Shown here one piece after another: positions 1-44,233 of a DNA stretch of 44,233 bases. The first letter of the stretch is position 1; each line of letters starts with the position of its first letter. Below the pieces are notes generated by a model, which was not told where the DNA came from, did no database searches, and saw only the letters and a program-made list of their open reading frames with translations. Both the position numbers and the translations under genes were made by a program. Source of the stretch: a virus; IMG/VR virus record IMGVR_UViG_3300044695_003148, positions 1-44,233 of that record; one strand, given 5' to 3'.

Positions 1-1
1 G

Positions 2-268
2 GAGGATTTTGATACTGAATATTTTGAGGTATTAACAAAAGTAATAGATATGGGTGGATTTGGTAATTTTTTACCAATGAAATCATATAATGATAAATAC
101 CAAATAAGACTCAATTCAATAGATCCTGATAATTTAAAAATTAAATATACCATTAAGTTAAAAAATTCTTGGGGTGAAGACAAACAAGGAGAACTACCAC
201 TTAAAGATTTATTGAATCTCATCAACCAACCGGGATTATTTGACCCAATGGATTATAGAACTAGTTAG
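2..268 (+). CDS. Hypothetical protein, 5' end outside window
   Basis: The reading frame is open from base 2 with no stop upstream, so the gene very probably begins before the window. An internal ATG lies at base 50. The visible 88 residues are mixed charged and hydrophobic with no motif I recognise. The C-terminus ends in a short leucine-rich stretch (LPLKDLLNLINQPGLF) before the stop at 266-268. It converges with the peptidase gene on the other strand, and the two coding ends overlap by 8 bases. The function is unknown. Confidence 0.6.
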   Translation, partial: EDFDTEYFEVLTKVIDMGGFGNFLPMKSYNDKYQIRLNSIDPDNLKIKYTIKLKNSWGEDKQGELPLKDLLNLINQPGLFDPMDYRTS

Positions 269-1298
269 ATCCGTATATCCTTTCTTGTAAAATTTCATAA
301 AGTTTAAAACAATCGTCATTGTCAATAAACAATCCTGTTCCATCATAAACGTCCGATATCATAATTCCACATTCTTCCTCAAACACGTCAACTGAAACCA
401 ATGAATGGATCTTATCAATCTCACTTTCGACAATATCATCGTCCTCAAACTTATCATAAGTTGGATAAACAAATGGTTTATATTCAAATCCGTATTTTTT
501 AAGACCCAGATCTTTAACCAAGTTTTTGCCGGCCTCAATTGCTCGTACAACATCGTCAACACAAACAAACTCATTTGATGTATGCATATTATAGTATCCA
601 CAAGAAATGTTAATACAAGAAAAATCGGACTTTTGTTTGATTTGCATGATATCCGTATAAGGGTGAGACTGAACCATCATTTCATTTTTAAATGACTTTA
701 TAACTGATGGTAGAGCCAATTTAAAGAACTCTCCGTCAACGTCGAATAACTGTGTTCCTGAGCAAGATAATGATATCAAGTGGTCACCAGGCGCATCGTA
801 TTGGGCGCAATACCCAACATCCTTAAGGAAATCAACATTGCAGTTTCTTGATCCATGACAACCAGTTTCTTCTGACACAAAGAAGGCCACCTTTACTTTA
901 TCCAATTGTTTAAGCAATTCCAAACAGATAAAAATACCACATTTGTCGTCACCACCAATACCCGTTGGGTTTCCTTTTTCATTGTATGCCTTTAAACATG
1001 GGACAGGTTCTTTATCAAAAGTTTTTCCAAATGTGTTTGGTCTTGATAACATTTCTTCTTTAACGATAATTTCATCAACAAGTTCGTGTACCGTATCTGT
1101 GTGGGAAATAAACATTGGATAGAATTCACCTTCATCTAACGTTCCTTTTGTTGCGTAGATATTATTGTGTTCATCACAAGTAAGGGTAACACCATCCATA
1201 TCACTAATTGATGACATGATATACTCAACCATCTTAGTCTCTTCATAAGTTTTGGTTGGGACTGAAAGTAATTCTTTAAATTTATCTATATTCATCAT
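261..1298 (-). CDS. M20-family (peptidase T-like) metallopeptidase
   Basis: This is a predicted two-zinc cytoplasmic aminopeptidase or tripeptidase of the M20 clan. A complete set of metal and catalytic residues is visible in 345 residues: HTD at 66-68, GGDD at 115-118, SEETG at 142-146 (general base Glu143 and metal Glu144), the Asp of QYDAPGD at 168, and the His of YYNMHTSNE at 239. The length is slightly below the roughly 400 residues of peptidase T, so the dimerisation lid may be reduced. Two Met codons lie at the start (1298 and 1295) and either could be used. It is divergent from the tagged basic gene at 1367. M20 peptidases are unusual phage cargo. A role in recycling peptides, or in trimming peptides made by the nearby Clp ATPase with host ClpP, is only an inference. 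Confidence 0.85.
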   Translation of the reverse strand: MMNIDKFKELLSVPTKTYEETKMVEYIMSSISDMDGVTLTCDEHNNIYATKGTLDEGEFYPMFISHTDTVHELVDEIIVKEEMLSRPNTFGKTFDKEPVPCLKAYNEKGNPTGIGGDDKCGIFICLELLKQLDKVKVAFFVSEETGCHGSRNCNVDFLKDVGYCAQYDAPGDHLISLSCSGTQLFDVDGEFFKLALPSVIKSFKNEMMVQSHPYTDIMQIKQKSDFSCINISCGYYNMHTSNEFVCVDDVVRAIEAGKNLVKDLGLKKYGFEYKPFVYPTYDKFEDDDIVESEIDKIHSLVSVDVFEEECGIMISDVYDGTGLFIDNDDCFKLYEILQERIYGSN

Positions 1299-1343
1299 AT
1301 ATTGTTTTTACAAAGATAATCATTTTTTTTTGATAATACCAAG

Positions 1344-1350
1344 TATTTAT
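1344..1350 (+). promoter_or_regulatory. TATTTAT box, candidate late promoter
   Basis: TATTTAT preceded by AAG and followed by AATT, 16 bases before the ATG at 1367. It is one of a set of identical boxes upstream of structural and accessory genes. Confidence 0.45.
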
Positions 1351-1366
1351 AATTAAAAATATAATT

Positions 1367-1609
1367 ATGAAAATTGTAAGACTAACAGAAAATGATTTAG
1401 TTCGTATTGTAAGACGTGTTATTAATGAAGAGGAAGATGATATGGATGAGTTAATTGATATAAATGTGGAGGTTGAAAATCCCGAATGTTGGGAAAACAC
1501 AACATCTTCTGATGGTAAACGAAAAAAACGAAGAAGAAAAAGTTCAAGTTGTTCTCGCAAATACAAAACTAAATCAAAAACAAGTCATTACGGAAATAAT
1601 TGGCATTAA
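1367..1609 (+). CDS. Small basic protein with candidate capsid-targeting N-terminus
   Basis: This 80-residue protein has three parts. Residues 1-21 form an amphipathic segment (MKIVRLTENDLVRIVRRVIN followed by E). The middle is acidic and Asp/Glu-rich. The C-terminus is strongly basic and Ser-rich (KRKKRRRKSSSCSRKYKTK). The N-terminal segment resembles those of the proteins at 20299 and 22207 and ends in I-N-E. That matches the (L/I)-x-E cut-site rule of T4-type prohead proteases. I infer an internal head protein that is targeted to the prohead, trimmed, and bound to DNA through its basic tail. A TATTTAT box lies upstream. The reading frame in the opposite strand (1282-1566) is a shadow. The function has not been shown. 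Confidence 0.7.
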   Translation: MKIVRLTENDLVRIVRRVINEEEDDMDELIDINVEVENPECWENTTSSDGKRKKRRRKSSSCSRKYKTKSKTSHYGNNWH

Positions 1610-1632
1610 AATTAAAATAAAAAATATATATT

Positions 1633-2394
1633 ATGAATAGAAGTTATAGTAAAATTAGACACATACTACAAGCCAATCTGATGTTGGAGGGAAGAATGAT
1701 GTCGGAGAAAAGAATATTACTTGAAGAAGATAAAAAAGAAGGGGATATAGTTGCCTCTCCTAGAGACCCTTCCGAAATTGCAACGGGAATGATTGATGCA
1801 CCGTTTAATGTTATTAATTCTAATGGTCAATATGGAAAACAATATTATTACACTTGTGTGTCTAACAAAGATCTCCCACTAGATAAACAAACACCAGCTG
1901 AAAAAGCCGGCGCAATAGTTGACGGAAATAATAATTTAGTTACCGCTGCGGGGTTAGGGTTAATACCAGGATATCAGAATAAACTTAATGTTGCATGTAA
2001 ACCTATTTACGATAACTTAGCAAAATGGAGAAAAACATTTTGTGCTAATCTTAAAAATAAAACAAAACCTAATTACGCTTGGAATTGTCCTGAAGCTGCA
2101 AAACCAGTTGTGGCGGCAGCAGTAACAACTGCAACACCTGAGGAATATATTAACCTTTACAATTCAAATTCACTTAAATCCAACCCTAAAATAGTACAAC
2201 TAATAAAGGATGGTAACATAACAGTGATAGATAAGGAGAATGTTAGTGATAATGGGATGGAGAGAACCTATGAACTAAGATATTTTACAACCGGAAAAAC
2301 ATTCACATTAGGACAGGGAACTGGACAAGATAAAGTGATAAATTCCCCAAAAGGTACAGATATTACCGATTTGGTTGTGTCGTTGACTAAATAG
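1633..2394 (+). CDS. Hypothetical virion-type protein with N-terminal helix
   Basis: This 253-residue protein follows the tagged basic gene by 23 bases. Its N-terminus (MNRSYSKIRHILQANLMLEG, then an RILLEE stretch) is an amphipathic helix with L-L-E, a possible prohead-protease site; it is a looser variant of the tag in the previous gene. The body (roughly residues 70-160) contains several Cys (YYYTCVSNKD, NVACKPIYDN, FCANLKN, AWNCPEA) and Trp residues. It resembles a small globular domain, perhaps a peptidoglycan-binding or extracellular one, but I cannot name a family. The C-terminal 70 residues carry no clear motif. The leader is A-rich and no TATTTAT box precedes it, so it probably shares the upstream transcript. 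Confidence 0.65.
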   Translation: MNRSYSKIRHILQANLMLEGRMMSEKRILLEEDKKEGDIVASPRDPSEIATGMIDAPFNVINSNGQYGKQYYYTCVSNKDLPLDKQTPAEKAGAIVDGNNNLVTAAGLGLIPGYQNKLNVACKPIYDNLAKWRKTFCANLKNKTKPNYAWNCPEAAKPVVAAAVTTATPEEYINLYNSNSLKSNPKIVQLIKDGNITVIDKENVSDNGMERTYELRYFTTGKTFTLGQGTGQDKVINSPKGTDITDLVVSLTK

Positions 2395-2401
2395 TCTATA
2401 A

Positions 2402-2917
2402 TTATTTAAACATAGTTAAAACACAATAAAAAATATCACCATTGGTGTAGGTTACCCCACCTTGTGTGATTTTATTGGATGTTTTACTACCAACACATAT
2501 ACCATCATATTGACTACTTAACAATAACTTATTGTGTGGAGGTGAATTTTTCCAAACGTTTAAAGCCATTGTTGCACATTCCTCATCTGTTGAAAGTTTT
2601 ATAAATGTGCATAAATTTTCCCCAACACATATGTAGTCAAAATTGTAAACATAGTTTATCCTATCTATAAAATTATCGAACGTCTTAGAATTAGATGTTT
2701 GTATTTTTTGGGAATGATCTAAAGGAATGGTCGATGTCTCAACCATATAATTTAACATCTGTTTATTTGCAATTTTTGCTTTTTCAGAATAACATAATGG
2801 TGGTAATAGGTTTTCTTTACGATATTCGTTGACTTTTTTAATTATTAATTGATCAACATTTTGACCAAAAAAGAAAAAGAAAACAAAAATAAAAATAAAT
2901 AATAAAAAAGTTTTCAT
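2402..2917 (-). CDS. Secreted CAP (SCP/PR-1) domain protein
   Basis: This 171-residue protein begins with a signal peptide: Lys2 followed by about 15 hydrophobic residues rich in Phe, with a likely cut near Gly18-Gln19. The remainder is a compact CAP domain. Its signs are an N-terminal helix (VNEYRKENLLPPL), the first metal-site His in LDHSQ, the GEN signature (VGENL), the WKNSPPHNKLLL helix with the second His, and the closing YCVLTM strand. Bacterial CAP proteins are exported and have poorly understood roles at the cell surface. The gene sits between two unrelated genes on a mixed-strand accessory stretch and has its own upstream TATTTAT box. It was probably acquired from a host. A role in envelope modification or host exclusion is inference. 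Confidence 0.8.
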   Translation of the reverse strand: MKTFLLFIFIFVFFFFFGQNVDQLIIKKVNEYRKENLLPPLCYSEKAKIANKQMLNYMVETSTIPLDHSQKIQTSNSKTFDNFIDRINYVYNFDYICVGENLCTFIKLSTDEECATMALNVWKNSPPHNKLLLSSQYDGICVGSKTSNKITQGGVTYTNGDIFYCVLTMFK

Positions 2918-2945
2918 AGTTTCTGTTTGTTTCTACAAATATATT

Positions 2946-2952
2946 ATAAATA
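2946..2952 (-). promoter_or_regulatory. TATTTAT box, candidate late promoter
   Basis: Reads TATTTAT on the minus strand, 28 bases before the ATG of the CAP-domain gene. Same box as upstream of the structural genes. Confidence 0.4.
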
Positions 2953-2968
2953 ACTCTTGTTTACAAAA

Positions 2969-5026
2969 CTATTCCTTCTTTTTTCTAACTCTTTTTGGTT
3001 TTTCCACAATAACCTCATCAACTTTATTACCAATTACTACGTTCTCATCAACAATCGTTAAATTGTAGTTCTCATCCTCATTAATTTCAGACATTAAAAT
3101 CTTCTCAGAAATTAAATCCTCAATCTTATCTTGGATTGCCCTTTTGATCGGTCTTGCTCCGAATGTTTCGTCAAACCCAACTTTGGATATATAATCAATT
3201 AGTGATTGGTCGTAAGTAAAGTTGTATTTTTTACCCTCAACACGTTTTAACAATCTATCAATCTCCAACTTGGTAATAACGTCAATGTGTTCTTTCTTAA
3301 GTGAGTTGAAGACAATAACGTCATCAATACGATTTAAGAATTCAGGGGCAAAAAACTTACTAAGTTCTTTTTTAAGGATGTCTCTCTTTTGTTCTTCTTG
3401 TATAACATTACTTGAATTATTACTTTTAAATCCAACACCTGTGCCAAAGTCGTGTAGTTTTTTAACACCAATATTGGAGGTCATAATTATTAAACAATTC
3501 TTAAAGTTAATTTTTCTACCTAATGAGTCTGTTATATGTCCATCATCCAAAAGTTGTAATAATGTTGAGAATATATCTTTATGTGCTTTCTCAATTTCAT
3601 CAAACAAAATAACCGAATATGGTTTGTTTTTAACTTGTTCTGTAAGTTGTCCACCATCTTCATGACCAACATATCCTGGAGGTGACCCAATCAAACGAGA
3701 AATTGTGTGTTTTTCTTGATATTCAGACATATCAATACGGATGAGATTATCGGGACTACCAAAGATTTCTTTTGCCAATTGTTTTGCTAAGAATGTTTTA
3801 CCGACACCTGTTGAACCTAAGAAGATAAATGAACCAATCGGTTTATTTGGATCTTTAATCCCAATTCTATTTCTACGAATAGATTTTGTGATTTTCAAAA
3901 CTGCCTCTTCTTGACCAATAACGATTGAGTTAAGGTTTTTATCTAAATTAATAAGTGAGTTTTTCTCATCTAAATTTATGTTTGAAATTGGAATTTTGGT
4001 CATGTTGGAAACAACCTCATAGATTAATTCTTCCGGTATATTTCTTTTACTAATTTTAAGTTCTTCGTTAAACTTTTTCTTCTCAATTTCTAAATTAGTC
4101 AAAACATTTCTCTCTCTATCTCGAAGATTTGCGGCTTGCTCATAATCTTGACGCTTAATTACGTTAATTTTTTCCAATTTAATGTCGGAAGCTTTACGTT
4201 TTAAGTTTTCAATAATTTCGGGAAGTTTAATATCTATTTGCATTCTTGCCCCAACCTCATCCAATATATCAAACGCCTTATCGGGAAACTCACGATCTGT
4301 GATATATCTATCGGCCAACTCAACAAATATCCGAAGAGTTTCATCACTGTAAATAACTTTATGATGGTCTTCGTATTTTGATTTACTTTGTTTAAGGATT
4401 TCAAATGTTTCTTCTTTGGTTGATGGATCAACGACGACTTTTTGAAATCTCCTCTCTAACGCACCATCTTTTTCGAAGTTAGTTCTATATTCATCCAAAG
4501 TAGTTGCTCCAATACATTGGATCTCACCACGAGATAAGGCTGGTTTAAATATGTTGGAGGCATCTAACGAACCTGAACTATTTCCCGCACCTACAATAGT
4601 GTGAATTTCATCAATAAAAAGTATGATATTTGGACTATTTTGTAATTCCTCAATAATAACCTTCATTCTTTCTTCAAACTGACCACGATATTTGGTGCCC
4701 GCAACAATTGAGTTCATATCCAACGATACGATTCTTTTATCTAATAAATTTTTTGGACATTCTCCGCCATGTATCATCATTGCTAAACCTTCAACAATGG
4801 CTGTTTTACCACATCCAGGTTCACCAATTATAATTGGATTATTTTTCTTACGTCTTGAAAGAATCTGAGCAATCCTAAGGATTTCCTTTTGTCTACCAAC
4901 AACTGGATCAAGTTTTCCTTCTTCCGCTAATTTATTTAAATCCTTACTAAAGTTATCAAGTACTGGTGTTCCGCTATCCGGCTTCTTTTTCCCATTATCT
5001 CCCTTATCATCTACAAAGTCTAACAT
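2969..5026 (-). CDS. ClpC/ClpA-like AAA+ unfoldase lacking the N-terminal domain
   Basis: This 685-residue Hsp100 ATPase has two AAA+ modules. The first has Walker A GEPGCGKT (68-75), Walker B LFIDE (about 136-140) and a GALERRFQ arginine-finger region (188-195). The second has Walker A GSTGVGKT (404-411), Walker B LFDE (474-477) and the arginine finger in FLNRID (563-568). Between them lies a short coiled segment with a UVR-like stretch (QDYEQAANLRDRE, 293-305), a feature of ClpC. The double Clp-N repeat of about 140 residues is missing; a 30-residue linker precedes module 1. A VGF tripeptide at 531-533 sits where ClpC and ClpX carry their ClpP-docking loop, so coupling to host ClpP is plausible. 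No clpP gene is visible. The gene is divergent from the small genes at 5203. Confidence 0.92.
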   Translation of the reverse strand: MLDFVDDKGDNGKKKPDSGTPVLDNFSKDLNKLAEEGKLDPVVGRQKEILRIAQILSRRKKNNPIIIGEPGCGKTAIVEGLAMMIHGGECPKNLLDKRIVSLDMNSIVAGTKYRGQFEERMKVIIEELQNSPNIILFIDEIHTIVGAGNSSGSLDASNIFKPALSRGEIQCIGATTLDEYRTNFEKDGALERRFQKVVVDPSTKEETFEILKQSKSKYEDHHKVIYSDETLRIFVELADRYITDREFPDKAFDILDEVGARMQIDIKLPEIIENLKRKASDIKLEKINVIKRQDYEQAANLRDRERNVLTNLEIEKKKFNEELKISKRNIPEELIYEVVSNMTKIPISNINLDEKNSLINLDKNLNSIVIGQEEAVLKITKSIRRNRIGIKDPNKPIGSFIFLGSTGVGKTFLAKQLAKEIFGSPDNLIRIDMSEYQEKHTISRLIGSPPGYVGHEDGGQLTEQVKNKPYSVILFDEIEKAHKDIFSTLLQLLDDGHITDSLGRKINFKNCLIIMTSNIGVKKLHDFGTGVGFKSNNSSNVIQEEQKRDILKKELSKFFAPEFLNRIDDVIVFNSLKKEHIDVITKLEIDRLLKRVEGKKYNFTYDQSLIDYISKVGFDETFGARPIKRAIQDKIEDLISEKILMSEINEDENYNLTIVDENVVIGNKVDEVIVEKPKRVRKKKE

Positions 5027-5080
5027 ATTTTTTCTTTTTTCTAATACTAATAATAAAAAGATAAAAAGTCCATAATGTAA

Positions 5081-5120
5081 TTTTGTCAGGTTTATTTACT
5101 TATAACTGACATTTTGTCAG
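5081..5120. promoter_or_regulatory. Direct and inverted TGTCAG repeats, candidate operator
   Basis: TTTTGTCAG occurs at 5081-5089 and again at 5112-5120, 31 bases apart (about three helical turns). The second copy is half of a perfect inverted repeat, CTGACA-TTT-TGTCAG, at 5106-5120. It lies in the 176-base divergent gap between the Clp gene and the gene at 5203, where a regulator could control both directions. No regulator has been identified. Confidence 0.4.
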
Positions 5121-5191
5121 TATTTGAATGTTTTACCATAAAATAAGTCAAAAAATTGAATTACCAACAACACAATTAAATTTTTGTGTTA

Positions 5192-5198
5192 TATTTAT
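5192..5198 (+). promoter_or_regulatory. TATTTAT box, 4 bases from start codon
   Basis: TATTTAT preceded by TGTGTTA, the same flank as the box at 19372. It ends 4 bases before the ATG at 5203. If it acts as a -10 element, transcription would begin at or next to the start codon and give a leaderless mRNA. Confidence 0.5.
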
Positions 5199-5202
5199 TT
5201 GT

Positions 5203-5493
5203 ATGGAATCTTGGAAAAAATTTGCGGAAACTTTGGAATTAACAAGAGAGTTAGAAAAAACTTATTTCAAGATTAGAAAAGTGTTCCAAAGAGAAGGGTG
5301 GTCACAAAAAGATATTGAAAAACCACCATATTATCCAAATGATTTAATGTTATTACACAGAAGCATGTCACCATTGGTAAGGGAAATAGACCAAACAATT
5401 AGAGATTATGGTTTTAATGTTGACGGAGACGAAGTTCATTATTATATTATGAATAAACTTCGTCATATAGATGACATAACCCCGTTAAATTAA
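5203..5493 (+). CDS. Hypothetical helical protein, 96 residues
   Basis: The frame is open from an upstream ATG at 5128, but the first 25 codons there look non-coding and contain the TATTTAT box. I therefore start at the ATG at 5203 (MESWKKFAETLEL). The protein is predicted helical and charged, with WKKFAETLELTRELEKTYFKI and a C-terminal VHYYIMNKLRHIDDI stretch. I recognise no family. It is followed after 6 bases by the KTSC gene and probably shares its transcript. Confidence 0.7.
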   Translation: MESWKKFAETLELTRELEKTYFKIRKVFQREGWSQKDIEKPPYYPNDLMLLHRSMSPLVREIDQTIRDYGFNVDGDEVHYYIMNKLRHIDDITPLN

Positions 5494-5499
5494 AATATT

Positions 5500-5742
5500 A
5501 TGGCAATAACAAAAGAACAAATTGTAGGAACAAAAATTTTAAATGAAATTGAGTCATCTAATATCGTAAGAACAGAGTATGACACCTTAACTAAAAAAAT
5601 GATTGCCGAGTTTAAAAACGGAGTTAAATATGAATATGAAGATGTTCCACACCAAAAATATACAGAGTTTAGATCTTCACAATCACAAGGTAATTTCTTC
5701 AATAAGAATATTTCAAAAACTTACAAATACACAAAACTATAA
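5500..5742 (+). CDS. KTSC-domain protein
   Basis: This 80-residue protein matches the small KTSC domain. Its signs are a strand with YDTLTKKMIAEFKNGVKYEY, then EDVPHQKYTEF, then SSQSQGNFFNKNISKTYKY. The family pattern is a short beta sheet followed by a VP-x-x-x-Y segment and an S-x-G-x-F/Y-F helix. KTSC domains occur alone in bacteria and phages, or fused to lysyl-tRNA synthetase-like and other proteins. Their biochemical role is not settled. The gene sits 6 bases after the gene at 5203 and 19 bases before the nucleotidyltransferase, so it lies in a small accessory cluster. Confidence 0.8.
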   Translation: MAITKEQIVGTKILNEIESSNIVRTEYDTLTKKMIAEFKNGVKYEYEDVPHQKYTEFRSSQSQGNFFNKNISKTYKYTKL

Positions 5743-5750
5743 TTTGTAGG

Positions 5751-5757
5751 TATTTAT
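5751..5757 (+). promoter_or_regulatory. TATTTAT box, 4 bases from start codon
   Basis: TATTTAT preceded by GTAGG, ending 4 bases before the ATG at 5762. This is the spacing expected for a leaderless transcript if the box is a -10 element. Confidence 0.5.
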
Positions 5758-5761
5758 TAAT

Positions 5762-6499
5762 ATGGATACTAAAAAACTAATAAAAAGTTTTGATACTCAA
5801 GATGAATTAAATCCTAAGATTTGGCAATTACCAAATGGTCAGGATTATAAAATGAAGAATGAGATTAGGGAGAGGTTATTAGAAATTGCTTACCAATTTA
5901 TAGATTATTTGGGTGTTGATATTGTTGTAACCGATATTGTTCTTACGGGATCGTTAGCAAATTATAATTGGTCAAAGTATTCCGATTTTGATGTTCATAT
6001 AATTACCAATTTCCAACAATACCCACCAGAACAATTAGAGCTCTATAAGGAATTATTTATGTTAAAGAAAGCGCTATTCAATAAAAACTACGACATTAAA
6101 CTTTTTGGTTATGAGGTTGAGTTATATGTTGAGAATGAATCTGAAGCTCATTTCTCAAGTGGTGTTTATTCCTTATTATTTAATGAGTGGGCGATGAAAC
6201 CAAAAAAAGAAAAAATATCAATTGATAAACCTACCATTGAAAGGAAGGCTAAACAATGGATGGGGATTATTGATGGTGTATTAGAGAACATTGAAGATGA
6301 AGATATTGAGGACGCTAAGGACCTTATTGAGAAATATAAAGAAAAACTTAGGAAGTTTAGATCTTGTGGTTTAGAAAAAAATGGTGAGTATTCTTCAGAA
6401 AATCTAGTATTTAAAATCTTAAGAAGAAATGGATATCTTGAAAAACTAAGAGGTGCAACACATAAAATATTGGAAAAAGGTTTATCAATGAACCAATAA
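5762..6499 (+). CDS. Nucleotidyltransferase-fold protein
   Basis: This 245-residue protein carries the pol-beta-type nucleotidyltransferase signature. There is a glycine-serine turn in LTGSLANYNW (61-70), then SDFDVHI (74-80) with the two metal-binding Asp, and a third acidic position is plausible at EVELYVEN (about 119-126). The C-terminal half (from about 150) is helical, with WMGIIDGVLENIEDEDIEDAK, resembling a substrate-recognition bundle. Members of this fold transfer nucleotides to RNA, proteins or antibiotics, and the substrate cannot be read from the sequence. It is one of the genes whose TATTTAT box directly abuts the start codon. Confidence 0.75.
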   Translation: MDTKKLIKSFDTQDELNPKIWQLPNGQDYKMKNEIRERLLEIAYQFIDYLGVDIVVTDIVLTGSLANYNWSKYSDFDVHIITNFQQYPPEQLELYKELFMLKKALFNKNYDIKLFGYEVELYVENESEAHFSSGVYSLLFNEWAMKPKKEKISIDKPTIERKAKQWMGIIDGVLENIEDEDIEDAKDLIEKYKEKLRKFRSCGLEKNGEYSSENLVFKILRRNGYLEKLRGATHKILEKGLSMNQ

Positions 6500-6534
6500 T
6501 AATTGTAAAAACAAAATATTACCAAATATCAATA

Positions 6535-6541
6535 TATTTAT
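6535..6541 (+). promoter_or_regulatory. TATTTAT box, candidate late promoter
   Basis: TATTTAT in the 76-base gap before the gene at 6576, with 34 bases of A-rich leader between box and ATG. Confidence 0.45.
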
Positions 6542-6575
6542 TAAGAAAAAATAATTTATTAAAAATAAAGAAACT

Positions 6576-8030
6576 ATGTCAGGATTAAGACCAATAGGTA
6601 GTGAAAAATTAGAAGGTATGGATAAAATTAGACGAATAATGGAAATTGCTCGTTATAATGAAAACACACCTGAATCAGTTAATGAAGGATCCTTAACAAC
6701 ATACAGTTTATCTTTGGCTGACGGTAACACATATGAAATCGTAAAAGAAAGATTAGGGTATATTGTTAAGTTATCGATAAACGAATCTGATGCGGATTAT
6801 ATTGAACCGATTCAGAATAGGAAGTATTACCCATCTTATTCGAGAGCATTAAAGAAATTAAATTTAATGGCTAAAGAGTTTAATACGATATATGAAAATG
6901 TAGAAGGGACCTCGTTATTTAACGAGCAAAAAAAAAAGTATATACTAAAGGTTCCTAAACCAAAAACAACGGATAATGAAATGCCCGCACCAGCGGATAT
7001 TCCCCCTCCAGCACCGGCACCAGAAATGGGTGCTCCGGTAGATGTTCCACCTCCGGTATCCGGACCACCAATGGATGAATCAGGAATGCCACCAATGGAT
7101 GATGCGGGAATACCACCAATGGGTGATACAGGAATGCCACCAATGGGTGATGCAGGAATGCCACCAATGGACGATGCGGGAATGCCACCAATGGACGATG
7201 CGGGAATGCCACCAATGGATGGTGAAGATGAATTACCTGGTTTAGGGTCAGGTGAAGGTATGGATGATGATGAACCGAAAGATAAAAAAGTATCCGATAT
7301 TAAAAGAATCCAAATACTCGTTGGAAAATTAGCCCAAAAAATAAGATCTTATGAGGAAGGAAAAGAACTTTCATCTAAAGATGTAAAATATGTTATTAAC
7401 TCCATTTTATCTGCTATAGATGTTGATGTTCTAAGTGAAAAAGATATAGAACAAATTATTTCAAAACTAGAAGGTCCTGACGATGAGGATGAAGATGGTG
7501 ACGTTAATGTTGATATGGAAGATGAAGAAATGGCACCTGAAGAACCTGAAGGTGAGATGGGTGAGGGTTATAATAATTTAGAGTCAGCATTTAATGATTA
7601 TATGGGAGCAGCATATGCTAATACCGCAATGAGAAAATCTCTTGGTCAAGAAATTGATGAAGAAGATGATGACGAATACCACAGAGAAAGAAGAAAAGGA
7701 AGAAAACATTTAGTAAATCCACCACAATTCTCTAACGGAACATATAATGAGTCTTCAGTGGATAAGGTCCTTTCAAAATATTTTATATTATCTGAAAACG
7801 AAGAAAAAGATAATCAAAAAAAACAACAAGAAAGAGCTCAAAAACAATATAAAGACACTAAATTCCAAATAATAAGATTATCGGAAAGTATTGACCAAAT
7901 TGAAGCTGCAACTGAATACATTAAAGAATTCCCAAGATCTAAATTATTTGGAGTATCAAATAAAGGAAATCTTATTTTTAAACAAGGTATTAGTGAAGTT
8001 AAAATTACTAAATATGGTGATATCCTATGA
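6576..8030 (+). CDS. Acidic repeat-containing structural-type protein
   Basis: This 484-residue protein opens the head module. Residues 1-125 form a mixed domain (DKIRRIMEIARYNEN; PSYSRALKKLNLMAKEFN). Residues 135-220 are a Pro/Met/Asp/Gly low-complexity linker made of octapeptides of the type MDDAGMPP. Residues 230-310 are charged helices (KRIQILVGKLAQKIRSYEEG). After an acidic run comes NLESAFNDYMGAAYANTAM, a basic RRERKGRKH-like stretch, and a C-terminal domain (FQIIRLSESIDQIEAATEYI to the end). I know no family for it. Its place directly upstream of the terminase gene suggests a virion or packaging role. It overlaps the next gene by 4 bases (ATGA), so translation is probably coupled. Confidence 0.75.
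   Translation: MSGLRPIGSEKLEGMDKIRRIMEIARYNENTPESVNEGSLTTYSLSLADGNTYEIVKERLGYIVKLSINESDADYIEPIQNRKYYPSYSRALKKLNLMAKEFNTIYENVEGTSLFNEQKKKYILKVPKPKTTDNEMPAPADIPPPAPAPEMGAPVDVPPPVSGPPMDESGMPPMDDAGIPPMGDTGMPPMGDAGMPPMDDAGMPPMDDAGMPPMDGEDELPGLGSGEGMDDDEPKDKKVSDIKRIQILVGKLAQKIRSYEEGKELSSKDVKYVINSILSAIDVDVLSEKDIEQIISKLEGPDDEDEDGDVNVDMEDEEMAPEEPEGEMGEGYNNLESAFNDYMGAAYANTAMRKSLGQEIDEEDDDEYHRERRKGRKHLVNPPQFSNGTYNESSVDKVLSKYFILSENEEKDNQKKQQERAQKQYKDTKFQIIRLSESIDQIEAATEYIKEFPRSKLFGVSNKGNLIFKQGISEVKITKYGDIL
7071..7222 (+). repeat. 24-base coding tandem repeat, about six copies
   Basis: Units start at 7071, 7095, 7119, 7143, 7167 and 7191, each encoding an octapeptide of the form M-(D/G)-(D/E)-(A/S/T)-G-(M/I)-P-P. 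The last full pair (7167 and 7191) is nearly identical in DNA. This points to recent slippage expansion of a flexible linker. Confidence 0.9.
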
Positions 8031-8434
8031 ATAGATTAATATATATAAATGGAATGGGTCCAAACTATAAGGGGGACAATATTTATGAGTTTATATTTTC
8101 TGACACATTGGAGGTTTGGGGTGAGAATTGGGATTCAAAACCATCAAATGGATACCCAAGACCTCCAGATATTGATCACATAAAAAAAGTGGGAACATTA
8201 GTAAATGAAAATATAGTGTTAGAATTGGTGCAAGATTCGGACGTTTTTTCAGTAATTGACTCAATGGATGGGGTTTTAGCTTTATCTTGGGAAAAAGAAA
8301 ACGATAATGTTGATTTTTCTTTGGTTAAAAGATTAGTGTTCCAATTTGGGGATACTGAGGATATTGTTAAAGATAAACTATATGAAAGAGATATAGTATT
8401 ACAATTTGAAAAACAAGTGATTTATGAAAAATAA
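8027..8434 (+). CDS. Hypothetical protein, 135 residues
   Basis: It is translationally coupled to its neighbours: the start overlaps the stop of the gene at 6576 by 4 bases, and the end overlaps the next gene by 11. The sequence is mostly beta-type, with an N-terminal GMGPNYKGDNIYEFIFSD and EVWGENWDSKPSNGYPRPPD. The latter is a Gly/Pro/Trp-rich turn that looks conserved rather than random. A later stretch, DVFSVIDSMDGVLALSWE, resembles a small alpha/beta fold. No family has been assigned. Its position between head genes suggests a role in head assembly or packaging. Confidence 0.7.
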   Translation: MNRLIYINGMGPNYKGDNIYEFIFSDTLEVWGENWDSKPSNGYPRPPDIDHIKKVGTLVNENIVLELVQDSDVFSVIDSMDGVLALSWEKENDNVDFSLVKRLVFQFGDTEDIVKDKLYERDIVLQFEKQVIYEK

Positions 8435-9233
8435 TAAAGACATCGTTTATTTAATTGAGAATGGTCTTCATGTAAAAACTCTTTCTAAAATGAGCGACCC
8501 TCAAATTAGAGTTTTGGTTGAGAAATTTAAAACAATGAGACAGGAAACAAAAGAAGTAGAGACTATAACATCGGCAATGACAAAAACAATTGCAACTCCC
8601 CAAGAAATATCAAAAGGAATTCCAATTCCTCCAGGAACTAAAACTGTAAAAACTAATCCCGATGGTACTACCGAATTTACGGAATCAGTTGAGGTGGATA
8701 GTGATCCAAATAAAGAAACTGAAACACAAGACCCTATTCAAGTAGGTCCTGGAACTGATGATGGGGATAATGATAATAATGATGGAATGCCAACCAATGA
8801 AGGCGAACTTAGAGAGAAATTTGAATCAAAAGCTCAACAAAACTTCTTTTGGGGTAAATGTAACACAACAAAGGGTGTTCAAAAACAAAAGTGGTGTCAA
8901 TTAGCAAGAGAATTCTCAAACGACACAACTAAAAAAGATTACAAAAAAATGCCGGAAAAATTACATCCAGAAAAAACCGTAAAAGTTAAAAAATCAGAAA
9001 AAACAGAAACCATTGAAAAATTTCTGGAGAAAAAAATCTCGGAAATGGTGGAAAGTAAGATACAAGCAAAAATGTCTAAAAAAGATTTAATTGATGCGGT
9101 TAAGAAAAAAAAAGAACCTAAGACAGAAGAACCTATGATTATTCGTAAACCAAAAAAAATGAATATGTTTTCTGATGAAGCTCCTATGGAACTACCAATA
9201 GGTAGAATGTTCTCAATCGGAAAAACAAAGTAA
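8424..9233 (+). CDS. Lysine-rich hypothetical protein upstream of terminase
   Basis: This 269-residue protein begins with a small helical domain (DIVYLIENGLHVKTLSKMSD; IRVLVEKFKTMRQE). It continues with an acidic, low-complexity middle (about 85-125). A conserved-looking segment, ESKAQQNFFWGKCNTTKG followed by QKWCQLAREFSND, resembles the SKAQ-x-x-F-F motif found in many short phage proteins. The C-terminal third is Lys/Glu-rich, coiled and basic. Its position immediately before the large terminase is where T4-type phages carry the small terminase gp16. I see no clear gp16 similarity, so this is only a possibility to test. Confidence 0.7.
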   Translation: MKNNKDIVYLIENGLHVKTLSKMSDPQIRVLVEKFKTMRQETKEVETITSAMTKTIATPQEISKGIPIPPGTKTVKTNPDGTTEFTESVEVDSDPNKETETQDPIQVGPGTDDGDNDNNDGMPTNEGELREKFESKAQQNFFWGKCNTTKGVQKQKWCQLAREFSNDTTKKDYKKMPEKLHPEKTVKVKKSEKTETIEKFLEKKISEMVESKIQAKMSKKDLIDAVKKKKEPKTEEPMIIRKPKKMNMFSDEAPMELPIGRMFSIGKTK

Positions 9234-9275
9234 TTTTTTGGGTAAAGTCATTATTTCGTAAAAACCCCTACCAAG

Positions 9276-9282
9276 TATTTAT
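9276..9282 (+). promoter_or_regulatory. TATTTAT box, 5 bases from terminase start
   Basis: TATTTAT preceded by CCAAG, the same flank as the box at 1344, ending 5 bases before the terminase ATG. It predicts a leaderless or nearly leaderless terminase mRNA. Confidence 0.5.
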
Positions 9283-9287
9283 ATTAT

Positions 9288-11063
9288 ATGGGACTATCTA
9301 AAGAACAGGTAATGATTGAATATGTTAAGTGTATGCAGGACACTCCATACGCTCTTCGCACATATTTACAAACTTACGACAATACGGTATCACAATACGT
9401 CCCATTAGAATTATTTCCGGATCAGGTTTCTTTATTACAAGATTATGAGGATTATGAGGAAAACATCGCATTAAAATATAGACAAGCTGGTGTATCAACG
9501 GTAACGGCAGCTTGGGTGTCAAAACGATTAGTTTTTGCTAAGAAAACTAAACCAGAAAAAATCTTAATTATTGCTAACAAACTTGATACATCCCAAGAGA
9601 TGGCAAATAAGATTAGATCGTTTGTGGGTCAATGGCCTTCTTGGGTTGGTACTGGATTTGCGTCAGAAAAAAATGCACAAAAACACTACAAACTTGTAAA
9701 TGGGTCTGAGGTTAAAGCGGTGGCAACATCAAAAGATGCCTTGAGAGGATTTACACCAACAATACTCATATTTGATGAGGCAGCATTTATTGAGGCGGAT
9801 AACGATTTTTGGGCGGCTTGTATGGCGTCCCTATCCACTGGAGGTAAGGTAATCGTGGTTTCTACCCCTAACGGGTATGACCCAATTTACTATGAAATAT
9901 ATGACCAAGCATTAAAAGGGATGAATCAATTTAAGATTACTGAAATGTTTTGGTATAGGGATCCACGATACACAAAAGATCTTTATTTAGTTAAGACTGA
10001 CGATATAGTTCATTATTTGCTCAATAGAGAAGAATATGACGAATCAAAAAATATTTCATTATCACATGTTGACCCATATGAAAGAGATTACGATGAAATG
10101 TCTTACTTTTTTAAACAAGGGTATAAGCCATGTTCAAGTTGGTATGAAAAAATGGTTAAAAAACTTAAATATGATAAAAGAAAAATTAACCAAGAATTAA
10201 ATTGTGCGTTTTTAGGGTCTGGTGACAACGTATTTGATAATAAACAACTTGAAGATATTAAAAATCTCTCATTGCAAGAACCAATAACAAAGTTAATGGG
10301 TAATTCTATTTGGATATGGAAAGAACCTGTTGAGGGACATAAATATATTATGGGTATGGATGTTTCTCGTGGTGATAGCGAAGATTTTTCATCTATACAG
10401 ATTATTGATTTTGATACAAGAGAACAAGTTTTTGAATATGTTGGAAAAATTCCTCCAGATAATTTAGCTGAAGTCGCCTATAAATGGGCTGTTATGTATA
10501 AAGCATTTATTGTTGTGGATATTACTGGTGGTATGGGAATTACAACGGTAAGAAAACTACAAGAATTAGGATATAGGAGTTTATATGTTGAGGGTGTTGA
10601 TTCTATGAATATTTGGGCGGTTAATAAAACTGCTATTGATAAAATACCTGGAATAAACTTTAACAACAAAAGAGTTCAGATTATTGCCGCCTTTGAGGAG
10701 GGAATAAGACATAAATTCCAAATTAGAAGTGTTCGTTTATATAATGAGATGAATACGTTTATGTATATGAATGGTAGACCAGACCACCAAAAAGGACAAC
10801 ATGATGACCTTATTATGGGAATATCTATGGCACTATATGTTGGTGAATCATCATTCTCTAAATTAGAAAAAGTAACCGAACAAACAAAATCTATGATTAA
10901 TTCATGGGCGGTTGTTAATAACGATACGGTGGCTAAGGAAGCTCACTTTAACCCAGTAATCCCAAATCAGAATATGTTGAATGAGAGGGCGGGTTTAAAC
11001 ACAGGAGCATCACGTAAGGACTATGAACAATATGGTTGGTTATTTGGTGGTATGAGAAGATAA
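9288..11063 (+). CDS. Terminase large subunit (T4 gp17-like)
   Basis: This is the DNA-packaging motor of 591 residues, close to T4 gp17 (610). The N-terminal ATPase has a Walker A region at KYRQAGVST (63-71), Walker B LIFDEA (160-165) with catalytic Glu, and a coupling-type STPNG (192-196). The C-terminal RNase H-like nuclease has acidic residues in IMGMDVSRGDSED (about Asp358), FIVVDITGGMG (about 406-416) and GQHDDLIMG (about 507-515). The Walker A lacks the usual Lys before Ser/Thr, which is noted separately. The gene starts right after a TATTTAT box; a second Met is present at codon 9. It begins the terminase-portal-protease-scaffold-capsid order typical of T4-type phages. Confidence 0.95.
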   Translation: MGLSKEQVMIEYVKCMQDTPYALRTYLQTYDNTVSQYVPLELFPDQVSLLQDYEDYEENIALKYRQAGVSTVTAAWVSKRLVFAKKTKPEKILIIANKLDTSQEMANKIRSFVGQWPSWVGTGFASEKNAQKHYKLVNGSEVKAVATSKDALRGFTPTILIFDEAAFIEADNDFWAACMASLSTGGKVIVVSTPNGYDPIYYEIYDQALKGMNQFKITEMFWYRDPRYTKDLYLVKTDDIVHYLLNREEYDESKNISLSHVDPYERDYDEMSYFFKQGYKPCSSWYEKMVKKLKYDKRKINQELNCAFLGSGDNVFDNKQLEDIKNLSLQEPITKLMGNSIWIWKEPVEGHKYIMGMDVSRGDSEDFSSIQIIDFDTREQVFEYVGKIPPDNLAEVAYKWAVMYKAFIVVDITGGMGITTVRKLQELGYRSLYVEGVDSMNIWAVNKTAIDKIPGINFNNKRVQIIAAFEEGIRHKFQIRSVRLYNEMNTFMYMNGRPDHQKGQHDDLIMGISMALYVGESSFSKLEKVTEQTKSMINSWAVVNNDTVAKEAHFNPVIPNQNMLNERAGLNTGASRKDYEQYGWLFGGMRR

Positions 11064-11068
11064 TAATT

Positions 11069-11236
11069 ATGGGACTAAGTTTTAGAAAAAGATCGGGTAA
11101 AATAGCAAATGGGTCAAGATTGGTTGTTCCTGGACAAATAACAACAGGCCAAAAAGTTTTTGAGGTTACATTCACTAAAAAACAAAATCCATATGATGGA
11201 TTGCCACTTCCACCATTTTCGGGAACTACACCATAA
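11069..11236 (+). CDS. Small hypothetical protein between terminase and portal
   Basis: The frame is open further upstream (an ATG lies at 11036), but that would overlap the terminase end. The ATG at 11069, 5 bases after the terminase stop, gives a cleaner 55-residue protein (MGLSFRKRSGKIANG, then SRLVVPGQITTGQKVFEVTF). The composition is basic and beta-prone, ending in a Pro-rich PYDGLPLPPFSG tail. No family is recognised. The conserved order suggests a minor head or tail-completion component. Confidence 0.6.
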   Translation: MGLSFRKRSGKIANGSRLVVPGQITTGQKVFEVTFTKKQNPYDGLPLPPFSGTTP

Positions 11237-11264
11237 AATCAAGGTATTAAACAAACTATTTAGA

Positions 11265-11271
11265 TATTTAT
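11265..11271 (+). promoter_or_regulatory. TATTTAT box, candidate late promoter for portal
   Basis: TATTTAT preceded by TTTAGA in the 56-base gap after the small gene, 21 bases before the portal ATG. Confidence 0.45.
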
Positions 11272-11292
11272 TAGTATAGTTAAATTATTTAC

Positions 11293-13074
11293 ATGGAAAA
11301 TAACAATCAAAATTTTACAGTTTGGCAAAGGTTATCCAAAACTTTTGGACCTGATTCAACATTGGGGATGAGTCAACCTGACTATAAGTTAGATAAGAAA
11401 GAAATACTAAAAACAACAGATAAGGCCGAATACGAAAGGGCTAAATTACAGAATCAACAATCACTATACCTAAGTTCAAATTGGGCTAAGGTCGAGAACA
11501 ATCTTTATACTCAGGCGGTTTATTACGAACCAACAAGATTAGCAGCATTTTATGATTTTGAAAGTATGGAATACACTCCAGAAATCTCCGCAGCATTAGA
11601 TATATATGCCGAAGAATCGACAACACCAAATCAAGATGGGTATGTTCTTCAGGTATATTCAGAATCAAAAAGAATTAAAAGTATTTTAGTTGATTTATTC
11701 GTAAATAATTTAGACGTAAACACCAACTTACCAATGTGGATTAGGAATATGTGTAAGTATGGTGATAATTTCGTTTATTTAAAATTAGATCATGAAAAGG
11801 GTGTCACTGGTTGTCTGCAACTACCTAACATTGAAATTGAAAGATTAGAGAAGGGTATGGAATCTAGATCATTTAATATAACACCAGATGAAAATCAAAA
11901 AGCGTTAAGATTTACATGGAAAGTTAAAAATGTTGATTTTAACACTTGGGAGGTCGCTCACTTCAGATTATTGGGTGATGATAGAAAACTTCCTTATGGG
12001 ACATCTATGTTGGAGAAAGCAAGACGTATTTGGAAACAATTGGTTTTGGCCGAAGATGCGATGTTAATTTATAGAACATCAAGAGCTCCTGAAAGACGAG
12101 TATTCAAAGTTTTTGTTGGTAATATGGATGATAAAGATGTTGAGGCCTACGTTCAAAGGGTTGCAAACAAATTTAAAAGGGATCAAGTGGTTGATAATAA
12201 AACGGGTAATGTAGATCTAAGATTCAACCAAATGGCGGTTGATCAAGATTATTTTATACCTGTACGTGACACCGCACAAGCAAGTCCCATCGACACCTTA
12301 CCTGGAGCAACAAATTTATCTGAAATCGCCGATATTGAATATATTCAAAAGAAATTGGTAACGGCATTAAGAATACCTAAAGCGTATTTAGGTTTTGAGG
12401 AGGCTCTTGGAGATGGTAAAAACTTATCATTGTTGGATATTCGTTTCGCAAGAACAATTAACAGGATTCAAAAATCAGTAATTGCTGAATTAAATAAAAT
12501 CGCAATTATTCACCTATTCTTAATGGGTTTTGAGGATGAATTACAAAACTTTACCTTAGGACTTACTAATCCATCTAAACAAGCCGATTTGTTAATGATT
12601 GATGTTTGGAAAGAAAAAGTGACATTATATAAGGATATGGTTGCGGAAATTCCAAAATCAATTCAAGCTACTTCGGCAACATGGGCTAAGAAACATATAT
12701 TCGGATTCTCTGATGAGGAAATTAAGTTGGAGTTACAACAAGTTAGAATGGAAAGAGCGGTTGCTGCCGAACTTGATAATACGGCAACAATTATTACTAA
12801 AACTGGATTATTTGATACTGTGGATAGGTTATATAAACCACCAGCATCCGGATCAACAGAATCTCCAGCACCTGAAGCTGGAGGGGCACCACCACCTGAT
12901 GCGGGAGGTCCTCCACCTCCACCAGACGCAGGTCCACCAATTCCGGAATCAACTCTTAATAGTAAATTAAATATTCTTACCGAAAATTCTGAGGACGAAT
13001 TTTTGGATTTCTATAAAATGAATAACTCTTTAGGTTCAATTGAAAAAGAATTATCTAAATTATTACGAGATTAA
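11293..13074 (+). CDS. Portal vertex protein (T4 gp20-like)
   Basis: This 593-residue protein is expected to form the dodecameric portal through which DNA enters the prohead. Visible T4 gp20-type features are YEPTRLAAFYDFESMEYTPE (about 77-96), EISAALDIYAEEST, and the IRNMCKYGDNFVYLKL segment. A central stretch, PYGTSMLEKARRIWKQLVLAEDAM (about 235-258), is followed by MLIYRTSRAPERRVF, typical of the portal stem and clip region. Residues about 515-555 form a Pro/Ala/Gly-rich tail (APPPDAGGPPPPPDAG) not expected in T4 gp20, with a helical end (SIEKELSKLLRD). The gene lies between the terminase and prohead core genes and has its own TATTTAT box. Confidence 0.93.
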   Translation: MENNNQNFTVWQRLSKTFGPDSTLGMSQPDYKLDKKEILKTTDKAEYERAKLQNQQSLYLSSNWAKVENNLYTQAVYYEPTRLAAFYDFESMEYTPEISAALDIYAEESTTPNQDGYVLQVYSESKRIKSILVDLFVNNLDVNTNLPMWIRNMCKYGDNFVYLKLDHEKGVTGCLQLPNIEIERLEKGMESRSFNITPDENQKALRFTWKVKNVDFNTWEVAHFRLLGDDRKLPYGTSMLEKARRIWKQLVLAEDAMLIYRTSRAPERRVFKVFVGNMDDKDVEAYVQRVANKFKRDQVVDNKTGNVDLRFNQMAVDQDYFIPVRDTAQASPIDTLPGATNLSEIADIEYIQKKLVTALRIPKAYLGFEEALGDGKNLSLLDIRFARTINRIQKSVIAELNKIAIIHLFLMGFEDELQNFTLGLTNPSKQADLLMIDVWKEKVTLYKDMVAEIPKSIQATSATWAKKHIFGFSDEEIKLELQQVRMERAVAAELDNTATIITKTGLFDTVDRLYKPPASGSTESPAPEAGGAPPPDAGGPPPPPDAGPPIPESTLNSKLNILTENSEDEFLDFYKMNNSLGSIEKELSKLLRD

Positions 13075-13077
13075 TAA

Positions 13078-13084
13078 TATTTAT
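13078..13084 (+). promoter_or_regulatory. TATTTAT box, candidate late promoter
   Basis: TATTTAT directly after the portal stop, 14 bases before the ATG at 13099. Confidence 0.45.
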
Positions 13085-13098
13085 ATTAAAAACTAATT

Positions 13099-13815
13099 AT
13101 GAATTTCGGAGAATTAAAATCAAAAATAGAGGTCTGTTTGTCAGAATCTTATAAGAAGAATAACTTAAAGAAAGATCTTTTCGTATTTAACGAACTGGTC
13201 TTGAAGAATAAAAATATTTCAAAAATATTCTTTCTTTATGATGAATTGTCTAAAAACAAGGGATTGTCTGAGTCAATTGCAAATGAATACATTAATGGGT
13301 CTATAACGGCTTACGAAAATACTGTTAACAAAATATCGTTAAAAGAGATTAAAGAATTAAAGTATTGGATTGGTCACATTATTTGTGAAAATGAATATAA
13401 AAATATTGATAATTTATTTTCAACAAACTTTTTAGTTTTAGAAAATAAAATTAAAAGTAAAAAACTTATTTCTGAAAACTTAAGACAAACAGAAAAAGAA
13501 ATAAAAGATGTGATCAATGTTCCTTTAAAGTCGATGATTAATGTGGCAAATAAAACGGTAAAAAATTTTATTTCTAGCCTGAACGAGTCTGAACAAAAAG
13601 AATTAAATAAAATATTATCTACACCAAAAAATATTTTGGTTAAAAAATACGACAAAATTAAAGATGATGTTAAGGAAAAATTGGAAGATAGAAGACTAAC
13701 AGAATCTGACGACGAAACTGTAAACACTATTGATAAAGTTTTAGGTAGATTACAAACAGAATCTTTTAATGAACTTAATCTTTATAAGTTGATTAAGTTA
13801 TCAGACTCTCTTTAA
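13099..13815 (+). CDS. Putative prohead core protein
   Basis: This 238-residue protein is Lys/Glu/Asn-rich and almost entirely helical (NFGELKSKIEVCLSES; SLKEIKELKYWIGHIICENE; SEQKELNKILSTPKNIL). No catalytic motif is visible. Several (L/I)-x-E tripeptides occur (LSE, ISE, LTE, LTESDDE near the C-terminus), consistent with a core protein degraded by the prohead protease. It occupies the place between portal and protease where T4 has the small core proteins gp67 and gp68. It is named by position and composition only, with no detectable sequence match to those proteins. Its last 15 bases overlap the convergent bS21 gene. Confidence 0.6.
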   Translation: MNFGELKSKIEVCLSESYKKNNLKKDLFVFNELVLKNKNISKIFFLYDELSKNKGLSESIANEYINGSITAYENTVNKISLKEIKELKYWIGHIICENEYKNIDNLFSTNFLVLENKIKSKKLISENLRQTEKEIKDVINVPLKSMINVANKTVKNFISSLNESEQKELNKILSTPKNILVKKYDKIKDDVKEKLEDRRLTESDDETVNTIDKVLGRLQTESFNELNLYKLIKLSDSL

Positions 13816-13983
13816 TTTTTGGGTATAAATTGCTTTTTGGATCTCCGATCTTCTTTTAATAGATTTTTTGGTAAATTCTTTTCCATTAAATAATTTAGCA
13901 TTTTGTTTTGTTCTTATCACTTTTCCTTTAAGTTCTTTTAGGGATTTATCAATATTTCCCTTTTTTACCACTACAATTAACAT
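13801..13983 (-). CDS. rpsU: Ribosomal protein bS21 homologue
   Basis: This 60-residue basic protein matches the bS21 plan: an N-terminal strand (MLIVVVKKGNIDKSLKEL), a Lys-rich helix (KELKGKVIRTKQNAKL), then EFTKKSIKRRSEIQKAIYTQ. The pattern F-x-K-x-S-x-x-R-x-x-x-x-K-A-x-Y-x-Q is what I associate with Bacteroidota bS21. In flavobacterial ribosomes, bS21 with bS6 and bS18 is known to hold the 16S rRNA 3' end so that anti-Shine-Dalgarno pairing is blocked. A phage copy could replace host bS21 and retune initiation. It lies on the opposite strand inside the head module, between the core protein and a hypothetical gene, and has its own TATTTAT box. It is convergent with the gene before it. Confidence 0.85.
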   Translation of the reverse strand: MLIVVVKKGNIDKSLKELKGKVIRTKQNAKLFNGKEFTKKSIKRRSEIQKAIYTQKLKRV

Positions 13984-14002
13984 ATTTTTTTCTTTTGTTG
14001 AT

Positions 14003-14009
14003 ATAAATA
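14003..14009 (-). promoter_or_regulatory. TATTTAT box, candidate promoter of the bS21 gene
   Basis: TATTTAT on the minus strand, 19 bases before the bS21 start codon. It supports bS21 being a genuine gene expressed on the same schedule as the virion genes. Confidence 0.45.
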
Positions 14010-14063
14010 TAATGATTACTTATCTTTATGTCAAAAATAAACCTAAGAGTATGAAAATTTTAC

Positions 14064-14531
14064 ATGAAAAAAGGGAAAACAACCAAATTAAATGGATATA
14101 GAACATTTAAATCGCATTATGGAACCATTGATGCACAAAACCTTAAATCAATTTACGTCAATCTACAGACGTGGGTAGAACCAAAAGAAGAAGTAGAGAA
14201 TTGGAATAGAGTAGTCCTAAACATGTCAAGATCCGTTAAACATTCGGTTTTAGAAAACATAAACAAAGAAGTATTTGACGACAAATTTATTGTCGATTTA
14301 GATCTTAGAACAAGTGGATTACACCTAAAGAAAAAATCATTTATGAATTTAGAGGTTAATCTTTTCTTACACGAACCGATGGACTTCAAATCACCAAAAT
14401 TAAAGAAACATGTGAAATCTTTAATTAAATCAATATATGGTAACGTATTCAGTAAAAACAAAAATTTTAAATTTTATTTAACCAAAACCGGAAATTTAAA
14501 ACCTATTAAACAAGAAACAGAAACTATTTAG
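14064..14531 (+). CDS. Hypothetical protein, 155 residues
   Basis: The start at 14064 (MKKGKTTKLNGYRTFKSHYG) gives a 155-residue basic protein. The middle contains ENWNRVVLNMSRSVKHSVLE and KFIVDLDLRTSGLHLKKKSF, alternating strands and helices with a basic face. FLHEPMDFKSPKLKKHVKSL follows, and the C-terminus is Lys-rich. I recognise no family. No TATTTAT box lies directly upstream. The basic charge and position before the protease gene suggest a head or DNA-associated role, but this is unsupported. Confidence 0.65.
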   Translation: MKKGKTTKLNGYRTFKSHYGTIDAQNLKSIYVNLQTWVEPKEEVENWNRVVLNMSRSVKHSVLENINKEVFDDKFIVDLDLRTSGLHLKKKSFMNLEVNLFLHEPMDFKSPKLKKHVKSLIKSIYGNVFSKNKNFKFYLTKTGNLKPIKQETETI

Positions 14532-14538
14532 TATTTAT
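14532..14538 (+). promoter_or_regulatory. TATTTAT box, candidate late promoter for prohead protease
   Basis: TATTTAT overlapping the stop of the previous gene (TAG at 14529-14531, then the box), 14 bases before the protease ATG. Confidence 0.45.
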
Positions 14539-14552
14539 ATATAAAATAATAA

Positions 14553-15284
14553 ATGGAAGAATTTAAAATATTAGGTCCGAGAGATTCAGGTAAGAAAGGA
14601 ATTCTTATTGAATATGATGCTGGATACATCAACCCAAAAGAAAGAAGAAATTTAGATGCTATCAACGAAAATAGAGATATGTTGGATCATTCTAAACCAT
14701 TTGAGTTTTATGCTGTTCTTCAAAAATACGACACCCCAAATAGAAATGGTCGTATATACCCTGAAAGAATATTAAAAAGAGAGTCGGAGAATTATAAAAA
14801 GATGATTGAAAAAGGAACGTCTCTTTCTGAGTTAAATCACCCTGAGTCATCTTTAATTGATTTAGACAGAGCATCACATCTTATTACAGAGATATGGTGG
14901 GAGGGTCCTGTTTTATTAGGTAAATTGAAATTACTTACAAGTCCAGGTTTCCATGAAAGAGGTATTGTATCAACAAAAGGGGATTTAGCCGCAAATTTCT
15001 TACGTCAGGGGGTTACATTAGGAATATCCTCTCGCGGAGTAGGTTCCCTTAAGAAGGTTGGAGAACAAAATGAAGTTCAGGATGACTTTGAATTAATTTG
15101 TTTTGACCTTGTATCTTCACCATCTACACCGGGAGCTTATTTGTTCTCAGATAAAAACGATAGAATGAAATATGAGGAGAACTTAGACGAGGAGAAAAAA
15201 ATGTCAGTAGAAAGAAATGTTGGGGAATCAGGAAACAAATCACTTGACTTAATGAAAAGATTAACCCATTATTTGGATAAATAA
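14553..15284 (+). CDS. Prohead core protease (T4 gp21-like)
   Basis: This 243-residue serine protease is expected to cut the capsid, scaffold and internal head proteins during head maturation. Candidate catalytic residues are His96 in LNHPES (94-99), the Ser of GISSRG (Ser159 or Ser160) and Asp185 in CFDLVSSPSTPGAYL. The N-terminal stretch (FYAVLQKYDTPNRNGRIYPE) with RNGR-x-Y-P is typical of phage prohead proteases. The length is slightly above T4 gp21 (212). The C-terminal 45 residues are charged and may be removed on activation. Its expected (L/I)-x-E cut rule is met by sites in the capsid protein and in the tagged basic proteins. It sits in the canonical place before scaffold and capsid. 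Confidence 0.92.
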   Translation: MEEFKILGPRDSGKKGILIEYDAGYINPKERRNLDAINENRDMLDHSKPFEFYAVLQKYDTPNRNGRIYPERILKRESENYKKMIEKGTSLSELNHPESSLIDLDRASHLITEIWWEGPVLLGKLKLLTSPGFHERGIVSTKGDLAANFLRQGVTLGISSRGVGSLKKVGEQNEVQDDFELICFDLVSSPSTPGAYLFSDKNDRMKYEENLDEEKKMSVERNVGESGNKSLDLMKRLTHYLDK

Positions 15285-15291
15285 AAAAATT

Positions 15292-15504
15292 ATGGACGAA
15301 AAGTATTTTGTAACGAAGATCACCACAGATATGTTGGATGAGAACACAGGAAAGATTAAAAAAATGAGAGAGGAAAAATTGGTTAAAGGTTACTCACCTA
15401 CCGATGTTGAGGCTAAAGTGACTAAAGTGTATGAAAATTACACAATGGCTTGGAGAATTACTTCTATTGGTGAAAGTAAAATTGATGAAGTAATCGAAGG
15501 GTAA
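15292..15504 (+). CDS. DUF4494-like small protein
   Basis: This 70-residue protein follows the protease by 7 bases. It has a strand-turn-strand start (KYFVTKITTDMLDENTGKIK), a central LVKGYSPTDVEAKVTKVY and AWRITSIGESKIDEVI at the end. The arrangement resembles DUF4494-type proteins common in Bacteroidota and their phages, in which a short beta-hairpin precedes a D-x-x-x-A-x-x-K-x-x helix. Function unknown. The family assignment is by eye and weak. Confidence 0.55.
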   Translation: MDEKYFVTKITTDMLDENTGKIKKMREEKLVKGYSPTDVEAKVTKVYENYTMAWRITSIGESKIDEVIEG

Positions 15505-15524
15505 TTTTAAAATTTTAAGGTGTG

Positions 15525-15561
15525 AATGGGAAAGGACAATAGTCTTTTTCCATTTTTTTTT
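15525..15561 (+). terminator. Rho-independent terminator before scaffold gene
   Basis: A 13-base-pair stem (15525-15537 with 15542-15554) has two G-U wobbles and a four-base loop AATA, followed by a run of at least eight T. It lies in the 128-base gap and should end the protease transcript before the scaffold promoter. Confidence 0.85.
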
Positions 15562-15603
15562 GCGTTATAATACCAAAAACCCAATTTTTTTTAAAAACAT
15601 AGA

Positions 15604-15610
15604 TATTTAT
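15604..15610 (+). promoter_or_regulatory. TATTTAT box, candidate late promoter for scaffold and capsid
   Basis: TATTTAT preceded by CATAGA, 22 bases before the scaffold ATG and downstream of a terminator, so it would drive the scaffold-capsid pair. Confidence 0.5.
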
Positions 15611-15632
15611 TTGAAAACTATATAAAAAAAGC

Positions 15633-17357
15633 ATGGAAAAAAAACAAAATGTAGTAGAAGACGCTCTATTCCAAATTCGTAATTTGGAAGAGACTCTACA
15701 AGAAAATGCAAAAGGAATACTTCAATCTACAATGAAAGAAGAAATCAGACAATTAGTAAAAGAATCTCTTAGGGAACAAGATGAAGAGGAGATTGAACCA
15801 TTAACAGGCGGAGAAGCCGAACTTGATTCTGAGACAGAATTTGAAGATGACGACATGGATGACATGGAAGATGATGACATGGATGACATGGAAGATGACG
15901 AAATGGGTGACGTGGAAGATGACGAAATGGAATTTGATGTTGACGATGAAGAAACTATTGATTTGACAAGTGCGTCAGATGAAGAAGTATTAAAGGTTTT
16001 CAAAGCTATGGGAGATGAAGATGGAATCATCGTGAAAAAAGAAGGTGGTAATATTCACCTTAAAGATGGTGATAATGATTATATGATCCAATTAGGAGAA
16101 TCTTACATGGACGATGGTCAAGAAGAAGATGAATTTGAACCAACTGACCTTGAAGAAACAATCTATGAAATTCAAATGGATGAAGAAGATGATTTAAATC
16201 CTGAAGGAGAAACAATCTACGAAATTCAAATGGATGAAGAATACGACGAAATGGATTTTGAAACTCCTGTGAGAGATGCTATCAGATCTCATAAAGGTAG
16301 ATTTGAAACTCCTATGAGAGATAGATTAAGATCTCGTATGGAAGATAACGTGGAAGATGACATGTCAGATAGATTCAGATCTCGTAGATATAGAGATATG
16401 GAAGATGACATGGCAGAAGGTGTTGATCCTGAAATGATGGAATACAATATGTCTAACCTTGATCTTGGTGAAGAAGATGATATGTATTCTAGTCCAGAAA
16501 TGGGTGAAGGAAATCATATGTATGGTAATTCAGAAATGGAAGAAGAAGAAGAAGTGAGTATGAGTGATTTAAACTCAGTTATGGAAGCCGTTAAAAAAGC
16601 TATGAAACCGAAAGGAATTGGAATGGGAAATGCTTCTAAATTCAAATATGGTAAAAAACCTAACATGAGTGGAGGGTTTAACGAAAAAAGAAAAGAAGGA
16701 CCTAAATCTGTTGGTACAGGTAAAGCTAGATTTGAATACAAAGAAGAACATGAATATGGTGGTAACTCACACGATTACAAACGTAAGGATGTTAAGGGTG
16801 TTGAGAAAAAAACCGGAGTCGTGAAAGGTCATTTTAAAGATTATGAAGGTAAGAAATCTGAAACTAAAGAATCCGCGAGAACTTTAGGTAATGGTAGTAG
16901 AAATTATCCGGAAAGAAAATCTATACCTAAAATGAGAGTAAGACCAACTAATGAAAGTGTTTCAAATGAAGTGAATTTGTTAAAAGAAAAAAATAATGAA
17001 TACAGACAAGCTCTTGATATTTTTAGAACAAAACTTAATGAAGTTGCAACATTTAATTCAAACTTGGCTTATGCAACAAGACTATTTACTGAACACTCAA
17101 CAACTAAACAAGAAAAAATAAATATTCTTAGAAGATTTGACAATGTCGATACTTTGAAGGAATCAAAAAGTCTGTATAGGTCAATAAAGGATGAGTTATC
17201 ATCTGGATCTAAATCAGAAGAAAGATTAACCGAATCAATTGAAAGAACTGTTAACAGAACCGCATCTACGGGATCGTCAACTAATCTAATTGAATCAAAA
17301 ACGTATGAAAATCCACAATTCTTAAGAATGAAGGATTTGATGACAAAAATAAAATAA
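15633..17357 (+). CDS. Prohead scaffold/core protein (T4 gp22-like by position)
   Basis: This 574-residue protein is extremely acidic in its first half. Residues 1-50 form helices (EDALFQIRNLEETLQENAKG), and residues 70-110 are Asp/Met/Glu repeats. Two copies of ETIYEIQMDEE and FETP-x-R-D-x-x-RS repeats follow. A basic, Gly/Lys-rich stretch spans about 335-425. The C-terminal region (about 445-525) is a coiled helical domain (LLKEKNNEYRQALDIFRTKL; NLAYATRLFTEHSTTKQEK) resembling phage scaffold cores. Several I/L-x-E motifs would allow its destruction by the protease. It lies between protease and capsid, the T4 gp22 place, and is much longer than gp22 (269). Confidence 0.82.
   Translation: MEKKQNVVEDALFQIRNLEETLQENAKGILQSTMKEEIRQLVKESLREQDEEEIEPLTGGEAELDSETEFEDDDMDDMEDDDMDDMEDDEMGDVEDDEMEFDVDDEETIDLTSASDEEVLKVFKAMGDEDGIIVKKEGGNIHLKDGDNDYMIQLGESYMDDGQEEDEFEPTDLEETIYEIQMDEEDDLNPEGETIYEIQMDEEYDEMDFETPVRDAIRSHKGRFETPMRDRLRSRMEDNVEDDMSDRFRSRRYRDMEDDMAEGVDPEMMEYNMSNLDLGEEDDMYSSPEMGEGNHMYGNSEMEEEEEVSMSDLNSVMEAVKKAMKPKGIGMGNASKFKYGKKPNMSGGFNEKRKEGPKSVGTGKARFEYKEEHEYGGNSHDYKRKDVKGVEKKTGVVKGHFKDYEGKKSETKESARTLGNGSRNYPERKSIPKMRVRPTNESVSNEVNLLKEKNNEYRQALDIFRTKLNEVATFNSNLAYATRLFTEHSTTKQEKINILRRFDNVDTLKESKSLYRSIKDELSSGSKSEERLTESIERTVNRTASTGSSTNLIESKTYENPQFLRMKDLMTKIK
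15846..15929 (+). repeat. 24-base coding repeat in scaffold gene
   Basis: About three and a half units encode DDDMDDME, DDDMDDME, DDEMGDVE and DDEM. The first two units are nearly identical in DNA. The unit length equals that of the repeat at 7071. Confidence 0.85.
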
Positions 17358-17390
17358 ACAATAAACAAAAATAATAAAAACCAAAAAAAA

Positions 17391-19277
17391 ATGGGAGCAT
17401 TATTAGAATCAGGTCTTGTTGGTAACATAGGGTTAAAACACCTTAAAGTTATCAAAGAAGACACTATTAACAAATGGAACAAATTAGGGTTCCTTGATGG
17501 ACTTAAAGGTCATCTAAAAGAAAATATGGCTCAATTATATGAGAATCAAGCGTCACATTTGATTAACGAAGCAACTGGAGAAGGTTCTAACGGAGCATTT
17601 GAAACTGTTGTTTTCCCAATCGTAAGACGTGTATTCTCTAAATTGTTAGCTAACGACATCGTATCAGTACAAGCAATGAACTTACCTATCGGTAAATTGT
17701 TCTACTTCGTACCTAAAATCCAAGGATATCAAAATGAATATCAAGGACCAGATGCGACAGGTGGTATTCATTATCCTCCAGTTGGAGCACCAAATGGACC
17801 TGCTAATGGAGCTGGATATGAGCCAACAGGACCATACGCTTACAAGAAAAACCTTTATGATTTATTCTACGAAGGAAATGAGGCAGGAATGGATCCACAA
17901 GGATTATTTGACTACTCTAAAGGTAAGTGGACCGCAGTTACTGCAACTACAACAATCCAAGCATGGGCTGGTTCAGCACTTGTTAACGCAACTATCAACG
18001 GAGGTACTCCTGCAGGTGGAACACAAATTCCAGCAGGTAACATAAGAAAAGTTCTTATGAAAATGTGTGGTTTCGCAAATTCAGGAGCTGGTAAATTAAT
18101 CGGACCTGATGGTAACGAAATGGATAGTGAGGCATTTTTGTCTGACTTGAGAATATTCGCATCAACAGGATTATCCGCATCTACTACACCTTGTGACGTT
18201 CTTAAAAACAGTGCAGGACAATACATTCCTTTATTATTTAGATGTGTTACTCAAATATACGGTAAAGGTCTTGTTAAATATGGTGGTCAACAATCAACAA
18301 CATTTGCAAACACTAGTACTCAACCTAACGACGCAGGTAATGGTGGTTCTTACTACGATATCTGTGACTCAGATGGTTGTATCTATTTAGAAGTAGATTT
18401 ATCTTGTCCAGTATGTGCTGATTGTGACTCAACATCTTTAGATGGTTACACAGGTACTACAATATACTCAGGTGGATCTGGAACTTCATTTACTGCATTC
18501 TTTAGACGATATGCTAACTTAGAATTTGAAGACGAAATTGGTGAGGTTTCTTTTGATTTAGAATCAGTAACTGTTTCTGTAACTGAAAGAAAACTAAGAG
18601 CACAATGGTCTCCTGAATTAGCTCAAGACGTTGCGGCATTCCACAACATCGACGCTGAAGCTGAATTAACAGCATTGTTATCTGAACAAGTAGCAGCTGA
18701 AATCGACCGTGAGATCCTTCGTGACTTACGTAAAGGTGCGGCATGGAACTTACGTTGGGATTACAACGGATGGAGAAGAATTTCTCAAACAACATCTTAC
18801 ACTCAGAAAGACTGGAACCAAACATTAATTACAGCAATCAATCAGTTGTCTGCACAAATTCACAAATCAACTTTGAGAGGTGGTGCTAACTGGATCGTTG
18901 TTTCTTCTGAGGTTTCTGCTATCTTTGACGATTTAGAATACTTCCACGTATCTAACGCGGCTCCTGAGCAAGATCAGTATAACATGGGTATTGAAAGAGT
19001 TGGTACTCTTGCAGGACGTTACCAAGTTTATCGTGATCCTTACTTCCCAGCAAACCAAGTTTTGATTGGACACAAAGGAACATCATTGTTAGACACAGGT
19101 TACATCTACGCACCGTATGTACCATTACAATTAACACCTACAATGTACAATCCGTTCAACTTTACTCCGATCAAAGGAATAATGACGAGATACGCGAAAA
19201 AAATGGTAAATAATCGCTTTTACGGGAGAATTACCGTAGATGGTGTTCGTACATTCGATTTAAGAGAATTGAGATAA
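17391..19277 (+). CDS. Major capsid protein (T4 gp23-like)
   Basis: This 628-residue HK97-fold capsid precursor is longer than T4 gp23 (521). The first 60 residues form a helical delta region (GFLDGLKGHLKENMAQLYEN) ending in HLINE-ATGEG. That fits cutting by the prohead protease after Glu60 (I-N-E), comparable to T4 gp23, which is cut after residue 65. The region ETVVFPIVRRVFSKLLANDI followed by VQAMNLPIGKLFYF is the gp23 N-arm and spine-type sequence. An insertion around residues 320-345 carries five Cys (YDICDSDGC, LSCPVCADC). The C-terminal third (DVAAFHNIDAEAELTALLSE; GGANWIVVSSEVSAIFDDL) is a typical gp23 core. No TATTTAT box precedes it; it is probably co-transcribed with scaffold. Confidence 0.95.
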   Translation: MGALLESGLVGNIGLKHLKVIKEDTINKWNKLGFLDGLKGHLKENMAQLYENQASHLINEATGEGSNGAFETVVFPIVRRVFSKLLANDIVSVQAMNLPIGKLFYFVPKIQGYQNEYQGPDATGGIHYPPVGAPNGPANGAGYEPTGPYAYKKNLYDLFYEGNEAGMDPQGLFDYSKGKWTAVTATTTIQAWAGSALVNATINGGTPAGGTQIPAGNIRKVLMKMCGFANSGAGKLIGPDGNEMDSEAFLSDLRIFASTGLSASTTPCDVLKNSAGQYIPLLFRCVTQIYGKGLVKYGGQQSTTFANTSTQPNDAGNGGSYYDICDSDGCIYLEVDLSCPVCADCDSTSLDGYTGTTIYSGGSGTSFTAFFRRYANLEFEDEIGEVSFDLESVTVSVTERKLRAQWSPELAQDVAAFHNIDAEAELTALLSEQVAAEIDREILRDLRKGAAWNLRWDYNGWRRISQTTSYTQKDWNQTLITAINQLSAQIHKSTLRGGANWIVVSSEVSAIFDDLEYFHVSNAAPEQDQYNMGIERVGTLAGRYQVYRDPYFPANQVLIGHKGTSLLDTGYIYAPYVPLQLTPTMYNPFNFTPIKGIMTRYAKKMVNNRFYGRITVDGVRTFDLRELR

Positions 19278-19300
19278 TCAAAATCTTAAAGAATACTACA

Positions 19301-19329
19301 AAAGGGACAAGAAATTGTCCCTTTTTTTT
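19301..19329 (+). terminator. Strong rho-independent terminator after major capsid gene
   Basis: A perfect 10-base-pair stem (AAAGGGACAA with TTGTCCCTTT), a GAAA tetraloop at 19311-19314, and a run of eight T. It starts 23 bases after the capsid stop. Confidence 0.95.
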
Positions 19330-19371
19330 ATCTTTTTATCTTAACAATATGTTTTTTGGTAAAATGTGTTA

Positions 19372-19378
19372 TATTTAT
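19372..19378 (+). promoter_or_regulatory. TATTTAT box, 4 bases from HNH start
   Basis: TATTTAT preceded by TGTGTTA, as at 5192, ending 4 bases before the HNH ATG. This again predicts a leaderless transcript. Confidence 0.5.
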
Positions 19379-19382
19379 AATT

Positions 19383-20066
19383 ATGAAGAAGATAGAACTA
19401 AATAAAGAAGAATTAGATAATATTCTAAAAATGTATAATGAAGAATTATTGGGTACCCATACGATATCCATAAAAACGGGAATTAGTAAGCCAACGATTA
19501 ATAGAATTCTTAAAGAAAATAATATTATTTTTAGACCATCAGGTAGAAGAAATATTGGTGGTAAAAAAGTTGCGGATAAAAAATGGAGAGATTCTAATAA
19601 AGAGTATATGTCTAATAAATCCAAAACTTGGTACGAACAAAACAAAGAACATCGTAAAGAATACATTAAAGAATACCATAAAAACAATATTGATAAGATT
19701 AGAAAAACCAAACGTGATTACGAAAGAAATCGTAAAGCGAGAGACCCCCTCTATAAATTAATCAGTAATTTCAGAACCGCAATATATCAGGTATTAAAGG
19801 AGAGTAATGTGGAAAAGAACAAACACTATTTTGATATACTACAATACACGCCTGAACAACTAATAACACATTTAGAGAATAAATTTACAGATAAAATGAC
19901 GTGGGACAATTACGGTGAGTGGCATGTAGACCATAAATTACCTATAACTCATTTTAATATCTCTGAAATGGGGGATAGTGAATTTATGAAATGTTGGTCA
20001 TTAGATAATCTACAACCTATGTGGGGTGATGAAAACATTAAAAAATCTAATAAATTACTTGATTAA
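19383..20066 (+). CDS. Free-standing HNH homing endonuclease-like protein
   Basis: I start at the ATG at 19383 rather than 19356, because the latter would contain the TATTTAT box. The 227-residue protein has an N-terminal helix-turn-helix (GTHTISIKTGISKPTINRIL, 24-43). A long Lys-rich helical linker follows (about 60-125). The C-terminus has an HNH-type nuclease signature: W-x-x-YGEWHVDHKLPI (174-187), then WSLDNLQPMWGDEN (205-218) with K219-x-x-x-K. This HVDH/NLQPMW arrangement is common in phage selfish endonucleases. It lies immediately downstream of the capsid terminator and carries its own promoter-like box, as expected for an inserted selfish gene. It converges with the next gene. Confidence 0.85.
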   Translation: MKKIELNKEELDNILKMYNEELLGTHTISIKTGISKPTINRILKENNIIFRPSGRRNIGGKKVADKKWRDSNKEYMSNKSKTWYEQNKEHRKEYIKEYHKNNIDKIRKTKRDYERNRKARDPLYKLISNFRTAIYQVLKESNVEKNKHYFDILQYTPEQLITHLENKFTDKMTWDNYGEWHVDHKLPITHFNISEMGDSEFMKCWSLDNLQPMWGDENIKKSNKLLD

Positions 20067-20264
20067 AGTCCTAATTGATTTTGATATCACTTCAGATTCA
20101 CCAATAGTGAACACTCCTTTAGAATGTGCGGATTTAATTGCCTCAATAAGGTAATACAAAGCGTGGTCATGATTCATTGTTGATAACATCAATTCTAATT
20201 GATCCTCATTAATTAAATTTATTGTTCCAAATAGATTACCAAAATTACCTTGTTTTTCTTCCAT
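20055..20264 (-). CDS. Small hypothetical protein, 69 residues
   Basis: This 69-residue acidic helical protein starts with MEEKQGNFGNLFGTINLINE and includes HDHALYYLIEAIKSAHSKGV, which could form a helical bundle. No family is recognised. Its end overlaps the HNH gene by 12 bases (convergent). Its start is 34 bases from the divergent tagged gene at 20299. Confidence 0.55.
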   Translation of the reverse strand: MEEKQGNFGNLFGTINLINEDQLELMLSTMNHDHALYYLIEAIKSAHSKGVFTIGESEVISKSIRTLIK

Positions 20265-20279
20265 TTTATTTTTTCTTTA

Positions 20280-20286
20280 TATTTAT
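20280..20286 (+). promoter_or_regulatory. TATTTAT box, candidate late promoter
   Basis: TATTTAT preceded by TCTTTA in a 34-base divergent gap, 12 bases before the ATG at 20299. Confidence 0.45.
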
Positions 20287-20298
20287 ATAATATAACAT

Positions 20299-21237
20299 AT
20301 GAGTAGAATAAGTCAAATAATAAGAAAAGTAATTAAAGAGGCGACAGGAGATAGTTCTGGTGGTAGGGGTTCGTATATTGCACCATTACAACCAGGGTTA
20401 AGACCATTTACTCGTGAATCATTACAACCATTTACCGATGCGGTATCTAAATGGAAAAGCCCGTTAGTACAATACGATAGTTATGATGGCAGTTGGGATT
20501 TAAGATTGGGACAGATTAAGGAGTTAGAAAAGACTGCCTCCAAGATACAAGATTACATCAAACACCACCCATATTCAACATTTTCTGATGACGATGGTAG
20601 TATTATTAACCAATATTTCCAAGACTCAAAAAAGGCCCCATATAAAGAAAAAATGGAACCATACACAATCAAAGTTAATGAATGGGTAGAAATTAAAAAT
20701 AAAGATTATGTAAACGAAGTAGATAGTTCATCAACTGCGGGTTTATATAATGCACCATTAGAGGTTGGTAGTTATGAATGGGAAAAAAATTACTTATCAC
20801 CATTCACTGAAAAAGTGGAAAGTGAATTTAATAAAAAATCTTTAGAAAATACTTTGAAAAGAAATATAAAACGTATCGTAGGTGTTTGGGAAAAAAATAA
20901 AAATGGTTCATATTTTAGAGATATAGATTATCCCGACACAATTAATGAAGATCTTGCCGTTTGGTTTGGTAAAAAGAAAAAACCTAAGGGATCTTCCCAA
21001 CCAAAAGGACCTTGGGTTGACATTTGTCGTAAAGTTGACGGTAAACATCCTCCCTGTGGACGACAAGATACCTCTAAGGGTTCATACCCTAAATGTAGGG
21101 CGGCTGGAGTTGCCGGTAAAATGAGTGATTCTGCAAAAAGATCTGCTTGTCAACAAAAAAGATCTGCTGAGAAAAAAGACACTCAAACAGGGAAAGGTCA
21201 AAAACCTATCATGACTAGTTATAAGTCTAAAAAATAA
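20299..21237 (+). CDS. Basic protein with DUF5872-like C-terminus and candidate capsid-targeting tag
   Basis: This 312-residue protein begins MSRISQIIRKVIKEATGD, sharing the R-I-x-x-x-x-V-I-x-E helix of the proteins at 1367 and 22207. I-K-E followed by Ala is an ideal T4-type prohead-protease site. The middle holds two copies of a related segment (LQPGLRPFTRESLQPFT and YNAPLEVGSYEWEKN). The C-terminal 90 residues are basic and Cys-containing (GPWVDICRKVDGKHPPCG; YPKCRAAGVAGKMSDSAKRS). They resemble the DUF5872-like, W-V-D-I-C-R domain seen in other phage proteins. I infer an internal virion protein packaged with DNA and trimmed during maturation. Confidence 0.72.
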   Translation: MSRISQIIRKVIKEATGDSSGGRGSYIAPLQPGLRPFTRESLQPFTDAVSKWKSPLVQYDSYDGSWDLRLGQIKELEKTASKIQDYIKHHPYSTFSDDDGSIINQYFQDSKKAPYKEKMEPYTIKVNEWVEIKNKDYVNEVDSSSTAGLYNAPLEVGSYEWEKNYLSPFTEKVESEFNKKSLENTLKRNIKRIVGVWEKNKNGSYFRDIDYPDTINEDLAVWFGKKKKPKGSSQPKGPWVDICRKVDGKHPPCGRQDTSKGSYPKCRAAGVAGKMSDSAKRSACQQKRSAEKKDTQTGKGQKPIMTSYKSKK

Positions 21238-21675
21238 TTATTTCTTATTATCTGTAATCTCATTTAACCGTTTTAATACATGGTCTAATGAGTTTTTAAT
21301 GTTGGAGCTAACCTCTTTTTCCATTTCAACACGTCTTTTTTCTGTTTCTGTGTCGTATATATAAGTTAATCGTTCCCAATCTCTTGAGGATAATTTAACA
21401 TTATAATTAAACACATGGTTTGTTACCTCAACTCGATAATTATCTAGTGTTACAAATATACCTAACTCATTATTACGAATATATCTTTTATTAGACATTG
21501 GGGCAATCATAAATTCAGAGTCTAAATTAGATATAAGTTTTAAACAAATTTTAAAACATGTTTTTTCGTAAACACTGATTTCTTCCATATATGTTGGGGC
21601 AAAGGAAGATCTTTTTGTGAATATGTAAATTTTTACTTTAAGTCTTTTGTAGAATTTTAGAATTGATTTTATCAT
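21238..21675 (-). CDS. Conserved hypothetical protein of Bacteroidota type
   Basis: This 145-residue protein could also start at Met30 (21588). The N-terminal 29 residues are basic and hydrophobic. The core has CFKICLKLISNLDSEFMIAP, SNKRYIRNNELGIFVTLDN and VEVTNHVFNYNVKLSSRDWE, a beta-rich fold I have seen among proteins of Bacteroidota and their phages but cannot name. The C-terminus is a Glu-rich helix. It is the last gene of the minus-strand block and has a TATTTAT-like box 33 bases upstream. Confidence 0.65.
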   Translation of the reverse strand: MIKSILKFYKRLKVKIYIFTKRSSFAPTYMEEISVYEKTCFKICLKLISNLDSEFMIAPMSNKRYIRNNELGIFVTLDNYRVEVTNHVFNYNVKLSSRDWERLTYIYDTETEKRRVEMEKEVSSNIKNSLDHVLKRLNEITDNKK

Positions 21676-21708
21676 TTTTATTTAGTTTACGTTTAAACAA
21701 ATCTAAAC

Positions 21709-21715
21709 ATAAATA
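21709..21715 (-). promoter_or_regulatory. TATTTAT box, weaker candidate
   Basis: TATTTAT on the minus strand, but with flanks GTT and GTT instead of the usual A/G and AT-rich. It lies 33 bases before the start at 21675. Confidence 0.3.
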
Positions 21716-21745
21716 AACGATTAAACAAAAATTTTTAAAAAAAAA

Positions 21746-22207
21746 TTAACAATAAGAACCTGAACAATGTTTTTTACCATCAAGACCTTTGATTTTTCCT
21801 TTACATACTTGAACAGCATGTCCATTACTGTAAGCACTTGGGTACACGTCATATTTTGCCTTTGCTGATGCCTTACCTCTTGCACAAAGAGGTGTGCCTG
21901 TTTTTTTTCTACCTTCAGACATTGTCATAACCATGTCATCATCATTCATAGACATTCCATCTTTTTTCGATTCATTCATCATGAAATCAAATACTTGATC
22001 CATATTGTTTTTGGCTTCTGAAATATGATCTTGAGCCCAATCATGTCCATCATCTAAAATAGATTCAACCATACTACGATCAAAATCTAATAACATATCA
22101 CACTGTCTTTTAATTTGTTCTAAATTAGAAAAGAACATATATCTTTGAGATTTTTCTTCGTGTGTTTCTCTAATAACTTTTTTTATAATTCTATTTAAAT
22201 CTCTCAT
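21746..22207 (-). CDS. Basic protein with capsid-targeting-like tag and DUF5872-like domain
   Basis: This 153-residue protein opens with MRDLNRIIKKVIRETHEE, the same helix as at 20299, ending in I-R-E. Residues 20-90 are acidic and helical (SNLEQIKRQCDMLLDFDRSM; MNDDDMVMTMSE). The C-terminal third, CARGKASAKAKYDVYPSAY then NGHAVQVCKGKIKGLDGKKH, is basic. I associate this RGKASAK-K-x-x-V-x-PSAY pattern with DUF5872-like proteins of phages. Together with the proteins at 1367 and 20299 it suggests a family of tagged basic virion proteins. It follows the Cys-rich gene by 4 bases. Confidence 0.7.
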   Translation of the reverse strand: MRDLNRIIKKVIRETHEEKSQRYMFFSNLEQIKRQCDMLLDFDRSMVESILDDGHDWAQDHISEAKNNMDQVFDFMMNESKKDGMSMNDDDMVMTMSEGRKKTGTPLCARGKASAKAKYDVYPSAYSNGHAVQVCKGKIKGLDGKKHCSGSYC

Positions 22208-22211
22208 AATA

Positions 22212-22598
22212 CTAACTATTTAATCCGTTACCTCCTAGTGTAACTGCATTCATTTGAATTACCTCAGTACCATCTAAAGCTGTCCATACTGGATGTGGTG
22301 GTTCTACAGATACTGTTGTGGTTCCTCCTGACGTACATATTACAACACATACGTCTTCAGCTGCGTTTGCGTATGTTACAACATTAAATATCATACATTC
22401 GTAACAACTATCGTAGGTTGTGATTGCGGTATATGGTGGTGCTGGTGCGGGTCCTTGTTGTTCCCCAACAGTTCCACATATTACATCACCTGTTGATGAA
22501 CTAAATGAGATTACATCACCCTGATTTGGGTGAATTCCGTTATCTTCGACATCAACCTCGGTACCGTTTTGACAAAGAAATACACTATATGTTGCCAT
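22212..22598 (-). CDS. Cysteine-rich tail or fibre-type protein
   Basis: This 128-residue, beta-rich, Gly/Thr/Val-rich protein has Cys in at least five places (FLCQNG, VICGTV, DSCYECMIF, DVCVVICTS). Two segments appear duplicated in style, each running from a Cys-containing strand to a proline-rich loop (QGPAPAPPYTAITTY; VSVEPPHPVWTALDG). It looks like a small extracellular adhesin or a surface decoration protein. It is the first gene after a TATTTAT box and precedes the tagged gene. Which virion part it belongs to is not known. Confidence 0.65.
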   Translation of the reverse strand: MATYSVFLCQNGTEVDVEDNGIHPNQGDVISFSSSTGDVICGTVGEQQGPAPAPPYTAITTYDSCYECMIFNVVTYANAAEDVCVVICTSGGTTTVSVEPPHPVWTALDGTEVIQMNAVTLGGNGLNS

Positions 22599-22609
22599 AA
22601 TTTTTTATT

Positions 22610-22616
22610 ATAAATA
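22610..22616 (-). promoter_or_regulatory. TATTTAT box, candidate late promoter
   Basis: Minus-strand GATATTTATAATAA, 11 bases before the start of the Cys-rich gene. Confidence 0.5.
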
Positions 22617-22621
22617 TCCTA

Positions 22622-24088
22622 TTATTCTATTTTTTCATTAACAATTTGAAATTTTATTTGTCTTTTGTAAGTATTGACTTGTCCGGACGTTGTAACTTGT
22701 ATGTCAATGTAGTATTCGTTAGGTATTTTATCCCTCGTGTCAAAGATAAAGTAGTATTCATTTGGAGTTCTATTTAACTCAGTCCAATCCTGTACCGCAA
22801 CTTCAGTTTGACCTTCACGAACATATATACGGTATTTACCATCAATATTTGGTAATTGTTTGTTTGTGGTATAAGCCTCTTTAATTATAACACCAACTTT
22901 TCTAATATCCGAGTTTATTATTTTTTCATTTTGTTTAATTCCGTAATAGTTAAATCCATATTGTGATGGGTCATTTGTGTTTGTACCAATTTGAATTGAT
23001 TTCTTAATTGGGTAAATTGTGAACTCATTAATTTGGTTAGGTAAAGAAAACCCATTCAATTTAATGTCAGACCAAGTATCGGTAAACATACAAGGGGTTT
23101 TATATCCAATAAGTGCCGGTATTGTAATTTCATACACACCTTTTGTCCTTAAACAAGATTGTAAATTTATTAAACCAACGATCGGTATTCCAGAAGAATC
23201 ACTAATTGTTACTTTTGGAGCGTAATCCAAGTTTTTAAAATCACCATCCTCATATATATACAAATATAATTTGTTAACTTTTCCCAATGAAAAACTATTC
23301 CTGTTGTCAAGAATTAGATCGTCATAGGTAGTTTCAAGGTATGGCTCGTAAAACGTCTGTGTGTGTCTTGTAAAGAAACCTACGGAGTATGATCCGGTGG
23401 TTCCTGTTAAGTTCTCAACACCTGGAAGATAAGCAATCCCCCATCCAACAGGATTTACAATTCCACCAATTAATAAATTATTAATTTCTTGTGTCATATC
23501 AAACTCAATATTTTCATTACCAAATTCAAAATGTTGTATATCTACTATTGTTAAAGCTGAAAATGGGAACGTCCCTCCGTTGGTATTATCGTAAATACCC
23601 GGTTGTTCCCAATTATCTAATGTTGTCGTTTGGAACCAATTTGATGGTCTAACAGAATATTCTTTATTATACCCCAATTGTTCGGGAATATTATAATAAT
23701 CATACCCAACTCCCTCATCCCAATATTGTGGTTGATTAACGTCATAATTTTTTGGTGGAATTCTAAATAAGATTAAATCAAATGATGTTGCCCTTAATGA
23801 TCCATCCGGCATGCTTGTATTTAACAAATCTTTACTAAAATATGACGTGTTTGTCATTTTTAAGATGTGTTTCATATTATTCCCACATTCTGTTGAAATG
23901 ACTCCTGTTGATAATTTTTCTTTAAGCAACAGTAAGTCTAAATCAAAAATAAAACGAGAGTAACCGACTGGGGTTGATAGACCACCATCACCATAATAAA
24001 GTTGAACTACGGGATTTCTACCAGTATTTACATAACTATTATAAACAATAGTGTTGTTTCTATTGAAGTAAGAATTATTAGTTGACAT
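22622..24088 (-). CDS. Putative baseplate or tail structural protein
   Basis: This 488-residue protein is Asn/Tyr/Thr-rich and mostly beta. Its N-terminal region (NRNNTIVYNSYVNTGRNPVV; YSRFIFDLDLLLLKEKLSTG) looks like a DNRLRE-type or jelly-roll sandwich. An all-beta middle follows, and the last 100 residues (DIRKVGVIIKEAYTTNKQLP; EYYFIFDTRDKIPNEYYIDI) resemble an immunoglobulin-like domain. It lies directly downstream of the gp5-like hub gene with its own promoter-like box, so it is probably a tail, baseplate or fibre subunit. The family is not identified. Confidence 0.7.
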   Translation of the reverse strand: MSTNNSYFNRNNTIVYNSYVNTGRNPVVQLYYGDGGLSTPVGYSRFIFDLDLLLLKEKLSTGVISTECGNNMKHILKMTNTSYFSKDLLNTSMPDGSLRATSFDLILFRIPPKNYDVNQPQYWDEGVGYDYYNIPEQLGYNKEYSVRPSNWFQTTTLDNWEQPGIYDNTNGGTFPFSALTIVDIQHFEFGNENIEFDMTQEINNLLIGGIVNPVGWGIAYLPGVENLTGTTGSYSVGFFTRHTQTFYEPYLETTYDDLILDNRNSFSLGKVNKLYLYIYEDGDFKNLDYAPKVTISDSSGIPIVGLINLQSCLRTKGVYEITIPALIGYKTPCMFTDTWSDIKLNGFSLPNQINEFTIYPIKKSIQIGTNTNDPSQYGFNYYGIKQNEKIINSDIRKVGVIIKEAYTTNKQLPNIDGKYRIYVREGQTEVAVQDWTELNRTPNEYYFIFDTRDKIPNEYYIDIQVTTSGQVNTYKRQIKFQIVNEKIE

Positions 24089-24101
24089 TTATGTTTTTAT
24101 T

Positions 24102-24108
24102 ATAAATA
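24102..24108 (-). promoter_or_regulatory. TATTTAT box, candidate late promoter
   Basis: Minus-strand GATATTTATAATAA, 13 bases before the start at 24088 and immediately downstream of the hub gene stop. Confidence 0.5.
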
Positions 24109-25653
24109 TCAATTAATTCGAATATATTGATTAAGAATTGAATTATCAGCATCTTGTAGGATTTTGTTTATCTGACTCAACTCCGTACCATCAACCCCTA
24201 TTGGGATTGGCGCTTCATTTATATTATGAACATGCGAGGATAAAAACTTAACAATTAGTGTTAATAGTTTCATTAACTCATCCCCCCTAACCATAGGATC
24301 TGTATTTTGAAGTATGTTATCGGTAAAATACGGTTGATCAATACCATATAAAGTTTCTTTTGGTTCTAAAGTAATTTTAGATTTTGACGGAATGTCCGAT
24401 TTGTGAGATAATAAATAAACAAAATCCGCACCTATTGTCCCATAAGAAACTGGTGTTGGGGTGAACACACTTTGTTTTAAAGTTGAGGTTTCCAATGTTA
24501 ATTGTTGTCCAATAATATTCTTATCCCAAACAAGAACATTACCAGATTGTTCGTCAGATGGTAACAATTTAATTTTTTTCTTGAAATTGGCAACCATATT
24601 ATAATCTGTTGATCCTGATGAATCTAACTTATCTATGTTACCCTTAGAGGGTCTAAAATAGAATGGAAATTGATTTTCAATGTTGGTATTGTTTTGTGGT
24701 GGGTATTGATCATATCCGTTAATATTGATTTTACCGTCATTAACGCCATTTATAAATTGGTTAATTATTTTAACCCCATCATCTAATGTTTTTCCGGTAA
24801 ATACTAAGGTATATTCTGGCGCTCCCTTATATTGGTCTAATGGTGTGTCCATTTCAATTACGGTTGATTGGGTTTCTGGTTTTGGTATTAATGAAAATAA
24901 TTTAACATTACCATCATAAAACGTTGATCCGGTTATACCTCCACCAATAGTATTACCCGTAATTGTGCCCTCATTGGTTATTTCCCACTCAATAAGTTTT
25001 TTAACTAATTTTGGTTTGTTTGAAAAAAACTTTTTAATAATGGGGTCTAATTCTTTTTTTTCTAAATCAAAGGTTGATATCTGTAAGAAACTTCTATTTT
25101 GTCTTGGTGTTGGTAGATTAAACCCATCGGTTTGAGTTTCAACATTTTTACCAGATCTTACTAAAACTTCATTTGTTTTAACAATAACATCTGCGGTGCC
25201 TCGACCCAATAACGCATTATCTCCTGGCTCTGGATATATTCCCCTAACTTCAGCTTTCGTTTCAGTACTAATACGATCTTTTAAATCGTTTGCTTGTTTT
25301 AAGAATGAACCACTAGTTAACATAGATTCGGCATTGTGCCAGTCTTCAAAACTATTGTTTTGTGGTCTTGTTATTGGCCCTTGAATATAGAATTTATTAT
25401 TATCTACTCTTTGTAGTTTGTTATAATAAAATATGTGGATATATTCATCAATTCTTGGAACCTGACTTATATAATAAGGTATTAATGGTAAATAAATTAA
25501 TGGGTCTCTTTGTGTCCAAATATCCTTTTCCTCGTTCCAATCCTGAGGTAGTAAATCGGCCTCAATTTCTGTAACAGGTACCGCCCTAACTCTACCCAAC
25601 ATTAATGGGTCTTGATTGTTAACTACGTAACCTTGAAATATTCCTTTACTCAT
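24109..25653 (-). CDS. Baseplate hub protein with gp5-type OB fold
   Basis: This 514-residue protein starts with a segment typical of T4 gp5, VgrG and phage baseplate V OB-fold domains: GYVVNNQDPLMLGRVRAVPV (8-27), an N-x-D-P-x-x-L-G-R-V-R motif. A strand PLIPYYISQVPRIDEYIHIF follows (55-74). No lysozyme motif (E-x8-D-x5-T) is visible, so it is not a lysozyme fusion like T4 gp5. Residues 150-400 are beta-rich and contain WEITNEGTITGNTIGGGITG, a Gly-rich repeat-like stretch. The C-terminus has KLLTLIVKFLSSHVHNINEA. Its expected role is to form the central tail-tip channel. The start overlaps the preceding gene by 8 bases. Confidence 0.8.
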   Translation of the reverse strand: MSKGIFQGYVVNNQDPLMLGRVRAVPVTEIEADLLPQDWNEEKDIWTQRDPLIYLPLIPYYISQVPRIDEYIHIFYYNKLQRVDNNKFYIQGPITRPQNNSFEDWHNAESMLTSGSFLKQANDLKDRISTETKAEVRGIYPEPGDNALLGRGTADVIVKTNEVLVRSGKNVETQTDGFNLPTPRQNRSFLQISTFDLEKKELDPIIKKFFSNKPKLVKKLIEWEITNEGTITGNTIGGGITGSTFYDGNVKLFSLIPKPETQSTVIEMDTPLDQYKGAPEYTLVFTGKTLDDGVKIINQFINGVNDGKININGYDQYPPQNNTNIENQFPFYFRPSKGNIDKLDSSGSTDYNMVANFKKKIKLLPSDEQSGNVLVWDKNIIGQQLTLETSTLKQSVFTPTPVSYGTIGADFVYLLSHKSDIPSKSKITLEPKETLYGIDQPYFTDNILQNTDPMVRGDELMKLLTLIVKFLSSHVHNINEAPIPIGVDGTELSQINKILQDADNSILNQYIRIN

Positions 25654-25885
25654 TTCCCTTTAATCTAGATGTATATTCTTTATGTAATAAATTATATGTG
25701 TTTTCTAATTTATCTAAATGGTGAGTCAATTTAATAACTGTATTTTTCGCCATTTCAAAATCCTCTTTAATAAAGTCCATAGCCAAGGTTAAATCTTTAT
25801 TAGATCTTTCTTTATGTTCTTTAATTATTTGTAAAATTTCAACTGATTTTACTTTTTTTTCGTTAATACTAAATGAACTTTCCAT
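25646..25885 (-). CDS. Small coiled-coil protein
   Basis: This 79-residue helical, charged protein (FSINEKKVKSVEILQIIKEH; LTLAMDFIKEDFEMAKNTVI) is predicted to form a coiled coil. It overlaps the genes on both sides (17 bases with the large gene upstream, 8 bases with the hub gene), so it is part of one translationally coupled group. The role is unknown; an assembly chaperone or tail-hub accessory protein is possible. Confidence 0.65.
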   Translation of the reverse strand: MESSFSINEKKVKSVEILQIIKEHKERSNKDLTLAMDFIKEDFEMAKNTVIKLTHHLDKLENTYNLLHKEYTSRLKGNE

Positions 25886-27791
25886 ATGCGTCTTTAGGTA
25901 TTGTTATTCCCGCAGGAGTAATGGTTAATGGTCCGATACCAATTGCAACTTTTCCATTTTCAGAAATTTCTTTATCATTACCATCAATCATTGCTTTTAT
26001 TGATGCTAAGAACTTATTAGGACTACCATCCGGCATTGGACCTGTTGGGACACCTATTTCTTGTAAATTATTTATCGTATTAAGAAATGATCTTGTTGGT
26101 GAATATCCATCAAGTAATTTTGATGACAATAACAAAGGTAATGGTAAATCACCGCCAGCGGCATTAATGGCATTTAATTTGTTCCTAACGGCCAAATTTA
26201 ATAGTTGTAATAATTCGTCCAAAATACTTTTACATTCTCTAAAATCTTTTACCGTTATGATTAAACCTGAGATTACCCCAACAATAGATAAAATCATTTG
26301 ATATTTCTTTTTTATTTTTTCTGTCGAAATATCCCCCAATAAAAGTTTAACTAATAGTTTAATTTCCTTTTTAAGTTCTTTGAATATCTCTTTGGTAAAA
26401 ATCGCACCTATCTTACTTACAAATTCAACAAAGAACGATCTAAATAATTTGGCAAAATCTTCCAAATTACTCACTAATTTAGAAAAAGGCTGGTTCAATA
26501 ATTCAGCAACAACCATTATTGGTAATACTGTTTTTGGGGAAAGAATTGTACTTATTAATGCCTTTACGAACTGCTCAAAAAATCCAGTATCTACAGACAA
26601 TTTAAAAGTATCACTAACCGCAGGATATATAATACCTAAGGCCGCATTTATTTCATTAATATCACTAGTGTCTTCATTAAATGTTAAATTATCTAACGCA
26701 GTTAAAAGAGCCTCAACATTAAGAGGTTCTTTAACCATATCACAATCTTGAAATTCAATAACACCCCTTTTAATATCCGAAGTTTTTTGTTCTATAATTC
26801 TTAAATCTAAATCTGTAAACTCAAAAAATGAATTATCAATATTGTCATTTTCTGAAAGTTTTGATACTCCTGAAACATCTATCTCTTTATTTGAGTCATA
26901 ACAAAGACCTAAAATTCTTTGCATAACTAATAATGATTTTTGTAATGACTCTAATTTTAAATTACCATCTCCTCTACCAAAAGAAATTGCTCCGGTAACA
27001 TAGTCAGATAAATTAGTAAAAAAAGTCTTATAATCTAAAATATCAACCGTTGAATAGTAGTCATTTAAAAATTCATCAATTACTGGTAAATTTTGTCTTG
27101 GTTTTAAATCAACTTTAAAAAAACTACCTTGTATTGGTTGTACAGTTATGGGATCAATATAACTTTCCACATAAGTCATATCAAATAAATTTTGAGCTGA
27201 TTCTCCTATGTAGTTCGCACCGGCCACAGCACTATATGGTTGGTTTAAGTTTTGAGTTCTTTGATATAACTCTCTATTCATTGAGAATGGATATTGGTTA
27301 TATGATATTGGTTTTTTTTCGTAATATAATTTACCTATCCTATCATCAGTTGCCAATTCTAAAGACCCTAATAAATCTACAGATTTTACCGGAACATAAA
27401 CCGTTTGATTAAATGTGTATAATTGAACCCCCTCACAAGAAAGAGCCTTTTTAACTGAATCAATTAATAATGGTTTAATTTGTGGTTTTAATGTCTTAAG
27501 TGAGTTTATGAATATTCTTTTGATTAACTTATCACTTTCTATTCCAGATCCCTTTAAATCTTTTAGTTGAGTTATTAATTCGTCTAAAAAAGTTTTACTA
27601 TTGGCCGTATGTTTTTTTCTTTTTTTTGTAAAATTAGAGAGTTGGTCAGACAAAAAATCGTTTGACGATTCTTGTGAACTTCCGGCTTTTTTCTTTAATT
27701 GATCATATTGGGTTTTATACTCCTTATATGATTTATATACGGAAGTTTTATTTGCCGATTTTTTTAATTCTTCATTTATATCAACTGCCAT
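25869..27791 (-). CDS. Large tail/baseplate-type structural protein
   Basis: This 640-residue protein begins with a Lys-rich coiled stretch (ANKTSVYKSYKEYKTQYDQL). It continues with ISYNQYPFSMNRELYQRTQN and a helical region (LKSLQKSLLVMQRILGL-like). A hydrophobic segment near 420-435 (TILSPKTVLPIMVVAELL) and another near 505-520 (MILSIVGVISGLIITV) could embed or interact with a membrane. The C-terminus ends in a Gly/Pro-rich tail. I recognise no family. Two membrane-like helices and its position upstream of the hub gene make a tape-measure, tail-tip or host-membrane-interacting role possible. Confidence 0.62.
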   Translation of the reverse strand: MAVDINEELKKSANKTSVYKSYKEYKTQYDQLKKKAGSSQESSNDFLSDQLSNFTKKRKKHTANSKTFLDELITQLKDLKGSGIESDKLIKRIFINSLKTLKPQIKPLLIDSVKKALSCEGVQLYTFNQTVYVPVKSVDLLGSLELATDDRIGKLYYEKKPISYNQYPFSMNRELYQRTQNLNQPYSAVAGANYIGESAQNLFDMTYVESYIDPITVQPIQGSFFKVDLKPRQNLPVIDEFLNDYYSTVDILDYKTFFTNLSDYVTGAISFGRGDGNLKLESLQKSLLVMQRILGLCYDSNKEIDVSGVSKLSENDNIDNSFFEFTDLDLRIIEQKTSDIKRGVIEFQDCDMVKEPLNVEALLTALDNLTFNEDTSDINEINAALGIIYPAVSDTFKLSVDTGFFEQFVKALISTILSPKTVLPIMVVAELLNQPFSKLVSNLEDFAKLFRSFFVEFVSKIGAIFTKEIFKELKKEIKLLVKLLLGDISTEKIKKKYQMILSIVGVISGLIITVKDFRECKSILDELLQLLNLAVRNKLNAINAAGGDLPLPLLLSSKLLDGYSPTRSFLNTINNLQEIGVPTGPMPDGSPNKFLASIKAMIDGNDKEISENGKVAIGIGPLTITPAGITIPKDAYGKFI

Positions 27792-27796
27792 ACAAC

Positions 27797-28168
27797 TTAT
27801 TTTTTCATTTTATATGTGTTGTCCCCACTAGCGTCTTTTCTAATTAAATTTTGAATTGTTTCATCATCCATCTCAAGGTCTGAAAGGTTAAAATCTTCTT
27901 CTTTTTCGGTATTTTTCTGCCACATCTGTGATTGTAGTTTAGAAAGAGTCAATTTTTTATCAACACAATCATTTATTATTTTTTGTTGTTTCTCAATCAC
28001 AGGACCAATAAGAGTCATATCTTCAGGTTCTTTCATCATTGTCAACATTTTGTTTTGAATTCTAATTGCAGTATTCCTTTGTTCCACAAGCTCATTGTAG
28101 ATTTCCTGCATTAAGGATAACATTGATTCTTTACTGAGATTTATTTCTTTCTTACGTGGTCTTGACAT
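27797..28168 (-). CDS. Helical hypothetical protein, 123 residues
   Basis: This is a mostly helical protein (NLSKESMLSLMQEIYNELVE; NTAIRIQNKMLTMMKEPEDM) with a Lys/Asp-rich C-terminus (DFNLSDLEMDDETIQNLIRK). It begins the tail transcript: a TATTTAT box lies 4 bases upstream of its ATG and 5 bases separate it from the large structural gene. No family is recognised. Confidence 0.65.
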   Translation of the reverse strand: MSRPRKKEINLSKESMLSLMQEIYNELVEQRNTAIRIQNKMLTMMKEPEDMTLIGPVIEKQQKIINDCVDKKLTLSKLQSQMWQKNTEKEEDFNLSDLEMDDETIQNLIRKDASGDNTYKMKK

Positions 28169-28172
28169 ATAT

Positions 28173-28179
28173 ATAAATA
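28173..28179 (-). promoter_or_regulatory. TATTTAT box, 4 bases from start codon
   Basis: Minus-strand TAATATTTATATATATG, box ending 4 bases before the ATG and directly after the sigma factor gene. It would separate the tail transcript from the upstream sigma and glycan operon. Confidence 0.5.
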
Positions 28180-28923
28180 TTATTTTTTTAAAATTTCTTG
28201 AACCAAATCAAAATATAATTTTTTATATTTTTTAATCATAGTTCTTATCTCCTTAGTTGATAGATTTGTCATTTCCCTAAGTTCAAATAAAATAATATTT
28301 TTATTAAACTTATTATTGTTTGTGTCCGGAAAAATTGTTCCGTAATTCTCAAACAAATCATATATTGCAGACCCTAATTTGTGCTCTTGTTCGTCACAAT
28401 CTTTTTGGTTTAAATTTTCCTTTAATCTTTGTAAAAATTTTTTAATAATATATTCAGAGTTTATTTCATCATTTTCTATAATATAGGATAATTCTGGCCT
28501 ATTTGATAAATCGGAAGATATATCTTCATAAGATATCTTTCTATTCATTTCTTTTTGATCTTTCATTATCTGACCCATAAGATAATTTTTACAAATAGTT
28601 CCAAAATATGAGTATGCTTTTTTTTCTTTTGAGGGCTTAAATTTGTCCATTTTTGTCATAAGAAAAGAATGTGTGTCGGCATGAATTTCTTCATAATTCA
28701 TGTCTTTCCTATATAGTTTATACCTTCTAATAATTGAAGATATCATCTTATCTAAAGGGTCTTTTAAGAACTCATTATATATTTTATTTCTTTCTCCGTT
28801 ACTTTCTGTAACTAAAAATAATCTAACTGCGTCCTCTTCTCGCACATCAAAATAATTATTTGTTGTTGGTTTTCTACCTTTCTTTTTCTTTTCTATGGTT
28901 GGATCAATCTCAAGTTCTATCAT
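28180..28923 (-). CDS. RNA polymerase sigma factor, T4 gp55-like
   Basis: This 247-residue protein contains a sigma-70 region 2-like core at about 60-130: NYEEIHADTHSFLMTKMDKF (76-95), then KPSKEKKAYSYFGTICKNYL (96-115), which matches the pattern of region 2.1-2.4 in short phage sigma factors. The second half is helical (LRQ-type, with IILFELREMTNLSTKEIRTM), possibly region 4-like. T4 gp55 is the late sigma factor and recognises a TATAAATA -10. Here the shared box before late genes is TATTTAT. The gene begins at the stop of the preceding GT gene (TAATG overlap) and lies next to the tail block it may activate. The exact fold assignment needs profile search. Confidence 0.75.
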   Translation of the reverse strand: MIELEIDPTIEKKKKGRKPTTNNYFDVREEDAVRLFLVTESNGERNKIYNEFLKDPLDKMISSIIRRYKLYRKDMNYEEIHADTHSFLMTKMDKFKPSKEKKAYSYFGTICKNYLMGQIMKDQKEMNRKISYEDISSDLSNRPELSYIIENDEINSEYIIKKFLQRLKENLNQKDCDEQEHKLGSAIYDLFENYGTIFPDTNNNKFNKNIILFELREMTNLSTKEIRTMIKKYKKLYFDLVQEILKK

Positions 28924-29729
28924 TAAGCATTTTGTGGTTCATAATTTATGTCCCTTTGGGTGGTAAAAAAACATTCTTTTTTTGCTGATTCTATCCAGAA
29001 TCTAGCTTCTTCTGAATCCATACTATTAGCACCATTTTTATAATTCCAAAAAATTGATCCTTCTCTTAAATTCATATGTTTGTAACCAATTTTTGGTATA
29101 GTTAAAATTTTTGCCGAATTATGTGTCATTCTTAAGAAAAGTTCATAACCAAACGTTAACTTTATATTTGATTTCATTTTACCAACTCTCTCATACATTT
29201 CTTTTTTAAAGACCATACCTGAAGTTTGGAAGTTTTGAAATGTTTGTAAAGTTTCGTTTGTTAAATACCCCATATCAGATGAAATATTTGCTGCGAATGT
29301 AGCCTCATTTGTAAACCCAGCAAAAACTAATTTATCATCAACATCAACCACAATTGGTAAAAAAGCGTCAATATCTTTATAGATGGACATATATTTATGT
29401 GCATTTTTAAACCAAATGTTTGAATACTCATCATCGAACTCTAAAATTGAACACCATTCTGATTTGGCTAATTCAACACCCCTATTAACTTGATTTGCGA
29501 AATTTGGATCCTCAGTCCAAGACTCGAGAACAACGGTCAATCCGCTAAAATCGTAGGCATTTAAATGGTTAGTTAAGTATGGTTCATCACCGTGAACAAT
29601 AATAAGCTCGTCCGCATTTTTATGTTGATGTTGTACGGATTGAATAGCTCTCGAAAAGAAGTCTTCAAAACCAATGGCTTTACCTGATTTTATAGGTAAT
29701 ATAACTGAAATTGTATTTTTATTTTCCAT
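28923..29729 (-). CDS. GT2-type glycosyltransferase
   Basis: This 268-residue GT-A glycosyltransferase has an N-terminal Rossmann-like start (ISVILPIKSG), the family stretch RAIQSVQHQHKNADELIIVH and an acidic cluster LEFDDEYSN (about 116-124) in place of D-x-D. Then come QTSGMVFKKEMYERVG and KLTFGYELFLRMTH, typical of the acceptor-side region of GT2 enzymes. Donor and acceptor sugar are unknown. It is the last glycosyltransferase of the operon and overlaps the sigma gene by 1 base. Confidence 0.8.
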   Translation of the reverse strand: MENKNTISVILPIKSGKAIGFEDFFSRAIQSVQHQHKNADELIIVHGDEPYLTNHLNAYDFSGLTVVLESWTEDPNFANQVNRGVELAKSEWCSILEFDDEYSNIWFKNAHKYMSIYKDIDAFLPIVVDVDDKLVFAGFTNEATFAANISSDMGYLTNETLQTFQNFQTSGMVFKKEMYERVGKMKSNIKLTFGYELFLRMTHNSAKILTIPKIGYKHMNLREGSIFWNYKNGANSMDSEEARFWIESAKKECFFTTQRDINYEPQNA

Positions 29730-29731
29730 AA

Positions 29732-30787
29732 TTAAATTGTTTCAAATTTAGATAGTTGATCTTCAAAAGAAGTAAGTCTTGTTGACATAAGGTTGTTAAA
29801 AAGGTCTGTAGTGTTTTTTTCAAAACTCGACAAAGAAGGTAAAGAATTTACAGTTTCTTCCATTTTACTATAAAGTTCTGGATTGATGTTATCCTCTAAC
29901 CAATTTTGTATAAAATCAGAAAGTACATCGTTCAATATTGTTTTATTGTTAATCCAAATACCATTATTTTCATCCATCCATTCAGGAACGATATCAGGAA
30001 CCAAACCAATAACAGGAATACCCATCTTCATTGACTCGAGTGGGAAAGTTCCGTAAGAACTTGATTGGTCAATCCAAATAGAAACAAAACTATCCTTCAT
30101 GGCTTCTGCGAATTCTTTTTCGGTTAAACCTCTTAAATCTCTAAAAGTAATCCATCTATATTGTGGGAACTTAGAGTAGAAAGTTTTTATAAGATTAACA
30201 GTATCTCTCTGATCTCTTGTATGAACATTAACAATTGTCTTGGGTGGAAATTCGGCTTTTTTGAAATTATCCGAAATTGATGGTTGTAAAACATCTACGG
30301 AGATTTGTCTCATGACACCATTTATATATTCTTTTTGTTTTTCTGAGGTTGTTATACATTTATGAAAACCTAATTGAGACCATGTTTGTCCTGGTTGTAA
30401 GGTCTCAAAAATATGGTCATATGCTTGACACAAAACAATTTTACCACAAGGTAATTTTGTAATTTGATCCATAATGAAACCATAAATTTCAGGAATAATA
30501 ATAAGGTCATCTGGAGATATCTCCAAATTTGTCCCGTCGATTGACGTATGCGGCAATTCCATATATTCCTCACCCATCCAATCAGAAACACCAAAATACT
30601 CTGGTTTCTCATGTAGAATAATAGGGTTATACCCATCTTTTTTTAATGCCATGGCCATCTCATAAATGTATCTTACGGATGCCTTCACATTTCCTTTAGT
30701 ATCTTGTACCACAAAATACAATCTTGATTTCTTTTCTTTCATGTTAGAAATCGACAATTCTAATTTTTGAATTTGTTCTTCGTTCAT
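29732..30787 (-). CDS. GT-B glycosyltransferase (GT4-like)
   Basis: This 351-residue protein has a GT-B architecture. The N-terminal domain has YIYEMAMALKKDGYNPIILH (40-59). The C-terminal domain has WITFRDLRGLTEKEFAEAMK (212-231) and an ESMKMGIPVIG segment (251-261) with Glu251, equivalent to the donor-phosphate-binding E-x7-E motif of GT4-like enzymes. Donor unknown. It is followed after 2 bases by the GT2 gene. Confidence 0.8.
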   Translation of the reverse strand: MNEEQIQKLELSISNMKEKKSRLYFVVQDTKGNVKASVRYIYEMAMALKKDGYNPIILHEKPEYFGVSDWMGEEYMELPHTSIDGTNLEISPDDLIIIPEIYGFIMDQITKLPCGKIVLCQAYDHIFETLQPGQTWSQLGFHKCITTSEKQKEYINGVMRQISVDVLQPSISDNFKKAEFPPKTIVNVHTRDQRDTVNLIKTFYSKFPQYRWITFRDLRGLTEKEFAEAMKDSFVSIWIDQSSSYGTFPLESMKMGIPVIGLVPDIVPEWMDENNGIWINNKTILNDVLSDFIQNWLEDNINPELYSKMEETVNSLPSLSSFEKNTTDLFNNLMSTRLTSFEDQLSKFETI

Positions 30788-30794
30788 ACTTAAA

Positions 30795-31052
30795 TTATAG
30801 TTTATTTATTATTTTTTTTACCAATAATGAATTGAATGCAATTTTAAATGGGATTGAAACTTCATTACTTTTCATCCCTAAATTCTCGTCAACAATCTCA
30901 TCTTCTGTTAATACAATATCTACCAACATTTTTATTAGTTCATATTTAACTAAATGAATTTGAGAATCACCACTCACACTTTTTAACTCTACCTCTTTAT
31001 CAACCTTATCGATATCAATGTAATAGTTTTGACCAAACGTACTAAACAACAT
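30795..31052 (-). CDS. Small hypothetical protein, 85 residues
   Basis: The start lies inside the end of the HAD gene (11-base overlap). The sequence has a beta-type start (MLFSTFGQNYYIDIDKVDKE), then a helical, acidic body (HLVKYELIKMLVDIVLTEDE) and a hydrophobic end. Function unknown. Confidence 0.6.
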   Translation of the reverse strand: MLFSTFGQNYYIDIDKVDKEVELKSVSGDSQIHLVKYELIKMLVDIVLTEDEIVDENLGMKSNEVSIPFKIAFNSLLVKKIINKL

Positions 31053-31707
31053 GTTTTAGTTCTTTTATTAGTTTACCAAATTCTGAAAGTGAAGTAATCT
31101 CATATTCAGAATTGATGTGTTTATTATACTCGGTGGTAAATTTAATGACCACCTTTCCTTCGTGTTTTTCTAATAGTAAGGTAGGATCCGCAGTAAGTAA
31201 AACATCTACTTGATCCCACATAGATTTTTTTGTAATTTCACTAAAGAAAAATACCTTTTCCAATAAACACCCAAATTTAGATAGGAAGAATAATGAGGAT
31301 GGTTTTGATTTACCAATCTCACTTGACACAATCATTAATTCATTCTCATCTCTTAACTCAAGATACAAATCGTTTAACATGTTAAATGTTGTCATCTCCG
31401 TTGATGGGGCGTGTCCGAATAATTCCATCGTATATTCCTCATACATAAATGAAAATAATTCCTCACTATTACGAAACGCAAAATGTTTGGTCAAGTCTAA
31501 AGAGTCAACGTCGGTTAGTTTTTTATATTCAAAAGGAATTACGTCGGACACCTCCAATTCAGTGTTTCCAGATATGTCCACATTATATGTTTTACCTAAA
31601 TACCCATCCGGATCACTTTCAATTAAGTGTTTTTCGTAAAGTTGTTCAAATTTGGTAATAGTATCCCTTAATACCCCATTAATATCAATCCCTATTCTCT
31701 TTGTCAT
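31042..31707 (-). CDS. HAD-superfamily hydrolase-like protein
   Basis: This 221-residue protein opens with IGIDINGVLRDT (5-16), matching HAD motif I except that the second Asp of D-x-D is Asn10. Motif II-like MIVSSEIGKSKPS and a motif IV-like VDVLLTADPTLLL follow in the right order. Loss of the second Asp could mean altered catalysis. Phage HAD proteins often act on nucleotides or sugar phosphates, which would fit the surrounding sugar operon. The end overlaps the PhoH gene by 23 bases. Confidence 0.75.
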   Translation of the reverse strand: MTKRIGIDINGVLRDTITKFEQLYEKHLIESDPDGYLGKTYNVDISGNTELEVSDVIPFEYKKLTDVDSLDLTKHFAFRNSEELFSFMYEEYTMELFGHAPSTEMTTFNMLNDLYLELRDENELMIVSSEIGKSKPSSLFFLSKFGCLLEKVFFFSEITKKSMWDQVDVLLTADPTLLLEKHEGKVVIKFTTEYNKHINSEYEITSLSEFGKLIKELKHVV

Positions 31708-32431
31708 ATTCTGATAATATTTTAGTAATTAATGGGTTTCTAACGTTCTTAGCGTCCCTAAAATCATAAACACCAATGTCCGGAACATTACTGAATTTTT
31801 GTATTGCGTCGTATAGTCCTGATTGTTTTTTATCTTTATACCTATCCGTCTGCTCAAGATCACCAGATATAAAGAATTTACTATTATACCCTATCCTTGT
31901 CAATAGTAGTTTCATTTGATTGGGGGTTGAATTTTGAGCCTCCTCAAAAATTAGGATTGAGTTGTCTATATTCATACCTCTCATATAGGCTAAAGCAAAC
32001 ACCTCAATAATTTCGGCCTTCTTTAATTCTTCCCTTGATTCTTTACCAATAATTTTATTTAATAAATAATAGGAGGGGAATATATATGGATCCAATTTTT
32101 CTTCAAGACCTCCGGGAAGGCTACCTAATTTCTCTTCTGCCTCAACCGCCGGTCTAACAATTATTATTTTCTCATATGAGTTGTTTGTATCCACTAAAAG
32201 ATCGACTGCCGCCTTCATTGCGATAAAACTCTTACCAACACCTGCAGGTCCCGAAGCAACCGTAATTTGATTATTCTTTAAAATGTTATAATAATCTTCT
32301 TGGTGTTCAGATAAAAATTTATTTTTTTGTTTCCGTTTAATTATTGAGTTAATTAAATCCTTTTTTGAAAAAGGTTTAGAATCTTTAGTCTCCAATTTAA
32401 TTATTGGATCTGGTTTTTTTCTTATTGCCAT
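31685..32431 (-). CDS. phoH: PhoH-like ATPase
   Basis: This 248-residue RecA-like ATPase has Walker A GPAGVGKS (61-68), VRPAVEAEEKLGSLPGGLEE (92-111) typical of PhoH, and Walker B ILIFEEAQN (159-167). ISGDLEQTD lies in the sensor region. PhoH proteins are common in phages of many hosts, but their substrate (often RNA) is not settled. It overlaps the HAD gene and is followed by the cytidylyltransferase gene after 3 bases. Confidence 0.92.
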   Translation of the reverse strand: MAIRKKPDPIIKLETKDSKPFSKKDLINSIIKRKQKNKFLSEHQEDYYNILKNNQITVASGPAGVGKSFIAMKAAVDLLVDTNNSYEKIIIVRPAVEAEEKLGSLPGGLEEKLDPYIFPSYYLLNKIIGKESREELKKAEIIEVFALAYMRGMNIDNSILIFEEAQNSTPNQMKLLLTRIGYNSKFFISGDLEQTDRYKDKKQSGLYDAIQKFSNVPDIGVYDFRDAKNVRNPLITKILSEYDKENRD

Positions 32432-32434
32432 ATT

Positions 32435-32878
32435 TTAATTAATAAATCTTTTTTTACTCTCACCATCATAGATTTTTTTTCTAAGGTTTGTTGTTGAGTA
32501 ATTATGGTCACGTTTATTGTATATAATTCTAATCCCCCTCTTTTGACAAATACTTTTTCCCGTGTAGTCAATGTCTTTATAATCCTCACCAATTATTCGG
32601 ACATCTAAATCCAATGAACTAAAAAGTTCTTCTAACTCATCTTCAGTATTGTAGGGGATTATCTTATCAACATATTTAACCGCATCCAATTGCAAGTATC
32701 TTTCTACAAGGGATTGGATTGGTTTATTTTTATCTTTTCTATCTATTGTAGGATCGTTCTGTAATGCACATATTAAATAATCACAATGTTTTTTACATTC
32801 TTCTAACATAATGATATGTCCTGTATGTAGGAGATCAAAAGTACTACATGTTATTCCTACCGTTTTATTTTTTTCCAT
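32435..32878 (-). CDS. Cytidylyltransferase-fold enzyme (TagD-like)
   Basis: This 147-residue protein has GITCSTFDLLHTGHIIMLEE (8-27), containing the HTGH of the HxGH nucleotidyltransferase fold at 18-21. It also has RIIGEDYKDIDYTGK (94-108) and a late STTNLRKKI (128-136), the usual I-S-T-S/T-x-L-R motif. Members include glycerol-3-phosphate and heptose-phosphate transferases; the sugar or alcohol is not identifiable here. Its setting next to sugar genes supports a role in making an activated building block for glycans. Confidence 0.85.
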   Translation of the reverse strand: MEKNKTVGITCSTFDLLHTGHIIMLEECKKHCDYLICALQNDPTIDRKDKNKPIQSLVERYLQLDAVKYVDKIIPYNTEDELEELFSSLDLDVRIIGEDYKDIDYTGKSICQKRGIRIIYNKRDHNYSTTNLRKKIYDGESKKRFIN

Positions 32879-33845
32879 AATATTCTAACCAATAATTTAT
32901 CATTTCATCTAACATTGTTTCAAATGTATATTTTGGTTTCCATTTTAACTCATTTCTAAGTTTAGATGAATCACCTTTTAAATCATAAAGTTCCTCAGGT
33001 CTAAAATGTTTTTCATTGACTTCAATATAATTAGTAAAATCTAAACCTATTTTTGAAAATGTGTAGTCACATAAATCTTTTACTGAGTGAGATATACCGG
33101 TAGAGCACACATAATCATCTGGTTTGTCAGTTTGTAACATCATCCACATTGCTTCAACATAATCTTTAGCGTGACCCCAATCTCTTGTAGCGTCTAAATT
33201 GCCTAAATATAACTTATCTTGTAACCCTAATTTAATTCTAACCGCAGCTTTTACGACTTTATTGGTTACGAAATTTGTCCCTCTTCTTGGTGATTCGTGG
33301 TTGAATAATATTCCATTCCATATTTTCATACCATAAGAGTTTCTATAATTTCTACAAATGTTGTATGAAAATACTTTAGCACAACCATATGGTGAGACCG
33401 GATTTAATTGTGTTGTTTCTCTTTGGAACCCGTCATCATCAATAGTATTACCAAACATTTCTGATGATGAAGCTTGATAAATTTTTATTTTTGTGTCAAC
33501 TAATTTACATGCTTCTAAAACGTTTAATGTTCCTAAACCAGTTACATTTGCCGTATATATTGGTTGGTCAAAAGATATTCTAACGTGAGATTGTGCTGCC
33601 AAATTATAAACCTCTTGAGGTTTAATTTCACTAATTACTCTAATTATTGATGATAAGTCGGTTAGATCTGCGTAATGTAAATTTAATTTATCGAAAACAC
33701 TATCTAATCTTGATGTTTGATTTTCAGATACCGAATTTCTTTTTAAAGTTCCATGAACTTCATACCCTTTTTCTAATAATAACTCAGCAAGATATGATCC
33801 GTCTTGACCATTTATCCCTGTAATGAGTGCCACTTTTTTATCCAT
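32865..33845 (-). CDS. gmd: GDP-mannose 4,6-dehydratase
   Basis: This 326-residue short-chain dehydrogenase/reductase catalyses GDP-mannose to GDP-4-keto-6-deoxymannose. It has the NAD(P)-binding TGINGQDGSYLAE (9-21), the KRNS loop (35-38), SSSEMFG (126-132) and the Tyr153-x3-Lys157 pair (YGCAK). The NHESPRRGTNFVT region and RDWGHAKDYVEAMW are hallmarks of Gmd. The substrate GDP-mannose would have to come from the host, since no manC or manB is in the window. The product feeds either fucose synthesis or, with the next gene, colitose synthesis. It overlaps neighbours at both ends. Confidence 0.95.
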   Translation of the reverse strand: MDKKVALITGINGQDGSYLAELLLEKGYEVHGTLKRNSVSENQTSRLDSVFDKLNLHYADLTDLSSIIRVISEIKPQEVYNLAAQSHVRISFDQPIYTANVTGLGTLNVLEACKLVDTKIKIYQASSSEMFGNTIDDDGFQRETTQLNPVSPYGCAKVFSYNICRNYRNSYGMKIWNGILFNHESPRRGTNFVTNKVVKAAVRIKLGLQDKLYLGNLDATRDWGHAKDYVEAMWMMLQTDKPDDYVCSTGISHSVKDLCDYTFSKIGLDFTNYIEVNEKHFRPEELYDLKGDSSKLRNELKWKPKYTFETMLDEMINYWLEYYGKK

Positions 33846-34986
33846 TTACGATATTTGTAATTATTTTAATTTGATCTTCAGTTAAATCTTGGTGGTTTGG
33901 TATATAAAACCCAAATTCATTAATTTTTTCACAATTTGGTAAACTAACTTTACCAAATCTTTCATACCACATTGGTTTTTTTGACATATCACCAGCAATC
34001 AAAGGTCTAACTTCAATTCCTTCTGACGTTAATCTATCAACTATTTCTTTTTTATTTTTGGACACAATAGGTAGTGCAAAATTTGAAACAAAATCACCCT
34101 CTCTCTCAAATAAATTTAATTCGTTAATCTTAATTAAATTATTATATTGTTTAAAATTAATGTTCCTTAATTTTGAATAGTTGTCTAATTTGTCCAATGA
34201 TCTAATACCAATAAATGCCTGTAAATCAGTTGATCTTAAATTAAGTCCTGGTACGTAAAAATTATATAAAGAATCAAAATCACTAACTGAGTATTTTTCC
34301 CTTAATTCTTTTTGTTTCCATTCAGGTAGATCCCTATCCCAACCGTGACTCCTCATCATTAGTAATAGGTGGTAAAAATCCTCATCATTTGTGTTAATAA
34401 ATCCACCCTCAATTGTACTTAAGTGATGACCAAAATACATTGAGAAAAATGATGCGAACCCAAATGAACCTAAATATTTTCCTTGGAATTTAGATCCCAT
34501 ACTTTCACAAACGTCCTCAAATAATATAACTTCGTATTTTTCACAAAGTGATAAAACTTTATCCATCTCAGGAACTAAACCTAATGGGGAAACAAGTATC
34601 ATAGATGAAGGATTATGGATTTTAAATAAATCTTCAAGGTAATTTAAGTCACACGATAAATCGGTTAAGTTACAATCACACATTATTGGTTCCATACCTA
34701 ATAAAATTGGTGAACTAACGTCAGTTGCCCAACTCAAACTTGGGATAATAATCTTTTTATTTTTTATCTTTTTACTCTCGAGTAATGCCGCCAATGCCAA
34801 TAGAATTGCTGACGATCCTGAGTTAACATAAACAGAATATTTTGTCCCTATTTTTTTTGCCCATTTAGATTCTAATTCCCAAGTCAAATCACCCTTAGTT
34901 AATCTTGGTATTTCTGATTGACTTAACCACTCAATCAAAGAATTAATATCATCTTTGTTTATGGTGTCACTTACTAATTTTATCAT
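33838..34986 (-). CDS. PLP-dependent sugar dehydratase (ColD-like, DegT/AHBA fold)
   Basis: This 382-residue member of the DegT/DnrJ/EryC1/StrS fold has VYVNSGSSAILLALAAL (52-68) and FEDVCESMGS (156-165), with the PLP-binding Asp. In place of the usual S-F-x-x-x-K-x-x-x-x-G-E-G-G, it has SFFSMYFGHHLSTIEGG (179-195), with a His pair at 187-188 where the Schiff-base Lys should be. His for Lys is the hallmark of ColD (GDP-4-keto-6-deoxymannose 3-dehydratase) and of RfbH. The gene lies next to gmd, whose product is the ColD substrate. I therefore predict a dehydratase, not an aminotransferase. Perosamine synthase is the main alternative but retains Lys. Confidence 0.85.
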   Translation of the reverse strand: MIKLVSDTINKDDINSLIEWLSQSEIPRLTKGDLTWELESKWAKKIGTKYSVYVNSGSSAILLALAALLESKKIKNKKIIIPSLSWATDVSSPILLGMEPIMCDCNLTDLSCDLNYLEDLFKIHNPSSMILVSPLGLVPEMDKVLSLCEKYEVILFEDVCESMGSKFQGKYLGSFGFASFFSMYFGHHLSTIEGGFINTNDEDFYHLLLMMRSHGWDRDLPEWKQKELREKYSVSDFDSLYNFYVPGLNLRSTDLQAFIGIRSLDKLDNYSKLRNINFKQYNNLIKINELNLFEREGDFVSNFALPIVSKNKKEIVDRLTSEGIEVRPLIAGDMSKKPMWYERFGKVSLPNCEKINEFGFYIPNHQDLTEDQIKIITNIVNG

Positions 34987-35057
34987 GATCTTTTTTTTAT
35001 TAATCGTAATTGATGATTGATTTAAGTAAATTAAAGATAAATCTATTTTTTATTGTC

Positions 35058-35831
35058 TTAAACGTCTTCCCATGTGTGTAATGATATTGACACTGAATCA
35101 TTATTTTTATAGTCATCTAAAATTTTAATAATTTCTTGTTCGGTATAATTTAAAGGATATGTCTTACCCATTAATGTTGTTTGTACGTTTTTTTCTATAT
35201 GATACCCTAAATCATGTTTGAGGCACCAATTTGCATAACAATCTTGTTCAGTAGGGTAACTACTTAAATTAATGTTTTCACATGCAACTTTAAAAAAATG
35301 ATTAAAATTATCGTAATTTCCTAACATTTTTTTGGTTAGTCTTTTATCGTACATCATAAAATCAATTATAAATGAGTCATCACCAACTCTTTCTAAATCA
35401 AACATTTTTTTACTAAAATTAAAATAAGGTTGATGATAATGAGAATGTTGGGGTGACATAAAAAATATTGGTTTATTATCAGTTGTAAACAAATTAATAG
35501 GTTTTACAAAAAAGTTATCCGACTGTATGTCTAAATAATAGTTTTGTTCGGTTACATCTTGAAATAAGGCGATAAACGTTGCGAAACACCAATTTTTTCT
35601 ATACGGGATATTATTTCTGTCACACCCTGGAAATACATCATCATCTTTAACTACCACAATTTTGTCTTCATAATCAGTGCCCTCAGGTTTATACCCGTCA
35701 GGATTTATTAAGAAGATTTTACTTGGTTGCGGATTTAAAAATTTTATCGAATTTATTACTAATTTTAATTTTACGTAATCTTTCGTTCCTGATTTTATGG
35801 TAACATCATACTTATTTGATTCTTTCATCAA
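35058..35831 (-). CDS. GT-A-like glycosyltransferase, uncertain family
   Basis: This 257-residue protein has a GT-A look: DVTIKSGTKDYVKLKLVINS (9-28), then YYLDIQSDNFFVKPINLF (98-115) with DIQSD as a D-x-D-like motif. Later FSKKMFDLERVGDDSFIIDF and LHTWEDV at the end follow. It resembles DUF6492-type sugar transferases, but that is by eye. The gene lies 71 bases downstream of the ColD-like gene in the order of transcription reversed, meaning it is transcribed just before it; the 71-base gap is the largest in the operon. Confidence 0.65.
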   Translation of the reverse strand: MMKESNKYDVTIKSGTKDYVKLKLVINSIKFLNPQPSKIFLINPDGYKPEGTDYEDKIVVVKDDDVFPGCDRNNIPYRKNWCFATFIALFQDVTEQNYYLDIQSDNFFVKPINLFTTDNKPIFFMSPQHSHYHQPYFNFSKKMFDLERVGDDSFIIDFMMYDKRLTKKMLGNYDNFNHFFKVACENINLSSYPTEQDCYANWCLKHDLGYHIEKNVQTTLMGKTYPLNYTEQEIIKILDDYKNNDSVSISLHTWEDV

Positions 35832-36750
35832 TTAAACTTATTTGTTTTTTATATTCTAACAATCCTTCAAATGTTTCTGGGGAAATATAGTTGATAATAC
35901 TCATAGGGTTCTCCTTTAAATCTTTTAATAGATTTAAAGTGTGTACATTACCTAATATCTCGTCCTTAAAATCTTTTGTTTCATCATGAACATGTCTATC
36001 GTGTCTTACATCGACTTCAGTGTATACCATTTTAAATCCACAAGATTGGTTATAAAAAGATGCCCAAATATCTGTCATTCTTCCTGTTCTAGCCATCATA
36101 AAATATTCTTTGGATGCTTTTCTTGATAAAATAGTATTTTGTGAATTAAATGGTGAAAATGTGTTTGTTGAGATTGGGAAACCAATTTTTAAAAAGTCAC
36201 ATTTTGGTAAATGTTCCATCCTACAAATTGCATCAATATCTGGTTCATTATTCCAAAGACCTGATTGTACATCGGGTATAACCACTTTTTTATTCATTAC
36301 ATATTCATTTCTATTTTTTAATAATTGTAATGGATATCCTCTATGCCACAATTGAGGGTAATTTGTATGGTAAAGAGGGTCAAAACATAATCTATTAGTT
36401 TCATAATGAAAAACTTCAACTTCCTTACCTATTAAAATATTTTTACCCCAATTTTCTAAAGGGACATTATCATCATCAACAATAGCGATTAAATCGGCAC
36501 CTCTTTCATATGCTTCTAACACACCTAAAGTTTTTCTTTCGGCGCAATTCCACCCAATAAGGTTACTTAAAGTTGGCCATTTGGTACTTTGATATTCAAT
36601 TGTTAAATAATCACAATTTATCTCATCATATAATTCTTTTGGTGTTTTAAGATCTCCAACAACAATAAAATCCCACCCTTCCATGTTTGAATACTTAATT
36701 GTTGCCTCAGTTGGTGCGCTTATAGTCGTTGTTACAATTATTTTTTTCAT
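35812..36750 (-). CDS. STELLO/RGP-like glycosyltransferase
   Basis: This 312-residue protein starts with KKIIVTTTISAPTEATIKYS and has IVVGDLKTP (29-37), NLIGWNCAERKTLGVLEAYE (63-82) and AIVDDDNVPLENW (89-101). The DDDN motif, with GDLKTP, resembles the STELLO (DUF288) and reversibly glycosylated polypeptide group, typical of plants and some microbes. Its biochemical role here is unknown; binding a nucleotide sugar seems likely. It overlaps the upstream Fcl/ColC-like gene by 4 bases (ATGA). Confidence 0.7.
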   Translation of the reverse strand: MKKIIVTTTISAPTEATIKYSNMEGWDFIVVGDLKTPKELYDEINCDYLTIEYQSTKWPTLSNLIGWNCAERKTLGVLEAYERGADLIAIVDDDNVPLENWGKNILIGKEVEVFHYETNRLCFDPLYHTNYPQLWHRGYPLQLLKNRNEYVMNKKVVIPDVQSGLWNNEPDIDAICRMEHLPKCDFLKIGFPISTNTFSPFNSQNTILSRKASKEYFMMARTGRMTDIWASFYNQSCGFKMVYTEVDVRHDRHVHDETKDFKDEILGNVHTLNLLKDLKENPMSIINYISPETFEGLLEYKKQISLIDERIK

Positions 36751-37661
36751 AGTTCGTTTTTATAAGTATTATAATGACATTTAATTCCTTCTTTTAAAGT
36801 TGTAAATTTATAATCAGGTATTAGTTTTCTAAACTTAGTAATATCCAAATCTTTCCTATATTGACCATTTGGTTTTGATTTATCGTATCTTATCTCAAGT
36901 TTTGAGTTTGTTGCTTCTAAAGCAATTTCAGCAATTTGGTTAATTGTAATATTTTCCTCAGTTGCTAAATTAAATGATTCGGTTATATCTCTGTCAATAA
37001 TTATTTTTATTATATTTGCAATATCATTTGCGTGTATAAATTGTCTTAGGGATTCTCCATTACCATATAAAGTTATATGATCTTCATTATTTTTATTTGC
37101 TTCAAAAATTTTTTTAATAAGTGCTGTCACAAAATGACTTCTATTTTCGTCGTCTTTGTCTGATTCACCATATAAATTACAAGGCGATATGTAACTATAA
37201 TTGGTTTCATATTGTTCATTACAGGTGTCAATTTGAACCGCAAGAGATCTTTTTGCCATACCATATGAAAAGTTAGTTTTAGTTGGTGGTCCATTATGTA
37301 AAACATCCTCTTTCATAGGGTATTCATCCACTGTGTCAGGAAATATACAACTACTTAATACACCTAAAAATCTTTTTACACGATTAAGTCTTGCGTACTT
37401 AACCATTAATGTATTCATTAAAATATTGTCCTCAAAGTACTCTAAAGGGTGGTTAATATTATCAATTATTCCGCCTACCCTTGCGGCGAGATGTACCACA
37501 TAGTCAGGTTCTAATTCTTTATATAATCGTATTACTTCCGATTCTAAAATTAAGTTATAATCTTTTGATGAAAGAAAAGTCGCATTTGGCATAATTTTTT
37601 TTAAGTGATTACCGACCAAACCAGAACCACCTGTTACTACTATTTTCATATTTTTATCCAA
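36747..37661 (-). CDS. GDP-sugar epimerase-reductase (Fcl/WcaG or ColC-like)
   Basis: This 304-residue short-chain dehydrogenase/reductase shows VVTGGSGLVGNHL (8-20) for NADPH binding. It has SSCIFP with Ser104 and Cys105 (103-108), the Tyr133-x3-Lys137 pair in YGMAK, and His176 in RSHFVTALI. These match the Ser107, Cys109, Tyr136, Lys140 and His179 of E. coli GDP-fucose synthase. The enzyme would epimerise C3 and C5 and reduce C4. If the substrate is GDP-4-keto-6-deoxymannose the product is GDP-fucose. If it is the ColD product, the enzyme is ColC and makes GDP-colitose. Context with the ColD-like gene favours colitose. It overlaps the GT11 gene by 16 bases. Confidence 0.88.
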   Translation of the reverse strand: MDKNMKIVVTGGSGLVGNHLKKIMPNATFLSSKDYNLILESEVIRLYKELEPDYVVHLAARVGGIIDNINHPLEYFEDNILMNTLMVKYARLNRVKRFLGVLSSCIFPDTVDEYPMKEDVLHNGPPTKTNFSYGMAKRSLAVQIDTCNEQYETNYSYISPCNLYGESDKDDENRSHFVTALIKKIFEANKNNEDHITLYGNGESLRQFIHANDIANIIKIIIDRDITESFNLATEENITINQIAEIALEATNSKLEIRYDKSKPNGQYRKDLDITKFRKLIPDYKFTTLKEGIKCHYNTYKNEL

Positions 37662-38416
37662 TTATCACAATAAATATCATTAGTGGGAACGTCCAATAAT
37701 TTCCCAAACCAAATAGATGGTGATATTATTTTTTTATTTATGTTATTATTTAACCAAGCTCCCCACCAACTAAATGTTGAGTTTGATATTATATTATGAT
37801 CACATAACGACATCATATATAAGTCATTAATATTACCTTCATTTTCAATATAATTGATGTTATTAAAATTTAAATTGTTTTTACACCAATTTATATCATC
37901 AGAAAAAATTGCAACATTTATATTGTTATTGTTTATTATGTCATAACCATCTTTATAATAATTAATTGTTTGTGTCGGGTGGTGATCTGGTAGGTTTAAA
38001 TAATCACCTCTTCTAACATGAATACATAATGTCGGTTCATTTAAAAATATATATTTTTTAAAAAAATATTCTTTTAAATTTTCAGGTATACTTAATTCTT
38101 CTCTAATTATTTTTTTGTTTTCCTTAAAATATTTTTCAGACTGCCAATAACCATCTAAATATGAGTTATCGTTAATTTCTTTGTATGTAAAATTGTCAAT
38201 AACTCTGTTTAGTTGTGTATTATTTGTTGAGGAGTTAATTATTATATTTTTGAATTTATCTAATTCCATTCCTCGACTATTCACATCAAAACTACTTTTA
38301 CCAATATGTGTTAAATCAAAATAATATTCGGTATTGTATTTAATTGAAAGATTTCTAGTGACTGCCCATTGAAATAATTGATTACCCAACCCTCCTTGTA
38401 GTTTTGTTGTTATCAT
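37646..38416 (-). CDS. GT11 alpha-1,2-fucosyl(colitosyl)transferase
   Basis: This 256-residue glycosyltransferase of family GT11 carries LQGGLGNQLFQWA (6-18), HVRRGDYL (133-140) and SNSTFSWWGAWL (211-222). The motif set H-x-R-R-x-D-Y is the alpha-1,2-fucosyltransferase donor-binding signature. GT11 members move L-fucose, or in some O-antigen systems L-colitose, to O2 of galactose. Here it lies next to enzymes for GDP-fucose or GDP-colitose, so the transferred sugar is likely one of these. The acceptor would be a beta-galactoside. It overlaps both neighbours. Confidence 0.93.
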   Translation of the reverse strand: MITTKLQGGLGNQLFQWAVTRNLSIKYNTEYYFDLTHIGKSSFDVNSRGMELDKFKNIIINSSTNNTQLNRVIDNFTYKEINDNSYLDGYWQSEKYFKENKKIIREELSIPENLKEYFFKKYIFLNEPTLCIHVRRGDYLNLPDHHPTQTINYYKDGYDIINNNNINVAIFSDDINWCKNNLNFNNINYIENEGNINDLYMMSLCDHNIISNSTFSWWGAWLNNNINKKIISPSIWFGKLLDVPTNDIYCDNWIKI

Positions 38417-39063
38417 AATATTTTAGTTAAATCGTATTGTTTAGTGTTAAAATTACTATTACTATGTACTCTATGTAACAATAAATTTTCTGGTATATTA
38501 AAAAATGTTTTATTATTTCTCATTAACCTTAACCAAAAATCATAATCCTCAATCCCGTCCAAATCCTCTCTCCACCCATCAATTTCTAAAGAGTCTGATT
38601 TTTTAAAAATCGCACTAGTATTAGCAATTTGATTTACACCCAAAAATGAATTTTTCTTAATATCTTCATCTTGTGTTGATAATAAAGGGGATCCTATGAT
38701 AATATCGTTACTATCTATATAGTTAATAAAAGTTCCTATAACATCATAATTATTAATATAATTTAATTGTTTTTCTAATTTAGTGGTAACCCAAATATCA
38801 TCATCATCTTGTATGGCAATCCAACCATATTTTGATTCTATTAATAGTTTGTTTAATGTTTTTGATTTACCCTTTTCATCACCGTAATCAAATATTCTAA
38901 TTCTACCATCGTTAAATTTATTTACAATTTCTTTTGAGTTGTCTGTTGTACCATTAAACCCAATTAATAATTCAAAATCTTTAAAAGTCTGATTTAATAT
39001 GGACTCAATTGATTTTTTAATAAATTTTTCACCGTTATATGTTGCTAGTAATATTGTTACCAT
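38413..39063 (-). CDS. GT2-type glycosyltransferase
   Basis: This 216-residue GT-A enzyme is typical of GT2: MVTILLATYNGEKFIKKSIE (1-20), SILNQTFKDFELLIGFNGTT (21-40) and IAIQDDDDIW (82-91) with its D-x-D-like QDDDD. Then come QIANTSAIFKK and GIEDYDFWLRLMR, where E-D-x-x-x-W-x-R is the acceptor-side catalytic motif. Donor and acceptor unknown. It lies between the GT11 and GT6 genes and overlaps the former by 4 bases. Confidence 0.88.
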   Translation of the reverse strand: MVTILLATYNGEKFIKKSIESILNQTFKDFELLIGFNGTTDNSKEIVNKFNDGRIRIFDYGDEKGKSKTLNKLLIESKYGWIAIQDDDDIWVTTKLEKQLNYINNYDVIGTFINYIDSNDIIIGSPLLSTQDEDIKKNSFLGVNQIANTSAIFKKSDSLEIDGWREDLDGIEDYDFWLRLMRNNKTFFNIPENLLLHRVHSNSNFNTKQYDLTKIL

Positions 39064-39066
39064 AAC

Positions 39067-39765
39067 TTAATTTCTAAAATATTCAAACCCACCATATTTT
39101 CGTTTATCTAAAAAAAATATTTTACTATGATCGTGTTTATGGTTTTCATCTGCGGCATAACCTAAAGGTAAAATTAATGTTGGTGTGTTATTTAAAAAAT
39201 ACCTATTTAAATGAGATTCATCGTGCCATATTGCAATAATACCATTTTTTAGGTCTTTATTGATGTTAGATTCAATCGTTCTTGATAGGTTTAAAAATTC
39301 GGAACTGATTCCACCAAAAAATCCACCACAAAAATATTGATTACTTTCCCCATTTGTAATGTATGCGGTGGAATTTGGGTTTCTTTCGGGTGTACCTTCA
39401 CCATTCCCCAAATAAGGGTGTAACGTACCAATAATATTAGATAATATATCTTCAGGGTTTATCTGACCAACAAACAAACTATCAGCGTCAATATAAAATG
39501 AATAATCATAATTAGAAATAATTTCCTCACATTCATTGAAAAATTTAAACCGGTGTAAGGTTGAGCTAGGCCAAGGGTTATGATCCACTTTATGGATTAT
39601 GTGATCACCCTCAATTTTAATGTCTTCTTGGTCCGTATGAATTAAATAAGTTTTACTAACACTTGGTAAAAAAAAATTTTCAATGGACGGTATTAACTTA
39701 TCCAAAAAGAAAATGTATTTATTTGTTGCAATGATATTAACTACTATTTTTAAATTATTTTTCAT
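39067..39765 (-). CDS. GT6 (ABO blood-group family) glycosyltransferase
   Basis: This 232-residue soluble protein is unmistakably GT6. It has LIHTDQ (41-46), PWPSSTLHRFKFF (64-76), YSFYIDADSLFV (88-99) with D-A-D as metal site, and IGTLHP (112-117). Then come ERNPNSTAYI (127-136), YFCGGFFGG (144-152) and IAIWHDESHLNRYFL (177-191). The human ABO enzyme shows GTLHP, ERR-x-QSQAYI, YYLGGFFGG and VWHDESHLNKYLL. GT6 enzymes add alpha-1,3-GalNAc or Gal to Gal bearing alpha-1,2-fucose. The GG at 147-148 corresponds to the Gly268 side of the human A transferase, hinting at GalNAc. Most bacterial GT6 enzymes have N-x-N; D-x-D is typical of vertebrate ones and, as I recall, of a cyanophage one. No membrane anchor is present. 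Confidence 0.95.
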   Translation of the reverse strand: MKNNLKIVVNIIATNKYIFFLDKLIPSIENFFLPSVSKTYLIHTDQEDIKIEGDHIIHKVDHNPWPSSTLHRFKFFNECEEIISNYDYSFYIDADSLFVGQINPEDILSNIIGTLHPYLGNGEGTPERNPNSTAYITNGESNQYFCGGFFGGISSEFLNLSRTIESNINKDLKNGIIAIWHDESHLNRYFLNNTPTLILPLGYAADENHKHDHSKIFFLDKRKYGGFEYFRN

Positions 39766-39789
39766 TATCAGTGTATGTTATATTATTTA

Positions 39790-40419
39790 TTACTTTATCA
39801 ACCATTTATAATCTGTGACCTTATTTTCTATATCGCTAAAACTAACTCTTTGGGTTGCAATTACAGGGTAAAAAGAATAAACATTTAATGATTTTTGTAA
39901 TTCAGAATATATCACATCTAATGCGTTATCGTATTTTTTTAATCTTTCTAATATAACATTAAATGATTTTTTATTTATTGCAACACAGTGAGTGCTAAAT
40001 GTGTTATGTAATTTGCAAACTTTTTCATTTACTATTAATGGAGGTTTTATTCCCATATGTGTATTATGGTTCCCACCAAAATATAACATATCCCAATCTT
40101 TTGGTAACATATTAAAATATTCGTCCATGTCCCCAACTTGTTTTTCAAACTCAACGTCGTCCTCTAATATTAATATTGAGTTATAACCATTTTGAATTGA
40201 TTCCTCTAATATTTGTATGTTTGTTAAAACTAATGCCAACCTTGATGGTGTCATAAAACCTGATGAAGTTTGGGTTAACTCTTTTCCGTCTACAGCTTTA
40301 AATCTATTAACGTTTGTTAGTTTGTTTTTTTCAAATTCAACAACACATTCACTCCACCTATCTGGTCTACGATCTAAATTTACGCAATATGTTTTATCAA
40401 AAAATTCTGTTATTTTCAT
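39790..40419 (-). CDS. GT25 glycosyltransferase (LgtB-like)
   Basis: This 209-residue member of GT25 has DKTYCVNLDRRPDRWSE (8-24), FKAVDGKEL (40-48), ALVLTNIQILEESIQNGYNS (62-81) and LILEDDVEF (83-91) with the metal-binding E-D-D. Family enzymes such as LgtB and LgtE add beta-1,4-galactose to lipooligosaccharide. That is interesting because a terminal beta-galactose is the usual acceptor for the GT11 and GT6 enzymes nearby. The acceptor is not provable from sequence. Confidence 0.85.
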   Translation of the reverse strand: MKITEFFDKTYCVNLDRRPDRWSECVVEFEKNKLTNVNRFKAVDGKELTQTSSGFMTPSRLALVLTNIQILEESIQNGYNSILILEDDVEFEKQVGDMDEYFNMLPKDWDMLYFGGNHNTHMGIKPPLIVNEKVCKLHNTFSTHCVAINKKSFNVILERLKKYDNALDVIYSELQKSLNVYSFYPVIATQRVSFSDIENKVTDYKWLIK

Positions 40420-40979
40420 TAGTGTCTTACGTTATAATATACCTCAGGAGTAATAACCCAATTATCTGTTAATTTTTTTAACTTCATTAAAAAATCAAAG
40501 TCTTCTCCATCTCGATTATTATCAAATAATAAGTTATCAAATTTATTTTTGTAACAAAAAGATATTCCAACACGACCAAAAATAATGTCTTTAATTTTTT
40601 GTGGTGGTAACACCAAACCATTTTGATATTTCATTCTCCAAACAACAAAATCATTTTCTAAATATTTTTCACTTAGTGTTGAGATGTAATTTACGTCTAT
40701 TGTGTCATCATCATCTAAAAATCCAATCCATTCTGTTTTAACCATTTTAATTCCTACGTTTCTAACCAAACCTGATTGACCATTTGCCGGGCCAACCAAA
40801 CCTGTTTTTGGTATCTCTAAAGTTTTTATTCTTTCGTCTTCAAATCCTTTCCCAACAACGCCATCATATAATATAATTGCGTTCCAATTTGGATTTGTTT
40901 GGTTTAATAACGAATCTACGGTTCTTGTGATTGTTGATCTGTTAAGTGAGGGGATAATAAATGTAATAAAAGGTTCCAT
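40419..40979 (-). CDS. GT2-type glycosyltransferase, short
   Basis: This 186-residue GT-A enzyme has FITFIIPSLNRSTITRTVDS (4-23), SLLNQTNPNWNAIILYDG (23-40) and WIGFLDDDDTIDV (84-96). It also has GEDFDFLMKLKKL near the end, in the position of the GT2 E/D-D-x-D catalytic motif. It is shorter than typical GT2 proteins. It overlaps the GT25 gene by one base (TAATG). Confidence 0.85.
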   Translation of the reverse strand: MEPFITFIIPSLNRSTITRTVDSLLNQTNPNWNAIILYDGVVGKGFEDERIKTLEIPKTGLVGPANGQSGLVRNVGIKMVKTEWIGFLDDDDTIDVNYISTLSEKYLENDFVVWRMKYQNGLVLPPQKIKDIIFGRVGISFCYKNKFDNLLFDNNRDGEDFDFLMKLKKLTDNWVITPEVYYNVRH

Positions 40980-40980
40980 A

Positions 40981-42480
40981 CTAATTAGTAATTACTGTGT
41001 ATTTTTTAAATTTTTCAAAATTTTCTTTAATAAATGGGTAAACATGTTCATTAAAATCTTGCATCATTTCTAGCTTATTGTTCTCAACTTCTCTTGTTTG
41101 AGATTCGTGGTGATAAGCAACACATTCTCCATTACAATAATTATAATACCCATTTTTTATAAGTTGTAAACCTAAAATCGCATCCTCATAACAATGTCTA
41201 AAGGACTCGTTAAAGCCACCCATAGTTTCAAAAACTTTTTTTCTTACCATCATTAACGCTGCGGTGTTTCCGCCAACCTCATCAATACCCGTATTAAATT
41301 TATAATATGTTTCCCTATTTAAATGGTCTAATGTATATGCCTTATGTTTTTGTCTCAGAATGATTGAAATACCATCGTGTTGTACTGTGTTGTTTGAAAA
41401 ATGTAATCGACACCCAACGGTACCAACCCTATCTTTTGTTTTGAATGTTTTTAACATTCCTGAAATTACATCATTTAATAACTCAATATCGTTATTACAG
41501 AATAATAAAAATTCATAATTGTTTGGTAAATTTTTTACGACATCATTATTTATTTTGGCATAATTGTAATAATCATATTCAATTAGAGTTATAGATTTAA
41601 TATTTTCTTTAATCCAATTTTTTTCCTCATCTGTTGATCCTGTATCCGCAATAAAAATATCATATAGGTTTGAATCACAATATTTGTGAATTGAGTCGAC
41701 ACATTCTTTTAACATCTCCACCTTACCTTTCGTTGGTATGATTACCGCAACTTTACCAACATTTTTTATTGGTTTGTATTTTACTTGTGGAACATAAACT
41801 TCGGATGGTTTAAGATCCAATGGTAATACGTAACCCCACTTCTCAAGGAACTTTACCTTACTATCATAAAATTCTTTATTTGGTTGACCAACAGATTCGT
41901 GAGTTATTTCAAATGATGAGGTTATACCTAATTTAACGTTATCCAAATAATTTGGCAAACAGAATAGGTGGTCGTAAAAGTGGAACTTACCAATCGTCTC
42001 ATCAAAAGTATGTTTGATTTTTGTTTTATCAAATGCGATAAATAACCCATCAATTGTAACAACGGGAATTAAGAATGGTAATTTTGGTGAGTATTTGTTT
42101 ATCCATTTTTTTTGACCTTCCGGATGGTGATAAACTTGACCCACCATTGTGTAGTGCATCCTATCCCAATAAACTCCAGTGTCAGGAAAATAACAAGATC
42201 CGGCTTTTCCAATTATACCGAATTCGGGGTTATTAGAAAAATCGTTTAACAATTTTTTGCCCCAATTTTTTTCAAGTTTTATATCATTATGACAACAAAC
42301 AACAATATCATAAATTGATTCTGTAATCCCTGAATTATAAACACTAGATAAAGAATATTGGTTATGATTAACGTATTCTAAAATCTGAACATCTTTAACG
42401 CCAACGTTTTGTAACAAATGTTGTTTAAATTTGTTATTGTATTCTTGGTCCTTATGTGTTGAGTAAACTATTGTAATCAT
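40981..42480 (-). CDS. Two-domain glycosyltransferase
   Basis: This 499-residue protein has an N-terminal GT-A-like domain (MITIVYSTHK; VCCHNDIKL with H-N-D at 64-66). Residues 145-230 form a linker with IDGLFIAFDKTKIKH. A C-terminal GT2 domain starts at about 244 (VAVIIPTKGKVEMLKECVDS), has FCNNDIELL (328-336) with N-N-D as metal site, and YYKFNTGIDEVGGNTAALMM with the acceptor-side motif HCYEDAILGLQL. Both domains have x-N-D in place of D-x-D, seen in several GT2 rhamnosyl- or sugar-polymerising enzymes. A fused pair could carry out two consecutive sugar additions. It overlaps the dUTPase gene by 4 bases. Confidence 0.85.
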   Translation of the reverse strand: MITIVYSTHKDQEYNNKFKQHLLQNVGVKDVQILEYVNHNQYSLSSVYNSGITESIYDIVVCCHNDIKLEKNWGKKLLNDFSNNPEFGIIGKAGSCYFPDTGVYWDRMHYTMVGQVYHHPEGQKKWINKYSPKLPFLIPVVTIDGLFIAFDKTKIKHTFDETIGKFHFYDHLFCLPNYLDNVKLGITSSFEITHESVGQPNKEFYDSKVKFLEKWGYVLPLDLKPSEVYVPQVKYKPIKNVGKVAVIIPTKGKVEMLKECVDSIHKYCDSNLYDIFIADTGSTDEEKNWIKENIKSITLIEYDYYNYAKINNDVVKNLPNNYEFLLFCNNDIELLNDVISGMLKTFKTKDRVGTVGCRLHFSNNTVQHDGISIILRQKHKAYTLDHLNRETYYKFNTGIDEVGGNTAALMMVRKKVFETMGGFNESFRHCYEDAILGLQLIKNGYYNYCNGECVAYHHESQTREVENNKLEMMQDFNEHVYPFIKENFEKFKKYTVITN

Positions 42481-43082
42481 AAACCAGTACTTCCAAAACC
42501 TTTATCTTCCCTATCTTTGGGTGTTAATTCAACTTTCTCAATAAGGTTAACCCATTTTCCGGCAACAACTGGACATAATACAGCTTGTGCCACTTTTTGT
42601 CCTTTTTGTATTTTAATTCTATCTTTTGTTGTGTTAAATAAGATAACTTGTATCTCTCCGGTATAATTTTGATCTACGGTTCCCGGAGAATTTAAAACCA
42701 TCAACCCTTGTTTTAACGCTAAACCACTTTTTGATCTTATTTGTATTTCATGTCCCTCAGGAATATCCAAATGTATCCCTGTTGGTATTAACTTTCTATC
42801 AAACCCAAATATCCAAATATCTTCTGAGGAACATAAATCCATACCAGAATCAGACTGATATGCGTATGATGGTGTTATGGCATCAGGATTTGATTTTCTA
42901 TAACCTAAATCAAGTTGTGGGATGTAATTATCCATGTCGTCCTCCAAGTCTTTTAAATCAATACCGAAAGAGTCCATTATTGTTTTGTAATCAATTTCAC
43001 CATCATCAATATCGTCCATGTCATCTAATAATCTTATTAAACTATTAATGTCATCTTCATTTATATTTTCATCTTCTATCAT
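42477..43082 (-). CDS. dut: dUTPase with acidic N-terminal extension
   Basis: This 201-residue enzyme hydrolyses dUTP to dUMP and pyrophosphate. All five trimeric-dUTPase motifs are present: I DSGMDL (78-83), II RSKSGLA (116-122), III NSPGTVDQNYTGEI (131-144), IV KGQKVAQAVL (160-169) and V DKGFGSTG (193-200). The catalytic Asp is in motif III. Residues 1-60 are an acidic extension (DDINSLIRLLDDMDDIDDGE) absent from standard 150-residue dUTPases. It might bind a partner or act as a DNA mimic. The gene sits between nucleic-acid and glycan genes and overlaps both neighbours by 4 bases. Confidence 0.95.
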   Translation of the reverse strand: MIEDENINEDDINSLIRLLDDMDDIDDGEIDYKTIMDSFGIDLKDLEDDMDNYIPQLDLGYRKSNPDAITPSYAYQSDSGMDLCSSEDIWIFGFDRKLIPTGIHLDIPEGHEIQIRSKSGLALKQGLMVLNSPGTVDQNYTGEIQVILFNTTKDRIKIQKGQKVAQAVLCPVVAGKWVNLIEKVELTPKDREDKGFGSTGL

Positions 43083-43801
43083 TGTAATGTTTTTAATTTC
43101 ATTATTGTATCAATTAATACGTCAACATCTCGTTCACAATATTCCGAAATTTCTTTTAATCTATTATGGTCCCAATATGCGGCATGAACCATTCCACCAT
43201 TAATTTCTCCGTCTTTTGGTGTTGGAATTTCTAAACAAGCACACATTAAATCTAATGACCCAATTGAGGTATATGATCCGTATTGCCAAATTTCCTTTGT
43301 GTCTATAGCTTTAACCTCCCAAGGCTTTGTATCATAAGATGGGAGAATCTTGGATGGCATAATTCCGTTTATAATCATTCGTTTTGCCAACATAGGGATA
43401 TCAAAGTTTTTAAGGTTATGCCCACATAGGTAAAAATCTAATTTATGACAACGATCCAATAGGTTTCTTACATCAATAAGAAGTTTTTTCTCATCATTAC
43501 CAGAGAATGTTTGTTTTTTAACGTCTCCGTTATCTAAAACAAATGCCATAGATACACATACAATTTTTGCAAACTCAGGAACTAATGCCGATCTTCGTTG
43601 AAATACCTCATCCATGTGTTCTTCAGTGGACATCATGTCAGTTATCTTGTCTTCGGGGAATCTTTTAAGAAACCAATCAAAGTATTTCTCAAATTGGTTT
43701 GATACAGTTGGGTTTGTTTCTCTACAACTTTGGTAGTCTTTACAACCACCAACTGTTTCAATGTCGATAAATAAAATTTTTGTTATTGGTATGTTAATCA
43801 T
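43079..43801 (-). CDS. PolB-type 3'-5' exonuclease
   Basis: This 240-residue protein shows the DnaQ-fold Exo I motif ILFIDIETVGG (9-19) with D-x-E. Exo II follows at about 154-162 in CGHNLKNFDIPMLAKRM (N-x-x-x-F/Y-D). Exo III near 218-222 is in ISEYCERDVDVL, Y-x3-D. An insert around 30-90 (FDWFLKRFPEDKITDMMSTE) resembles PolB-associated exonucleases of the DNA_pol_B_exo2 group. It probably acts in DNA repair, proofreading or RNA-primer processing. It overlaps dUTPase by 4 bases. Confidence 0.85.
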   Translation of the reverse strand: MINIPITKILFIDIETVGGCKDYQSCRETNPTVSNQFEKYFDWFLKRFPEDKITDMMSTEEHMDEVFQRRSALVPEFAKIVCVSMAFVLDNGDVKKQTFSGNDEKKLLIDVRNLLDRCHKLDFYLCGHNLKNFDIPMLAKRMIINGIMPSKILPSYDTKPWEVKAIDTKEIWQYGSYTSIGSLDLMCACLEIPTPKDGEINGGMVHAAYWDHNRLKEISEYCERDVDVLIDTIMKLKTLQ

Positions 43802-43804
43802 AAT

Positions 43805-44233
43805 TTAATTTATTAAGGATATGTAAAATTCCGCCCTATTTTTTGTCACAATATTAAGGTCATATTTGTCTTTTACCGTTTCATATAATCTCTCACCAAG
43901 ATCGGTAATCATATTTGGATTTTCAACCAACTTTTTAATGTTTTTTGCCCAATCACTATGATTGTTAGTTTCGTTAACCAACAATGCGTTTCCATCGGTA
44001 AACTGACCTTTATCCAATGCGTGTTTCAAGTCAATGGTATAAGGTCCAACATTCGACGCAATTAACGCTTTCTTATAAAATCCTGCTTCAATAACCTTCA
44101 ATTGTGATTTCATTCTATTGAATATATGGTTTTTAATTGGTGCCAATGAAATGTCAAAGTTAGAATAGTTTCTAGCGTATTGGTCAACAGGTCTCGTCCA
44201 AACTCTAACATAGTTTTCGTTTTGAATTGCTGG
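43805..44233 (-). CDS. Glycosyltransferase C-terminal part (GT4-like), 5' end outside window
   Basis: The frame is open to the end of the window with no start codon before 44233, so this is the C-terminal 142 residues of a longer protein. It has NYSNFDISLAPIKNHIFNRM, KVIEAGFYKKALIASNVGPY (Glu in a GT4 E-x7-E-like context) and NNHSDWAKNIKKLVENPNMI. The ending is like the C-terminal helix of GT-B enzymes. The frame has no stop from 44233 to the TAA region at 43805. It is transcribed first in the minus-strand block and starts 3 bases upstream of the exonuclease gene. Confidence 0.8.
   Translation of the reverse strand, partial: PAIQNENYVRVWTRPVDQYARNYSNFDISLAPIKNHIFNRMKSQLKVIEAGFYKKALIASNVGPYTIDLKHALDKGQFTDGNALLVNETNNHSDWAKNIKKLVENPNMITDLGERLYETVKDKYDLNIVTKNRAEFYISLIN

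What the first reader, a model, noticed from the sequence alone, without database searches (positions are those of the whole stretch)
2402..2917. A secreted CAP-domain protein carried by a phage
A Phe-rich signal peptide and the CAP residues (His, GEN, second His, W-x-x-SPPH) are intact, so it should be exported by the host. Secreted CAP proteins in phages are rare. With a TATTTAT box it would be made late. It might change the cell surface, act in release, or block competitors.
Basis: partly seen in the sequence, partly recalled or inferred. Interest (0 to 1): 0.52.

Follow-up and report, generated by a model that had tools for sequence, protein, structure and literature searches.

The report
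Secreted CAP protein in phage cargo
An uncultured relative of phage T4 carries a small, exportable CAP-fold protein in a swappable cargo position of its genome, so the phage probably uses it to alter the envelope of the infected cell, though what it does there is unknown.

Summary
Window 2402-2917 (minus) encodes a 171-aa protein with a signal peptide (likely cut before Gln19) and a CAP domain (over the Pfam cut-off; predicted fold matches bacterial CAP structures at Z 16). Two parts of the interpretation fail. TATTTAT does look like this phage's late box, but it precedes only 1 of 9 CAP genes; 8 of 9 carry TAnnTTTG, the main promoter box of Bacteroidota, so early expression is likelier. Phage CAP proteins are not unique either: Bacillus phages have published ones. 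New is the setting: the gene fills a position between an ATPase and a peptidase gene that are adjacent in relatives, often with a second secreted family, and it has moved between phages whose portals share only 22% identity. Best explanation: accessory cargo exported to the host periplasm, perhaps for superinfection exclusion, by analogy with the plasmid protein PrgA. Mechanism untested, host unproven.

The parts
2402..2917 (-). CAP-domain protein CDS, 171 aa
2864..2917 (-). signal peptide, residues 1-18, predicted cut before Gln19 (Gln invariant in 9 of 9)
   Evidence: sequence
2534..2716 (-). CAP site: His68 (codon 2714-2716), Glu100 of GEN (2618-2620), Ser125 (2543-2545), His128 (2534-2536)
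   Evidence: sequence; alignments
2936..2943 (-). TATATTTG, Bacteroidota sigma-A -7 box (TAnnTTTG), 26 nt before the start codon
   Evidence: consensus from PMC9723704 and PMC6847099
2946..2952 (-).
2969..5026 (-). ClpA/C-like double AAA ATPase, left border of the cargo position (ATPase in the text)
261..1298 (-). M20/M42-type peptidase gene, right border of the cargo position
1633..2394 (+). gene of unknown function inside the cargo position, convergent with CAP; candidate internal head protein
1367..1609 (+). 80-aa gene inside the cargo position, RLTExDLxRIV N-terminus followed by I-N-E; candidate internal head protein

Best explanation
The gene is accessory cargo (moron-like) of a T4-type phage of a Bacteroidota host. 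Shown: a CAP-fold protein with a conserved signal peptide and CAP site, under purifying selection, in a genome position that is empty in close relatives, and exchanged between distant phages. Strongly suggested: transcription from the host's own sigma-A promoter, hence from early in infection. Inferred: Sec export and cleavage before Gln19 put a 153-residue CAP domain in the periplasm of the infected cell. There it most likely binds or cuts an envelope component, so that the cell is altered or closed to competing phages (superinfection exclusion), as PrgA, a plasmid-borne protein with a CAP domain, closes its cell to unwanted conjugation. The confidence given is for this whole chain; I put the identity and exported nature at about 0.95, accessory cargo at about 0.8, and superinfection exclusion at about 0.3.
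For: Fold and family. Signal peptide and CAP site kept in 9 of 9 distinct sequences down to 55% identity. dN/dS 0.06-0.13 in six closer pairs. TAnnTTTG in 8 of 9 upstream regions at -24 to -27 (0 of 1000 shuffles reach this; the nine are related sequences); TATTTAT in 1 of 9; box identity. Hairpin plus T-run directly after CAP in 5 of 9. Cargo position: of 28 records with ATPase and peptidase gene in one direction, 18 have a 20-68 bp junction and 10 are filled. Transfer: the CAP proteins of L180 and L183 are 95.3% identical while their portals are 21.9% identical. Second secreted family in the same position, 5 of 6 examined genes with TAnnTTTG. PrgA precedent: CAP domain by PDB title, surface exclusion and protease role by PMC10588982 passages.
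Against: No function was measured. PrgA is wall-anchored on a long stalk in a Gram-positive host; this protein is one small domain. The host is inferred: the best portal match among cultured phages is a Microcystis phage (41.6% identity over 70%), ahead of Flavobacterium phage immuto (38.6%), and neither has a CAP match. The upstream regions are not independent (about six groups), and one relative (L180) has no TAnnTTTG. The window and L003 have no clear terminator hairpin. PADLOC gave no match for CAP. BB0689, one of the two best structural matches, is reported to bind none of the lipids tested (PMC11784157 passages), so even the basic activity of bacterial CAP domains is open.
Confidence: 0.4

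Rival explanations
1. A release factor: the CAP domain works in the periplasm on peptidoglycan or envelope links late in infection and helps lysis.
For: Periplasmic location predicted; a VanY-type peptidase, a usual lysis enzyme, is encoded in the related record L004; many CAP proteins of bacteria sit at the cell wall (recalled).
Against: Promoter class is host-type, not the TATTTAT class; the gene is absent from the ATPase-peptidase junction of close relatives, whereas lysis genes should be constant; no known peptidoglycan hydrolase signature found.
Confidence: 0.15
2. An envelope or host-fitness factor not aimed at phages: it changes a host envelope or CAP-dependent process, or protects the infected cell from its surroundings, so that infection is more productive.
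For: Flavobacteriales-type genomes have CAP proteins of their own (17 of 27); early-type promoter; cargo with other secreted proteins.
Against: Nothing specific; the closest cellular CAP found is only 28% identical over 124 columns, so simple mimicry of a known host protein is not shown.
Confidence: 0.3
3. The hydrophobic N-terminus is not cut and anchors the CAP domain in the inner membrane, facing the periplasm.
For: The core is unusually long and Phe-rich in this copy; the model has low confidence there.
Against: All 9 sequences have Gly, Ser or Thr and then Gln at the same place, the same pattern as the other secreted proteins of this position, while the sequence of the core itself drifts.
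Confidence: 0.12
4. A virion or injected protein.
For: Its neighbours on the opposite strand look like internal head proteins with prohead-protease sites.
Against: A signal peptide would take it out of the cytoplasm where heads assemble; host-type promoter.
Confidence: 0.04

Closest known systems
Secreted LysM/YkwD-like CAP proteins of Bacillus phages Stahl, Slash, Staley (records) and Stills (PMC4541274)
   Same: Phage-encoded, annotated as secreted, CAP domain, and in Stahl a gene followed by an annotated terminator; role stated as unknown for Stills
   Different: Those carry LysM and infect a Gram-positive host; the present family has the CAP domain alone, is only weakly similar (31% over 71%, E 0.4) and sits in T4-type phages with Bacteroidota features
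BB0689 of Borrelia burgdorferi (4d53) and the SCP-domain protein of Bacillus anthracis (4ifa)
   Same: Same fold, Z 15.9 (124 residues, rmsd 2.0) and 16.0 (131 residues, rmsd 2.9)
   Different: Cellular; BB0689 is an outer-membrane lipoprotein; 23% and 19% identity
PrgA of enterococcal plasmid pCF10 (6z9k, 6z9l)
   Same: CAP domain on a mobile element, exported; gives surface exclusion; what this may work like
   Different: Large, stalked, wall-anchored; Z only 8.1-9.3; protease role not shown for the phage protein
SCP-domain proteins of uncultured Caudovirales in BFVD (A0A6J5Q7R3, A0A6J5RBE5)
   Same: Phage proteins with the same predicted fold (E 1.6e-7 and 5.1e-7)
   Different: 14-16% identity, TM 0.5-0.6; context not examined here
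CAP-containing 832-aa protein of a genome in the order of the DnaK match (L290)
   Same: CAP after a signal peptide of the same type; 28% identity over 124 columns
   Different: Cellular, followed by about 650 residues without a Pfam match

Membership tests
CAP superfamily (PF00188) | Profile score over the curated cut-off | tested here: met
   28.9 bits against 21.1
CAP superfamily (PF00188) | Alpha-beta-alpha CAP fold | tested here: met
   model pLDDT 81.1; the top rows of the PDB comparison are CAP proteins, Z up to 16
CAP superfamily (PF00188) | Two His and the Glu of GEN | tested here: met
   His68, Glu100, His128 invariant in 9 of 9; geometry not measured
CAP superfamily (PF00188) | Second Glu of the eukaryotic tetrad (recalled) | not tested
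   Ser125 stands in W-K-N-S; no residue-level superposition was available
CAP superfamily (PF00188) | Metal binding or enzyme activity | not testable with these tools
   needs purified protein
YkwD family (TIGR02909) | Score over NCBI cut-off | tested here: not met
   28.2 bits against 171
LysM-CAP proteins of Bacillus phages | LysM domain before CAP | tested here: not met
   only CAP found in 171 aa
Moron (independent phage cargo unit; definition recalled) | Extra gene between two genes that are adjacent in relatives | tested here: met
   18 empty against 10 filled junctions of 28
Moron (independent phage cargo unit; definition recalled) | Own host-type promoter | tested here: met
   TAnnTTTG in 8 of 9; sequence only, no transcript data
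Moron (independent phage cargo unit; definition recalled) | Own terminator | tested here: inconclusive
   hairpin and T-run in 5 of 9, not clear in the window
Superinfection exclusion factor | Blocks entry of a second phage | not testable with these tools
   needs infection tests
Phage late gene of this phage group | TATTTAT box conserved before the gene | tested here: not met
   TATTTAT before 1 of 9 CAP genes

The most novel reading that the evidence does not exclude
T4-type phages of Bacteroidota keep a dedicated cargo position, downstream of a ClpA/C-like ATPase, for secreted proteins expressed early from the host's own promoter. The CAP protein and the unnamed 140-aa secreted family are two of its effectors, traded between distant phages, that remodel the periplasm to shut out competing phages; CAP-based exclusion would then be shared by phages and conjugative plasmids.
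Probability: 0.2. Interest if true: 0.65.

Novelty: new member of a known kind. Interest (0 to 1): 0.42.

Why it matters
CAP proteins are found from plants and animals to bacteria, yet their bacterial role is mostly unknown. A small, single-domain, phage-borne version that is under selection, moves between phages and is present or absent at one junction gives a clean natural comparison for testing what a bacterial CAP domain does. The cargo position also offers a list of unknown secreted phage proteins that may act on the envelope of Bacteroidota.

Tried and rejected
Late expression from TATTTAT: the box itself looks real (11 of 51 window genes at -8 to -40, shuffled mean 1.3; 7 of 41 ORFs in the immuto structural stretch, shuffled mean 0.5), but it is in 1 of 9 CAP upstream regions, at -35, and is lost in L003, the nearest distinct relative. 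Rejected for this gene.

Every filled junction holds CAP: this was true of the 10 filled junctions, but 8 of those 10 were fetched through CAP. Searching with the second secreted family found 7 co-directional junctions filled without a CAP family member (L314, L315, L317, L318, L320, L322, L323). In one search the script printed 15 of 28 with CAP; I dropped 5 rows (L314, L318, L324, L329, L330) where the broad profile had hit the second secreted protein itself, presumably by its signal peptide, leaving 10 of 28. One search covered the whole records of 14 of these 28 loci with the Pfam CAP model: the four dropped rows included there (L314, L318, L324, L329) have no match; G587, the record of L338, has an unrelated CAP elsewhere (9.7e-13).

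Close cellular relatives: none among 550 pattern stretches in genome contigs; 3 of 42 genomes of the order of G123 at E 0.001 (best 3.8e-8); 0 of 395 of the phylum at 1e-4 (the tool warns that an empty answer without a positive control shows little). The first AlphaFold job with 4 sequences was poor (pLDDT 67.7) and was not used. Cultured carriers of the distant CAPs: L165 none, L073 and L170 one weak match each; second secreted family none. Papers: searches for CAP plus phage terms and YkwD gave only Stills as a phage case; this is an open-licence library, so it does not show that nothing else is in print.

Full report
OBSERVATION. The ORF at 2402-2917 minus codes for 171 residues. Pfam finds CAP at 28.9 bits (cut-off 21.1, E 2.2e-6); PHROGs gives a 'sporulation protein' family of the moron class (8.7e-7); NCBIfam's YkwD model is hit far below its cut-off (28.2 of 171 bits). 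The protein begins with Met-Lys, a long Phe-rich core, then Gly-Gln. There is no Cys at the cut, so it is not a lipoprotein, and the CAP fold runs to the last residues, which leaves no room for a T9SS sorting domain. By a simple hydropathy rule of my own it has the strongest N-terminal hydrophobic stretch of 51 window genes. SignalP was not available.

FOLD. Structure prediction with 13 phage sequences gave pLDDT 81.1 and pTM 0.76. Most blocks of the mature domain are above 85; the stretch of residues 61-90, which holds His68, is weaker (block means 51-69). Foldseek against the PDB puts 4d53 (BB0689) at 1.6e-6 and 4ifa at 9.5e-6. The VIA-align second look gives Z 16.0 for 4ifa (131 residues, rmsd 2.9) and 15.9 for 4d53 (124 residues, rmsd 2.0), with GAPR-1, PR-1, Pry1, venom CRISPs and PrgA (9.3) below. 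So this is a CAP domain by sequence and by fold.

RELATIVES. Two scans of IMG/VR gave 14 loci, which hold 9 distinct sequences including the window's own. Identities within the first four-sequence set run from 92% to 55%. In 9 of 9 the N-terminus is Met-Lys, hydrophobic core, then Gln at the same column; D-H-S, G-E-N and W-K-x-S-x-x-H-N are invariant, as are three Cys (window residues 103, 141, 165). The core of the signal peptide drifts while its type stays. dN/dS (NG86) is 0.06 to 0.13 in six closer pairs; the seventh pair, window with L024, is near saturation (0.29 over 1.37).

HOW COMMON. The Pfam CAP model was run on the records of 112 of 160 loci that had been fetched through the neighbour ATPase or the portal, not through CAP: 9 of 112 match at E 0.01 (4 of 47, 2 of 50, 3 of 15). 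Most records are fragments, so this is a lower bound. A profile of the family itself adds L073 and L079, which Pfam missed. Several of these other CAPs are quite different proteins with their own signal peptides. Published or annotated phage CAPs exist: Bacillus phages Stahl, Slash and Staley (records) and Stills, where the text says the role is unknown (PMC4541274, passages). BFVD holds SCP-domain proteins of uncultured Caudovirales and giant viruses.

GENOME POSITION. In the window the order on the minus strand is ClpA/C-like ATPase, CAP, peptidase, with two opposite genes between CAP and the peptidase. In 28 records with ATPase and peptidase in one direction, 18 have 20-68 bp between them, among them L005 whose ATPase is 92% identical to the window's; 10 have a filled position of 1.7-2.6 kb, all with CAP. 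Eight of those ten were fetched through CAP, so the pairing is biased: a search with a second family of about 140-residue secreted proteins from the same position found 28 loci, 10 with the CAP family and 7 co-directional positions filled without it. The position is therefore a slot for secreted cargo, not a CAP-only site.

TRANSFER. L180 and L183 carry CAP proteins that are 95.3% identical (dS 0.36, dN 0.02), but their portal proteins are 21.9% identical and L180 lacks the ATPase-CAP-peptidase neighbourhood. L174 and L175 have CAP at another place as well, next to members of the opposite-strand families. The gene moves between phages.

PROMOTER. TATTTAT lies 8-40 nt before 11 of 51 window genes (shuffled mean 1.3, 0 of 500 shuffles as high), among them portal, prohead protease and CAP itself; the terminase gene has it at -12, just outside the counted range. 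The same box is enriched in the structural stretch of the cultured Flavobacterium phage immuto (7 of 41, shuffled mean 0.5). At CAP it fails: 1 of 9 upstream regions has it. TAnnTTTG is at -24 to -27 in 8 of 9 (0 of 1000 shuffles; the regions fall into about six related groups, of which five have it). TAnnTTTG is the sigma-A -7 box of flavobacteria (PMC9723704, PMC6847099, passages). Five of six examined genes of the second secreted family and 5 of 7 distant CAP genes have it too, although in three of the latter (L069, L070, L073) it lies only 12 nt before the ATG. A hairpin and T-run follows CAP directly in L024, L174, L175, L177 and L180. So these genes look like separate units read by the host's own polymerase. 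Phage early genes are usually read that way (general knowledge), which is why I expect early expression; I had no transcript data.

HOST. Not proven. For Bacteroidota: the promoter box; Gln after the signal peptide (recalled as typical there); no excess of Shine-Dalgarno motifs (4 of 46 against 3.4 shuffled); a DnaK in the related record L003 that is 79% identical to that of a Flavobacteriales genome. Against: the best cultured portal match is Microcystis phage Mel-JY01 (41.6%), just ahead of immuto (38.6%). Neither has a CAP match.

MECHANISM. Shown: family, fold, conserved export signal and site, selection, accessory position, transfer. Suggested by sequence: host-promoter expression. Inferred: export, cleavage, periplasmic location. 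Guess: the target. An accessory, exchangeable, early, exported gene fits a role in competition or host modification better than a core role in lysis or in the virion. The nearest mobile-element precedent is PrgA, which has a CAP domain (PDB titles) and is described as giving surface exclusion, with a protease domain that likely cuts PrgB (PMC10588982, passages; the original 2020 paper was not held). The phage protein is not a PrgA: it is one small domain. BB0689 bound none of the tested lipids, as reported in PMC11784157 (passages), so a lipid role should not be assumed.

VERDICT. A real and well-conserved secreted phage CAP protein, a new member of a known kind, in a cargo slot that I did not find described. 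Moderately interesting; the function remains open and is testable.

Noticed in passing
window 1367-1609 and 1633-2394; relatives in L175, L177, L183: Families with short N-terminal leaders (RLTExDLxRIV..., MNRSYSKIRHI...) followed by [ILV]-x-E, like prohead-protease sites of T4 internal proteins (recalled). 13 of 13 distinct RLTExDL proteins in loci up to L184 have [ILV]-x-E within 14 residues. Candidate injected head proteins, clustered with the secreted cargo.
   Followed up: partly
L024 9718-10140, L177 7114-7536, L183 6546-6968 and 6978-7394, L175 7526-7942, L017 8097-8519: A second family of about 140-residue secreted proteins in the same cargo position, no Pfam or PHROGs match; 28 loci in IMG/VR. 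One weak PADLOC hit (PDC-M15A, E 0.002).
   Followed up: partly
window, e.g. before 9288, 11293, 13099, 14553, 15633, 20299, 22212, 22622, 27797: TATTTAT box before structural genes, shared with Flavobacterium phage immuto; a likely late promoter motif of Bacteroidota T4-type phages.
   Followed up: partly
window 28923-33845: Minus-strand genes with a glycosyltransferase and a GDP-mannose 4,6-dehydratase-like gene; possible sugar-modification cluster.
   Followed up: no
L003 1820-3676: A full DnaK gene next to the ClpA/C-like ATPase in relatives, 79% identical to a Flavobacteriales DnaK; absent from that place in the window.
   Followed up: partly
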